NCBI GenBank assembly: GCA_020725425.1
Contig: DYFA01000041.1
Location: 1-48,159 of the forward strand
DNA: 48,159 bases
Direction: 5' to 3'
Origin: Aneurinibacillus sp.
Lineage (GTDB): Bacteria > Bacillota > UBA5301 > DYFA01
Shown here: positions 1 to 48,159 of the stretch, piece after piece
How positions within the stretch are numbered: the stretch's first letter is position 1
How the letters are laid out: each line of letters opens with the position of its first letter
Program-made: the position numbers and the translations under genes
The notes under the pieces: model-generated
The model's input: the letters and a program-made list of their open reading frames with translations, nothing else
Told to the model about the DNA's origin: nothing
Databases searched by the model: none

Positions 1-44
1 GATTTGTAATCAGCGGGTCGGGGGTTCGAATCCCTTCGGTGGCT
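1..44 (+). tRNA. tRNA-Thr (anticodon TGT), 5' part missing
   Basis: The window opens inside a tRNA. Bases 1-14 hold the end of an anticodon arm whose seven-base loop (3-9) reads TTTGTAA, giving anticodon TGT and threonine. The T-arm with the GTTCGAATC core follows, closed by a stem with two G-U pairs, and then the 3' acceptor strand CGGTGGC at 37-43 with a T discriminator. CCA is not encoded. The D-arm and 5' acceptor strand lie outside the window. It is probably co-transcribed with the tRNA-Tyr that starts 37 bases later. Confidence 0.85.
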
Positions 45-81
45 TGAATTGCTTGAAAAGAACAATTTATAATATGGAGAC

Positions 82-167
<86 letters not shown>

Positions 168-174
168 TTTTGAA

Positions 175-213
175 GAAGAGAAGCGCCTCACCCTGAGCGA
201 GGCGCTTCTCTTC
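175..213. terminator. bidirectional hairpin between convergent tRNA-Tyr and membrane-protein genes
   Basis: The arms at 175-189 and 199-213 are perfectly complementary (15 bp) around a 9-base loop. It lies between the 3' end of tRNA-Tyr (plus) and the stop of the convergent minus-strand gene at 240, so it can serve both directions. T-tracts are short on either side. A further copy of the right arm's start (GAGGCGCTTCT) occurs at 220-230 and allows a competing hairpin. Confidence 0.75.
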
Positions 214-239
214 TGCGTTGAGGCGCTTCTTGAAAAGCA

Positions 240-641
240 TCAAAGGTTGACCCCGATGACTCCCGCCACCGCTCCGACCACCGCCGCGGCAACCAGAGCC
301 TGAACGACGCCAAGCAGGTTGAGGGAGCCAAGCTGAAAGATCCCCGCCAGAGCCCAGGTCACGAGACCATACCCCAGGCCGGTGGCACCTCCGACCCATA
401 GCCCTCCGTGCCCTACCCGCCGGCTCCCCCACAGGGCCCCGACCGCCACCGCCGCCAGGCTGACGGCCAGCAGGGCCCCGGGTGTCGGGCGGAGCTCGTC
501 GAACAGCAACAAGCCGAGGGCCAGAATCAGGGCACCCAGGGCGGTAGCGGCCAACGCCACCACCACGCTCCACAGGACGGCGGGGGCCATCGGCTGGCTG
601 TCCCGGTCGCCCCCAGCGGCGGGGCTGCGCACCTCGCCCAC
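240..641 (-). CDS. TIGR04086-type small four-helix membrane protein
   Basis: This 133-residue protein is almost entirely hydrophobic. Four probable membrane segments lie at about residues 22-47, 52-72, 78-101 and 107-131. It resembles the TIGR04086/DUF3792 family of small integral membrane proteins found in Clostridia and Bacilli, whose function is not established. The GTG start at 641 is preferred because GGAGG lies eight bases upstream; an in-frame ATG at 590 has no ribosome binding site. It is the last gene of the minus-strand run that begins with the FG-GAP protein and is followed by the shared hairpin terminator. The family call is by hydropathy pattern and context. Confidence 0.65.
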   Translation of the reverse strand: MGEVRSPAAGGDRDSQPMAPAVLWSVVVALAATALGALILALGLLLFDELRPTPGALLAVSLAAVAVGALWGSRRVGHGGLWVGGATGLGYGLVTWALAGIFQLGSLNLLGVVQALVAAAVVGAVAGVIGVNL

Positions 642-705
642 CTGTTCCGCCTCCCTTCGCTCAACATATATGCGGGAGGCGTACGAGCCAGAACCGCGCC
701 CGTGG

Positions 706-1344
706 TCAGCGGAAGTAGCGCACCGCCCTCGGCGCCTTCGCCATCTCGATCAGGGCCCGCACGATGGCGCCCTTTTGATAATAGGCCAACCCTAACAGGA
801 AGTGGAGGATCTCGTTGTCCGGGAAGAGCCGGACCCCTTCCTCGAGGACTCTGACTGCCTCGTCGATCCGGCCGGCCTTGCCTAACGAAAAGCCGAGGTA
901 ACTGCGGGCCCACGGGTTTTGCGGGTCCAGCCGCACAACCTCCCGGAAGCCCGTCGCCGCCTCGGCGTAGTTTCCCTCGGCGTAGGCGAGGAAGGCCACC
1001 CCGTTGAGGGCCTGCAGGTCGTGCGGCTCCTTGACCAGCCTGGCCCGGGACTTCTCGGCGATCGCCACGGCGGCGGTTCGCTGGGGATCGGCGGTGTCGA
1101 GGCGCTGAAAGGCCTGTCTGGACTCCTCGATCCGCCCCAGGTTGGCGTGGGCCACGGCTACCCAGAAGAGGGACTCCAGGTCGCCTCGTGGGCCATGCTC
1201 CTTGAGCACAACTTCCCAGAGTTCAGGGGAGGACTTGGCCCCCTCGGCGGGGCGCACCGCACCGCCGGCCACCACCGGAAGCGTGAGCACAGTCACCACA
1301 AGGAGCAGCCGCAGAGCCGTTCCTCCCGCTCGCCACCCTGACAT
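706..1344 (-). CDS. secreted or lipid-side tetratricopeptide repeat protein
   Basis: The 212-residue product begins with a basic stretch and a hydrophobic core (about residues 8-28), consistent with a signal peptide or N-terminal anchor. The rest is helical with TPR-like units: one near residues 55-85, then two clear ones ending in LDPQNPWA and LFPDNEIL, and a half repeat at the C-terminus. TPR arrays normally mediate protein-protein contacts; no enzymatic motif is present. The ATG at 1344 is chosen over an in-frame TTG at 1374 because GGGAGG lies eight bases before it. It follows the EF-G paralogue by 31 bases and is probably in the same transcript. Confidence 0.75.
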   Translation of the reverse strand: MSGWRAGGTALRLLLVVTVLTLPVVAGGAVRPAEGAKSSPELWEVVLKEHGPRGDLESLFWVAVAHANLGRIEESRQAFQRLDTADPQRTAAVAIAEKSRARLVKEPHDLQALNGVAFLAYAEGNYAEAATGFREVVRLDPQNPWARSYLGFSLGKAGRIDEAVRVLEEGVRLFPDNEILHFLLGLAYYQKGAIVRALIEMAKAPRAVRYFR

Positions 1345-1375
1345 CCGCCGGGCCTCCCCCGTTCTGACCCGCAAG

Positions 1376-3448
1376 CTACTCCCCTTTCTCGCGCTCCTTC
1401 TTGGCGGCCGCGATGATCTGCTCCGCCAGGTGAGCCGGGACCTCCTCGTAGTGGTCGAATTCCATCGCGAAGGCCCCGCGTCCCTGGGTCATCGAACGCA
1501 GGTCGATGGCGTACTTGAACATCTCCGCCAGCGGGACGAGGGCCTTGATGACCTGGACGCCGTCGACCGGTTCCATCCCCAGGATCTTGCCGCGCTTTTT
1601 GTTCAGGTCGCCCATGATGTCGCCCATGTAATCATCGGGGACGGTGACCTCGACCCTCATCACCGGCTCCAACAGGATCGGTTTGGCCTCCTGGAAGCCT
1701 TTCTTGAACGCCATGGACGAGGCGATCTTGAAGGCCATTTCGGAGGAGTCGACCGAGTGGTAGGAGCCGTCGAGCAGCGACACCCGGACGTCGACCACGG
1801 GGTAGCCGGCTATTACGCCTTCCTCCATGGTCTCCCGAATGCCCTTCTCAACTGCCGGGATATACTGTTTCGGGACCGCGCCGCCGAAGATCTTGTCGAC
1901 GAACTCGAACCCGCCCCCCTGGGGAAGCGGCTCGAGCTCGATGATGCAGTGGCCGTACTGGCCGCGTCCGCCGGTCTGCTTCTTGTGCTTGTACTCCGCT
2001 TTGGCCGTACCCCGGATGGTCTCCTTGTACGGAACCTTCGGCGTCGACAGGTCGACCGCCACGCCGAACTTCTTCTGCAGGCGGCTGGTGATCACCTCGA
2101 CGTGCAGTTCGCCCAGGCCCTTGACCAGCAACTGCCCGGTCTCGGTGTTCTTCTCCACGGCGATGGTCGGGTCCTCTTCCGCCAGCCGGTTCAAGCCGCT
2201 GGAGATCTTGTCCTCGTCGCCCTTGGCTTTCGGCTCGACCGCCAGCGTCACCACCGGCTTGGGGAAGTCGATCCCCGGCAGGATGACCGCCTTGTCCTTG
2301 TCGCAGAGCGTGTGGCCGGTCTGAGTCTCGCCCAGCTTGGCCACGGCCCCGATGTCGCCCGCCACGACTTCCGGAGTCGAGAGCTGTTCCTTGCCTCGCA
2401 GGAAGACCAACTGCCCGATGCGCTCGTCGACTCCCTTGTTGGCGTTCCAGGCGTGGGAGTCGGATTTCAGCGTGCCGGAGTAGACCCGCAACAGAGTCAG
2501 CTTGCCGACAAAGGGGTCAGCCATCGTCTTAAAGACCAACGCCGCCAGAGAGCCGGCCGGGTCGGCGGACAGGCTGACCTCCTCGCCTCTCGGGCTCTTC
2601 CCCACTGCCGGTGCCACCGCGGCAGGTGAGGGCAGGTACCGCACGCACGCCTGCAGCAACTGGGTTACGCCGATGGACTTCGTAGCCGCACCAGCGAAGA
2701 CCGGGATGACCTTTCCGGCTGCCGTGCCCTTGGCCAGCCCCTCCGCCAGCTCCTGCTCGGTCAGCACCTCCCCTTCCAGGAACTTGAGGGTCAGGTCGTC
2801 GTCGGTGGCCGCCACTTCCTCGATCAGCATCTCCCGGAGCGCCTGAGCCTCTCCGGCCAGTTCGGCGGGAATCTCAGCCTCCCTGACCTTTCCGCCCTCC
2901 GTATACTGCGCTTTCATGGCGATCAGGTCGATCACCCCGCGGAAGCTGTCGAACGTCCCGAGGGGAAGCTGTGCGGGAACCACCCGGTTGCCGAACTTCT
3001 GCCGGAGCTGGGTCAGCACCCGCTGGAAGTTGGCGTTTTCCCGGTCCATCTTCGACACGAAGATCAGCTTCGGCAGCCCGGCCGCATACCCCATGACCTT
3101 TTCCGTGCCGACCTCGACGCCTGAGACCGCCTCCACGACGACCAGCGCGGCATCGGCCACCCTCAGAGCAGAGGCCACCTCACCGACGAAGTCGAAGTAC
3201 CCGGGGGTGTCGAGGAAGTTCAGCTTGCACTCCTCCCACTCGACGGGGGCCAGCGCGGTGCTGATCGAAATCTGGCGCTTGACCTCCTCGGGGTCGTGGT
3301 CGGTAACCGTGGTCCCCTCCTCTACCCGGCCCATCCGGGTGGTCGCCCCGGAAAGAAAAAGCGCCGCTTCGACCAGCGAGGTCTTCCCCGCTCCGCCGTG
3401 CGACACAAGGGCAATGTTGCGTATGCGTTCGCTGCCTATCTTCTTCAC
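1376..3448 (-). CDS. EF-G family translational GTPase, second (FusA2-like) type
   Basis: This 690-residue protein has the full EF-G layout: G domain, domain II, and domains III-V ending in the EFDHYEEVP region. The P-loop reads SHGGAGKTSL rather than the AHIDAGKTT typical of housekeeping EF-G, the G3 motif is DTPGYFDFVGEV, and the G4 motif is SKMD instead of NKMD. These changes, and its position away from any str/rpsL-rpsG operon, indicate a paralogue rather than the main elongation factor. Such proteins may act in ribosome recycling or under special conditions, which is inference. Start is GTG with AAGGAGG seven to eight bases upstream. The TPR gene follows it. Confidence 0.88.
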   Translation of the reverse strand: MKKIGSERIRNIALVSHGGAGKTSLVEAALFLSGATTRMGRVEEGTTVTDHDPEEVKRQISISTALAPVEWEECKLNFLDTPGYFDFVGEVASALRVADAALVVVEAVSGVEVGTEKVMGYAAGLPKLIFVSKMDRENANFQRVLTQLRQKFGNRVVPAQLPLGTFDSFRGVIDLIAMKAQYTEGGKVREAEIPAELAGEAQALREMLIEEVAATDDDLTLKFLEGEVLTEQELAEGLAKGTAAGKVIPVFAGAATKSIGVTQLLQACVRYLPSPAAVAPAVGKSPRGEEVSLSADPAGSLAALVFKTMADPFVGKLTLLRVYSGTLKSDSHAWNANKGVDERIGQLVFLRGKEQLSTPEVVAGDIGAVAKLGETQTGHTLCDKDKAVILPGIDFPKPVVTLAVEPKAKGDEDKISSGLNRLAEEDPTIAVEKNTETGQLLVKGLGELHVEVITSRLQKKFGVAVDLSTPKVPYKETIRGTAKAEYKHKKQTGGRGQYGHCIIELEPLPQGGGFEFVDKIFGGAVPKQYIPAVEKGIRETMEEGVIAGYPVVDVRVSLLDGSYHSVDSSEMAFKIASSMAFKKGFQEAKPILLEPVMRVEVTVPDDYMGDIMGDLNKKRGKILGMEPVDGVQVIKALVPLAEMFKYAIDLRSMTQGRGAFAMEFDHYEEVPAHLAEQIIAAAKKEREKGE

Positions 3449-3537
3449 TCAGATATCCTCCTTCGGCCGGCTGTGAGCCGACCAGTCTCCTCTAGCCATA
3501 CAGGAGTCCTTTCTTGTTCAACGGAGCTGATTCCTGC

Positions 3538-4179
3538 TCAGCCCGGCAACCCCAGGTAATCACGCACCTTCTTTAAGTCTTCCCAGGCTTCCCGTTTTTT
3601 GCTGGGGTCGCGCAGCAAGGCCGCCGGGTGGTACGTGGGAAGGTACATCCGGCCGGCCCGCTCAAACCACTGGCCGCGGACTTTCGTGATCGCCAGGTTC
3701 TTCCCGGCCAGAGCCCGGGTGGCAGTGGCGCCCAAGAGCATCACCACTTCCGGATTCACCAGTTCAATCCGGGCGAGCACGTACGGGAGGCAGGCCGCCG
3801 CCTCCTCGTCCGCCGGCACGCGATTCCCCGGAGGTCGGCATTTCACCACGTTGGCGATGAAGACCTCCTCCCGCTTGAGCCCGATGGCGGCCAGCATTCT
3901 CTCCAGGAGCTGTCCGGCCGGCCCGACGAACGGCCTACCCGTCAGGTCCTCCTGCTGCCCCGGCCCCTCTCCGACCAGCATGAGGCGGGCGGCGGGGTTC
4001 CCCTCCCCGGGAACGACGTGGGTCGCGCCCGCCCGCAAACCGCACCGGCCGCACTCCTCTACCGCCCGGGCCAGCGCGCCGAGGTCCGACGCCCCCCGGT
4101 GCGGGGTGCCGACCAGCGGGACTGCCGCGGGAAACCCGGGCGTCCGGCCGAGCAAGGACAGTTGCACGTCGGCAGCCAA
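3538..4179 (-). CDS. uracil-DNA glycosylase, family 4 (iron-sulfur type)
   Basis: It removes uracil from DNA to start base-excision repair. The 213-residue sequence carries family 4 hallmarks: the active-site motif GEGPGQQED (residues 70-78), the GRPFVGPAG segment, and a C-terminal HPAALLRDP loop. Four cysteines at about 43, 46, 114 and 130 have the spacing of the 4Fe-4S ligands. Start is TTG, preceded by a GGGGGAG ribosome binding site. It lies 16 bases downstream of acylphosphatase in the same direction. This family is common in thermophiles and in sporeformers. Confidence 0.93.
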   Translation of the reverse strand: MAADVQLSLLGRTPGFPAAVPLVGTPHRGASDLGALARAVEECGRCGLRAGATHVVPGEGNPAARLMLVGEGPGQQEDLTGRPFVGPAGQLLERMLAAIGLKREEVFIANVVKCRPPGNRVPADEEAAACLPYVLARIELVNPEVVMLLGATATRALAGKNLAITKVRGQWFERAGRMYLPTYHPAALLRDPSKKREAWEDLKKVRDYLGLPG

Positions 4180-4195
4180 GCGTCTCCCCCCTGCC

Positions 4196-4468
4196 TCACC
4201 GAATCTGGAACGCCGGGCCGCAAGACGCCTCTTCCAGCGGCGACTTCTCCACCCGGTCCACCCGGGCGAAGCTCCCGCACCCGTTGCGCACCATCATTTC
4301 AAACACCGTCAGTTTCTCCTCCGGCCCCTCAGCTACGGCGGTGACGGTTCCGTCAGCGTTGTTGCGGACGTACCCCGAAAGTCCCAGAGAATTGGCGCAG
4401 CGACTGACCGCCGCCCGGAACCCTACACCCTGTACCAGGCCGGAAATGACGAACTTGACCGCCGCCAC
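4196..4468 (-). CDS. acyP: acylphosphatase
   Basis: The 90-residue protein hydrolyses the carboxyl-phosphate bond of acylphosphates. It shows the complete signature: GLVQGVGFR near residues 10-18 with the phosphate-binding arginine, and GYVRNNADGTV near 32-42 with the catalytic asparagine. Length is typical for the family. GTG is the start, with GGAGGGGG a few bases upstream. It sits between the FG-GAP protein (37 bases upstream) and the uracil-DNA glycosylase, probably co-transcribed, although no functional link to these neighbours is apparent. Confidence 0.95.
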   Translation of the reverse strand: MAAVKFVISGLVQGVGFRAAVSRCANSLGLSGYVRNNADGTVTAVAEGPEEKLTVFEMMVRNGCGSFARVDRVEKSPLEEASCGPAFQIR

Positions 4469-4505
4469 GTTCTACCCCCTCCACTGCCTTCTTCCGACAC
4501 CGACT

Positions 4506-5999
4506 TCACCACAAGAAGCTCACCGGCAGCTGGCGGGTCCCGGCCACCACCATCAGCCGGGGCCGGCCCGCCTGGCCGGTGGAAAACAGGCGTTCGACCG
4601 CCCGGGCCTCCAGGAACATCTTCCCGCCGTCCACGACCACTCGCCCTGCCTCGGGGAGGTCGCGGCCGTCGACTCGCGGCGCTTGCCCCGGGATGAGCTC
4701 GACCACCCGCTCACCTGGTTCCTGGATGGCCTCCGCTAGTCTTCGCTCGTCATCCCAGCGTATGACGACTCCGAGTTGACTCGCTACTTCCCTCATGCTC
4801 ACATAGAGCTTTCCACCCTGCACGAGCGGGGTGCCCGCCGGTACCCCTCTCCCGTCGGGGAACAGCCACTCCAGCCTGAGCCGGTTCCCGCGCGCCGCGG
4901 CCACTGTTTCCAGCGTCCCGTCCGGCCGACGGAGCAGCAAACGGGGCCACACGTCGGCCGGTGCGCCTTCTGCCGCGGCCAGAGGCCGGATCTCCTGTAC
5001 CTCCCCGGGCATGGCGACCGTCGCGACCAGCGCCTCCATTTTCTCAGAAAAGGAAAGCAGCCGCACTTCGTCCGCCCGGTAGACCGCCACCCTCGCCGGC
5101 AGCCCTCCGCCCTCCCCCGTCGCCTTTCCCACCGGAGGGACGTAGACCACTCCCAGGGCGCCGGCCGGCAGCGCCGTCGAACTCTGGTGCCGCAGGGTCA
5201 ACCCCGTTCCCTCGGCGTCGGCCCCAAAAACGTACAACAGCCGCTCGCCGGAGGCCACGACCAACTCGGGTCGCCCGTCCCCCTCCAGATCCCCGACCGC
5301 GGCCCCGACCGTTCCCCCCCAGGGAAAGTTCTGCCACCAGCGGGTCCAGCCTGCCCCGGGCGTCCAACGAAACACCGCCACTTCCGACCGGCCGGCTCCG
5401 GCCACCAGCTCGTCCTGCCCGTCGCCGTCCAAGTCTGCTGCGCCGTACAACTCGAACCGTTGCTTGGGCTCGCTCACCCCCGCCGGCTCAAGCCCCCGCC
5501 CGCTCACCAGGTAGCTGATCAGCCCGCCTCCCTGCCCGGCGGCCACGATCATCTTGCCGGACCGCGTCGCCACCAGCTGGAGCGCCTTCACCGGCGTCCA
5601 AGCGTACCGGGGCATCCCCACCGGCAGGCGCTGCCCTTGCACCCAGCGGTCGACGGACACCGCGCCCTCCTCGCCGCGCGCCGTGACCAGCTCCCACCGC
5701 CCGTCCTGGTCGACGTCGCCCACCGCCACGGCGCTCAGTGGTCCGCCGGCCAAAAACGTCCCCTGCGCCAGCAAGGCCCCGTCCGCCTCCACTTCAAGGA
5801 GCGAGACCAGGTCACCAGCGACCGTGGCGATCGCCGTGGCAGGCTCTTGACCTACGATCAGAAGTCCCGTCCCGTCGGACGGAAGGGCCTGGGGCAAGCG
5901 ATCCACCACCAGCCAGGCGAATTCAGCCCCCCGGACCGCCGGAACAGTCAAAAGGACGAGAAACAACGCCAGGAATAGTGACCTGAGGCAAGGTCGCAT
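4506..5999 (-). CDS. exported FG-GAP/VCBS-repeat protein with C-terminal copper-amine-oxidase-like stalk domain
   Basis: The 497-residue product starts with a clear signal peptide (Arg, then a Leu/Phe-rich core, cleavage near AVRGAE). The middle has several beta-propeller blades of the FG-GAP/VCBS type, visible as DVDQDGRWELV, DLDGDGQDELV and DLEGDGRPELV; the DxDxDG loops are typical calcium sites. From about residue 385 a stalk domain like the copper amine oxidase N-terminal domain follows (LVQGGKLYVSMREVASQLG, then VVVDGGKMFLEARAVERLF). In Clostridia that domain is usually an extracellular module without catalytic role. The protein is likely cell-surface or secreted; its ligand is unknown. 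It appears to be first in the operon with acyP and the glycosylase. Confidence 0.8.
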   Translation of the reverse strand: MRPCLRSLFLALFLVLLTVPAVRGAEFAWLVVDRLPQALPSDGTGLLIVGQEPATAIATVAGDLVSLLEVEADGALLAQGTFLAGGPLSAVAVGDVDQDGRWELVTARGEEGAVSVDRWVQGQRLPVGMPRYAWTPVKALQLVATRSGKMIVAAGQGGGLISYLVSGRGLEPAGVSEPKQRFELYGAADLDGDGQDELVAGAGRSEVAVFRWTPGAGWTRWWQNFPWGGTVGAAVGDLEGDGRPELVVASGERLLYVFGADAEGTGLTLRHQSSTALPAGALGVVYVPPVGKATGEGGGLPARVAVYRADEVRLLSFSEKMEALVATVAMPGEVQEIRPLAAAEGAPADVWPRLLLRRPDGTLETVAAARGNRLRLEWLFPDGRGVPAGTPLVQGGKLYVSMREVASQLGVVIRWDDERRLAEAIQEPGERVVELIPGQAPRVDGRDLPEAGRVVVDGGKMFLEARAVERLFSTGQAGRPRLMVVAGTRQLPVSFLW

Positions 6000-6104
6000 C
6001 GCTCTTCCCCTACGTCAGTGCTCAGGCGTATTCTTTCCACATGGAGAACCTCATTCCCTCCCATGGCAGCAGAGGCGCTCCCGCCAGGCGGGCCGGGAAG
6101 GGAC

Positions 6105-6135
6105 AGAAAAGGCGGACGCCCTGCCGGACGCCCGC
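6105..6135 (-). terminator. intrinsic terminator of tRNA-Pro
   Basis: Read on the minus strand, a ten-pair stem (6112-6135, with two G-U pairs) closes a GGCA tetraloop and is followed directly by CTTTTC. It lies 11 bases after the encoded CCA of tRNA-Pro. It separates the tRNA from the FG-GAP gene, which starts at 5999. Confidence 0.75.
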
Positions 6136-6146
6136 TCTGACTACTC

Positions 6147-6224
6147 TGGTCGGGCTGGCGGGATTTGAACCCACGACCTCTTCCACCCCAAGGAAGCGCG
6201 CTAGCCAAACTGCGCTACAGCCCG
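6147..6224 (-). tRNA. tRNA-Pro (anticodon GGG)
   Basis: On the minus strand the acceptor strands CGGGCTG and CAGCCCG pair fully, and CCA is encoded at 6147-6149. The anticodon stem CTTCC/GGAAG encloses loop TTGGGGT, giving anticodon GGG (proline). The T-arm has the GTTCAAATC core. A TATAAT-type promoter lies just upstream and a hairpin with a T-run just downstream, so it forms a single-gene unit, although read-through from lysC is also possible. Confidence 0.95.
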
Positions 6225-6233
6225 TGCCAGGCT

Positions 6234-6263
6234 ATTATATCATACCGTTCGCCCAAGAAGCAA
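6234..6263 (-). promoter_or_regulatory. sigma-A type promoter of tRNA-Pro
   Basis: On the minus strand, TTGCTT (6258-6263) is followed after 18 bases by TATAAT (6234-6239). The -10 is preceded by TG one base away, so it is an extended -10 element. The predicted start falls a few bases before the tRNA 5' end at 6224. It lies in the gap between the lysC stop (6276) and the tRNA. Confidence 0.75.
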
Positions 6264-6275
6264 CCGGAACAAGGG

Positions 6276-7523
6276 CTACCGCAGGTCGACCGCCTCGCCC
6301 AGGGCCGACCGGTCCAGTCCGAACTTGGCGTGGATGGCGTTGGCCGCCTCCGCGATCCGCTCCGCCTCGATCAGACAGGAGATGCGAATCTCGGAGGTGC
6401 TGATCACCTGGATGTTGATTCCCCTCTCCGCCAGCGCCTCGAACATCAGGGCTGCCACACCGGGGTTGGAGACCATCCCGGCGCCCACGACAGACACCTT
6501 GGCCACGGAGAGGTCGGTCAGGATACCCTTGGCCCCCAGCTCCCGGCTTACCTGCTCCATCACTTCGGCCGTGCGCGGGAGGTCATCCCGGGAGACGGTG
6601 AAGAGAAGATCCGTCGTCTGCTCGGCCTTGGTGCTCTGCACAATCATGTCGACGTTGATGCGCTCGCGGGCCAGCGCCGAGAAGATCCGGTGGGCCACGC
6701 CGGGGCGGTCCGGCACGTCGATCAGCACCACCTTGGCCACGTTCGTATCATGCGTGACCCCGGAGACGTACATCTCTTTTTCCAGCATCTCGCCTGCCTC
6801 CCGCACCAGAGTACCCCGATGTTCGTTGAAGCTGGAGCGCACCTCGAGAACGACCCCGTACTGCGCCGCCAGCTCGACCGCCCGCGGCTGCAGGACGACC
6901 GCGCCCGAGCTCGCCATCTCCAGCATCTCGCCGTACGAGATGGCCGGCAGCCGGCGCGCCGCCGGAACCAGCCGGGGATCGGCCGTGTAGACCCCGTCCA
7001 CGTCGGTGAAGATCTCACACCGTTCAGCCTGCAGCGCCGCCGCCAGGGCGACTGCCGTCGTGTCCGACCCGCCGCGCCCGAGCGTCGTGATCTCGTCATC
7101 CTCGGTGACGCCCTGGAACCCGGCCACGATGACGATCCGTCCCTCGGCCAGCTCCCCCAGGATCCGTTCAGCGTTCACCGCCTGGATCTTGGCCTTGGTA
7201 TGCACCCCGTCCGTGGTGATCCCGCCCTGGGCGCCCGTCAACGAGATCACTGGCTGACCCAGGGCCTGGATGGCCATGGCCAGGAGGGCGATCGACTGCT
7301 GCTCTCCCGTCGCCAGAAGCATGTCCAGCTCACGGGTAGGCGGGCGGTCGGTGATCTGCCGGGCCAAGGCCAGGAGGTCGTCGGTGGTATCCCCCATCGC
7401 CGAGACGACCGCCACCACGCTCACCCCTTCGTCCTTGGTCCGGACGATCCGCTCCGCCACCCGCTTGATTCGCTCCGGGGTGGCGACCGAGCTCCCCCCG
7501 AATTTCACCACCACAATCCGCAT
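6276..7523 (-). CDS. lysC: aspartate kinase
   Basis: It phosphorylates L-aspartate, the first step towards lysine, threonine and methionine. The 415-residue protein has VKFGGSSV at the N-terminus, GRGGSDTTA in the catalytic domain and [13 protein letters not shown], followed by two ACT domains (about residues 265-340 and 345-405) that normally bind feedback amino acids. It is monofunctional, with no dehydrogenase domain. ATG start with GGAGGCGGAGAA in front. It is last in the hom-thrC-thrB-lysC run, 13 bases after thrB, which suggests threonine-branch use, while lysA lies elsewhere in the window. Confidence 0.96.
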
Positions 7524-7536
7524 TTCTCCGCCTCCG

Positions 7537-8520
7537 TCATGCCTGACCTGCGGCCACGTCCACCCTCACGCCCTCGCGCGCCGGCTCCAGGACCAGCGAC
7601 CGCGCCTTGACTCCCGCCTGGAGAAACGCCTGCTCCATAGCCTCGCCCACCGTAGCGCACCGCTTCTCCCACTGGCCGTCCTCTCCGCTGTCCACCACCA
7701 GAGCCAGCACAGACGGCCCTGCCCCGGACAGCACCGCGGCCGCCGCTCCGGCGCGCCGCGCCGCGGCGCAGACCTCGGCGAAGCCCGGCACCAGCGGAGC
7801 CCGATACGGCTGGTGCAGGCGATCCTCCATGGCGGCCGCCGCGCTCGCCCAGTCGCCTCGCAGGGCGCCGGCGACGATGGCTGCCGTGTGAGCCAGGTTG
7901 AACACGGCATCCCCCAGCGGTACCTGCCTGGGAAGGCGGCGCCGCGCCTCGGCCGTCCGCAACGAAAAGGAGGGCACGGCGACCACCGCCCGCAGAGGAG
8001 CCGCGACGGGAACGGCCACGTGCTGAGGCACCTCCCCCGGCAGCCCCGCCACCGCGATGGTAAACCCTCCGAAGACCGCCGGGACAACGTTGTCGGGATG
8101 TCCTTCGAGCTTGACCGCGAGCGCCAGCCACCGGTCGCCCTCCAGCTCCTCGCCGAGCAGGGCAGCCGCACCCCACACTCCGCCGACGATGGCCGAGGCG
8201 CTGCTTCCCAGCCCCTTCCCCACCGGGATGGCACAGCGCAGGCGGACTGACAGGCGGGCGGGGTACCGCCCGGCCTGACTGAAGACGGCCAGCGCCGCCC
8301 GGTACACCAGGTTGTCCTCTCTCCTCGACAAGCCTCGCGTCCCTTCCCCCTCGATCGCGACCACGAGGTCGACCTCCTCCGGGCGCGGGACCCATCCCCG
8401 CCCGGTCAGGGTGAATTCGTTGCGCAGCTCCAGGGCGAGACCCAGGCAGTCGAAGCCCGGCCCCAGGTTGGCCGTCGTGGCCGGGACGCTGACCGTCACC
8501 ACCCGCTCCGCCTCCGGCAC
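7537..8520 (-). CDS. thrB: homoserine kinase
   Basis: This GHMP-family kinase converts homoserine to O-phosphohomoserine. The 327-residue product starts [20 protein letters not shown], the family's N-terminal signature, and has the ATP-binding loop [13 protein letters not shown]. The reading frame is open much further upstream, but the true start is the GTG at 8520. Its first base is the last base of the thrC stop codon (TAGTG), with GGAGG in the thrC 3' end as ribosome binding site. Translation is therefore likely coupled to thrC. Confidence 0.94.
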
Positions 8521-9572
8521 TATGCCCCCTCCTCCACCGCCGCCCGCAGGGCGTCCAGGTCGGCGGCCACGGAGTGAAGCGGCGGAGCGACGGCCACAGC
8601 CCGGTCCGGATCCTTCAGCCCGTGGCCGGTGAGCACACACACCACCCGCGCCCCCGGGCGGAAGTATCCTTCCCTGCCCAGCTTCAAGACGCCCGCCACA
8701 GAGGCCGCTGACGCCGGCTCGCAAAAGACTCCCGCCTCCCGGGCAAGCCGCGTATAAGCCGCCAGGATCTCCTCGTCCGTGACGGCCGCAAACCGGCCGC
8801 CGGAGGACTGGACCGCTTCGACGGCCCCATCCCAGCTGGCCGGGTTTCCGATCCGGATGGCGGTGGCGACCGTCTCCGGCTGTTCGATCGGGCGGCCGTA
8901 CACCAGGGGAGCCGCCCCCGCCGCCTGAAAGCCGAGCATCACCGGGGTCTTGCGGGTGAGGCCGGCCGCGGCGTACTCGCGGAAGCCCTTCCAGTAGGCG
9001 GTGATGTTCCCGGCGTTGCCGACCGGGATGGCGAGATACTCCGGGGCGTCGCCCAGAGCGTCGCAGAGTTCGAAGGCCGCCGTCTTCTGCCCCTCGATGC
9101 GGTGCGGGTTGACCGAGTTGACCAGGGTCACCCGGCCCTCCGCCGCCAGTTCACGCACCAGCCGGAGGGCGTCGTCGAAGTTGCCGGCGATCTCCAACAC
9201 TCGCGCTCCGTGGACCAGCGCCTGCGCCAGCTTGCCCAGAGCGATCTTCCCTTTCGGCAGGACTACGAAGCACCGCAGCCCGGCCCGGGCGGCGTAGGCG
9301 GCGGCGGAGGCCGAGGTGTTCCCCGTGGAGGCGCAGATGACGGCGCGCGCCCCAGCCTCGACCGCTTTGGAGATAGCCACGGTCATGCCGCGGTCTTTGA
9401 ACGAGCCAGTCGGGTTGGCGCCCTCGAATTTGACCCAGACCCCGACCCCCAGCTCCGAACCGAACGGTACCGGGATGAGCGGCGTGTTCCCCTCCCGCAG
9501 GGTCACGACCGGGGTTTCTGGTCCGACCGGCAGGAAACGCCGGTAGCGCTCGATCACTCCTTCGTAGCCCAC
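8520..9572 (-). CDS. thrC: threonine synthase
   Basis: This PLP-dependent fold type II enzyme converts O-phosphohomoserine to threonine. The 350-residue protein has the PLP-lysine motif GSFKDRGM near residue 58, the STGNTSAS phosphate-binding segment and the [12 protein letters not shown] motif. It is the compact class without the long N-terminal extension. GTG start with a GGAGGAGGG site located in the 3' end of hom, whose stop lies one base before the start. thrB follows with a one-base overlap. Confidence 0.96.
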
Positions 9573-9573
9573 G

Positions 9574-10866
<1,293 letters not shown>

Positions 10867-10888
10867 CCCTCCCTGGGTAATTACCCTC

Positions 10889-10917
10889 ATTATTACAGGG
10901 AGCAGCTTGGACTGCAA
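10889..10917 (-). promoter_or_regulatory. sigma-A type promoter of the hom-thrC-thrB-lysC operon
   Basis: On the minus strand, TTGCAG (10912-10917) is separated by 17 bases from AATAAT (10889-10894). The -10 is preceded by TGT, giving an extended -10. The transcript would start near 10882, leaving a leader of only about 16 bases before the hom ATG. There is thus no room for a T-box or riboswitch, and control is more likely by ACT-domain feedback. Confidence 0.6.
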
Positions 10918-11027
10918 CCGGCGTTGGCCCTGCACAGGCGGCGGCTGGGGCGCTCCCGCTCTCTTGAAGGGCCGGATACTCCCGCGCTTTGCCGATTAGG
11001 GACGCGGATGGCGCGGGGTGCCGGGCC

Positions 11028-11054
11028 AAAAAAGAGCGCCGGCAGTGCCGGCGC
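11028..11054 (-). terminator. intrinsic terminator after spoIVA
   Basis: On the minus strand the perfect 8-bp stem GCGCCGGC/GCCGGCGC closes a three-base loop and is followed by TCTTTTTT. It lies 21 bases after the spoIVA stop codon and isolates that gene from hom. Confidence 0.92.
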
Positions 11055-11075
11055 CTTCCTTCTCTTTCGCCTCTG

Positions 11076-12554
11076 CTAGAGGATGATACAGATCAAGCCG
11101 CCGCTCCCCTCGTTGGTGATCTTGGTGAGCGCCTCCTGCAGCTTGGCTTGGGCGTTGGGGGGCATCCGGTGGAGTTTGGCCCCGATCCCCTCCTCGATCA
11201 GGGCGTGAACGGGCTTCCCCAGAAACTCCGAGTTCCAGATCCGGGCAGGGTCTTTCTCAAACTGCTCTGTCAGGTAGCGGAGGAACTCGGCTCCCTGTCT
11301 CTCGCTGCCGACGAACGGCATGACCTCCGCCTCGATCCTGGTCTTGATCAGGTGGATCGACGGGGCGGAGGCCCGCAGCCGCACACCGAACCGGTGGCCG
11401 TGCCGGAAGAGTTGCGGTTCCTCGAAGACGATTTCCCCGGCCGTCGGCGCTACGATGCCGTAGCCCTTCGCCTCGACCTCCTCGAGGGCCGCTGCCACTT
11501 TGTCGTACTTGGCCTTGACCTTGGCCATGGCTGACATGTGCCGGACGATGTCGTGTTCTCCCTGGACCGGCAGGCCGGTCAGCTCCGACAGGACCTGCCA
11601 GAAGAGCTCCGGCCTGGCGCTCACCTCAAGCAGCGCTGCGCCGTCCCCCAGCCCTACAGAGACCAGCGCCGCCTGGGAGACGAAGTCCAACTCCCGCAGC
11701 CGGGTCAGGGCGCCATCGAGATCCCGCACCCGCGCAATCCCCTCAAGCACCCCGTAGATGCCGTCCTGCGCCCTCCGGCGAAGCGGGTGGTCGTCGTCCA
11801 GCGCATCCACCCACCGCGACAGGCGGACGTTCACCTCCCGCAGCGGGAACTCGTACAGCGCCTCCCGCAGCACCTCGAGCAGTTCAGGCGCCTCCATCTC
11901 CAGGGCGTTGATCGGCAGGACGCCGACGCTGTACTCCTCGCTCAGTTGGTGGGCCAGGTCGCGGGCGGCCCGGCTGTACGGCTCGGTGGAGTTGAGCAGG
12001 ACCAGGAACGGCTTGCCGATCTCCTTCAACTCCGCTATGACCCGCCGCTCCGCCTCCACGTAGTCGCCCCGCGGGATTTCGGTGATCGTGCCGTCTGTGG
12101 TGACCACGATCCCGATCGTGGAGTGTTCGGTGATCACCTTCCGGGTTCCGATCTCCGCCGCCCGGGCGAACGGCATTGGCTCCTCCGCCCAGGGCGTCCG
12201 CACCATCCGGGGTCCGAACTCATCGTCGAACCCCCGGGCGCCGGGAACCTTGTACCCGACGCAGTCCACGAGCCGCACGCGGACGCTCAGCCCCTCGCCG
12301 ACCGAAAGCTCGACCGCCTCTTCCGGGACGAACTTCGGCTCCACGGTCATGACCATTTTCCCGGCGGCGCTCTGGGGGAGTTCGTCGTTGGCCCGGACCC
12401 TCATGTGGTCGTCAGCGATGCTCGGCAGGACCAGGAGCTCCATAAACCGCTTGATGAAGGTGGACTTGCCGGTGCGGACGGGTCCCACCACGCCGAGGTA
12501 CACGTCGCCTGCCGTCCGCTCGGCGAGGTCCCGGAAGATGTCAAACTTCTCCAT
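11076..12554 (-). CDS. spoIVA: stage IV sporulation protein A, coat-base ATPase
   Basis: SpoIVA is a mother-cell ATPase that polymerises on the outer forespore membrane and anchors the spore coat. The 492-residue sequence has the Walker A motif GPVRTGKST (residues 24-32), the family segments LVDCVGYKVPGARG and HSTIGIVVTTDGTI, and the conserved C-terminus ending LICIIL, which in the family contacts SpoVM and the membrane. Length matches the Bacillus protein. ATG start with GGGAGGGAAGG upstream. It is a single-gene unit between the gpsA terminator and its own terminator, with a possible mother-cell (sigma-E) promoter. Confidence 0.98.
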   Translation of the reverse strand: MEKFDIFRDLAERTAGDVYLGVVGPVRTGKSTFIKRFMELLVLPSIADDHMRVRANDELPQSAAGKMVMTVEPKFVPEEAVELSVGEGLSVRVRLVDCVGYKVPGARGFDDEFGPRMVRTPWAEEPMPFARAAEIGTRKVITEHSTIGIVVTTDGTITEIPRGDYVEAERRVIAELKEIGKPFLVLLNSTEPYSRAARDLAHQLSEEYSVGVLPINALEMEAPELLEVLREALYEFPLREVNVRLSRWVDALDDDHPLRRRAQDGIYGVLEGIARVRDLDGALTRLRELDFVSQAALVSVGLGDGAALLEVSARPELFWQVLSELTGLPVQGEHDIVRHMSAMAKVKAKYDKVAAALEEVEAKGYGIVAPTAGEIVFEEPQLFRHGHRFGVRLRASAPSIHLIKTRIEAEVMPFVGSERQGAEFLRYLTEQFEKDPARIWNSEFLGKPVHALIEEGIGAKLHRMPPNAQAKLQEALTKITNEGSGGLICIIL

Positions 12555-12612
12555 CCGACCTTCCCTCCCTCAACATACAACAGAGAACACCGCGGGAGCG
12601 GCTAACCAGTAG

Positions 12613-12643
12613 ATGTATATACGGGCCGTCCGGGATATATATC
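12613..12643 (-). promoter_or_regulatory. possible sigma-E promoter of spoIVA
   Basis: On the minus strand an AT-rich GATATAT block (near 12636-12643) is followed about 15 bases later by TATACAT (12613-12619), resembling the sigma-E -10 CATACAnT. It lies 59 bases before the spoIVA start and just after the gpsA terminator. spoIVA is sigma-E dependent in Bacillus, so the position is right, but the match is imperfect. Confidence 0.4.
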
Positions 12644-12655
12644 ACCAAACAATTA

Positions 12656-12681
12656 AAGTCATGGAATCGCTTCCATGACTT
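12656..12681 (-). terminator. hairpin terminator after gpsA
   Basis: A perfect 11-bp inverted repeat (12656-12666 and 12671-12681) encloses a four-base loop. On the minus strand it is followed by TAATTGTTTGG, a weak T-tract. It lies 26 bases after the gpsA stop and marks the end of the gpsA operon before spoIVA. Confidence 0.75.
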
Positions 12682-12707
12682 AGGCGAGGGATTTCCATTA
12701 CCCCCAC

Positions 12708-13724
12708 TTACCGGAAGGACGACTCCTCCGCCCGGGGATCCCGCTCCATCAACTCCGCCACTGCCCGGCGGGGGTCCTTGCCCTCAAAAAGCACACCCTT
12801 CACCACCCGGGCGATCGGCAGCTCGACGCCGCAGCTCTCCGCCAGCTGCACGGCGGCCACTGTGGTCCAGATCCCCTCGACCACCATCCGCGACCCGGCC
12901 AGGACCTCCTCAACCGACTTGCCCCGCCCGATTTCCTCGCCTGCCCAGCGGTTGCGGGAGTGGCGCGAGGTGCAGGTGGCGATCAGATCACCCATCCCCG
13001 CCAGCCCGGCGAAAGTCAACGGGTTCGCCCCCAGGGCGATCCCGAGACGGGCGATCTCAGCCATGCCGCGGGTCATCAGGGCCGCCTTGGTGTTGTCCCC
13101 GAAACCGAGCCCGTCGGAGATCCCCGTCGCCAGGGCGATGATGTTCTTCAGCGCCCCCCCAAGCTCCACGCCGGTCACATCGGCGTTGGTGTACACTCGG
13201 AAGCAGGGTGTCATGAAAAGCTCCTGCGCCTCCCGGGCGGCGTCCGGGTCGGCGCTGGCGACCACTGTGGCGGTGGGGATCCGCCGCCCCACCTCCTCAG
13301 CGTGGTTCGGCCCGGAGAGAACGACCAGCCCACGGTAGCTCTGGCGAGGCAGGGTTTCCGCAATGACCTGGCTCATGCGCCGGTGCGATTCGCGTTCAAG
13401 CCCCTTGGCGCAGGAGACCAGAAGCGGCTGCCCTGAAAGCAGCGGCGCCAGCCTGGCCACCATGCTCCGCATCGCCTGGGCGGGCACGGCCAGGACCACC
13501 ACCTCCGCCGGGGCCACCGCCACCGCCAGGTCGACCTCGAGCTGCAACTCGTCGGGCAGCCTCACGCCGGGCAGATACGGCCGGTTCTCGCGGCACTCCG
13601 CCATCTCCTGCACCAGGGCCGGGGTCCGGCCCCAAAGCACCGCCGGGCGCCCCTCCGCGGCGAGCAGGGAGGCCAACGCTGTTCCCCAGCCCCCCGTACC
13701 CAGAATCGCGACCCGCGAGCTCAT
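12708..13724 (-). CDS. gpsA: glycerol-3-phosphate dehydrogenase [NAD(P)+]
   Basis: It reduces dihydroxyacetone phosphate to sn-glycerol-3-phosphate, the backbone precursor of phospholipids. The 338-residue protein has the dinucleotide motif VAILGTGGWGTALA at the N-terminus, SCAKGLE, and the catalytic GGALKNIIALATG segment containing the conserved lysine, as well as GLAGMGDLIATC. The frame is open far upstream, but the ATG at 13724 is chosen because it overlaps the plsY stop as ATGA and has GGGGAGCG before it. It partners with plsY, which uses its product. Confidence 0.97.
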   Translation of the reverse strand: MSSRVAILGTGGWGTALASLLAAEGRPAVLWGRTPALVQEMAECRENRPYLPGVRLPDELQLEVDLAVAVAPAEVVVLAVPAQAMRSMVARLAPLLSGQPLLVSCAKGLERESHRRMSQVIAETLPRQSYRGLVVLSGPNHAEEVGRRIPTATVVASADPDAAREAQELFMTPCFRVYTNADVTGVELGGALKNIIALATGISDGLGFGDNTKAALMTRGMAEIARLGIALGANPLTFAGLAGMGDLIATCTSRHSRNRWAGEEIGRGKSVEEVLAGSRMVVEGIWTTVAAVQLAESCGVELPIARVVKGVLFEGKDPRRAVAELMERDPRAEESSFR

Positions 13725-14386
13725 CGCTCCCCGCCTCCCTGGCGGCCGGTGTCCTTCGCCGGCTCCGGCCCGGCCACCTCCACCTTCTGGCCCAGCTTGA
13801 ACTCCTTGCCGGTCAGCAGGCGCCGCATGTTCGGAATATGCCGGTAGAGGGCAAAGGCCGAGAGAACGAGGCTGCCCGCCAGGTAAAGCCGGGGATAGCC
13901 CAGCCAGTAGACGGTCGGTGGAAAAACCACCGCCGCCAGGATGGACCCGAGCGACACGTAGCGGGTGAGCGCCACCGTCAGAACGAAGGTGAGCGCCGGC
14001 GCAGCGGCCGCCTTGGGCATCAACCCCAAGAGCACCCCCAGGGACGTCCCGATCCCGCGGCCGCCTCGGAAGCCCAGGGCAAGGGGCCAGTTGTGGCCCG
14101 CGATGACCGCGATTCCGCAGAGCAATTGGACGAAGGGGTCCCCGCCGCTGGCCACCCGGCCGAGCCAGACGGCCACCGCCCCCTTGCTGACGTCCCCCAC
14201 CACCACCAGGAGGGCCGCCAGGGGACCCAGGGTGCGGAAGACGTTGGTGCCGCCGAGGTTGTGGCTGCCGTACTGGCGCACGTCCACCCCGTACAGAAAC
14301 CGCCCTACGACGTAGGCAAAGAGAATGTCCCCCAGAAAGTAACTGGCGATGACCGCCCCGAGAACGCTTATCCACTGTGAGGTCAT
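13721..14386 (-). CDS. plsY: glycerol-3-phosphate acyltransferase PlsY
   Basis: This integral membrane enzyme transfers an acyl group from acyl-phosphate to glycerol-3-phosphate. The 221-residue product carries the three PlsY motifs: GSHNLGGTNVFRTLG, GHNWPLALGFRGGRGIGTSLG with the phosphate-binding glycines, and a later membrane segment. About six hydrophobic helices are visible. It overlaps der by four bases at its start (ATGA) and gpsA by four at its end, so der-plsY-gpsA are translationally coupled. The C-terminal tail is hydrophilic and rich in Gly/Glu. Confidence 0.96.
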   Translation of the reverse strand: MTSQWISVLGAVIASYFLGDILFAYVVGRFLYGVDVRQYGSHNLGGTNVFRTLGPLAALLVVVGDVSKGAVAVWLGRVASGGDPFVQLLCGIAVIAGHNWPLALGFRGGRGIGTSLGVLLGLMPKAAAAPALTFVLTVALTRYVSLGSILAAVVFPPTVYWLGYPRLYLAGSLVLSAFALYRHIPNMRRLLTGKEFKLGQKVEVAGPEPAKDTGRQGGGER

Positions 14387-15762
14387 GGCGTCGCCTCTCC
14401 CTTCTTCGGGCCCCCCTCTCCCCGGGCCCGCGCTTTGAGGATGAGCGGCGTCCCCTCAAAACCGTACGCTTCCCGCAGCCGGTTCTCGAGGTACCGCCGG
14501 TAAGTGAAGTGCATGAGCGCCGGGTCGTTGACGAACAGCACGAAAGTCGGCGGTCTGACCCCCACCTGCGTTCCGTAGAACAGCTTGAGCGCCCGCCCCT
14601 TGTCCGAAGGCGGCTCCTGCCGGGCCACGGCGTCGCTGAGCACCTCGTTCAGATGGCTCGTCTGGACGCGGCGGCTCTGCTGCTCCGCCACGTACTCTAC
14701 CAGATCGATCAACTGGGGGATCCGCTTCCCTCGGACCGCCGAGACGAAGATCAGCGGGGCATAATCGAGGAAAGCCAACTCAGCTCGGATTCGGCGGGTG
14801 AATGCCGCCATCGTCCGCTCGTCCTTCTCCACCAGGTCCCACTTGTTCACGACCAGGATCGTGCCGCGGCCGGCCTCGTGCCCCAGTCCGGCGATCCGAC
14901 GGTCCTGCTCGGTCACCCCGGCTGTGGCGTCCAGCACCACCAGCACAATGTCGCTCCGTTCGATGGCCTTGATCGCCCGGAGAACCGAGTAGCGCTCCAC
15001 TGACTCCTTGATGCTGCTCCGGCGCCGGATGCCGGCAGTGTCGATGATGACGTAGTGACGTCCGTCGCGGGTGAAGGGGGTATCGATGGCGTCCCGGGTC
15101 GTGCCGGGGATGTCCGAGGTGATCACCCGCTCTTCGCCGAGCACGGCGTTGACCAGCGAAGACTTGCCCACGTTGGGGCGGCCCACCACCGCCACCCGGG
15201 TGACCGCGGGGTCGACCGGTCCCTCAGCCATGCGGGGAAACCGGCGAACCACCTCGTCCAGGAGGTCGCCGATCCCCAGCCCGTGAAGCGCGGAGACCGG
15301 AAGGGGCTGGCCCAGCCCCAGCGCGTAGAAATCGGCCGCCGCCTCCTCCGGTCGCAGTCCCTCGGCTTTGTTGACCACCAAGAGGACCGGCTTGCGCGTC
15401 CGCCGCAGCCGCTCGGCCACCTCCTCGTCAGCCGGAAGCAGCCCGTCCCGCCCGTCCACGACGAAGAGGATGACGTCGGCCTCCCGCATCGCCAGGTCCG
15501 CCTGGCGCCGTGTCTGTTCCACGATCGGGTCGTCCGACTCCGGTTCGATCCCGCCCGTGTCCACCAGGACGAAGTCGTGCTTCCCCCACTCACAGCGCTG
15601 GTACAGGCGGTCACGGGTAACTCCGGGCGTCGCCTCGACGATCGCCGTCCGGCGCGCGGCCAGCCGGTTGAAGAGGGCGGACTTGCCGACGTTCGGCCGC
15701 CCGACAATCGCCACCAGCGGTAGACCTGTGGTCTTGCTCACGTTTTCCGCTACCCTCCGCAC
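14383..15762 (-). CDS. der: ribosome-assembly GTPase Der (EngA)
   Basis: Der acts in 50S ribosomal subunit maturation. The 459-residue protein contains two tandem GTPase domains, each with the P-loop GRPNVGKS (near residues 21 and 200), DTGG and DTAG G3 motifs and NKAE/NKWD G4 motifs, followed by a KH-like C-terminal domain. The start is probably the GTG at 15762; a GTG at 15741 is possible but has poorer spacing from GGAGGG. It overlaps plsY by four bases and follows the DUF512 gene by nine bases. Confidence 0.96.
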   Translation of the reverse strand: MRRVAENVSKTTGLPLVAIVGRPNVGKSALFNRLAARRTAIVEATPGVTRDRLYQRCEWGKHDFVLVDTGGIEPESDDPIVEQTRRQADLAMREADVILFVVDGRDGLLPADEEVAERLRRTRKPVLLVVNKAEGLRPEEAAADFYALGLGQPLPVSALHGLGIGDLLDEVVRRFPRMAEGPVDPAVTRVAVVGRPNVGKSSLVNAVLGEERVITSDIPGTTRDAIDTPFTRDGRHYVIIDTAGIRRRSSIKESVERYSVLRAIKAIERSDIVLVVLDATAGVTEQDRRIAGLGHEAGRGTILVVNKWDLVEKDERTMAAFTRRIRAELAFLDYAPLIFVSAVRGKRIPQLIDLVEYVAEQQSRRVQTSHLNEVLSDAVARQEPPSDKGRALKLFYGTQVGVRPPTFVLFVNDPALMHFTYRRYLENRLREAYGFEGTPLILKARARGEGGPKKGEATP

Positions 15763-15771
15763 CCTCAGACC

Positions 15772-17097
15772 TCAGCCGCACAACCGGCGCACCAGCGCCC
15801 CGCCGTCCGCCGGGACGACTTCTACTGCCGCCCCGCACCGCCCGGACAGCTCCTCCGGCGTCTGGTCGTCCAGGGTGACCCCTTTCCCGCTCCGAAAAAC
15901 GGCGTCGGCCACGAGGAGCCGGCGCACCTCCTCGCCGCGGCGGCGGGCCGCCTGGACGGCAAAAGCGATGTCCGCACCCGTCAACAGCCCCGTGACGGTA
16001 ACCTCTCCCGCGCCGAAGAAGCGGTTCGGGACCACCAGGAGGCGGGCCGGCCGCGCCCGGCCCCGGCGCTGCAATCCCTGGAGCAACGGATGGATGACCT
16101 TGGCCCCCGCCACCCCGGTGACCACGTGGACCCCTTCTCCGTCACACCGCCCGGCCGCGGGGAGCGCTTCCTCCGCTTCCTCCCAGAACTTCCGCACCAT
16201 CCCCACTCCATCCTCCAACTGGGCGAAGTCTTCGTAGGCTGAAGCCGGGGGCAGGGGTTCCCCGGCCCGGAGGTAGAACTCGTCCGCCAGGAAGACGAGG
16301 CGCGTCCCCCGGCGGGCGAAGAACCGGGCCTGCCAGCGCTGGACAGCGGCGATCACCGCTCGGGCTTCCTCCGGCCGGTAACTGCGCAAGGGAACCGGGT
16401 CCCGCCGGAAGCGGGAGACCCCCACCGGTACGGCGGCGATCGAGCGGATCCCTTCGAGGCGCCCCAGCTCCTCCAGGGTCCGGGCCAGGACTTCCCCGTC
16501 ATTCCAACCGGGACAGAGCACCAGTTGGGCATGGACCTGGATCCCGCCGTTCACCAGCCGATGGAGCAGGTCCAGGCTCTCCCGCCCGGCCCGCGGGTGG
16601 CGGAGCAGCGCCCGGCGCACCGCCGGGTCAGTGGCATGGACGGAAACGTACAGCGGGCTGAGACGCAACCGCAGGATCCGGTCGACATCCGCCTCCGAGA
16701 GATTGGTCAAGGTGATGTAGTTTCCCTGGCAAAAGGAGAGGCGGTAGTCGTCGTCCTTGAGGTACAGCGAGGGGCGCAGCCCGGGAGGCAACTGGTCGAC
16801 GAAACAGAAGACGCAGCGGTTGTGGCAGCGTCTCACCCCATCGAACACGGCCTGGGCGAACTCCACCCCCAGCCCTTCCGCGGGGTCCTTTTCGACCTCA
16901 AACTCGACCCTCTCCCCCCCGGCCCGCTCGACCTCCAGCAGGACCTCTTCACCGTCGATTTCCTGCAGGTAATCGATCAGGTCGGCCAGGGGCCGGCCGT
17001 TGACCGTAATGATCCGGTCGCCTGGAGCCAGCCCCAGCGCCTCCCCGAGGGAACCGCGGGCTACGGCCGTGACCAGGCCTCCACGTGGACCCTCCAT
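15772..17097 (-). CDS. PDZ-radical SAM-DUF512 protein
   Basis: The 441-residue protein begins with a PDZ-like domain (residues about 5-70, with LGEALGLAPGDRIITVNG). A Cx3Cx2C cluster (C91, C95, C98 in RCHNRCVFCF) follows, as in radical SAM enzymes, then a C-terminal DUF512 domain. It matches the DUF512/TIGR03279 family, widespread in Clostridia next to der, whose substrate is not known. The presence of SAM chemistry is inferred from the cysteine motif. It lies between the DUF3189 pair and der with short gaps, so it is likely co-transcribed with both. Confidence 0.88.
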   Translation of the reverse strand: MEGPRGGLVTAVARGSLGEALGLAPGDRIITVNGRPLADLIDYLQEIDGEEVLLEVERAGGERVEFEVEKDPAEGLGVEFAQAVFDGVRRCHNRCVFCFVDQLPPGLRPSLYLKDDDYRLSFCQGNYITLTNLSEADVDRILRLRLSPLYVSVHATDPAVRRALLRHPRAGRESLDLLHRLVNGGIQVHAQLVLCPGWNDGEVLARTLEELGRLEGIRSIAAVPVGVSRFRRDPVPLRSYRPEEARAVIAAVQRWQARFFARRGTRLVFLADEFYLRAGEPLPPASAYEDFAQLEDGVGMVRKFWEEAEEALPAAGRCDGEGVHVVTGVAGAKVIHPLLQGLQRRGRARPARLLVVPNRFFGAGEVTVTGLLTGADIAFAVQAARRRGEEVRRLLVADAVFRSGKGVTLDDQTPEELSGRCGAAVEVVPADGGALVRRLCG

Positions 17098-17112
17098 ACT
17101 TTCACCCGCCGC

Positions 17113-17610
17113 CTACTTCGGGTTCGGTTCAGGCCTTTCCTCCTTCTCCTCGACCAGGGAGAGCAGGCGCTCCGTCTCCTCCACCAGCCGCACGAAGCGG
17201 AAGTAGCACCGGCGCACCCCCCACAGCGTCAGCGGGCGCCCGGGCCAGATGAGCCCCAGCCCGCGGGAGAGGGTTCCCCCTACCGTTGTCACCAGGGAGA
17301 GCCTGGGCAAAGCGTTGATCATCACCACCGCCACCGGCGAGGCACCCTCCAGCTCGACCAGGCTCTCCAGGCAGTTGAGCACGAGCCGCGCCGCCCGCCC
17401 CCGCCCCAGGGCGTACACGCCCCTCCCGGCCCGGTCGCGCCCGACGAAGAAGGGGGTTCCCAGTTCCCGGGTGAGGGTCCGGTCGAACCGGGGCACTGCC
17501 AGGAGCTCAGCTTCGGTCGGGCGGCGGTCCCGGGGCAGCAGGCCCAGGTGGATGGCGGCGGCGGTGACCGACGAGTGGGCACTCCCGTAGCAGTGATAGA
17601 CCACGTTCAC
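17113..17610 (-). CDS. DUF3189 family protein, second copy of a tandem pair
   Basis: The product is 165 residues. It opens VNVVYHCYGSAHSS, the same HCYGxxHxS pattern as the upstream neighbour, and shares VYALGRGRAARLVLNCL and the VGG segment. This family is found mainly in sporeforming Clostridia and has no assigned function. The GTG start at 17610 overlaps the stop of the first copy by four bases (GTGA), so an in-frame extension to 17883 is rejected. The C-terminus is charged and rich in Glu. The two copies may form a heterodimer, which is inference. Confidence 0.82.
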   Translation of the reverse strand: MNVVYHCYGSAHSSVTAAAIHLGLLPRDRRPTEAELLAVPRFDRTLTRELGTPFFVGRDRAGRGVYALGRGRAARLVLNCLESLVELEGASPVAVVMINALPRLSLVTTVGGTLSRGLGLIWPGRPLTLWGVRRCYFRFVRLVEETERLLSLVEEKEERPEPNPK

Positions 17611-18089
17611 CGGAGGGCCGCTCCTCTGCGCCGCTCCTCCACTCTCCGCCGCGTCTCCTCGGCCAGCCTGGCGAGGCGCGGGAAGGCCAGCACCGTGCCG
17701 AAGCCGACCAGGGGGCGCCCCACCGACACCAGCCGCAGCACCCGCGAGGTGAAGCCGCCAACCCGCATCACGATGTTGATGTGCGGGGAAACGTCCACCA
17801 GCAGCAGTTCCTCGGGGTTGCCACCGAGCAGTCTGAGAAACCCCGCCAAAGCCCGGAGAACGATCTGGGGATGGCGGCCGCACCCCAGGACGTACACCTG
17901 GTTGCCTGCCTCGTCGTCACCGACCGGGATGAGGCGCCCGAAGTCGCGCGGCTCGACCTGGTCGAAGAGCGTCAGTCGGAGGAGGTCGCAGACCGCCGGC
18001 CGCCGCCGGCCGTCCAGTTGGCGGAGGTAGAGGGCGGCCGTCACGGGCGAGGCATGGGTCCCGCCGTAGCAGTGGAAAACGACCTTCAT
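17607..18089 (-). CDS. DUF3189 family protein, first copy of a tandem pair
   Basis: This 160-residue protein starts MKVVFHCYGGTHAS and contains VYVLGCGRHPQIVLRAL and the MRVGGFTSR segment, paralleling the adjacent copy. The His-Cys and second His of the HCYGxxH motif are the only obvious candidate active or metal-binding residues. Function is unknown. It appears to be the first gene of a unit running through the second DUF3189 gene, the DUF512 radical SAM protein, der, plsY and gpsA. ATG start, with a GAAGAGGG site a few bases upstream. Confidence 0.82.
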   Translation of the reverse strand: MKVVFHCYGGTHASPVTAALYLRQLDGRRRPAVCDLLRLTLFDQVEPRDFGRLIPVGDDEAGNQVYVLGCGRHPQIVLRALAGFLRLLGGNPEELLLVDVSPHINIVMRVGGFTSRVLRLVSVGRPLVGFGTVLAFPRLARLAEETRRRVEERRRGAALR

Positions 18090-18114
18090 GGACCCTCTTC
18101 CGAGACCAAAGTCG

Positions 18115-18136
18115 GCCGGGCGCGAGAACGCCCGGC
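18115..18136 (-). terminator. possible terminator hairpin after ispH-rpsA
   Basis: A perfect 8-bp inverted repeat GCCGGGCG/CGCCCGGC encloses a six-base loop in the 106-base gap between the ispH-rpsA stop and the first DUF3189 gene. On the minus strand only ACTTTGG follows, so termination would be weak or factor-dependent. I found no convincing promoter in this gap. Confidence 0.4.
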
Positions 18137-18195
18137 ACCGGGCCTAGCGTCCCCGGCGGCCGGGCGTCCTATTCCCCGCCGAAAAGGAAGGGCGG

Positions 18196-20370
18196 CTACT
18201 TCTCCGTCTCCGGCTCCCCGCTCTCCTTGAACATGTGCCCGAACACATCACCCAGAGTGGGCGCCGGCACGTCCTCACCGGTCACCGCTTCGGCCCCGCC
18301 GCGCTCCTTGGGCCGCCGTTCACGCGGGGAAGGCGGCAGCGCCTGCTTGATCGAGAGCGAAATCCGCTTCCTCTCGGGGTCGACGTGGAGCACCTTGACG
18401 TCCACCTTCTGCCCCGGCTTCACCACGTCCGAGGGTTTTTCGACCCGGCCCGGCGCCAGTTGGGAAACGTGAACCAGGCCTTCGATCCCCTCCTCCAACC
18501 GGACAAAGGCCCCGAAGTCCACCACCCGGACGACCTCGCCGGGGACGACCTGACCGGGGCTGTACTTGCCCGCTGCCGCCAGCCAGGGGTCTGGCAGCGT
18601 CTGCTTCAGTCCCAGGGAGACCCGGCCGCTTGCCGGATCCACCTTCAGGATCTTCACCTTGATCTCCTGTCCCTCGGATAGGGCCTCAGACGGGTGCCTG
18701 ACCCGGTCCCAGGCGATCTCCGAGACGTGGAGGAGCCCCTCCACCCCACCGAGGTCGACAAAAGCGCCGAAGTTGGTCAGCCGCCGCACCACGCCCGGGA
18801 CTACGGCCCCGACCTCCAGCCGCTGTAGAGCCTCCGTTTTGGCTCGTTTGGCTTCCTCCTCGAGGAACAGCCGGCGGGACAGGATGACGTTGCGCTTGGC
18901 CCGGTCGACCTCGAGCACCTTGACGGACAGGCGTTGGCCGACGAAGGGCGAAAGGTCCTCGATGAACTCGCGCGCCACCTGCGAGCCGGGGATGAACCCG
19001 CGGACGCCCACGTCAACCACGAGCCCGCCCTTGACGCGTTCGATCACCAGCGCCTCCACCGGTTCCCCGCTCTCCTTGGCCTCAGCCAGAGCGGTCCAGG
19101 CCCGCTCCTCGTCGACCCGCCGTTTCGAGAGGACGGCTTCGCCCTGTTCGTTCTCGGGCCGCAGGACCATGACCTCGATCTCGTCCCCCTCGGACACCAC
19201 CTCGGCGGCCGAGGTGACCGGCCGGAAGGTCAGCTCCCGCAAGGGGACCACGCCGTCGCTCTTGGCGCCGATGTCGACATAGGCTTTGTCCTGCTCGACC
19301 TTGGTGACCCGGCCAACCACCCGGGTATGCCGCTTCAGGCCTTCGAGGGCGGCCTCCATCTGAGCCCGGCCCTCGTCGGTGTTTTCGGCTGTCCTGGCTT
19401 CTTCGTCCGCTTTCGGCTCCTCCCCGGCAATCGGCGCGTCGGCTGCGCTCGGTTCTTCCTCGGCCGTCCTGGTCTCCTCGGTTGCTGCGGCGGCTGCTGG
19501 GGCTTCCTGCTCCGGCTCCTGCTGCTTCTCTTCGAACTCCGCCATCTTGTCCACGACCTCCTCGATCACCCAGTCGGGAGTGGAAGCTCCCGCCGTCACC
19601 CCGACTGACTCGATACCGACGAACCATTCGGGCCGCAGCTCGCTCGCGCGTTCCACATGATAGGTGCGGGCTCCGGCGGCCCGGCAGAGTTCCGCCAGCT
19701 TGGTGGTATTGGCGCTCTTCCGGCCCCCGACCACCACCATGACCGGGTGTCTCTTCGCCATGGCGGCAGCTTCTTCCTGCCGCCGCTCGGTCGCCCCACA
19801 GGTTGTCTTGGCCGCCCTGACTTCCGCCCCGCGGCGCTGGAGCTCCAGAATACAGGCTTCGACTTTGGCCGGCGGTTGGGTGGTCTGCGCCACCACGCCG
19901 ACCTTGTCTTTCAACGCCAACGCTGACGCCGCCTCCGGCCGGTCGACCACCACCGCCTCCGGGCCGGCCGCCCCGAGCAGCGCCTCCACCTCAGGGTGCC
20001 CGCGGTCGCCGACAATCACCACCTGGCATCCGGCGGCTCGCAGCTTCTCAGCGGCCTGGTGGGCCTTGCGCACGTCCGGGCAGGTGGCGTCGACGATCTG
20101 AATCCCCCGCTGTTCGGCGGCCTGAATCAACCGGGGGTCCAGCCCGTGGGATCGCACGATGAGCATGGCCCCAGCCGGCACCTCGTCCAGTGACTCGACC
20201 ACCCTGAGACCCATGCCTATCAGGTGGTCCACCGTCTGAGGGTTGTGAATCAGGTCGCCCAGGGAGACTACCGAAGCCTGGGGATTCTCAGCCAGCGTCC
20301 GCACAGCCAGGTCGATGGCCCGCCGGACACCGAAGCAGAACCCCGCCCGCTTCGCCACCTCTATCCGCAA
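18196..20370 (-). CDS. ispH: fused HMBPP reductase (IspH/LytB) and ribosomal protein S1-like protein
   Basis: The 724-residue protein joins two functions. Residues 1-280 are IspH, the last enzyme of the methylerythritol phosphate isoprenoid pathway. Its three Fe-S cysteines are C12 (GFCFGVRRA), C97 (DATCPDV) and C191 (KTTCGATERRQ), and GHPEVE holds the catalytic glutamate. A low-complexity Ala/Glu linker (about 283-345) follows. Four S1 RNA-binding domains then lie near 350-418, 435-505, 520-595 and 608-680. This fusion is known in Clostridia. The start is TTG, with GGGAGGG seven bases before it. It follows plsC by 45 bases and probably shares a transcript with cmk and plsC. Confidence 0.95.
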   Translation of the reverse strand: MRIEVAKRAGFCFGVRRAIDLAVRTLAENPQASVVSLGDLIHNPQTVDHLIGMGLRVVESLDEVPAGAMLIVRSHGLDPRLIQAAEQRGIQIVDATCPDVRKAHQAAEKLRAAGCQVVIVGDRGHPEVEALLGAAGPEAVVVDRPEAASALALKDKVGVVAQTTQPPAKVEACILELQRRGAEVRAAKTTCGATERRQEEAAAMAKRHPVMVVVGGRKSANTTKLAELCRAAGARTYHVERASELRPEWFVGIESVGVTAGASTPDWVIEEVVDKMAEFEEKQQEPEQEAPAAAAATEETRTAEEEPSAADAPIAGEEPKADEEARTAENTDEGRAQMEAALEGLKRHTRVVGRVTKVEQDKAYVDIGAKSDGVVPLRELTFRPVTSAAEVVSEGDEIEVMVLRPENEQGEAVLSKRRVDEERAWTALAEAKESGEPVEALVIERVKGGLVVDVGVRGFIPGSQVAREFIEDLSPFVGQRLSVKVLEVDRAKRNVILSRRLFLEEEAKRAKTEALQRLEVGAVVPGVVRRLTNFGAFVDLGGVEGLLHVSEIAWDRVRHPSEALSEGQEIKVKILKVDPASGRVSLGLKQTLPDPWLAAAGKYSPGQVVPGEVVRVVDFGAFVRLEEGIEGLVHVSQLAPGRVEKPSDVVKPGQKVDVKVLHVDPERKRISLSIKQALPPSPRERRPKERGGAEAVTGEDVPAPTLGDVFGHMFKESGEPETEK

Positions 20371-20415
20371 CAGCTTGCCCTCCCGCTCGACCCCCTATAC
20401 CGGCGTCTGCGCCGG

Positions 20416-20985
20416 CTACGAGGCCCGAATCATCAACTCGTTGATTCTTTGCATCACCTCGTCGGCGAAGCGCCGGTACTGTTCATGCGCCGACTCCCCT
20501 CCGGACGGGGCGTACAGGGGCTCGCCAATCAGAATGCGGAGCGACCGGCCGCGGGTGATGGCCATCGGCACCACGGCCGCCCGGCCCCGCTTGGCAAGGA
20601 AGGCGATTCCAGTCTGAGCCTGCTGGAGGCGGCCGTCCCGCGACCGCGTCCCCTCGGGGAAAATGCCGACGACCTCCCCCGCCTCGAGCAGCGCCAGCGC
20701 CTGCCGGATCGCCCGCCGGTCCGACTCCCCCCGCCTGACCGGGAAGGCACCGAGCTGCCGGAGGAGGGAGCCCACCAGTGGCAGCCGGAAGAGCTCCTCT
20801 TTGGCCATGAAGTGCACACGTCGGTCGATCGCTGAGCCGCCGAGGAAGGGGTCGACGGCGCTGGTGTGATTGATCGCCAGGAGCACCGGGCCGGTGGCCG
20901 GCACGTTCTTCCGCCCTTCGACCCGCCAACGCAGGATAACGGCGGCCACCAGGCGGATCACTGCCCGGGCGAACCAGTACAGCAC
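20416..20985 (-). CDS. plsC: 1-acyl-sn-glycerol-3-phosphate acyltransferase
   Basis: It acylates lysophosphatidate to phosphatidate at the membrane. The 189-residue protein has a hydrophobic N-terminus, the catalytic NHTSAVD motif (H40, D45), the substrate-binding VRRGESDR segment and FPEGTRS near residue 115. GTG is the start, two bases after the cmk stop, implying coupling. It lies between cmk and ispH-rpsA in the conserved clostridial order cmk-plsC-ispH. Confidence 0.94.
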   Translation of the reverse strand: MLYWFARAVIRLVAAVILRWRVEGRKNVPATGPVLLAINHTSAVDPFLGGSAIDRRVHFMAKEELFRLPLVGSLLRQLGAFPVRRGESDRRAIRQALALLEAGEVVGIFPEGTRSRDGRLQQAQTGIAFLAKRGRAAVVPMAITRGRSLRILIGEPLYAPSGGESAHEQYRRFADEVMQRINELMIRAS

Positions 20986-20987
20986 GC

Positions 20988-21653
20988 TTACGTCAACCCC
21001 CTCACGCGCCCCAAGATATGCCCGACCACCTCATCCACGGTCATCGAAGTGGTGTCGATGACTTCAGCATCCTCGGCCTGCCGGAGAGGGGAGACCGCCC
21101 GCTCGGAGTCGAGGCGGTCCCGCCGGGCCACTTCCTCCTCGATCGCCGGCAGCGCTTCATCATGCCCCTGGGCTGCCAGGTCCTTGGCCCTCCGCCGGGC
21201 CCGTTCGGCCAGGGCGGCGGTGAGGAAGAACTTGAACTCGGCGTGAGGCAGGACGACCGTCCCGATGTCCCGCCCGTCCATGACCACGCCTCCCCCCTCG
21301 GCCAAGCGGCGCTGCATGCTCACCAGGGCCTCCCGGACTCCCGGGACCTGGGCGACGAGCGACACCGCCCCGTTCACCGCCGGGCTCCGGATCTCGGCGC
21401 TCACATCGCGCCCGTCCAGCAGCACCCTCGCCTGTCCGAGGGGCCCCTCGCCCGCCAGCCGGATGTCGGTCTGGGCTGCCAGGGCGCTCAAGGCCTCGCC
21501 GTCGTTCAGGTCCTCTCCCCTTTCCAGCGCCTTCAGGGTGAGCGCCCGGTACATGGCCCCGGTATCGATGTAGAGGTATCCCAGCCGCTCCGCCACCAGG
21601 CGGGCCACGGTGCTCTTCCCCGCTCCGGCCGGCCCGTCGATGGCAATGGTCAC
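20988..21653 (-). CDS. cmk: cytidylate kinase
   Basis: It phosphorylates CMP and dCMP with ATP. The 221-residue product starts VTIAIDGPAGAGKSTVARL, giving the P-loop GPAGAGKS, and contains YIDTGAMYRA and VMDGRDIGTVVLP, both typical of bacterial Cmk. The frame extends upstream within aroA, but the GTG at 21653 is chosen from homology and the GGGAG site four to five bases before it. It lies 38 bases after aroA and immediately before plsC. Confidence 0.95.
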   Translation of the reverse strand: MTIAIDGPAGAGKSTVARLVAERLGYLYIDTGAMYRALTLKALERGEDLNDGEALSALAAQTDIRLAGEGPLGQARVLLDGRDVSAEIRSPAVNGAVSLVAQVPGVREALVSMQRRLAEGGGVVMDGRDIGTVVLPHAEFKFFLTAALAERARRRAKDLAAQGHDEALPAIEEEVARRDRLDSERAVSPLRQAEDAEVIDTTSMTVDEVVGHILGRVRGLT

Positions 21654-21691
21654 TCTTCTCCCGGACAACCCCGCTTCCTCCTGTCGCCCCG

Positions 21692-22990
21692 CTACACCGA
21701 CCCGGGCGCCGCGACGCCCAACAAGTCGAAAAACCCCGGGAAGGAGACCTCCACGCACTCCGCGCCGGCCACCTCGACCCCCTCGGCGCTGGCCAGGCCG
21801 GCGACGGCCAAGGCCATCGCAATGCGGTGATCCCCGTGAGACCGGCCCAGACCGCCGCGCAGCCGCCCTCCCGTGACCGTCAAGGTGTCCCCCTCGGCCT
21901 GTGCCACGACGCCCAGCCGCCGCAGTTCTTGTTCCAGCGCCGCCAGCCGGTCCGTCTCCTTGTTCCGCAACTCCCCCACGCCGCGGAACACGGTCGTCCC
22001 GCGGGCCTGGGCGGCCGCCACCGCCAGGACCGGGATCTCGTCGATCAGGGCCGGCACCTCCTCCGGCCGCACTTCCGTGGCTTCCAGCGCGGCGCTGTAC
22101 ACGACCAGCGTCCCGCGCGGTTCCCCGTTCTCCTCCCGCCAGTCGGTAAGTTCGAGCTCGGCCCCCATCCGCCGGAGGACCCCGAGCGCCCCGGTCCGGG
22201 TGGGGTTGAGCCCGACGTGAGCGAGGCGCAGGCAGCTTCCGGGAACGAGCGTCGCCGCCACCGCGAAAAACAGGGCGGACGAGAGATCTCCCGGCACCGC
22301 CACCCGGCAACCGTGGAGCCTCGCCGGGCCCCGGACCGCCACCACGGTTGGTGCCTCCCGCTCGACCGGCCATCCGAAGCTGGGGAGGAGCCGCTCGGTG
22401 TGGTCGCGCGAGGCGGCCGGCTCGGCGACCCGGGTCACCCCCTCGGCCTGAAGCCCGGCCAGCAGGAGGGCCGATTTGACCTGCGCCGAGGCGACGGGGA
22501 GGACAAACTTACTCGCCGCCAGCCGCCGGCACCCTTCCACCGCCAGGGGGAGGCGGTCACCGCCGGCCCGCCCGAGGAACTTCGCCCCCATGCGGCTCAG
22601 GGGTCCCGTGACCCGGCCCATCGGGCGTCGCCGCAAGGAGGCGTCGCCGGTGAGGACGGCGCCCAGCTCCTGGCCGGCCAGCACCCCCAGCATCAGCCGG
22701 GCGGTCGTCCCGGAGTTGGCCGCGTCCAGTACCTCCTCCGGCTCGGCCAGCCGCCCCGCCCGGCCCTTCACCACGACCTCGCCCGGCGCGAGGCGGTCAA
22801 TCCCGACCCCAAGCTGGCGTAGTATCCTGAGAGTGGCCAGGCAGTCGCGGCCTGGCAGGAAGTTCGAGATCCTGGTTTCGCCCTCGGCCAACCCGCCCAG
22901 AATGGCCGCCCGGTGCGAGAGCGACTTGTCCCCGGGGACGGTAAGCTGCCCCACCAGGCCCTGCCGCGCCGGGCGCACCTTGACTCTCAT
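21692..22990 (-). CDS. aroA: 3-phosphoshikimate 1-carboxyvinyltransferase (EPSP synthase)
   Basis: It joins phosphoenolpyruvate to shikimate-3-phosphate, the sixth step of the shikimate pathway. The 432-residue protein has the N-terminal VPGDKSLSHRA motif, DAANSGTTARLMLG with the substrate-binding residues, and a C-terminal KETDRLAAL and GDHRIAMA. Length is usual. Its ATG overlaps the tyrA stop by four bases (ATGA). It ends the aroH-hisC-aroF-tyrA-aroA set. Confidence 0.97.
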   Translation of the reverse strand: MRVKVRPARQGLVGQLTVPGDKSLSHRAAILGGLAEGETRISNFLPGRDCLATLRILRQLGVGIDRLAPGEVVVKGRAGRLAEPEEVLDAANSGTTARLMLGVLAGQELGAVLTGDASLRRRPMGRVTGPLSRMGAKFLGRAGGDRLPLAVEGCRRLAASKFVLPVASAQVKSALLLAGLQAEGVTRVAEPAASRDHTERLLPSFGWPVEREAPTVVAVRGPARLHGCRVAVPGDLSSALFFAVAATLVPGSCLRLAHVGLNPTRTGALGVLRRMGAELELTDWREENGEPRGTLVVYSAALEATEVRPEEVPALIDEIPVLAVAAAQARGTTVFRGVGELRNKETDRLAALEQELRRLGVVAQAEGDTLTVTGGRLRGGLGRSHGDHRIAMALAVAGLASAEGVEVAGAECVEVSFPGFFDLLGVAAPGSV

Positions 22991-24120
22991 GGCTGGCGCC
23001 CCCGGGCGGTGAAGCCGGCCGCCCGCAACAGCTGGAGGCTCCGCTCCAGCGCCTCGTCGGAGTCGACCCCCAAAAGGAGGCTGCCCCCCTCGCCTTCCCG
23101 GAGGTGCAGTATCTCAATCTCCCGCAGGTTGATCTGGCCCTCCGCCAGCACCCGGGTCACGGCGGCGATAGCTCCTGGGCGGTCTTCGACCTGCACCACT
23201 AACTCCCACACCGGCGCCAAAAGACCCCGGCGGTGGTGCGGCAGCGCCCGCCGGTTCTCCTGGGCCCGCCCCAGCCAGGACTCGAGGGCTGTGGCGTCAC
23301 CCGTCTCAAGCGCCTGGGCCACGGCGGCCAGTTCCTCTCCGAAGGCGCGCAGCGCCTGCAAGACCTCCGCCGAGTTGCTGAGGAGGATCTGCCGCCACAG
23401 CGCCGGGTTGCTCCCGGCCACCCGGGTAGTGTCCCGGAACCCTCCGGCCGCGAACCGGAGAAAGGCGGCGTCATGGCCGGCCACCCGGACCGCTGCGTTC
23501 ACCAGGGCGGCCGCCACAGCATGAGGCAGATGGCTGACCGCCGCCACCAGCCGGTCGTGTGCCGCCGGGGTCATCCGGTGGGGCACCGCCCCCGTCCGCC
23601 GGACGAGCTCCTCCAGCCGCCCGACCGCCGCCGGCGGGGCGTCCTCCTCTGCGGTGATGATGTAAAAGGCGTTCTCAAACAGATACGGGTCGGCTGCCCG
23701 GACGCCGGAGGCCTCGGAGCCGGCCAGCGGATGTCCGCCGAGGAAAATGACGCCCGGCGCCAGGCCCGCCGCGGCCGCCGCCTGGTGAATCTGGACCTTG
23801 GTGCTGCCGGTGTCGGTCACCACAGCGCCGGGCCGGGCCGCCGCCGCCACTTCCCGGAGGACCTGGCCGATCTGCCCCACCGGAGTGGCGACCACCACCA
23901 CGTCGGCCACCGCCACGGCTTCTGGAAGTTCCCGAAGTTCGTCCACGGCCCCCAGTTCGACCGCCGCGGCCGCGCCCGCCGGATCCGGCTCAACCCCGAT
24001 CACCCGCGCTGCACCCTTGACGCGGCGCCAAGCCATCCCGAGGGAACCCCCGATCAAGCCGACGCCGATGATCGCCACCACCGGGAGCCGGCGCCGCTCG
24101 CCGCCCGCGACGGCTGTCAT
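22987..24120 (-). CDS. tyrA: prephenate dehydrogenase with C-terminal ACT domain
   Basis: It oxidatively decarboxylates prephenate to 4-hydroxyphenylpyruvate for tyrosine synthesis. The 377-residue protein has an NAD-binding motif IIGVGLIGGSLG near residue 16, DTGSTKVQIH and GGHPLAGSE, and ends with an ACT domain (about 300-375) beginning WELVVQVEDRPGAI. The ACT domain suggests feedback control by an aromatic amino acid. It overlaps aroF at its start and aroA at its end by four bases each. Confidence 0.96.
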   Translation of the reverse strand: MTAVAGGERRRLPVVAIIGVGLIGGSLGMAWRRVKGAARVIGVEPDPAGAAAAVELGAVDELRELPEAVAVADVVVVATPVGQIGQVLREVAAAARPGAVVTDTGSTKVQIHQAAAAAGLAPGVIFLGGHPLAGSEASGVRAADPYLFENAFYIITAEEDAPPAAVGRLEELVRRTGAVPHRMTPAAHDRLVAAVSHLPHAVAAALVNAAVRVAGHDAAFLRFAAGGFRDTTRVAGSNPALWRQILLSNSAEVLQALRAFGEELAAVAQALETGDATALESWLGRAQENRRALPHHRRGLLAPVWELVVQVEDRPGAIAAVTRVLAEGQINLREIEILHLREGEGGSLLLGVDSDEALERSLQLLRAAGFTARGRQP

Positions 24121-25133
24121 GCCAGCGCCCGCCCGACCGCCTGGGCGAGAGGGCGGAGCTCCTCGACCAAGCGCCGGAAGTTGGCCGGGTTCAGCGACTG
24201 AGGTCCGTCAGACAAGGCGTGATCCGGATGGGGGTGAACCTCGATCATCAACCCGTCGGCGCCGGCCGCGACGGCCGCCTTCGCCAGCGCCGGAACGAGC
24301 CGCCACTTTCCTGCGGCGTGGCTCGGATCGACGATGACCGGCAGATGGGAGAGGTGCTTGACCAGGGGGATAGCCGACAGATCCAGGGTGTTCCGAGTGG
24401 CCGGCTCGTAGGTCCGGATACCCCGCTCGCACAGCACCACTGCCCGGTTCCCCTCGCGCAGGACGTACTCGGCCGCGAGGAGCCATTCCTCCACCGTCGC
24501 CGAGATGCCCCGCTTCAACAGCACCGGCCGCCTGGTCTTCCCCACCTCCCGTAACAGGCTGAAGTTCTGCATGTTCCGGGCGCCGATCTGGAGCATGTCC
24601 ACGTACTCCGCCACCAGTTCGACGTCCTTGGGGTCGAGGACTTCGCTCACCACCGGCAGGCCGGTCCTCCGCCGGGCCTCGGCCAGGAGCTTCAACCCCT
24701 CTCTGCCCAGCCCCTGGAAAGCGTAGGGTGACGTCCGGGGCTTGAACGCTCCGCCGCGAAGCATGGACCCGCCAGCCGCTTTGACCAGCTCCGCTGTTTC
24801 GAAAAGCTGCGCCTCGCCTTCGACGGCGCACGGCCCGGCGATCAGGACCACCTCCCGGTCTCCGAACCGGACGCCGTCCACCTCCACCACGCTGGGCGTC
24901 TCCTGAAGCTCCCGGCCGGCGAGCTTAAAGGGGGCCAGAATCGGCACCACCTTCTCCACCCCGTCCATCGCCTCCAGGATCTCGATGGCATTGTCCTTCT
25001 TCTCCCCGATCGCCCCGATAATGGTGCGCTCGACCCCCCGGGAGAGGTGAACGCCCAGCCCCAGTTCCTGCAGGCGGGCGATGACCGCCTGGATCTTCGC
25101 CTCGTCGGCCTTGGGTTCCATCACCACAATCAC
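24117..25133 (-). CDS. aroF: 3-deoxy-7-phosphoheptulonate (DAHP) synthase
   Basis: It condenses erythrose-4-phosphate and phosphoenolpyruvate, the entry step of aromatic synthesis. The 338-residue protein is of the type with an N-terminal ferredoxin-like regulatory domain (about 1-70) followed by a TIM barrel with LIAGPCAVE, LRGGAFKPRTSPYAFQG and KRGISATVEEWLLAAEY, and a late DPSHAAGKW metal/substrate motif. The GTG start overlaps the hisC stop as GTGA. The regulatory domain implies feedback inhibition, but the ligand cannot be told from sequence. Confidence 0.96.
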   Translation of the reverse strand: MIVVMEPKADEAKIQAVIARLQELGLGVHLSRGVERTIIGAIGEKKDNAIEILEAMDGVEKVVPILAPFKLAGRELQETPSVVEVDGVRFGDREVVLIAGPCAVEGEAQLFETAELVKAAGGSMLRGGAFKPRTSPYAFQGLGREGLKLLAEARRRTGLPVVSEVLDPKDVELVAEYVDMLQIGARNMQNFSLLREVGKTRRPVLLKRGISATVEEWLLAAEYVLREGNRAVVLCERGIRTYEPATRNTLDLSAIPLVKHLSHLPVIVDPSHAAGKWRLVPALAKAAVAAGADGLMIEVHPHPDHALSDGPQSLNPANFRRLVEELRPLAQAVGRALA

Positions 25134-26254
25134 GCTCGTTCCCCCTCCTCGAGCAACGCCCGGCGTGCTGTGTCCAGCGCCGCCAGGAACCGGTCGTTTT
25201 GCTCCGGAGTCCCCACGGTCACGCGGATGGAGGTCGGCCGGCGGAAGATGTCACCGCTGCGGATGATTACCCCCAGCGGCAGCATCCGGCGGAAGAGGGC
25301 TGCGCTGTCCACTCCCACGTCAACAAAGAGGAAGTTGGCCTGGCTCGGGTCGACTGGGAAGCCCCGGCCGGCGAGGGCGGTCGCCAGCCGCTCCCGCTCC
25401 CGCGCGCACAGTTCCCGGCTCCGCGCCACGAACTCCTCGTCGTCCAGGGCGGCCGCCGCCGCCACCTGGGCCGCCTGGTTCACGTTGAACGGCTCCCGTG
25501 CTCGCTCGACCAGCGCCAGCAGCTCGGGCGAGGCGATCCCGTACCCCACCCGCAGCCCGGCCAGGCCGTAGATCTTCGAGAAGGTCCGAAGGACGACTGC
25601 CCGCCGGCCTGCCAGGACATACGGCAGGCCGCCGCCGTAGGCCGGGTCGGTCACGTACTCCTCGTAGGCTTGGTCGAAGACGACCAGCACCTCGTCGGGC
25701 ACTGCCGCCATGAACTCCCTGACTTCAGCGGCGGAGACGATGGTGCCGGTGGGGTTATTGGGGTTGCAGATGAAGACCAGCTTGGTCCGGGGCCCGATGG
25801 CGTCGGCCATTGCCTTCAGGTCGTGGCGTTCCCCCAAAAGCGCCACCTTCTTCACCCGGGCGCCCAGAAGAAGTGCGGCAAAGGCGTACTCGCTGAAGCT
25901 GGGGTCGGCCATGACAACCTCGTCGCCGGGATTGAGGAACGCCTCGGCCACCAGCTTGATCAACTCGTCGGAGCCGTTGCCGACGATCACGTTCTCCGGC
26001 TTGACTCCGACCTTTAGGGCGATGCGCTCCTTGAGCCGCGTGGCCCCGCCGTCCGGGTACAAGTGGGCTTTGGGCAGCCACTCCCGGAGCGCCTCGAGCG
26101 CCCGGGGCGAAGGGCCCAGGGGGTTTTCATTGGAGGCAAGCTTGATGACGTCGCTGATCCCCAGCTCCCGCTGCACTTCCTCAATGGGCTTCCCCGGAAC
26201 GTACGGCTGGATGTCGAAGATGGCCGGCCGCGCCGACCGCGCCAGTTCGCTCAA
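25130..26254 (-). CDS. hisC: histidinol-phosphate/aromatic aminotransferase
   Basis: This PLP-dependent fold type I aminotransferase has 374 residues. LASNENPLGPSP lies near the N-terminus, CNPNNPTGT in the cofactor region, and TFSKIYGLAGLRVGYG contains the PLP-binding lysine. It belongs to the HisC family, but here it is embedded between chorismate mutase and DAHP synthase. It therefore probably transaminates phenylpyruvate and hydroxyphenylpyruvate too, as broad HisC enzymes do. No other his gene is visible. The start is TTG, overlapping the aroH stop as TTGA. Confidence 0.93.
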   Translation of the reverse strand: MSELARSARPAIFDIQPYVPGKPIEEVQRELGISDVIKLASNENPLGPSPRALEALREWLPKAHLYPDGGATRLKERIALKVGVKPENVIVGNGSDELIKLVAEAFLNPGDEVVMADPSFSEYAFAALLLGARVKKVALLGERHDLKAMADAIGPRTKLVFICNPNNPTGTIVSAAEVREFMAAVPDEVLVVFDQAYEEYVTDPAYGGGLPYVLAGRRAVVLRTFSKIYGLAGLRVGYGIASPELLALVERAREPFNVNQAAQVAAAAALDDEEFVARSRELCARERERLATALAGRGFPVDPSQANFLFVDVGVDSAALFRRMLPLGVIIRSGDIFRRPTSIRVTVGTPEQNDRFLAALDTARRALLEEGERA

Positions 26255-26622
26255 AGTGTTTCCCCCTCCCGATCAGGCCGGAGAACTCTCGCCCCCCGGA
26301 GGTAGACGTGGCGCATTGCCGCCTGGGGCTGGTCGGTGTTGACGTGGAGCAGGACTCGAATGCAGTGTGGAAGGCCGCCGGGCTTGGCCAGTTCCGCCGC
26401 GCCCAGAAGCGCCGTCTCGGTCCAGCCAAGCTGGCGGGCGGCGGCGGCGGGGTATTCAGCGGTGAGGTCAGGGGACGTGGTGAAGATGGCGCTGGCCACT
26501 TCCGCCGGGTCGAGCCGGTTGGCTGCCACGAGCGCCTGGAGAAGCTCGCGCGTTGCCTCCAGGATCTCGTCCGGCGTGTTCCCCGCGGCCGTGGTTGCTC
26601 CTCTGATGCCCCGGACCGCCAT
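26251..26622 (-). CDS. aroH: chorismate mutase, AroH type
   Basis: It rearranges chorismate to prephenate. The sequence is about 123 residues, the monofunctional AroH length, with VRGIRGATTAAGNTPDEI at the N-terminus, FTTSPDLTAEYPA in the middle and PHCIRVLLHVNT near the C-terminus, including the catalytic arginines. The ATG at 26622 is preferred; a GTG at 26634 is also in frame. It is the first gene of the aromatic operon and has a sigma-A type promoter about 55 bases upstream. Confidence 0.93.
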   Translation of the reverse strand: MAVRGIRGATTAAGNTPDEILEATRELLQALVAANRLDPAEVASAIFTTSPDLTAEYPAAAARQLGWTETALLGAAELAKPGGLPHCIRVLLHVNTDQPQAAMRHVYLRGARVLRPDREGETL

Positions 26623-26676
26623 CAGCTGCACCACCCCAGAAAGAAAGAGACGCCGTTCAGGCGCGCCTGTTGTTAT

Positions 26677-26706
26677 ATTTTAGCACAGGGGGGAAAGGCT
26701 TGACAA
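26677..26706 (-). promoter_or_regulatory. sigma-A type promoter of the aroH operon
   Basis: On the minus strand TTGTCA (26701-26706) and TAAAAT (26677-26682) are separated by 18 bases. The predicted transcript starts near 26670 and has a leader of about 48 bases. The element occupies the short gap after the unknown gene ending at 26710. There is no room for a T-box. Confidence 0.65.
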
Positions 26707-26709
26707 GGC

Positions 26710-27177
26710 TCAGTGTCCGGCTTCGAGCCGCCGGACGACGAGGTTGATCTGTTGCTTCAGCTCCTCGCCCATCCGGTACAGGAATCGCTCGGCGTCGTAG
26801 TGGGTCAGAAGCAGCTCAGCGGGCTCGAGCACCTCGATCTTCCGGAATTCCTCCCGCAGGATGAACCGGATGAGATCTTCGATGGAGTCAGCCTCGAGCT
26901 CGATGGTCACCGGAGCGTAGGCGACCTCCTCTCCCGTCACGACATCGTGCACCTGGTACACCTCGGCCGAGGAATCGACCTCCAACACCCGCAACCCCTG
27001 GAGAGGGATGTTCCGCAACAGGCTGACCTCCCGTTCCCGATTCTCCGCGGCTGCCTCCGCCGCCCGCTTCGCCCCCACGAAGAGCCGGTAGGGCTGGGGC
27101 CGTCCCTTGTAATCCAGCCGCACCCGCGCCTTAAGCGGTCCTGCCACGACCCCGTCGACCTCCCGCCCTCTCACCAC
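26710..27177 (-). CDS. protein of unknown function
   Basis: I do not recognise this 155-residue protein. It is soluble, with no signal peptide or membrane segment. The N-terminal half looks beta-rich (ARVRLDYKGRPQPYRLFV, then YQVHDVVTGEEVAYAPVTIEL), and the C-terminal half is acidic and helical (DSIEDLIRFILREEFRKIEVLE, shortened here in meaning to an amphipathic helix). The GTG at 27177 is supported by GGAGG seven bases upstream. It follows the rluB-type gene by 29 bases and precedes the aroH promoter, so it is probably co-transcribed with rluB. Confidence 0.7.
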   Translation of the reverse strand: MVRGREVDGVVAGPLKARVRLDYKGRPQPYRLFVGAKRAAEAAAENREREVSLLRNIPLQGLRVLEVDSSAEVYQVHDVVTGEEVAYAPVTIELEADSIEDLIRFILREEFRKIEVLEPAELLLTHYDAERFLYRMGEELKQQINLVVRRLEAGH

Positions 27178-27206
27178 TGCGGAGCCTCCCCTCGCCAGTC
27201 TCGCTC

Positions 27207-28025
27207 CTAGTCTGGGCCCCCGCCAGGAAGATTATGACTGCGGGCGGCCGTTGCCTGCCGCAGCGCCGTGACCTCCCCAGGGGCCAGCGGCCGCCACGCC
27301 CCGACGGGGAGCCCGTCCAAGGCCAACGGCCCAAAGGCCACCCGCCGCAAGGAGCGGACCGGGTGGCCCACCGCCGCCAGCATCCGCTTCACCTGGCGCT
27401 TCCGCCCCTCCCGGATAGTCAACTCGACGATGCTTCGCCTGCGGCTCCGCCGCACCAGTCGCACTTCCGCCGGGGCAGTGCACCCGTCCTCCAGGCTGAC
27501 CCCCTCGGCCAGCCGGGCCAGGGCAGCCGCCGGGATCGCCCCCTCGACCTCAGCCACGTAGGTTTTCGGCACGTGATAGCGGGGGTGCAGCAGGCGGTGG
27601 GCCAGATCGCCGTCGTTGGTCAGGAGGAGCAGCCCCTCGGTGTCGGCGTCCAAGCGCCCCACCGGGAAGAGGCGGACGCCCGTCCCGGCCACGAGCTGGA
27701 GGACTGTCGGCCGCCCCTGCGGGTCGCGGGCCGTGGTGAGCACGCCGGCCGGCTTGTTGAGCATCACGTAGACCAGCTCCGCCCGCCTGCGGAGCTTCCG
27801 GCCGTCCACCGCCACCTCGTCCCGTTCCGGATCCACCTTGACTCCTAGTTCAGTGACGATCTGCCCGTTGACGCTGACCCTTCCGGCGCGGATCAGCTCC
27901 TCGGCCGCCCGCCGGGAAGCCACCCCGGCCTGCGCCAGCACCTTCTGCAACCGTACCTTCTCCCCGTCCAACGGCCCACCCCCATCTGGCCATCCGGGGG
28001 GCCAATTCGGCGCGGGCTGGCTCAA
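27207..28025 (-). CDS. rluB: rRNA pseudouridine synthase, RluB/RsuA family
   Basis: It isomerises a uridine in rRNA. The product of up to 272 residues has an N-terminal S4 RNA-binding domain (VRLQKVLAQAGVASRRAAEELI) followed by a catalytic domain with GRLDADTEGLLLLTNDG, whose aspartate is the nucleophile, and a C-terminal GRKRQVKRML motif. The first 18-24 residues (rich in Pro/Gly/Trp) precede the usual family start. Translation may therefore begin at a TTG at 27971 instead of the TTG at 28025. It starts just after a strong terminator. Confidence 0.88.
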   Translation of the reverse strand: MSQPAPNWPPGWPDGGGPLDGEKVRLQKVLAQAGVASRRAAEELIRAGRVSVNGQIVTELGVKVDPERDEVAVDGRKLRRRAELVYVMLNKPAGVLTTARDPQGRPTVLQLVAGTGVRLFPVGRLDADTEGLLLLTNDGDLAHRLLHPRYHVPKTYVAEVEGAIPAAALARLAEGVSLEDGCTAPAEVRLVRRSRRRSIVELTIREGRKRQVKRMLAAVGHPVRSLRRVAFGPLALDGLPVGAWRPLAPGEVTALRQATAARSHNLPGGGPD

Positions 28026-28046
28026 CCCTGCCGAGCCGCCGGCACG

Positions 28047-28072
28047 AAAAAACGGCGGGGTCAGACCCGCCG
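28047..28072 (-). terminator. intrinsic terminator of the lysA-ytfJ operon
   Basis: On the minus strand the perfect 7-bp stem CGGCGGG/CCCGCCG with a six-base loop is followed immediately by TTTTTT. It lies 25 bases after the ytfJ stop and 22 bases before the rluB start. Confidence 0.92.
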
Positions 28073-28097
28073 CTCGTCAATTCGTTAGCGCGACCGC

Positions 28098-28727
28098 TCA
28101 ACTCAAGTCTGTCCGGTTCCGTCCCCGCAGGCGGACGAGCGGTTTCGTGCCCGGCGCCGCGCCTGCCCGCGAGGGCGTCGTCATCGGGGACGCTGCACCG
28201 GTGCCTCTGGGCTGGCTCTCGGCCGCCGCCGTCTCGACGGTGCGCCGGTTCGCCGCCCGCCCCCGGGCCAGGTTCTGCAACCCGTCCAACAGCCGCGGCG
28301 CCAGGTCGATCAGGCGGTCATACAGCACCTGCCCATCGACCGGCAGGAGCCGCATCTCATTCTGGCCCACCACCAGGAAACCCACAGGCTGGATCGAGAT
28401 GCCGGCCCCGCTCCCGCCGCCGAAAGGCAGGAGACGCCCTTCGTCCCGCGGCCCCTGGCCTTTCCCTTCCGCCTGGGTTCCCCCGCCCTGCCCGGAGGCT
28501 CCTCCGCCCTGGCGCCCCCCTCCCCCGCCGCCCTCCCCGTCAGGGGTCGACGGCTCGTACTCCGTCCCTCCGGCAGCAAAGCCAAAAGTAACCCGGGAGA
28601 TCGGGACGATCACCTTACCGTCGGGCGTCTCCACCGGATCGCCGAGGATGGTGTTGACGTCCACCATGTTCTTGATGCTCTCCAGGGTAGTGCGCATCAG
28701 ACTCTCAATCGGGTGTTCGTTTTCCAT
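28098..28727 (-). CDS. ytfJ: GerW/YtfJ family spore protein with glycine-rich insert
   Basis: YtfJ (GerW) is a forespore protein needed for normal L-alanine germination in Bacillus. The 209-residue product starts MENEHPIESLMRTTLESIK and continues NMVDVNTILGDPVETPDG and GGSGAGISIQPVGFLVV, all family features. A Gly-rich segment (about residues 62-85) interrupts the usual core, and the C-terminus carries an extra 40-residue Ala/Arg-rich tail; Bacillus YtfJ is about 150 residues. ATG at 28727 has GAGGGGC upstream. It overlaps the end of the DUF2953 gene by 31 bases and is last in the operon. Confidence 0.9.
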   Translation of the reverse strand: MENEHPIESLMRTTLESIKNMVDVNTILGDPVETPDGKVIVPISRVTFGFAAGGTEYEPSTPDGEGGGGGGRQGGGASGQGGGTQAEGKGQGPRDEGRLLPFGGGSGAGISIQPVGFLVVGQNEMRLLPVDGQVLYDRLIDLAPRLLDGLQNLARGRAANRRTVETAAAESQPRGTGAASPMTTPSRAGAAPGTKPLVRLRGRNRTDLS

Positions 28728-29392
28728 GCCGCCCCTCGCTTCTGGCGCCAAACGCCCGCGCCTGCGCGGATAATATCTCTCACCCTCGCCCGCACTATGC
28801 AGCGAAAAGTCGTGCGAAAGGCCACGCTCTCGAAGTCCGGCAGCACGCGGATCACCGGTTTCCGCTCGAACGTCATCCGCTCCGCCAGAACCCCGAAAAC
28901 CACCCCCTTTAAACCCCAGAGCAGCCCGCTCAGCATCCCGGTGAGGGCCGGATCCCCGGCGCCCACCCGGGTCACCCAGCTTAACTCCTCGGTCCGCCAG
29001 GGCACCCTCTCGAGCAGGCGGAGCATGAACCTCGCCCCCCGCTGCAGAGAGCGGTCCGCCTCGAGGAAATCCAGCTGGTGCCGGGCCAGGGAGACCAGCG
29101 TCCTCTGGACTACCTGCACCTCGCGCACCGCGGCCCACCCTTGGGACAACACCCCGGACCACCCGGGCCGGGGTTCGTCCCCCGCCCGGACGCTTACCGG
29201 CGGCGGTTGGCGGCGGAACTGGAAATTGACCAGAGGGGGGAGCCAGACCTGGAAGCTAAAGGTTTCCGCTTCACCCTGGGGACGGTCGTAGGCGATTTCC
29301 ACGCGGACGTAGGCTGCCTTGAGCAGATAGAGGATTATCCCCGCCAGGATCAGCCCTACCCCCGCCAGCACGGTCAGCACCCGCCACGACAT
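28697..29392 (-). CDS. DUF2953 domain membrane-anchored protein
   Basis: The 231-residue protein has one N-terminal membrane segment (about residues 5-28) and then a mostly soluble domain ending near KPVIRVLPDFES, the region that identifies DUF2953 proteins. These are typically paired with ytfJ homologues in sporeformers. Function is not established. ATG start at 29392 lies inside the end of scpB (19-base overlap), and its end overlaps ytfJ by 31 bases, so the three genes are tightly linked in translation. Confidence 0.82.
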   Translation of the reverse strand: MSWRVLTVLAGVGLILAGIILYLLKAAYVRVEIAYDRPQGEAETFSFQVWLPPLVNFQFRRQPPPVSVRAGDEPRPGWSGVLSQGWAAVREVQVVQRTLVSLARHQLDFLEADRSLQRGARFMLRLLERVPWRTEELSWVTRVGAGDPALTGMLSGLLWGLKGVVFGVLAERMTFERKPVIRVLPDFESVAFRTTFRCIVRARVRDIIRAGAGVWRQKRGAAWKTNTRLRV

Positions 29393-29979
29393 CGTGGTGC
29401 TCCCCTTTCGGCGGTCTCAGGCCTATTCTCCCTCCCCGCCGCCCCCCTATCCCCTTCCGGTGGCAACACCGGCTCGGGGAGAGGAGGCAACTCCGCCAGG
29501 CTGCGCAAACCGAAGGCGGCGAGAAAGGCGTCGGTGGTCCCGTATTCGAGTGGACGCCCCAGCCCTTCCCGCCGTCCCACCTCCCGGATCAGCCCGCGTT
29601 CCTCCAGGGTTCGCAGGGCGCTCTCTGAGTGCACGCCGCGGATCGCCTCCACTTCGGCCCGGGTGACCGGCTGGCGGTAGGCGACGATGGCCAGCGTCTC
29701 CAGGGCGGCCGGAGAGAGCGGCCCCTGGCGCGGCGACCTCCCGAGGCGGGCAACCGCCTCCGCCAGGTCGGGGGCGGTCACCATGCGCCACCCGCCGGCC
29801 ACCTCCTCCAGCACCAGCCCGGCGCCGCGGGCGGCGTACTCGTCGCATAGCCGGCGCAGCAGGTTGGCCGTGGTGGCGGTGTCCAGGCCGACGATCTCGG
29901 CGGCCTCCTTGATGCGCAGCGGCTCTGGCGCGGCAAACACCAGGGCTTCAAGCATCCTCAACGCTTCCTGCGGCTTCAT
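29374..29979 (-). CDS. scpB: segregation and condensation protein B
   Basis: ScpB is a kleisin partner in the SMC-ScpAB chromosome condensation complex. The 201-residue protein has two winged-helix domains: the first with LRIKEAAEIVGLD, the second with SPAALETLAIVAYRQPVTRAEVEAIRG, the family's most conserved segment. The ATG at 29979 overlaps the scpA stop by four bases. An in-frame extension upstream to 30315 is not homologous and is rejected. Confidence 0.95.
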   Translation of the reverse strand: MKPQEALRMLEALVFAAPEPLRIKEAAEIVGLDTATTANLLRRLCDEYAARGAGLVLEEVAGGWRMVTAPDLAEAVARLGRSPRQGPLSPAALETLAIVAYRQPVTRAEVEAIRGVHSESALRTLEERGLIREVGRREGLGRPLEYGTTDAFLAAFGLRSLAELPPLPEPVLPPEGDRGAAGRENRPETAERGAPRCRGGC

Positions 29980-30749
29980 CGCTCCCCCTCCGGTGCCCGC
30001 CGCTCGCCGGGGTCGTTCCGGATCAACTCCAACCGTCCCAGCGGTTGCTCCTGGCGGGCTCGCACCCTCCCCAGCCGCACCAGCTCCAACAGGGCCAGAA
30101 ACGTGATCACCACTTCGCTGCGGCTTGCCCCTGGCGCGAACAGCTCCTCGAACGGCAGACAACCCCGGCGTTCGAGACGTTCCAGGATGGCCGACATCTT
30201 CTCCCCCACCGTGAACGGCAGCGGAGGAATCTCGTGCTCTGCCGGAGGCGCGGCCAAAGTCGCCAGGACTGCCTGGTAAGCCAGAGCGAGCGCGGTGAGG
30301 TCGGCCGAGAGGCAACCCGGTTCGATCGCCGGTGCCCGCGGCCCCAACGGGGAAGGAGCTCCCGGTCCGTAGGTGGCGTTGGCGCAGGCCAGCCGTTCCG
30401 CAAGCCAGGCCGCGACTTCCCGGTACTGGCGGTAGACGACCAGCCGCCGGACCAGTTCGGCCCGGGGATCCTCTTCCACTCCCCCCTCCGGCTCCTCTCC
30501 GCCGGCAGGCGGAGGCGCCGGTAAAAGCATCCGGGCCTTGAGCGCCAGGAGAGTGGCGGCCAGGACGACGAAGTCCGCCGCCGTTTCGACGTCCAGCTCG
30601 GGCAGCGCCCGCAAGTGGGTCAGATACTGGTCGGTAATCCGGGCGATGGGGATGTCGTAGATGCTGACCTCCTCCCGCGTCACCAGTTGCAGGAGGAGAT
30701 CGAGCGGTCCTGAATAGACCTCCAGTTCCACCCGATAGACGCCGCTCAT
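29976..30749 (-). CDS. scpA: segregation and condensation protein A (kleisin)
   Basis: ScpA bridges the SMC heads. The 257-residue protein begins with YSGPLDLLLQLVTREEVSIYDIPIA, shortened here as the SGPLDLLL signature, continues with ARITDQYL and DFVVLAATLLALKARMLLP, and ends with a winged helix that would bind the SMC head. The ATG start lies four bases after the M50 protease stop. scpA and scpB are in their usual order. Confidence 0.95.
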   Translation of the reverse strand: MSGVYRVELEVYSGPLDLLLQLVTREEVSIYDIPIARITDQYLTHLRALPELDVETAADFVVLAATLLALKARMLLPAPPPAGGEEPEGGVEEDPRAELVRRLVVYRQYREVAAWLAERLACANATYGPGAPSPLGPRAPAIEPGCLSADLTALALAYQAVLATLAAPPAEHEIPPLPFTVGEKMSAILERLERRGCLPFEELFAPGASRSEVVITFLALLELVRLGRVRARQEQPLGRLELIRNDPGERRAPEGER

Positions 30750-30753
30750 GCCC

Positions 30754-31389
30754 TCACAATAGCCGGGTTCCCAGGACCAGCCCGAGGAAGAGACCGAACA
30801 ACGGCCGCAGGAAGAGGTCGGCCACCCCTGTGAACAGGAGCAGGAGGAGCAGGAACGGGCCGTAGTTCTCCAACTGGCGCAGCCAGCCCGACCGGCGGAG
30901 CGGCAGGAGGCCCGCCAGAACCTTCGATCCGTCCAGTGGAGGTACGGGCAGCAAGTTGAAGACGGCCAGACCGATGTTGGTCACCAGATTCACGACCAGA
31001 AAGGTGGCGAGCAGCCTCGGTCCAGCGGGAGAAACCAGGTGCAACCGGAAGGGTAGAGCGAAAAGAAACGCCAGAGCCAGGTTGGCCAGGGGGCCGGCCA
31101 GGCCGACCAGGGTGAGGCCTCGCCGGGGGTCCCGGTAGTAACGGGGGTCGATCGGCACGGGTTTCGCCCAGCCGATAGCAAAGCCGGTGACCGGAGCCGT
31201 CACTGAGGTCACGACGAAGACCAGCGTCCCGACAGGGTCCAGATGAGCCAGGGGGTTGAGGGTCAGGCGGCGGGCCCAGCGCGGCGTCGGGTCGCCCAGC
31301 TTGGCGGAGACCACGCCATGAGCCAGTTCGTGAGCTGAAAGCGCCAACAAGAAGGCCACCGCCCGGAAGCCGATTGCGATCAGGTTCAC
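30754..31389 (-). CDS. site-2 protease family (M50) membrane metalloprotease
   Basis: The 211-residue protein has five to six hydrophobic segments, a zinc-binding HELAHG motif at residues 20-25 (H20, E21, H24) and a second conserved NLLPVPPLDGSK near residue 130 that supplies the aspartate ligand. This compact type, often found next to scpA in Firmicutes, lacks a PDZ domain; its substrate is unknown. GTG start with GGAGG seven bases upstream. It lies 21 bases after lysA. Confidence 0.92.
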   Translation of the reverse strand: MNLIAIGFRAVAFLLALSAHELAHGVVSAKLGDPTPRWARRLTLNPLAHLDPVGTLVFVVTSVTAPVTGFAIGWAKPVPIDPRYYRDPRRGLTLVGLAGPLANLALAFLFALPFRLHLVSPAGPRLLATFLVVNLVTNIGLAVFNLLPVPPLDGSKVLAGLLPLRRSGWLRQLENYGPFLLLLLLFTGVADLFLRPLFGLFLGLVLGTRLL

Positions 31390-31410
31390 TCCGTCGCCTC
31401 CCCGCCGGGA

Positions 31411-32763
31411 CTAGGGCGCCTGTCGCGCCGCTGGCAGTCTCTTCTCCTCCGGCCGGGCCAAATCCTCCGGGATGAGGTCGAGCCGGATCAGGTCGGCGTA
31501 GGTCTCCCGCGCCACCAGGAGGCGGGCCCGCCCTCCACCGACGAGGACCACCGCTGGCCGCGGCAGCCGGTTGTAGTTGCTCGCCATGGAGTAATTGTAC
31601 GCCCCGGTGGTGAAGACGGCCAGCAGGTCCCCCCGCTCGACCGGCGGCAAGGCCGCGTCCCACAGGAGCATGTCTCCGGACTCGCAGCACTTCCCGGCCA
31701 CCGAGACAACCTCGGAAGGGGCATCGGCTGCCCGGTTGGCGACTATGGCTTCGTAGACCGCCTGGTACAGTGCCACCCGGGGGTTGTCGGTCATGCCGCC
31801 GTCGACGGCCACGTAACGCCGTACGCCGGGGATGTCCTTGATCGCCCCTACCGTGTAGAGGGTCGTCCCCGCCTCGCCCACGATGGACCGCCCCGGCTCG
31901 ACGAAGATCGTCGGGCACGGCAGGCCGTGAGCTGCCGCTTCTTCCGCCACCGCCGCCCGCATCGTCCGGGCGAGCTCCTCAATAGGCGGCGGATCGTCAT
32001 CCGCCGTGTAGCGCGCCCCGAGTCCCCCGCCCAGGTCGAGGACTTCGGGCGCGTACCCGGTCGCCGCCCGGGCCTCAGCGGCGAACTCAAGCATCGCCCG
32101 CACCGCCGCCCGGTACGACTCGAGGGCCAGGATCTGCGAGCCGATGTGACAGTGATACCCGCGCAGGTCGAGATGGGAGGCGGACAGCGCCTCTTTCACC
32201 CCGGCCAGGGCCACGCCGCCGACCAGCGGAAAACCGAACTTCGAATCCGCCTGCCCGGTCTGGATGTACTCGTGGGTGTGGGCCTGAACCCCGGGAGCGA
32301 TCCGCAGAAGGACCGCCACCCGCTGCCCGCGCCGGGCGGCCAGGTCGCTCAACAGCGCCAGCTCGGAGGGGTTGTCCACCACCACCCCGCCGATGCGGGC
32401 CGCCAGCGCCTCTTCCAGTTCCGCCGGGGACTTGTTATTGCCGTTGAAGTAGATCCGCTCGGAGGGGAAACCCGCGGCCAGGGCCGTGTAGAGCTCGCCC
32501 CCGGAGACTACGTCGAGCCCCAGCCCTTCCTCGTCCACGAGCCTCGCCATGCCGGTGGTGAGGAAGGTCTTGGCGGCGTAGAGCACCATTCCGCCCGCCT
32601 CACTGGCGAAGGCCTCCCGGTAAGCCCGGCAGTTCTCCCGGATCAGCGCTTCGTCCATCACGTACAGCGGTGTCCCGAACCTTCGGGCCAGCTCGACCGT
32701 GTCGCACCCGCCGATTTCCAGGTGGTTGCGGGCGTTGATGCGCGCCGTGCCCCGTAGCCTCAT
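31411..32763 (-). CDS. lysA: diaminopimelate decarboxylase
   Basis: It makes L-lysine from meso-diaminopimelate. The 450-residue PLP enzyme (fold type III) has the cofactor lysine in LYAAKTF (K65), the HIGSQI motif, DLGGGLGARY, EPGRSIVG and a catalytic CESGDML segment. ATG start at 32763. It appears to be the first gene of the operon lysA-M50-scpA-scpB-DUF2953-ytfJ, with a promoter inside the 3' end of the preceding gene. The leader is about 72 bases, too short for a lysine riboswitch. Confidence 0.96.
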   Translation of the reverse strand: MRLRGTARINARNHLEIGGCDTVELARRFGTPLYVMDEALIRENCRAYREAFASEAGGMVLYAAKTFLTTGMARLVDEEGLGLDVVSGGELYTALAAGFPSERIYFNGNNKSPAELEEALAARIGGVVVDNPSELALLSDLAARRGQRVAVLLRIAPGVQAHTHEYIQTGQADSKFGFPLVGGVALAGVKEALSASHLDLRGYHCHIGSQILALESYRAAVRAMLEFAAEARAATGYAPEVLDLGGGLGARYTADDDPPPIEELARTMRAAVAEEAAAHGLPCPTIFVEPGRSIVGEAGTTLYTVGAIKDIPGVRRYVAVDGGMTDNPRVALYQAVYEAIVANRAADAPSEVVSVAGKCCESGDMLLWDAALPPVERGDLLAVFTTGAYNYSMASNYNRLPRPAVVLVGGGRARLLVARETYADLIRLDLIPEDLARPEEKRLPAARQAP

Positions 32764-32841
32764 CGTGCGCTCCTCCCCAAGAAAAGGGGCCGCCTCGGGT
32801 CACGCAGGACCTGGAGCAGGCGACCCAGACCGGTTTAGCTA

Positions 32842-32871
32842 ATCGTAGCATTAGGGGGAGGGGCGCGTCAA
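32842..32871 (-). promoter_or_regulatory. sigma-A type promoter of the lysA operon
   Basis: On the minus strand TTGACG (32866-32871) and TACGAT (32842-32847) are spaced by 18 bases. The -35 lies within the last codons of the upstream dehydratase-like gene (stop at 32851). The predicted transcript starts near 32835. Confidence 0.65.
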
Positions 32872-33948
32872 CCCTTGGCGCCCCGGTGCGCCCCGGCCGG
32901 CCAGCAGGTCGACGAATGCTTCGAGCCGCGTCTGCAGGCCCGCCTCTCCCGTGTGCTCATCCACGAACAAGGTCAGCGTCGGCAGCCCGTACTTCTCTGT
33001 CACCTCCGGCAGGACTGTCTCGGCCACAATCTCCGGCATGCAGGTGAGAGGGGCGAGCTGGACCACCCCGGCGATCCCTTCCCGGGCGAACTCCACGGAG
33101 TGGGCCACCGTCTCGAGGCCGTGTCCGCCGACGAAGTGATTCAGGTGGGGCATGGCCAGTTCCGCCAGCCGGAGACGTTCCCGGCGGACCCGGAGACGGA
33201 AAAGGTGTTCCCGGATCCAGTCCCCCAGGAAGAGGCGGCGGACCACCTGCACCCCCAGGAGGCCCAGGCGGCGCTCGGTGTGGAGGTTGACGAAGGGTTC
33301 AAGCACGGTGTAGATCTCCCCGACCACTCCCACCCGGAGAACCGGTCCCTCCCGTTTGGGCAGCGCCTCCAGCTCGGCCGCGGCCTCCGCCTGCAGCGTC
33401 TTCACTCGCCGCGGCGAGTCGGCCCTGCGGCAGGCGGTGAGGAATCGGGCAAAGGCGGCGTCCGCCTGGCCCCTCACCGCCTCGGTGGCCCGGGCGGCCT
33501 GGAGGGCCCGCTCCACCTCGTCGATCGCCAGAATCTTGGCCCACGCCAGTTGGAAAGCCTTCCAGGACCGCCGGAGGGTGAACCCTGGCAGCCACCGGCG
33601 GAGCTCCTCGAGCAGCGCCCGAAGGTGGCCCTGCGGCGGTTCCAGGACTATCATTTCAAGCCCGGACCCCGCCCCCCGCAGGACTTCCCGCTGCACCTGG
33701 GCGTAGTACCCGAACCGGCAGGGCCCGCTCCCTCCGGCCATCACCACCGCTTCGGCCCCCTGCTCCTCTGCCTCGAGGAAATTGCCGAGACCGACCTTGA
33801 GCGGCAGGCAGGCCCCTTCCGGGGCGATGCGGGTACCCAGTTCCAGCGTCCGCTGGGTGCATGGCGGAGGGACCACCACCTCCGCCCCCAGGTCCGAAAG
33901 GAGAGTCTCCAGGGGGATGTACAACGTCCCCATGTGGGGGAAGGTCAA
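32851..33948 (-). CDS. 2-hydroxyacyl-CoA dehydratase/activase-associated superfamily protein, second of a coupled pair
   Basis: The 365-residue protein starts TFPHMGTLYIPLETLL and contains EGACLPLKVG (C47), GGSGPCRFGYY (C77) and LAPLTCMPEI (C303). These match the CoA-activase-associated/2-hydroxyglutaryl-CoA dehydratase D-type superfamily, whose members hold Fe-S clusters through three cysteines per subunit. It ends with DEHTGEAGLQTRLEAF, almost identical to the neighbour's end, so the two are paralogues. The start is taken as TTG at 33948, overlapping the first gene's stop as TTGA. No ASKHA-type ATPase activator is present here. Its substrate is unknown. Confidence 0.78.
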   Translation of the reverse strand: MTFPHMGTLYIPLETLLSDLGAEVVVPPPCTQRTLELGTRIAPEGACLPLKVGLGNFLEAEEQGAEAVVMAGGSGPCRFGYYAQVQREVLRGAGSGLEMIVLEPPQGHLRALLEELRRWLPGFTLRRSWKAFQLAWAKILAIDEVERALQAARATEAVRGQADAAFARFLTACRRADSPRRVKTLQAEAAAELEALPKREGPVLRVGVVGEIYTVLEPFVNLHTERRLGLLGVQVVRRLFLGDWIREHLFRLRVRRERLRLAELAMPHLNHFVGGHGLETVAHSVEFAREGIAGVVQLAPLTCMPEIVAETVLPEVTEKYGLPTLTLFVDEHTGEAGLQTRLEAFVDLLAGRGAPGRQGLTRPSP

Positions 33949-34949
33949 CCTGGCCGTGGCGCCCTCGCCTCCCGCCGCTCTATCAGGTCGAGAAAGGCCT
34001 CGACCCGCGTCCATACACCGGCCTCGCCGGTGTGCTCATCCAGCGTGAGCAGAAGAAAGGGGACGCCCCGGCGCTCCGCAAGCCGCGCCACCAGCTCGCC
34101 CACCAGCGAGTCCGGCCCGCACCCGAACGAAGCCAGGTAGATCAGCCCCTCCACGGCCCCGCTGCTCATCAGGTAGGCGGCGGCGCCGTACACCCGCCGG
34201 CCCATCGTCCAGAAGAGCTCCTTCGGCAACTCCCGGGCCCCCGCCTCGCACTCATCGGCTGGGATGGTCTCGGCCGTTTCGACGCTCCACCCCGCCGCCA
34301 AAAGCCGCGCCAAGAGATCCAGGCTGACCTGCCGGTCGTACACGTTATAAGGATGGCCGAGAACCCCCAAGCGTCCCCGCCGGCGGGCGGCGCCGGGAAC
34401 CGGCCCTCTGTCCCCTCCGCCGGCTGCGGGGAGAAGGCCGAGCTCCGCCAACGCCACCGGGGGAAGACAGCCGCGCCCCCAGCGGGCCTCGACCGCCCGT
34501 TGCACCGCCAATCCACAGGCCAGGGCCTGTTCGGCGCGGCGACGCCGGATCCCGAGCGCCCCGGCCACCTCCGCGGCGGCCGCAGACAGCCCACCCGCCC
34601 CTCTCCGCAGGTCGACCAGCGGCGTGAGGAGAGGCACCTGCCGCCCCAGGGCGCGGCCTGCCATATCGGGCAACCCCATGAACTTCGGGCAGATGTAAGC
34701 CCGCGGCTCCACCGAAACCAGGCGCGGCACGAACACCGCCTCCGCCGACGCGGCGAGCTCGGCGCAGTGCCCGAAGAAGACCTTCACCGGAAGGCAGGCC
34801 TCCTCGACCGCCAGCTTCACCCCGGCGTCCAGCGTCGCCCGGGTGGTGGCCCGACTCACGAACGGCTCCACACCCAGGTCCTTCAGCAAGGTGAACCACA
34901 GCGGGGCATAGGTCCAGAACAGCAGCGCCTGCGGGATCCCCACCCTCAC
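33945..34949 (-). CDS. activase-associated (DUF2229-like) protein, first of a coupled pair
   Basis: The 334-residue product starts RVGIPQALLFWTYAPLW, the opening of DUF2229-like domains in large CoA-dehydratase activases, then EEACLPVKVFFGHC (C52, C62), AYICPKFMGLPD (C87) and FGCGPDS (C277), and ends DEHTGEAGVWTRVEAF. It is a stand-alone domain: the ASKHA ATPase halves of the large activases are missing. GTG start at 34949 overlaps the spoVAEA stop as GTGA. Cysteine placement suggests an Fe-S cluster, possibly shared with the second gene's product; function is not known. Confidence 0.78.
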   Translation of the reverse strand: MRVGIPQALLFWTYAPLWFTLLKDLGVEPFVSRATTRATLDAGVKLAVEEACLPVKVFFGHCAELAASAEAVFVPRLVSVEPRAYICPKFMGLPDMAGRALGRQVPLLTPLVDLRRGAGGLSAAAAEVAGALGIRRRRAEQALACGLAVQRAVEARWGRGCLPPVALAELGLLPAAGGGDRGPVPGAARRRGRLGVLGHPYNVYDRQVSLDLLARLLAAGWSVETAETIPADECEAGARELPKELFWTMGRRVYGAAAYLMSSGAVEGLIYLASFGCGPDSLVGELVARLAERRGVPFLLLTLDEHTGEAGVWTRVEAFLDLIERREARAPRPG

Positions 34950-35539
34950 GCCCTGGTCGGCCTCCCCTCCCCTTTGGCCTGCCGGCTCAAGTCGAGCACA
35001 GTCTGGACGGCCTTGGTGGTGAGGGCGGCCCCGCGGGAAGACCTGTCCCACCGGTTCATCTTCCCCGGATCCCCCAGACCGATGACCACCGGGACATCGA
35101 GCTGGTTCAGCACGTCCACTGTGTCCCCTTCCACCCGCTCGTGCCCGGCCGGCTCCGGCTGACCTTCCTTGTCCACCGGACCCTCGACCAGCCTTCCCGC
35201 GGCATCCACCGAGTGGGTCACCGGAACCCCCATCACCTTCTCCGTGTTGGACGCCACGGCGACCACCCCCAGGAGGTCGACCTCCCGGCTGCGGGCCAGG
35301 TGTTCCAGGGCCGCCTCCCCGGCGCCCTTGCGGCGCGACCCCCGGTCGTCCACCATGACCAGGACCGGATCCCGTTGGGCCTGCTTGACCAGCTCCACAA
35401 GTTCCTCGCCGGAGAGCGGAGTGGGGCTTCCGGCCGACAGGGAAATGGTGCATCCCCCGACGTTGCGGGCGGCTTGCTCCACCGCCCCCTGCGCCACGCG
35501 ATCCCCATCGGTCACAATTATCACTCTCGGCCTCCTCAC
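34946..35539 (-). CDS. spoVAEA: stage V sporulation protein AEA
   Basis: This 197-residue soluble protein begins VRRPRVIIVTDGDRVAQGAV and contains SAGSPTPLSGEELVELVKQA, VLVMVDDRGS, LLGVVAVASNT and DVPVVIGLGDPGKM, which together match the SpoVAEA family of the spoVA locus. SpoVA proteins move dipicolinic acid into the forespore and out at germination; SpoVAEA is a soluble member located on the spore inner-membrane face in Bacillus. GTG at 35539 is the likely start. It is separated from spoVAE by an inverted gene, and the dehydratase-like pair overlaps its end. Confidence 0.88.
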   Translation of the reverse strand: MRRPRVIIVTDGDRVAQGAVEQAARNVGGCTISLSAGSPTPLSGEELVELVKQAQRDPVLVMVDDRGSRRKGAGEAALEHLARSREVDLLGVVAVASNTEKVMGVPVTHSVDAAGRLVEGPVDKEGQPEPAGHERVEGDTVDVLNQLDVPVVIGLGDPGKMNRWDRSSRGAALTTKAVQTVLDLSRQAKGEGRPTRA

Positions 35540-35595
35540 GCCGGTCACCCCGACCCCTAGCGTACCCCGCCTGGCTGGGCGGTTATGTCGCCACG

Positions 35596-35624
35596 GTATA
35601 AATGGAAAGTGAACGGCCAAACTA
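35596..35624 (+). promoter_or_regulatory. possible forespore (sigma-F/sigma-G) promoter of the inverted membrane-protein gene
   Basis: GTATA (35596-35600) matches the forespore -35 GYATA, and GGCCAAACTA (35615-35624) fits the sigma-F -10 pattern GGnnAnAnTA exactly. The spacing is 14 bases to the GG, slightly short; read as sigma-G (CAAACTA) the spacing is 17. The transcript would start near 35632, giving a normal short leader before the ribosome binding site at 35648. Confidence 0.45.
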
Positions 35625-35660
35625 TGCTCGTCGCCTTAGCGCCGGAGGGAGGTGAAATCG

Positions 35661-35993
35661 ATGGAGTGGTTGGGCCACGCCCTGCGCTTTCTCGCCTCGG
35701 TCCTGGTCCTCATGTTCCTGGGGTACCTGCTCCCGGGCTTCAAGGCTCTCACCTTCGTGCAGGCCATCCTGGCCGCGGCGGTGATCACCGCTCTGGGCTA
35801 TCTCGTCCAGGCGATGATGGGCAAGAGTGTCTCGCCCTACGGCCGGGGAATCGTGGGCTTCATCGTCTCGGCGATCGTGATCTATGTAGCCCAGTTCCTG
35901 GTTCCCGGAATGAGGGTCAGCATCATCGGCGCTCTTCTCGCTGCCCTGGTGGTCGGCATCGTGGACCTCTTTGTCCCTACAACCGTTCGCTGA
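35661..35993 (+). CDS. phage-holin-like (YvlD family) four-helix membrane protein
   Basis: This 110-residue protein is the only protein gene on the plus strand. It has four hydrophobic segments (about residues 5-24, 28-49, 60-80 and 85-105) and resembles the YvlD/'phage holin family' of small chromosomal membrane proteins found in Firmicutes. No lysis module is nearby, so a phage origin is unlikely. ATG at 35661 has a near-perfect GGAGGTGA seven bases upstream, better than a GTG at 35652. A forespore-type promoter precedes it and a GC-rich hairpin follows. It divides spoVAE from spoVAEA. Confidence 0.82.
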   Translation: MEWLGHALRFLASVLVLMFLGYLLPGFKALTFVQAILAAAVITALGYLVQAMMGKSVSPYGRGIVGFIVSAIVIYVAQFLVPGMRVSIIGALLAALVVGIVDLFVPTTVR

Positions 35994-36032
35994 CGCGGAC
36001 TCGACGGTCCGACGCCACGAGCGAACGCGTGG

Positions 36033-36065
36033 AGCGGCCGGCCGGCTTTTCCCGGCCCGGCCGCT
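36033..36065. terminator. GC-rich hairpin between convergent membrane-protein and spoVAE genes
   Basis: The arms AGCGGCCGG and CCGGCCGCT (36033-36041, 36057-36065) pair over 9 bp around an interior that can pair further. It lies between the stop of the plus-strand gene (35993) and the spoVAE stop (36091). No long T-run follows in either direction, so its efficiency is uncertain. Confidence 0.5.
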
Positions 36066-36090
36066 CTGTTCATCCCCTTCCACCTATGCT

Positions 36091-36441
36091 TTACCCCTTG
36101 GCCCGGGTGAGCAGGGCAAAGAGGAAGCCGAAGAAGATGGCGGCGGCGATCGCCCCACCCCCCAGCTCGAACACCCCGGCGAGGGCCCCCCAGGGCCCGA
36201 TCAGTTCCAGCTCCTTGAGCACCCCTGAGGTGAGCACGTACCCGAAGTTCGAGACGGGAACGGAGGCCCCGGCCCCGGCGAACTTGACGAGCGGCTCGTA
36301 CAGCCCCAGGCCGGTCAGGACCGATCCCAGGACTACAAAGAGGACCATGACGTGGCCCATCGTGAAGACGGTGAGATCGAAGACCAGTTGGCCGATCACA
36401 CAGATCAGGCCGCCGACCAGAAAGGCCCAAACATAGCTCAC
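36091..36441 (-). CDS. spoVAE: stage V sporulation protein AE
   Basis: This 116-residue integral membrane protein of the SpoVA channel takes part in dipicolinic acid transport. It begins with SYVWAFLVGGLICVIGQLV, the family signature, followed by segments around GHVMVLFVVLGSVLTGLGLYE and a final GGAIAAAIFFGFLFALL helix. The GTG at 36441 gives the same length as the Bacillus protein; a TTG at 36447 overlapping the spoVAD stop is an alternative. It directly follows spoVAD. Confidence 0.95.
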   Translation of the reverse strand: MSYVWAFLVGGLICVIGQLVFDLTVFTMGHVMVLFVVLGSVLTGLGLYEPLVKFAGAGASVPVSNFGYVLTSGVLKELELIGPWGALAGVFELGGGAIAAAIFFGFLFALLTRAKG

Positions 36442-36443
36442 GC

Positions 36444-37457
36444 TCAATACACCTCGATCGCTACCGCATGGCAAACGGACGGAATGGACTCGGCCTGTTG
36501 ATAGGTGAGAGGCGACAACAGCGCTCCGGTTCCGGCCAGGAGCAGCCGCCGGAGCTTCCCTTCGGCGAAGAGCTTGAACAAATGGCCAGCGAAGACCACA
36601 GCCGAACAGCCGCAGCCGCTTCCGCCGGCGTGCACGTCCTGCTGTTCCCGGTCGAAGATCAAAAGCCCGCCGTCCTGGAACTGTTGGCCCAGCTCGATGC
36701 CGTCCTTCCGCAGGATCACCCGGACCAGTTCCACCCCGACCGCCCCCAGGTCGCCAGTCATGATCAGATCATAGTCCTCGGGCCTTTTGGCGAAGTCCCG
36801 CAGGTGCTGACGGATGGTGTCGGCCGCGGCGGGAGCCATCGCCGTGCCCATGTCGTTCGGATCCTTGCTCCCCAGGTCGATCACCCGGCCCAGCGTGGCG
36901 CAGGTCACTCGCGGCCCCTTCCCTTGACTCTGCAGCAGGCACGACCCGGCGCCGGTAACGGTCCACTGGGCGGTGGGCGGCCGCTGCACCCCGAGTTCCG
37001 TGGGGAAGCGATACTGGCGCTCCGCCGTGTCGTGGTGGCTCCCCGTCACCACCAGCACCCGGTCGGCGAATCCCCCGTCGACCAGCATCGCCCCGGTCGC
37101 CAGACCCTCGGCCAGCGTCGAGCAGGCGCCGTAGAGACCGAGGAAGGGCGCCTCCACCTCGCGCAGAGCGAAGTTGGAGGAGACGATCTGATCCAAGAGA
37201 TCCCCCGCCAGGATAAAGTCCAGGTCGGTCGGCTGAAGCTGGGCCCGGTTGAGCACGTTGAAGATCGCTTCCCGGAGAAGCTTGCACTCCGTCTTCTCCC
37301 AAGTCTGCTCGCCGTAGAACGTATCCTCCAGCACGGTGTCGAACCGTTGACCCAGCGGTCCCTGGCCCTCCATGGGCCCGACGATGGAGAAGGTGTTCGT
37401 GATCACCGGAGGGGAGGTGAACTTGACCGACTGCTTGCCGATCCTCTTGACTGCCAC
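36444..37457 (-). CDS. spoVAD: stage V sporulation protein AD
   Basis: SpoVAD is the soluble, dipicolinic-acid-binding member of the SpoVA complex and has a thiolase-like fold. The 337-residue protein starts VKRIGKQSVKFTSPPVIT and contains GPMEGQGPLG, GLYGACSTLAEGLATGA and CHAVAIEVY at the end. Length agrees with the family. GTG start at 37457 with an AAGGGG site; it lies eight bases after the spoVAC stop. Confidence 0.97.
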   Translation of the reverse strand: MAVKRIGKQSVKFTSPPVITNTFSIVGPMEGQGPLGQRFDTVLEDTFYGEQTWEKTECKLLREAIFNVLNRAQLQPTDLDFILAGDLLDQIVSSNFALREVEAPFLGLYGACSTLAEGLATGAMLVDGGFADRVLVVTGSHHDTAERQYRFPTELGVQRPPTAQWTVTGAGSCLLQSQGKGPRVTCATLGRVIDLGSKDPNDMGTAMAPAAADTIRQHLRDFAKRPEDYDLIMTGDLGAVGVELVRVILRKDGIELGQQFQDGGLLIFDREQQDVHAGGSGCGCSAVVFAGHLFKLFAEGKLRRLLLAGTGALLSPLTYQQAESIPSVCHAVAIEVY

Positions 37458-37465
37458 GCCCCTTC

Positions 37466-37930
37466 TCACCCCCCGGCGATGAGGAACCGGAGGAGGCCTA
37501 CCACGATGGCGGAGGTCACCCCGTAGGTGATGACCGGCCCGGCGATTTGATACATCCGGGCGGCCATGCCCATCACGAACCCCTCCGTCTTGAACTCGAT
37601 CGCCGCCGCCACGATGGAGTTGGCGAAGCCGGTGATCGGGATGGCCGAGCCCGCGCCTCCCACCTGGCCGATCTTGTCGTACACGCCCAGCGCCGTCAGA
37701 AAAGCGCCCAGGAAAACCATGACGCCGGCCGTCGGCCCACCGGCCTTGTCCGGAGGCAGCCCCTGGGCCACGAAGAAGTTGAGAACCCCTTGACCCGCCG
37801 CGGAGATCGCCCCGCCGACCAGAAAGGCCAGGAGGGCATTGCGCAGCAGCGGCGGGCGGGGACGGTGCCGGCGGGCCAGCCTCTGGTACTCCTCCTGAGC
37901 CCGCTTCTGTTGCTCCTTGGTCTGAGCCAC
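37466..37930 (-). CDS. spoVAC: stage V sporulation protein AC
   Basis: SpoVAC is the mechanosensitive membrane component of the SpoVA system. The 154-residue protein has a charged N-terminus (Gln/Lys/Glu/Arg-rich), four hydrophobic segments and the motifs GPTAGVMVFLGAFLTALGVYD and GSAIPITGFANSIVA, the latter like that of SpoVAE. GTG start at 37930 with GGAGG seven bases before it. It follows a dodecin gene by 26 bases and precedes spoVAD. Confidence 0.96.
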   Translation of the reverse strand: MAQTKEQQKRAQEEYQRLARRHRPRPPLLRNALLAFLVGGAISAAGQGVLNFFVAQGLPPDKAGGPTAGVMVFLGAFLTALGVYDKIGQVGGAGSAIPITGFANSIVAAAIEFKTEGFVMGMAARMYQIAGPVITYGVTSAIVVGLLRFLIAGG

Positions 37931-37956
37931 CCGTGCCCCTCCACTCCTGCCGGCGT

Positions 37957-38163
37957 TTACGTTCCGTCGACCGCAAAGGCCACCTGGACGTCCGCCTTGT
38001 ACTCGGTGATCTTGCCGTTCTCCACGTTCGCCGTCATGTTGAGCACCTCGACGCCGGTGATGCCGTGCACGGTCTTGCTGGCCTGCGCCACCGCGCTCTC
38101 GATGGCGTCCTGCCAACTCACCGGCGATTCCCCCACCAGTTCGATCACCTTGACCACTGTCAC
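37957..38163 (-). CDS. dodecin family flavin-binding protein
   Basis: Dodecins are small dodecameric proteins that store or shield flavins or coenzyme A. The 68-residue product begins VTVVKVIELVGESP, has the helix WQDAIESAVAQASKTV and ends EYKADVQVAFAVDG, closely matching the family's beta-alpha-beta-beta plan. The GTG at 38163 is chosen because AGGAGGTGA sits at the right distance; a GTG at 38172 lies inside that site. It is placed immediately ahead of spoVAC and may be in the same transcript. Confidence 0.9.
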   Translation of the reverse strand: MTVVKVIELVGESPVSWQDAIESAVAQASKTVHGITGVEVLNMTANVENGKITEYKADVQVAFAVDGT

Positions 38164-38194
38164 GCGCTTCACCTCCTCTGCCCGGGTCCTCGCT

Positions 38195-38225
38195 TATTAT
38201 TCGTCGGGCAGTCGGCGCTTCATAC
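38195..38225 (-). promoter_or_regulatory. possible sigma-G promoter of the dodecin-spoVA genes
   Basis: On the minus strand GTATG (38221-38225) fits the -35 pattern GYATR, and AATAATA (38195-38201) matches the -10 CATnnTA except for the first base. The spacing is 19 rather than 18 bases. Position is right for the dodecin gene (start 38163), and the Bacillus spoVA operon is sigma-G dependent, but the match is modest. Confidence 0.35.
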
Positions 38226-38230
38226 CGAAA

Positions 38231-38264
38231 GAGGCAGCGGCACGCCCACGCGTGCCGCTGCCTC
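38231..38264 (-). terminator. terminator after spoVS
   Basis: A perfect 15-bp inverted repeat (38231-38245 and 38250-38264) closes a four-base loop. On the minus strand it is followed by TTTCGG, a short T-tract. It lies 36 bases after the spoVS stop and separates spoVS from the dodecin-spoVA unit. Confidence 0.85.
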
Positions 38265-38299
38265 CAAGGCGGAATGGTACGGCGCTTGTCGCTGAAAAG

Positions 38300-38566
38300 C
38301 TACCTCGGTTGGACGATCAGCTTGATCGCGGTGCGCTCTTCGCCGTCGATCACGATGTCGGTGAACGCCGGGATGCAGACCAAGTCCACTCCGCTGGGGG
38401 CGACGAACCCCCGGGCGATCGCCACGGCCTTGACCGCCTGGTTGATCGCCCCCGCCCCGATGGCCTGAATCTCGGCTCCTCCCCGCTCCCGGAGCACTCC
38501 GGCCAAGGCGCCCGCCACGGAATTGGGGTTGGACTTGGCTGAAACCTTGAGCACCTCTACTGCCAT
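38300..38566 (-). CDS. spoVS: stage V sporulation protein S
   Basis: SpoVS is a small conserved protein affecting septation and spore-coat assembly. The 88-residue sequence starts MAVEVLKVSAKSNPNSVAGA and continues GAGAINQAVKAVAIARGFVAP and IPAFTDI, nearly invariant in the family. The ATG at 38566 is supported by AAAGGGG seven bases upstream and by family length; the in-frame upstream extension is rejected. It has a strong sigma-H promoter match and its own terminator. Confidence 0.97.
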   Translation of the reverse strand: MAVEVLKVSAKSNPNSVAGALAGVLRERGGAEIQAIGAGAINQAVKAVAIARGFVAPSGVDLVCIPAFTDIVIDGEERTAIKLIVQPR

Positions 38567-38640
38567 GTGTAATCCCCTTTCCGTCCATTCCCGTATTTTC
38601 ATAACCTTTAGCGAAGCAGAGTATTATCTGGAGAGGGGGG

Positions 38641-38669
38641 AAATTCCTCTTTCCATATGGTTTTCCTTT
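38641..38669 (-). promoter_or_regulatory. sigma-H promoter of spoVS
   Basis: On the minus strand AAAGGAAAA (38661-38669) fits the sigma-H -35 consensus RnAGGAwWW at every position. After 11 bases GAGGAATTT (38641-38649) fits the -10 consensus RnnGAATww at every position. The -35 touches the ymdB stop codon. spoVS is sigma-H dependent in Bacillus subtilis, so the call agrees with known regulation. Confidence 0.8.
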
Positions 38670-39466
38670 TACCTGGCTTTTTCCCAGGTCTCCAGGACCT
38701 GTTCGATCCTTTCCGCCTGGCCGGAGACTTCATTCAACTCCAGAAAGACGCCACACAGCAGCACAGGCCCCTCCGCGACCGGAAAGCGCTCTGGCATCTG
38801 GGTCAAAAAGCGCCGCAAGATGGTGGCAGTGTCCATCCCCAACACCGAGTCGCGCGGTCCGACCATGCCGACATCCGTGATGAAGGCCGTCCCTCCGGGC
38901 AAGAGACGGGCATCGGCGGTGGGGACGTGCGTGTGTGTGCCGATCACCGCGCTCACCTGGCCGTCCAGGTGCCAGCCCATGGCCACCTTCTCCGCCGTCG
39001 CCTCGGCGTGGAAATCCACCAGGATGACCCTGGTCTCCCGGCGGAGCGGCTCCAGGAGTTCCGGCGCCAGGCGAAACGGGTCATCAAGGCTGTCCAGGAA
39101 AGCCCGCCCGGAAAGGTTCAAAAGGCCCACGCTCCCTCCGCCGGGGAGACGGTGAAGCAGCGTCCCGCGGCCGGGAACGCCGGGCGGGTAGTTGGCCGGG
39201 CGCACCAGATAAGGACAGTCCGCGATGAACGGATACGCCTCTTTCTTGTCCCACACATGGTTCCCGGTGGTCATCAGGTCGACTCCGGCGGCGTGAAGCT
39301 CTTCGGCCACCGGAGCCGTGATGCCGAAGCCGCCGGCGGCGTTCTCCACATTTGCCACCACGAGGTCGGCGCCGTACCTCTGCCGCAACACCGGCAGAAG
39401 GGCCTGGACCGCCTCCCGCCCAGGCCTCCCGACGACGTCCCCCAAGAATAGACAGCGAAACGCCAT
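38669..39466 (-). CDS. ymdB: YmdB-type metallophosphoesterase (TIGR00282)
   Basis: YmdB is a cytoplasmic metal-dependent phosphodiesterase shown in Bacillus to hydrolyse 2',3'-cAMP and to affect biofilm and motility decisions. The 265-residue protein contains FLGDVVGRPGR, NVENAAGG, TTGNHVWDK, VDFHAEATAEK and GTHTHVPTAD, which carry the metal ligands. ATG at 39466 has GGAGAGG upstream; an upstream in-frame extension is not family sequence. In Firmicutes it commonly follows rny, but here an unknown gene lies between them. Confidence 0.95.
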   Translation of the reverse strand: MAFRCLFLGDVVGRPGREAVQALLPVLRQRYGADLVVANVENAAGGFGITAPVAEELHAAGVDLMTTGNHVWDKKEAYPFIADCPYLVRPANYPPGVPGRGTLLHRLPGGGSVGLLNLSGRAFLDSLDDPFRLAPELLEPLRRETRVILVDFHAEATAEKVAMGWHLDGQVSAVIGTHTHVPTADARLLPGGTAFITDVGMVGPRDSVLGMDTATILRRFLTQMPERFPVAEGPVLLCGVFLELNEVSGQAERIEQVLETWEKAR

Positions 39467-39520
39467 ATTACCTCTCCTTCGCCGCTGCGGTGTCAGATCC
39501 TGCCAACCTCGCCTGCCTGA

Positions 39521-39547
39521 CAAGAAAGGCGCCCCTCGTGGGCGCCT
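39521..39547 (-). terminator. intrinsic terminator after the unknown gene downstream of rny
   Basis: On the minus strand the 8-bp stem AGGCGCCC/GGGCGCCT (39527-39547) with a five-base loop is followed by TTCTTG. It lies 17 bases after the stop at 39565 and before ymdB. Confidence 0.8.
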
Positions 39548-39564
39548 GTCGTCCGGTGCGGCGA

Positions 39565-40131
39565 CTACTCTCGTCGCCTGGACCAGGGATCGGCTTTGTC
39601 GAAGACAAAGACCCGGCCGTTCTCCCGGAAGCCGATGAGGTCCTTGGTAACCTGACCCTGCCGGATGTCGTCGAGCATGTGCTCGATCAACTCCTCCTGG
39701 TAGAGCTGATCCTCCTCCAGAAGCGGCTCCTGAGCCTCTCTCACCACCCGGTCGGCGAAGCTCTCCCCCAGCAGGCTGGCGATGAGCGAGATCTCCTCCC
39801 GCGACAGGCTCTCGACGTCACGGTGAAGCTCAATCAGGGTGAACCCGTTGTATTCAGTCTTCTCCAGCAGGCAAACCCTCATGCGCCGCCCACCGACGAA
39901 GGAGAAGGTCAGGAGGCTCTCCCTCAGCCGGTTGGCGAACGTCCGGAAGGTGTCCTCGTCCACCAGCCCGGAAATCATGAAGGTGAAACGAAGGCTCTTC
40001 TCTTCCGGCTGGTACTTCACCGTCCCGACCTCCGGGTACCGCACCAGGATCGAGATCAGTAGGCCAACGCTGTTCTGAAGCCCTTCCGGTTCGCCCTCGG
40101 GGGCGAACATGTGGACCGGCCGTTTCTGCAT
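39565..40131 (-). CDS. protein of unknown function between rny and ymdB
   Basis: I do not recognise a family. The product is about 188 residues if started at the ATG at 40131, which has GGGGAG eight bases upstream; the frame stays open to 40251. It is soluble, with an alpha/beta pattern: LLISILVRYPEVGTVKY and SLRFTFMISGLVDE look like strands around helices, followed by helices near RTFANRLRESLL and ISLIASLLGESF. It is flanked by its own hairpin terminator and by the rny terminator. Position suggests a role linked to RNA turnover, which is inference only. Confidence 0.75.
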   Translation of the reverse strand: MQKRPVHMFAPEGEPEGLQNSVGLLISILVRYPEVGTVKYQPEEKSLRFTFMISGLVDEDTFRTFANRLRESLLTFSFVGGRRMRVCLLEKTEYNGFTLIELHRDVESLSREEISLIASLLGESFADRVVREAQEPLLEEDQLYQEELIEHMLDDIRQGQVTKDLIGFRENGRVFVFDKADPWSRRRE

Positions 40132-40269
40132 CCCCTCATCTCCCCATTGTTTCACCAGACTTCGGCAGGGTCCAAGGGATTCCTGCTGCATGAGCGAGAC
40201 ATTTTTTGACTCGACTCGTGTCACCAACCGCTCGACCCTTTCCCGCGCCACCCGCCTGACACCCGCAAC

Positions 40270-40311
40270 AGGAAACGCACGCCAGGCAAAGCTCCCTGAC
40301 GTGCGCTTCCT
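40270..40311 (-). terminator. hairpin terminator after rny
   Basis: The two arms (40270-40286 and 40295-40311) form a 17-bp stem with two G-U pairs on the minus strand and an eight-base loop. It begins eight bases after the rny stop. Only a weak T-tract (GTTG) follows, so partial read-through to the next gene is possible. Confidence 0.75.
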
Positions 40312-40318
40312 CTCCGTC

Positions 40319-41872
40319 CTACTTGGCGTAGTCCACGGCGCGGGTCTCGCGGATCACCGTCACCTTGATCTGTCCCGGATACTCCAACTCGCTTTCGATC
40401 TTCTTCACTATGTCGTGGGCGACCTTGACCGCCATCACGTCGTCGATTCGATCCGGCTTGACCATGATCCGGATCTCCCGCCCGGCCTGGATGGCGTAGG
40501 CCTTTTCGACTCCCTCGAAGGAGTCGGCGATGCTCTCCAGCTTCTCCAGGCGCTTGATGTAGGTCTCCAGGGTTTCGCGCCGGGCCCCCGGCCGGGCAGC
40601 GGAAATCGCATCCGCCGCCGCCACCAGGACCGCTTCGACGCTCTTGGCCTCCTCATCGCCGTGGTGCGCCGCCACGGCGTGAATGACCGCCGGTGACTCC
40701 CGGTACCGCTTGAGCATCTCCACGCCAAGCTGCACGTGGGACCCTTCCATTTCGTGGTCCACGGCTTTGCCGATGTCGTGGAGGAGCCCGGCGCGCTTCG
40801 CCAGGTTCACGTCGGCCCCCAGCTCCGCCGCCATGATGCCGGCCAGGTGAGCGACCTCGATTGAGTGTTTAAGCACGTTCTGCCCGTAGCTGGTCCGGTA
40901 CCGCAATCGTCCCAGGAGCCGGATCAGCTCGGCGTGCAAGCCGTGGATCCCCGTTTCGAACGTGGCCTGCTCGCCGGCCTCCCGGATCGCCGCCTCGACT
41001 TCCTTCTCCGCCTTGGCCACCATCTCCTCGATGCGGGCGGGGTGGATCCGCCCGTCGGCCATCAGCCGCTCCAGGGCGATGCGGGCGATCTCTCGCCGGA
41101 CCGGGTCGAACCCCGACAGGATCACGGCCTCCGGGGTGTCGTCGATGATCAGGTCCACCCCTGTCAGTGTCTCCAACGCCCGGATGTTCCGCCCTTCCCG
41201 GCCGATGATCCGCCCCTTCATCTCGTCGTTAGGCAGGGAAACCACGGAGACCGTGGTCTCCGCCACCTGATCGGCGGCGATCCGCTGGATGGACAGCGCC
41301 ACCACCTCGCGGGCCCGCCGTTCCGCGTCCTGTTTGGCTTCGTCTTCGATGTTTTTGATCAGCAGGGCCGCCTCGTAGCGGATCTCGTTCTCGACCTCTT
41401 TGAGGAGGAGTTGCTTGGCCTCGTCCGTAGACAGCCCGGAGAGTCGCTCCAGTTCCGCCCGCTGCTCCTTTTGGAGGCGGGCCAGCTCTTCGCGCCGCTG
41501 GTCGAGCTCCCGCTCCCGCTGCGCGAGGGCCTCCTCTTTCCGCTCGAACTGCTCGCTCTTGCGGTCGAGGGCCTCCTCCTTCTGCAGCAACCGCTTCTCC
41601 ATCCGCTGCAACTCCGCCCGGCGCTCTCTGACCTCCCGTTCGAGGTCGTTGCGGCCGCGCAGCAATTCCTCTTTGGCTTCGAGGATAGCCTCGCGCTTTT
41701 TGGCTTCCGCTTCGCGCTGGGCCTCGGCGACGATTTCCCGTGCAACGTCTTTGGCCTGAGCGACCTTGGCTTCGGCCGCCTTCTTCTCCACGAAGTATCC
41801 CGCGCCGAAAGCCAGGGCCAGCCCGGCCACATAGCCGATGACTGCCGGAATGTTGATATACTCACCCCCCAT
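40319..41872 (-). CDS. rny: ribonuclease Y
   Basis: RNase Y is the membrane-anchored endoribonuclease that starts mRNA decay in many Firmicutes. The 517-residue protein has an N-terminal membrane helix (about 8-28), a long Glu/Arg/Lys-rich coiled coil (about 30-205), a KH RNA-binding domain ([13 protein letters not shown]), and an HD domain whose [12 protein letters not shown] supplies the catalytic residues. ATG start at 41872. It has a perfect sigma-A promoter and a leader of about 100 bases containing a hairpin. Confidence 0.97.
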
Positions 41873-41907
41873 ATTGACTTTTCAAGCTCCGGTGCTTCCT
41901 AACGAAG

Positions 41908-41929
41908 GAGCCGAGCCAACGCTCGGCTC
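41908..41929 (-). promoter_or_regulatory. hairpin in the 5' leader of rny
   Basis: The arms GAGCCGAG and CTCGGCTC form a perfect 8-bp stem with a six-base loop, followed on the minus strand by CTTCGTT. It lies between the rny promoter (41984-42012) and the rny start, so it is in the leader. It could be an attenuator, a stabilising 5' stem or the recX terminator for read-through transcripts. Confidence 0.6.
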
Positions 41930-41983
41930 ACTGGAGATTCGGCATGGCGCACACTTATGCCGAGAGCACAACTAGCTAAAGCC

Positions 41984-42012
41984 ATTATACCGTCGCTGCC
42001 AGCACCTGTCAA
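41984..42012 (-). promoter_or_regulatory. consensus sigma-A promoter of rny
   Basis: On the minus strand TTGACA (42007-42012), a 17-base spacer and TATAAT (41984-41989) match the sigma-A consensus at all twelve positions. The recX stop codon TGA lies inside the -35 hexamer. The transcript would start near 41977. Confidence 0.92.
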
Positions 42013-42485
42013 CACTCCGGCCACTCTCCGCCGCCGGCCGGACCCCGCCCCAGAACCGCCCGGACGGCCTCCGGGGCAAAACCCCGCCGCAAGAGCCAAG
42101 CACCCAGGCGGCGGGCCTCCTCCGTCGTCCCGGCTGTGGCCCGCCGGCGGCTCAGGAGTCCCCGGATCAACTCCTCCTCCCCCTCCGCGTCGATCCCGGC
42201 CAGAACCTCCTCCACCACCTCCGCCGGAACCCCCCGGCGCAGCAATTCAGCCTGCAGCCCCCTCTTTCCTATGGGGTGGAAGAGCAGCCGGTCGTGCACG
42301 TACGCCCGGGCGTAAGCGGCGTCGTCCAGCGCCCCTTCAGCCAGCAGCCGGGTTACAGCCTCGGCTGCGGCCTCCGCGCTCAACCCCCGGCGCAACAGCT
42401 TACGCGTCAGCTCCTGAACGCTCAGGGGCCGTCGCCCGAGCAGACGCAGGGCGGCGAGATACGCCCGCCGCCCTTCCGTCTCCAC
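42009..42485 (-). CDS. recX: RecA regulator RecX
   Basis: RecX modulates RecA filament formation. The 158-residue, Arg/Leu/Ala-rich helical protein has the family's triple-repeat plan: AALRLLGRRPLSVQELTRKL, LDDAAYARAYVHDRL and GLQAELLRRGVP. GTG is the start and begins at the base directly after the recA stop codon, so translation is probably coupled to recA. Its last codons form part of the rny promoter. Confidence 0.93.
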   Translation of the reverse strand: METEGRRAYLAALRLLGRRPLSVQELTRKLLRRGLSAEAAAEAVTRLLAEGALDDAAYARAYVHDRLLFHPIGKRGLQAELLRRGVPAEVVEEVLAGIDAEGEEELIRGLLSRRRATAGTTEEARRLGAWLLRRGFAPEAVRAVLGRGPAGGGEWPEC

Positions 42486-43547
42486 TTACGCCTCCTGGCC
42501 GGGGTCGTCCGCCGCCGGCGCCGCCGGCTTGCCCACCGCCAGGCGCTCCCGGATCTTGGCGTCGAGCTCCCCGGCCACCGCCGGATTCTGCCTCAGGTAC
42601 TCCTTGGCGGCTTCCCGCCCCTGCCCCATCCGCACGTCCCCATAGGAGAACCAGGTGCCTACCTTGGTGATGAGCCCGAGCTCCACGGCGAGGTCCAGGA
42701 TGGAGCCCTCCTTGGAGATGCCTCCGCCGTACATGATGTCGAATTCGGCCTCCCGGAAGGGCGGCGCCACCTTGTTCTTCACAATCTTCGCCCGCGTCCG
42801 GTTGCCGATGATCTCAGTCCCGTTCTTGATCGCCTCGATACGGCGGATGTCGATCCGGACTGAGGCGTAGAACTTGAGCGCCCGGCCGCCCGGCGTCGTC
42901 TCCGGGTTGCCGAACAGCACCCCGACCTTCTCCCGCAGTTGGTTGATGAAGATCGCACAGGTGCGGGACTTGGAGATCGCCCCGCAGAGCTTCCGCAGCG
43001 CCTGCGACATCAGCCGGGCCTGCAGGCCGACATGGGCGTCACCCATCTCCCCTTCCAGCTCGGCCCGGGGTACCAGGGCGGCGACCGAGTCCACCACCAC
43101 CACGTCGATGGCCCCGCTCCGCACCAGCGCCTCGGCGATCTCCAGGGCCTGCTCGCCGGTATCCGGCTGTGAGACCAGGAGGTTGTCCAGGTCCACCCCG
43201 AGACAGCGCGCGTACTCGGTGGGGAAGGCGTGCTCGGCGTCGATGAAGGCGGCGATTCCGCCGGCCTTCTGCGCCTCCGCGATCACGTGGAGGGCCACCG
43301 TCGTCTTGCCCGACGACTCCGGGCCGAAGATCTCGATCACCCGGCCCCGGGGCACTCCGCCAACCCCCAGCGCCCAATCGAGGGAGACGGCGCCGGTCGG
43401 AATGACCTCGACGTTCATCCGGGCCGCGTCCTCACCCAGGCGCATGATCGAGCCCTTGCCGAACTGTTTCTCTATCTGCAGGATGGCCAGTTCGAGGGCC
43501 TTGTCCTTCTCGTTACCCTTCTCGTTGTCCCGCTCTTTCTGTGCCAT
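42486..43547 (-). CDS. recA: recombinase RecA
   Basis: RecA promotes strand exchange and SOS induction. The sequence has the ATP-binding GPESSGKTT, the [14 protein letters not shown] segment, [14 protein letters not shown], and [21 protein letters not shown] covering L2, with the usual acidic C-terminus. The N-terminus is unusually charged (Glu/Asn/Lys-rich) before [24 protein letters not shown] at 43547 is used; an in-frame GTG at 43559 is possible and neither has a strong ribosome binding site. Length about 353 residues is normal. Confidence 0.97.
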
Positions 43548-43568
43548 GGCTTCGCCCACGCCGGGCTG

Positions 43569-44180
43569 TCACTCTCCTCTCTTCGCAGAAGCCTGAGCAG
43601 CCGCGCCCAGAGGCGCCACCGACAAGACGGTATAGATCGGGCCCCGTCGGGTGAGCTCCGAATTCATCACCCGGATGTCCCGCACCTCGAAGGAGAGCAC
43701 CGGGTCGCGGCCGAACCGGCACACCGCCTCCCGCCACGCCGCGGGGTCCGCGGTGCGCAGGCGGGCCAGAGTGAGGTGTGGCGTGAACGGCCGCTCCTCG
43801 GGGGCAAACCCGCTCAGCTCCAGCTCCGTCTGGAGGTCACGCTGGAGGGCGGAGAGCTCCACCCGCCCGCGTTCCACTCCGAGCCACACCACATGGGGGG
43901 CGCCGCGCTCCGGAAAGAGCCCCAGCCCCGCCAGCGTCACGGGGAACGGTCCGTGTCGGGCTGCCACCTTCCCGACCACGGCGCTCACGCTTGGCAGCTG
44001 GGCCGGGTCGATCTCGCCGAGAAACCGCAGGGTGAGATGGAGATGAGGAGCAGAGACCCACCGGGCATCCCCGGGCAACCGGCGCAGACGGTCGGCCACG
44101 GAACTCAACTTCCCCTGCAGGGCAGCCGGGATGTCAACCGCGATGAAGACCCTGAGCTGCTCCATGGCCCCGTCGCTCAC
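43569..44180 (-). CDS. thpR: RNA 2',3'-cyclic phosphodiesterase
   Basis: ThpR is a 2H-superfamily enzyme acting on 2',3'-cyclic phosphate RNA ends. The 203-residue protein begins QLRVFIAVDIP and has both HxTx motifs as HLTL (near residues 48 and 134), plus WLGVE in the core. The GTG at 44180 overlaps the preceding stop as GTGA; an ATG at 44165 is the alternative start. It lies between a metallophosphoesterase and recA, a common order in this bacterial group. Confidence 0.92.
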   Translation of the reverse strand: MSDGAMEQLRVFIAVDIPAALQGKLSSVADRLRRLPGDARWVSAPHLHLTLRFLGEIDPAQLPSVSAVVGKVAARHGPFPVTLAGLGLFPERGAPHVVWLGVERGRVELSALQRDLQTELELSGFAPEERPFTPHLTLARLRTADPAAWREAVCRFGRDPVLSFEVRDIRVMNSELTRRGPIYTVLSVAPLGAAAQASAKRGE

Positions 44181-45685
44181 CTGCCGGTCAGTGCTGGCCG
44201 GGCGTCTGGTCCGCTGGTGGAGGGTTCGCCGGCGGCCCGGGGATTTCCTTCGTCCCCGACCAAAATCCGGTTCAAGGCGAAACCGGCACTCTGGCCATGC
44301 ACCTCGAGGGTGTCGAGGGCCCGCAGCCGATACCCCTCGGCCGTGCGGGAGAAGTAGAGCAGCACCATCGAGTACGGGACCTCCCTCCGCGCCTGGAGCC
44401 CCCGCACCCCGGCCGCCCCGGTGGTGCCGGCGTTGACGAAGGTCGTCCCGGCCTCCTCCCGTACTGCCAAGCGGTGGTCGTGGCCGTACAGGACGACCCG
44501 GACCTTTCCGGCCAGCCCCGCGGCGACCGCCCCGTTGTGGACCGCCACGACGTCGGGCGGGGAGGCCAGGGAGTCGATCCGCTCCAAGAGCGCCCTCCCC
44601 CGTTCCTGGAGCTCTTCCGGCGCCGCCGGCCCGGGGTCGTTCCGTTCCGCCGCCGGGTCGGTCAGGCCGAGGAGCGAAAGCCCCCGGAAGACGGCCGGCC
44701 GGCCCTCATCCAGAACCCTCACTTGCCGGTGTCGCCGGAGTTCCCGCAACAGTTCAGGCGAGTCGTGGTTGCCGGGGACGAAGAAGTACGGTACGCCCAG
44801 GCGGGCGATTCCCTGGACCAGGTCGGCCTCGAGCGGCGTGCCCCAGTCCGTCAGGTCCCCTGTGTCCACCACCGCGTCGACGTCGAAGGCCCGCACGACC
44901 TCGGTGATGAACTTGACCCCCACCGGGTTGTTGTGCAGATCCGACACCTGCAACACCCTCAGGTCCCGGGGAGGCCGCGCCATTGCGCCCAACCCGCTCA
45001 GCCGGTCAGAGAGGCCCGAGAGGTTGTTCGCCAGAGCCTCCATCTGCTCTCCGAGGTCGCCCATGCGCTCCCAGTTCTTCTCCACCAGGCCGACCACCCA
45101 GGGGGCCGCCTCCAGGGCGCCCTCGTACCGCGGCCGGCGGAACGCCTCCCGGTCGAAGTCGACCGCTACGCCTGCGGCCAGGAGGATCACGGTCAAGCCG
45201 CCGGTCAGTGCCCCGACCGCGGCGCCGCGCCTCCCTCCACCGGCGAGATACGCTCCGGCGCAGCCGAGCAAGACCGCCAACCCTGCCGCCCGCAGAAGAA
45301 AGAGGCGGGCCAACGGTTGAAGCGACCCCAGGGCGCTGGTCCACGCCGCCTCCGCTGACGACGCCTCCCCGACCCAGCCGCGCAGAGCCGCCAGATCAAC
45401 CCCGACCAACGTGAACCGGACCTCGAGCGGCACCCGGCGATGGGTGGCCGCCGAAACCTCACCGAACGGCGGGAAGGCCAGGGTGGTCTCCCCCTGGGCA
45501 GCCAGGCGGGCCGCCATCTCCACCCGGAACGGCCCCACCTGGCCGGCGCTTGGGATGGCGTACTCGATCGCCGCCAGGGCGAGGAGCACCCCCAACAAGA
45601 GAGGCAAGGCCGCCCGCAGGCCGGCTCCGGCCGACCGCGCCCGCCGCCAGGCCGATTGCGTTCCCCGACCGATGGGTAGCCTCAC
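44177..45685 (-). CDS. membrane-anchored metallophosphoesterase
   Basis: The 502-residue protein has hydrophobic segments near residues 22-46 and 150-195 and a C-terminal calcineurin-like catalytic domain. The metal motifs are in order: VSDLHNNP, VDTGDLTDWG, VPGNHDSPE, AVHNGA and LYGHDHR. The domain between the helices is probably outside or at the membrane. The substrate is unknown. ATG-type start at 45685. It lies between cinA (three-base gap) and thpR (four-base overlap). Confidence 0.88.
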   Translation of the reverse strand: MRLPIGRGTQSAWRRARSAGAGLRAALPLLLGVLLALAAIEYAIPSAGQVGPFRVEMAARLAAQGETTLAFPPFGEVSAATHRRVPLEVRFTLVGVDLAALRGWVGEASSAEAAWTSALGSLQPLARLFLLRAAGLAVLLGCAGAYLAGGGRRGAAVGALTGGLTVILLAAGVAVDFDREAFRRPRYEGALEAAPWVVGLVEKNWERMGDLGEQMEALANNLSGLSDRLSGLGAMARPPRDLRVLQVSDLHNNPVGVKFITEVVRAFDVDAVVDTGDLTDWGTPLEADLVQGIARLGVPYFFVPGNHDSPELLRELRRHRQVRVLDEGRPAVFRGLSLLGLTDPAAERNDPGPAAPEELQERGRALLERIDSLASPPDVVAVHNGAVAAGLAGKVRVVLYGHDHRLAVREEAGTTFVNAGTTGAAGVRGLQARREVPYSMVLLYFSRTAEGYRLRALDTLEVHGQSAGFALNRILVGDEGNPRAAGEPSTSGPDARPALTGR

Positions 45686-45688
45686 CCG

Positions 45689-46966
45689 TCAATCCTCCTC
45701 AAGTCGCGCCTCCTCCGGGCGGATCTCGCCCCCACCCAGATACTCCCAGAGCAGCGCCAGCGCCGCGGTGGCGGCCCGCTCCTTGTTGCTCCTCCGCTCG
45801 GCCCCCAAGCGCAGCTCCCGGACGACCGTTCCCCCCGCTCCGGCTACCGCGACGTACACCAGCCCGACCGGCTTCGCGGCTGTCCCGCCGCCCGGACCGG
45901 CGATCCCTGTGACCGCCAGCCCTACGTCGACGCCGTGCCGGCGTATCCCCTCGGCCATCAGCCGGGCGGTCTCGGGGCTGACCGCCCCGTGGGCCGCCAG
46001 GGTTTCCGGAGGCACTCCCAGGAGTTCCGTCTTGGCCCGGTTGGCATAGGCGACCAGCACCCGGTCGAGGTAGTCCGAGCTGCCCGGCACATCGGTCAGC
46101 CAGTCGCCGATGAGGCCGCCGGTGCATGATTCGGCCACCGCCAGGCGCCACCCCGCCCGCCTGAGCTGCACTCCCACCGCCGCGGCCAGTGCGACCCCGC
46201 CGGAACCGAAGACCACCGGCCCGAGGGCGGTGCGCACCCGCTCTCCGAAAACCCCGAGCAGGGCGTCCGCTTCCGCGGCGCTTGCCGCTTTGGCCGTGAG
46301 ACGCACCTCCAACTGACCCCGGCGGGCGCACACCCCCACCGTCGGGTTAGGGCTCCGCCAGAGGTCGCCCAGGCGGCGATCCACCTCCGACTCGCTGATT
46401 CCCACCACGTGCAGGACGTGAGTGCGGATGACCGCCCCCGCGCCCGGGGAGAGGAGCGGCCGGACCTCGGTGGAAAACATCCCCCTCAGCTCGGTCGGCA
46501 CTCCGGGCAGGGCCACGACCGCCACCCTGCGTCCGCCATACTCCCCCCGCCAGAAGATGCCGGGGGCCGAACCCCGCCGGTTGGGCAGCGGCGTCGCTCC
46601 TTCGGGCAGCAACGCCTGCTTGAGGTCCTGCTCCCGCATGGTCCGGCCGCGGCGGGCCGCCCACTCCTCCACCTGCCGGCGGGCCTCCTCATGCAGCACC
46701 AGCCGGACCCCCAGAGCCTTGGCCAGCGCTTCCGCTGTGCAGTCGTCGACCGTTGGGCCGAGTCCCCCGCTCACGAGGACCAGGTCGTTCTCTTCCAGCG
46801 CCTGCCGGCAGGCGGCGGCCAGGCGTTCGGGGTTGTCGCCGACCGTCGTGCGCCGGTAGACGTCGATGCCCAACTCGGCCAGGCGTTGGGAGAGCCAGGC
46901 GGCGTTGGTGTCGACGATCTCGCCCAAAAGCAGTTCCGTGCCGGTGGTGATGATCTCGGCGCTCAT
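45689..46966 (-). CDS. cinA: CinA family nicotinamide-nucleotide amidohydrolase
   Basis: CinA combines an N-terminal MoCF-like domain with a C-terminal deamidase domain; it recycles NMN and is linked to competence and DNA-damage functions. The 425-residue product has IITTGTELLLGEIVDTN, SGGLGPTVDDCTAEALAKAL and, in the C-domain, AESCTGGLIGDWLTDVPGSS and TGIAGPGGGT. ATG at 46966 is chosen, with AGGTGAGG before it; a GTG at 46975 is in frame. In many Firmicutes it precedes recA, as here. Confidence 0.96.
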   Translation of the reverse strand: MSAEIITTGTELLLGEIVDTNAAWLSQRLAELGIDVYRRTTVGDNPERLAAACRQALEENDLVLVSGGLGPTVDDCTAEALAKALGVRLVLHEEARRQVEEWAARRGRTMREQDLKQALLPEGATPLPNRRGSAPGIFWRGEYGGRRVAVVALPGVPTELRGMFSTEVRPLLSPGAGAVIRTHVLHVVGISESEVDRRLGDLWRSPNPTVGVCARRGQLEVRLTAKAASAAEADALLGVFGERVRTALGPVVFGSGGVALAAAVGVQLRRAGWRLAVAESCTGGLIGDWLTDVPGSSDYLDRVLVAYANRAKTELLGVPPETLAAHGAVSPETARLMAEGIRRHGVDVGLAVTGIAGPGGGTAAKPVGLVYVAVAGAGGTVVRELRLGAERRSNKERAATAALALLWEYLGGGEIRPEEARLEED

Positions 46967-47033
46967 GTTCCTCACCTGACCACTAACTTCTGCCCGGTTG
47001 GATCATTCCCTCCCGCAGCATGCTGCCGGAAGA

Positions 47034-47057
47034 GGCCGCCTCACCGGTCAGGCGGCC
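47034..47057 (-). terminator. possible terminator hairpin at the ftsH stop
   Basis: GGCCGCCT and AGGCGGCC (47034-47041, 47050-47057) form a perfect 8-bp stem around an eight-base loop and include the stop codon of the ftsH-type gene. On the minus strand only CTCTTCC follows, so termination is uncertain. Confidence 0.45.
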
Positions 47058-48159
47058 GGAGGGGCGGCTGTCAGGGCAGCCCGGAAGGTTTCGCCGTCGA
47101 TGCGCTCCCGCTCGATCAGGTGAGCCACGACGCGTTCGATCCCCGCCCGGTGCTCCTCGATCAGACGGCGGGCCCGCTGGACTTCCTCCTCGATCAGGGC
47201 CCGCTGCGCCTCGTGGAGCAGCCGGCCCGGCAGCGACTCCTCGCTCACCACCCCGAGATCGGACATCCCGCCCAGCACCAACTGCTTGGCAAGCTTGATC
47301 GCCTGCTGGAAGTCGCCGGTGGAGCCGGTCGACCGCCCTCCGAAGAAGGCCTCCTCGGCCGCGGCCCCGGCCACGCAGACGGCGATCTGGTCCAGGAGTT
47401 CCTCCCGCGTGTAGAGGTACTGTTCGTCGCGGGGCGCCTGGCGCATATAGCCCAGCGCCTGCCCCCGCGAGGTCACCGTCACCGCGCTCACCGATCCCGG
47501 GCGGAGCACCTCGCTCACCACGGCGTGGCCCGCCTCGTGGTAAGCGATCCGCTCCCGCTCCTTGGCACCCGGCCGCCGGTCCAGCTTCTCTCCCATCATC
47601 ACCTTCTCGACCGCCTCGTGCAGGTCGGTCATGGTGATTTCAGACCGGCCGGCCCGCCAGGCCAGGATGGCCGCCTCGTTCAGCGCGCTCTCCAGGTGGG
47701 CCCCGGAGAAGCCGAAGGTCTCGCGGGCGACCGCGTCCAGGTCCACCTCGGCCGCGAGGGGCTTCCCCCGGGCGTGCAGCCGGAGGATGTGCAGCCGCCC
47801 CTCCCGGTCGGGCAGGTCCACCTTCACCAGCCGGTCGAAGCGCCCCGGCCGGAGCAGCGCCGGGTCCAGGATGTCGACCCGGTTGGTCGCCGCCACCACC
47901 AGGATACGCACGGCGTCCCGGGACGAAATCCCGTCCATCTCCACCAGAAGCTGGTTCAACGTCTGGTCGTACTCGTGATGGCTGGCGGGCTGCCCCCGGC
48001 GCCCCCCGAGCACGTCGATCTCATCGATGAAGACGATGGCGTTCCGCTTTCCGCTGCTCTGAGCGAGGGCGCGGGCCTTGCCGAAGAGCTGGCGCACCCG
48101 CTGCGCGCCGACGCCGGCGTACATCTCGACGAACTCCGAGCCGGAGGCCGCCACGAAGA
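47048..48159 (-). CDS. FtsH family ATP-dependent zinc metalloprotease, 5' part outside window
   Basis: This is the C-terminal 370 residues of an AAA protease. Visible are the pore region [19 protein letters not shown], Walker [12 protein letters not shown], the second region of homology [22 protein letters not shown], the zinc motif HEAGH and the [12 protein letters not shown] segment with the third ligand Asp. The Walker A and any membrane helices lie beyond 48159. Its position next to cinA, away from a tilS-hpt cluster, suggests a second FtsH-like protease. The zinc and AAA motifs are intact. Confidence 0.9.

Follow-up and report, generated by a model that had tools for sequence, protein, structure and literature searches.

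Two adjacent genes that follow spoVAEA, here called A and B, probably encode an anaerobe-specific, forespore-expressed enzyme in which an activase would use ATP to drive low-potential electrons into an Fe-S heterodimer of the two products. The genes lie in a window of 48,159 nucleotides (the whole stretch of DNA analyzed here) from Aneurinibacillus sp., and the pair appears to be an undescribed component of sporulation in oxygen-avoiding bacteria. Most knowledge of spores comes from aerobic Bacillus. With a conserved redox enzyme among the dipicolinic acid (DPA) channel and germination genes, anaerobe spores would have a step absent from the standard model, and a widespread family that carries no annotation beyond DUF2229 would gain a physiological context. 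We found no description of the pair in the open-access literature searched, and the DUF2229 family is absent from the main text of the 2012 sporulation gene survey and of two clostridial sporulation transcriptome papers. Cultured carriers (Moorella, Desulfotomaculum, and Heliophilum) make this reading directly testable.

In order of transcription, the gene run of the window comprises spoVS, dodecin, spoVAC, spoVAD, spoVAEB, a convergent membrane gene, spoVAEA, A, B, a lysA-type gene, a site-2 protease gene, and scpA/scpB-like genes (the protease and scpA/scpB-like genes named from their translations only). Gene A (33945-34949, minus strand) begins with GTG and encodes 334 amino acids, and gene B (32851-33948, minus strand) begins with TTG and encodes 365 amino acids. 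Gene A overlaps spoVAEA by 4 bp (34946-34949, GTGA) and gene B by another 4 bp (33945-33948, TTGA); the positions, lengths, and four-base overlaps assigned to both reading frames by an earlier, sequence-only reading of this DNA were correct. Upstream on the same minus strand, the dodecin gene heads the spoVA run (37957-38163; PF07311, E = 2e-27; putative start GTG 38163) and is followed by spoVAC (37466-37930; TIGR02838, E = 8.5e-51; putative start GTG 37930), spoVAD (36444-37454; PF07451, E = 6.5e-146; start likewise putative), and spoVAEB (36091-36474; PF03862, E = 2e-31), the last matching TIGR02839 with E = 4e-35 and 120.5 bits, below the equivalog cut-off of 131.1. A small membrane gene of the 4-TMS holin superfamily (PF04020; 35652-35993, plus strand) lies between spoVAEB and spoVAEA and parts spoVAEA-A-B from the upstream spoVA genes; a similar gene was seen at only 4 other loci of the set. 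The reading frame of spoVAEA spans 34946-35620 on the minus strand (PF14097, E = 7e-70), with the true start probably near 35540. Beyond gene B lies the lysA-type gene for a PLP decarboxylase (31411-32763, minus strand; PF02784, E = 6.6e-62), which is also found downstream of the pair in many relatives.

By profile and predicted fold, both products are members of the superfamily of benzoyl-CoA reductases (BCR), 2-hydroxyacyl-CoA dehydratases (HAD), and double-cubane proteins (DCCP). Against PF09989 (DUF2229), A scored 136.5 bits (E = 1.4e-39) and B, the weaker member, 36.8 bits (E = 4.1e-9), both above the gathering cut-off of 29.4, and an NCBIfam search with A and B returned no meaningful family. 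A single-sequence search of the PDB reached no further than the C-terminal portion of the fold, so profiles and structural models were needed. AlphaFold2 models, built as single chains from 37-sequence alignments (pLDDT of 92.7 for A and 90.0 for B), revealed the two alpha/beta-domain fold of the BCR/HAD/DCCP superfamily in both proteins. When the models were compared with the PDB by Foldseek, all 15 matches of A at E <= 0.001 were DCCP, HadC, BzdNO, or MbdON, and all 13 matches of B at the same threshold belonged to the DCCP/HadC/BzdNO/MbdON superfamily. TM-scores were moderate (about 0.45-0.57), which places the relation at the level of the superfamily. The two putative subunits are also homologous to each other by sequence (hhalign probability 100%, E = 2.7e-41), as the sequence-only reading had claimed, and the EACLP/GACLP and DEHTGEAG motifs on which it had remarked were found in both.

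Exactly three cysteines per subunit were invariant, namely, C52, C87, and C277 in 94/94 A sequences and C47, C77, and C303 in 92/92 B sequences. These six had all been listed beforehand as candidate ligands; a seventh, A C62, is not conserved across the 94 A sequences and was rejected as a cluster ligand. We compared these positions by profile with 31 HGD-D proteins, including Escherichia coli YjiM, among which C78, C108, and C335 (YjiM numbering) are the only universal cysteines. The three cysteines of A fell on YjiM C78, C108, and C335, respectively, and B C47 and C303 fell on C78 and C335; B C77 was gapped in the alignment, and its match to C108 comes from spacing (30 in both) and from its position before a predicted helix. 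In BzdO, one [4Fe-4S] cluster is bound through Cys95, Cys128, and Cys380 inside the alpha/beta cleft (PMC11971306), a triad comparable to 52/87/277 of A and 47/77/303 of B. Because each subunit has three invariant cysteines, as many as BzdO has ligands, and a double cubane needs six, the cluster content to be expected from these sequences is one [4Fe-4S] per subunit. The same homology predicts a separate cluster within the alpha/beta cleft of each subunit, so that convergence of the cysteines at the subunit interface, the geometry that the earlier reading had looked to, would not be expected.

The number of cysteines also bears on the possibility that the pair is a DCCP-like double-cubane reductase acting on small molecules. 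DCCP (7yyl, 7yzm, and 6eno) is the top structural match of A and B, and the ATP-driven delivery of electrons by an activase in the DCCP/DCCP-R system would be alike. However, an [8Fe-9S] double cubane takes six cysteines from one subunit (PMC11971306), as in BzdN with its six ligands, whereas neither A nor B has six invariant cysteines, and the extra DCCP-type cysteines of YjiM (C40, C273, and C302/C304) have no invariant counterpart in A or B. The double-cubane reading was rejected on this count, and we consider such an enzyme extremely improbable; the comparison that the earlier reading drew with double-cubane proteins, as holding a cluster through three cysteines per subunit, is not supported for the same reason. 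Its broader placement of the pair in this superfamily, with three cysteines in each protein, agrees with profile, fold, and conservation.

Could the pair instead serve amino-acid fermentation as a true 2-hydroxyacyl-CoA dehydratase? The dehydratases HadBC and HgdAB (PF06050), served by the activators HgdC and HadI, share with the A/B system the fold (HadC, 3o3m/3o3n, is among the best matches), two related subunits with three cluster cysteines each, and an HgdC-type activase with two invariant cysteines. Against PF06050, however, the pair reached only 21.0 and 23.6 bits, below the curated 28.4, and true membership was rejected on these scores. The pair also differs from the dehydratases in its spoVA context, in having no CoA-transferase, acyl-CoA gene, or other pathway gene among its identified neighbors, and in an activase that carries an extra C-terminal four-cysteine motif relative to HgdC/HadI. 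We therefore regard a fermentative dehydratase as highly improbable. DUF2229 is also found elsewhere in proteins of ~1,400 residues that contain activase-like domains; in contrast, A and B are distinct genes, the activase has a gene of its own, and the pair stands in a sporulation gene run.

The sequence-only reading had reported that no activator gene is near. This holds for the window, which contains no activase gene; elsewhere in the genome, however, there are two genes for activases of fitting type, neither of them beside the pair. One belongs to a second trio (A'-B'-activase; L005), which contig C38 carries between clpC and radA-disA; the other stands alone on contig C52 beside a ribose-phosphate pyrophosphokinase-like gene. 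At loci where the pair is linked to spoVA, the activase was found in the same gene run in 50/64 cases, usually right after B, and the 11 genomes examined that had none at the spoVA locus all encode one at another site. Because the third gene is usually present at other loci, and because those 11 genomes retain an unlinked copy, gene content indicates that the missing activator in the window is a local loss. Activases from loci of this kind belong to PF01869 and have the HgdC-type cysteines C128 and C167 in 80/80 sequences, as in an ASKHA activase with a bridging cluster. Almost all of the 80 also have the C-terminal motif C285-x2-C288-x3-C292-x18-C311 (for example, L005:6240-7244), which may bind another Fe-S cluster. 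In the activase tree, activases from the window genome's own class group together; the C52 activase may be the relocated partner of the pair, with the C38 copy equally close. With the activase usually adjacent and otherwise elsewhere in the genome, reduction of the pair by an ASKHA protein, as had been proposed, appears probable.

The link to spoVA is not a local chance. Of 300 genomes sampled from the phylum, 79 encode SpoVAEA, and in 64 of these, from about 30 families, gene A follows spoVAEA on the same strand, with adjacency and order relative to the spoVA genes conserved as in a component of the operon. Gene A comes directly next in 27 genomes, is separated by a single gap of 1.3-2.4 kb in 35, and lies at some other distance in the remaining 2. 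The gene in this gap is spoVAF in Moorella thermoacetica (PF03323, E = 2.9e-155), and the order in linked genomes, among them Orenia and Desulfotomaculum, places the pair directly after spoVAEA or after spoVAF. In genomes without spoVAEA, the trio lies behind spoVAC-AD-AEB. Among named records (some of whose genomes also occur in the sample), the trio lies behind spoVA genes in M. thermoacetica, M. mulderi, Desulfofundulus, Desulfotomaculum copahuensis, and Heliophilum, and also in Orenia, Natroniella, Pelotomaculum, and Fervidicola. Some DUF2229 match without a linked pair was found in 12/79 spoVAEA genomes; thus, linkage is not obligatory. In a tree of concatenated A and B, made by a quick search and with an arbitrary root, 14 rows that include the window genome's C38 pair formed a fully supported separate clade, apart from spoVA-linked pairs and their relocated relatives.

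The pair is also associated with spore formation across genomes. Genes of the B type (E <= 1e-30, presence read by hand from tables) occurred in 203/248 genomes with SpoVAD and in 8/52 genomes without it (Fisher P = 6e-20, uncorrected for relatedness). This comparison of spore-formers with non-spore-formers, which had been suggested as a check, together with the adjacency to spoVAEA, bears out the proposed connection of the pair with sporulation. Among the 96 genomes for which both matches were listed, 67 have gene B on the same strand no more than 9 kb downstream of SpoVAD, a lower bound, as in several of the other 29 the link to spoVAEA lies on a different contig or record. With regard to oxygen, haem-copper oxidase (COX1) matches at E < 1e-100 were present in three of the 79 SpoVAEA genomes (G140, G268, and G159), and these three had zero DUF2229 matches. 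The absence of the family from genomes with a strong haem-copper oxidase is only a trend because it comprises three cases and because weaker COX1 and cytochrome bd matches occur in some trio-bearing genomes. The window's own genome has neither the haem-copper oxidase nor the cytochrome bd family, which is consistent with an anaerobe.

Part of this gene order could be inherited inertia. Taken as the whole explanation, the pair would be an ordinary anaerobic metabolic enzyme that stands beside spoVA and is carried along by conserved gene order, and two observations suit such a passenger: lysA also stays adjacent without an obvious spore role, and the window's own genome carries a paralogous trio flanked by clpC and radA. 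The span of about 30 families and the co-occurrence with SpoVAD argue against it, as does the distribution of sigma-G-like promoters. The scan matrix follows the generally known sigma-G consensus, and its training set was limited to 12 sigma-G-like sites found before spoVAC in relatives; regions upstream of each gene were scanned with duplicates removed, and expectations were taken from dinucleotide-preserving shuffles. Sites were found upstream of 25/112 spoVA-linked A genes (2.75 expected) and of 10/35 unlinked A genes (1.25 expected; P = 8e-7). Sigma-G-like site strings were read, for example, in Anaerovirgula multivorans (L254). We observed no enrichment upstream of B (2/169 versus 4.80 expected), the activase (3/139 versus 4.00), lysA (2/61 versus 2.10), or the paralogue clade (1/14 versus 0.40). 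Sites before A are thus kept without flanking spoVA genes, which is not what simple gene-order inertia predicts, and we judge it unlikely that the pair is a mere passenger.

In Bacillus subtilis, the spoVA operon is expressed in the forespore, SpoVAC-AD-AEb form the DPA channel, and SpoVAEa and SpoVAF affect germination (PMC13059800, PMC11841064). In the window, a predicted sigma-G-like promoter (GTATG-N19-AATAATA; 38195-38225, minus strand; PWM score of 13.0) precedes the start codon of the dodecin gene by ~30 bp, and the matrix scan gave no good site just before spoVAEA-A-B (best score of 4.2). Because the good site precedes dodecin and the convergent gene intervenes, we infer, rather than read directly, forespore (sigma-G) expression of the pair at this locus.

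On the reading we prefer, that of an ATP-driven low-potential Fe-S enzyme, A and B would form a heterodimer with one three-cysteine [4Fe-4S] cluster in each subunit. A homodimeric ASKHA activase with a bridging [4Fe-4S] cluster would, by homology, hydrolyze ATP and give A/B a low-potential electron, and the A/B clusters would then act on a small molecule by a reductive or radical step. The pair would be part of the forespore (sigma-G) spoVA gene set in anaerobic spore-formers, so this step would most likely take place in the forespore or in the germinating spore core. As a weak guess, its role might be redox priming or repair by which machinery sensitive to oxygen stays usable in the spore. 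More tentatively, A/B and the activase may work with SpoVA, SpoVAEA, and SpoVAF in DPA handling or germination and may have been lost in aerobic spore-formers, which would make them invisible in B. subtilis. A different use of the same chemistry would be reduction of the aromatic DPA ring in the manner of class I benzoyl-CoA reductase, with DPA recycled at germination. The placement among DPA channel genes fits this, and members of the superfamily dearomatize rings (PMC11971306). However, the ring reducers known so far take a CoA thioester as substrate, and none of the genes identified next to the pair encodes a ligase. We know of no DPA-CoA chemistry, and we consider DPA reduction decidedly improbable.

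Several neighboring genes were noted in passing. In the window and at 66/103 spoVAC loci, a dodecin gene (flavin-binding family, PF07311) immediately precedes spoVAC in the same orientation; we found no dodecin-spoVA link in the literature searched. At L253:5365-9098, the genes just before A-B are spoIIAB-sigF-like, matching an anti-sigma-type ATPase and a sigma-70 factor, and no spoVA gene is in the flank. At L233:7012-14237, the genes that come after A-B-activase are one of the GerA family (PF03323) and two more that are germination-operon-like. On two Actinomycetota MAG contigs (L239 and L252), two NfnAB-like oxidoreductase genes come next after A-B-activase, and L239 also has ClpC on the upstream side.
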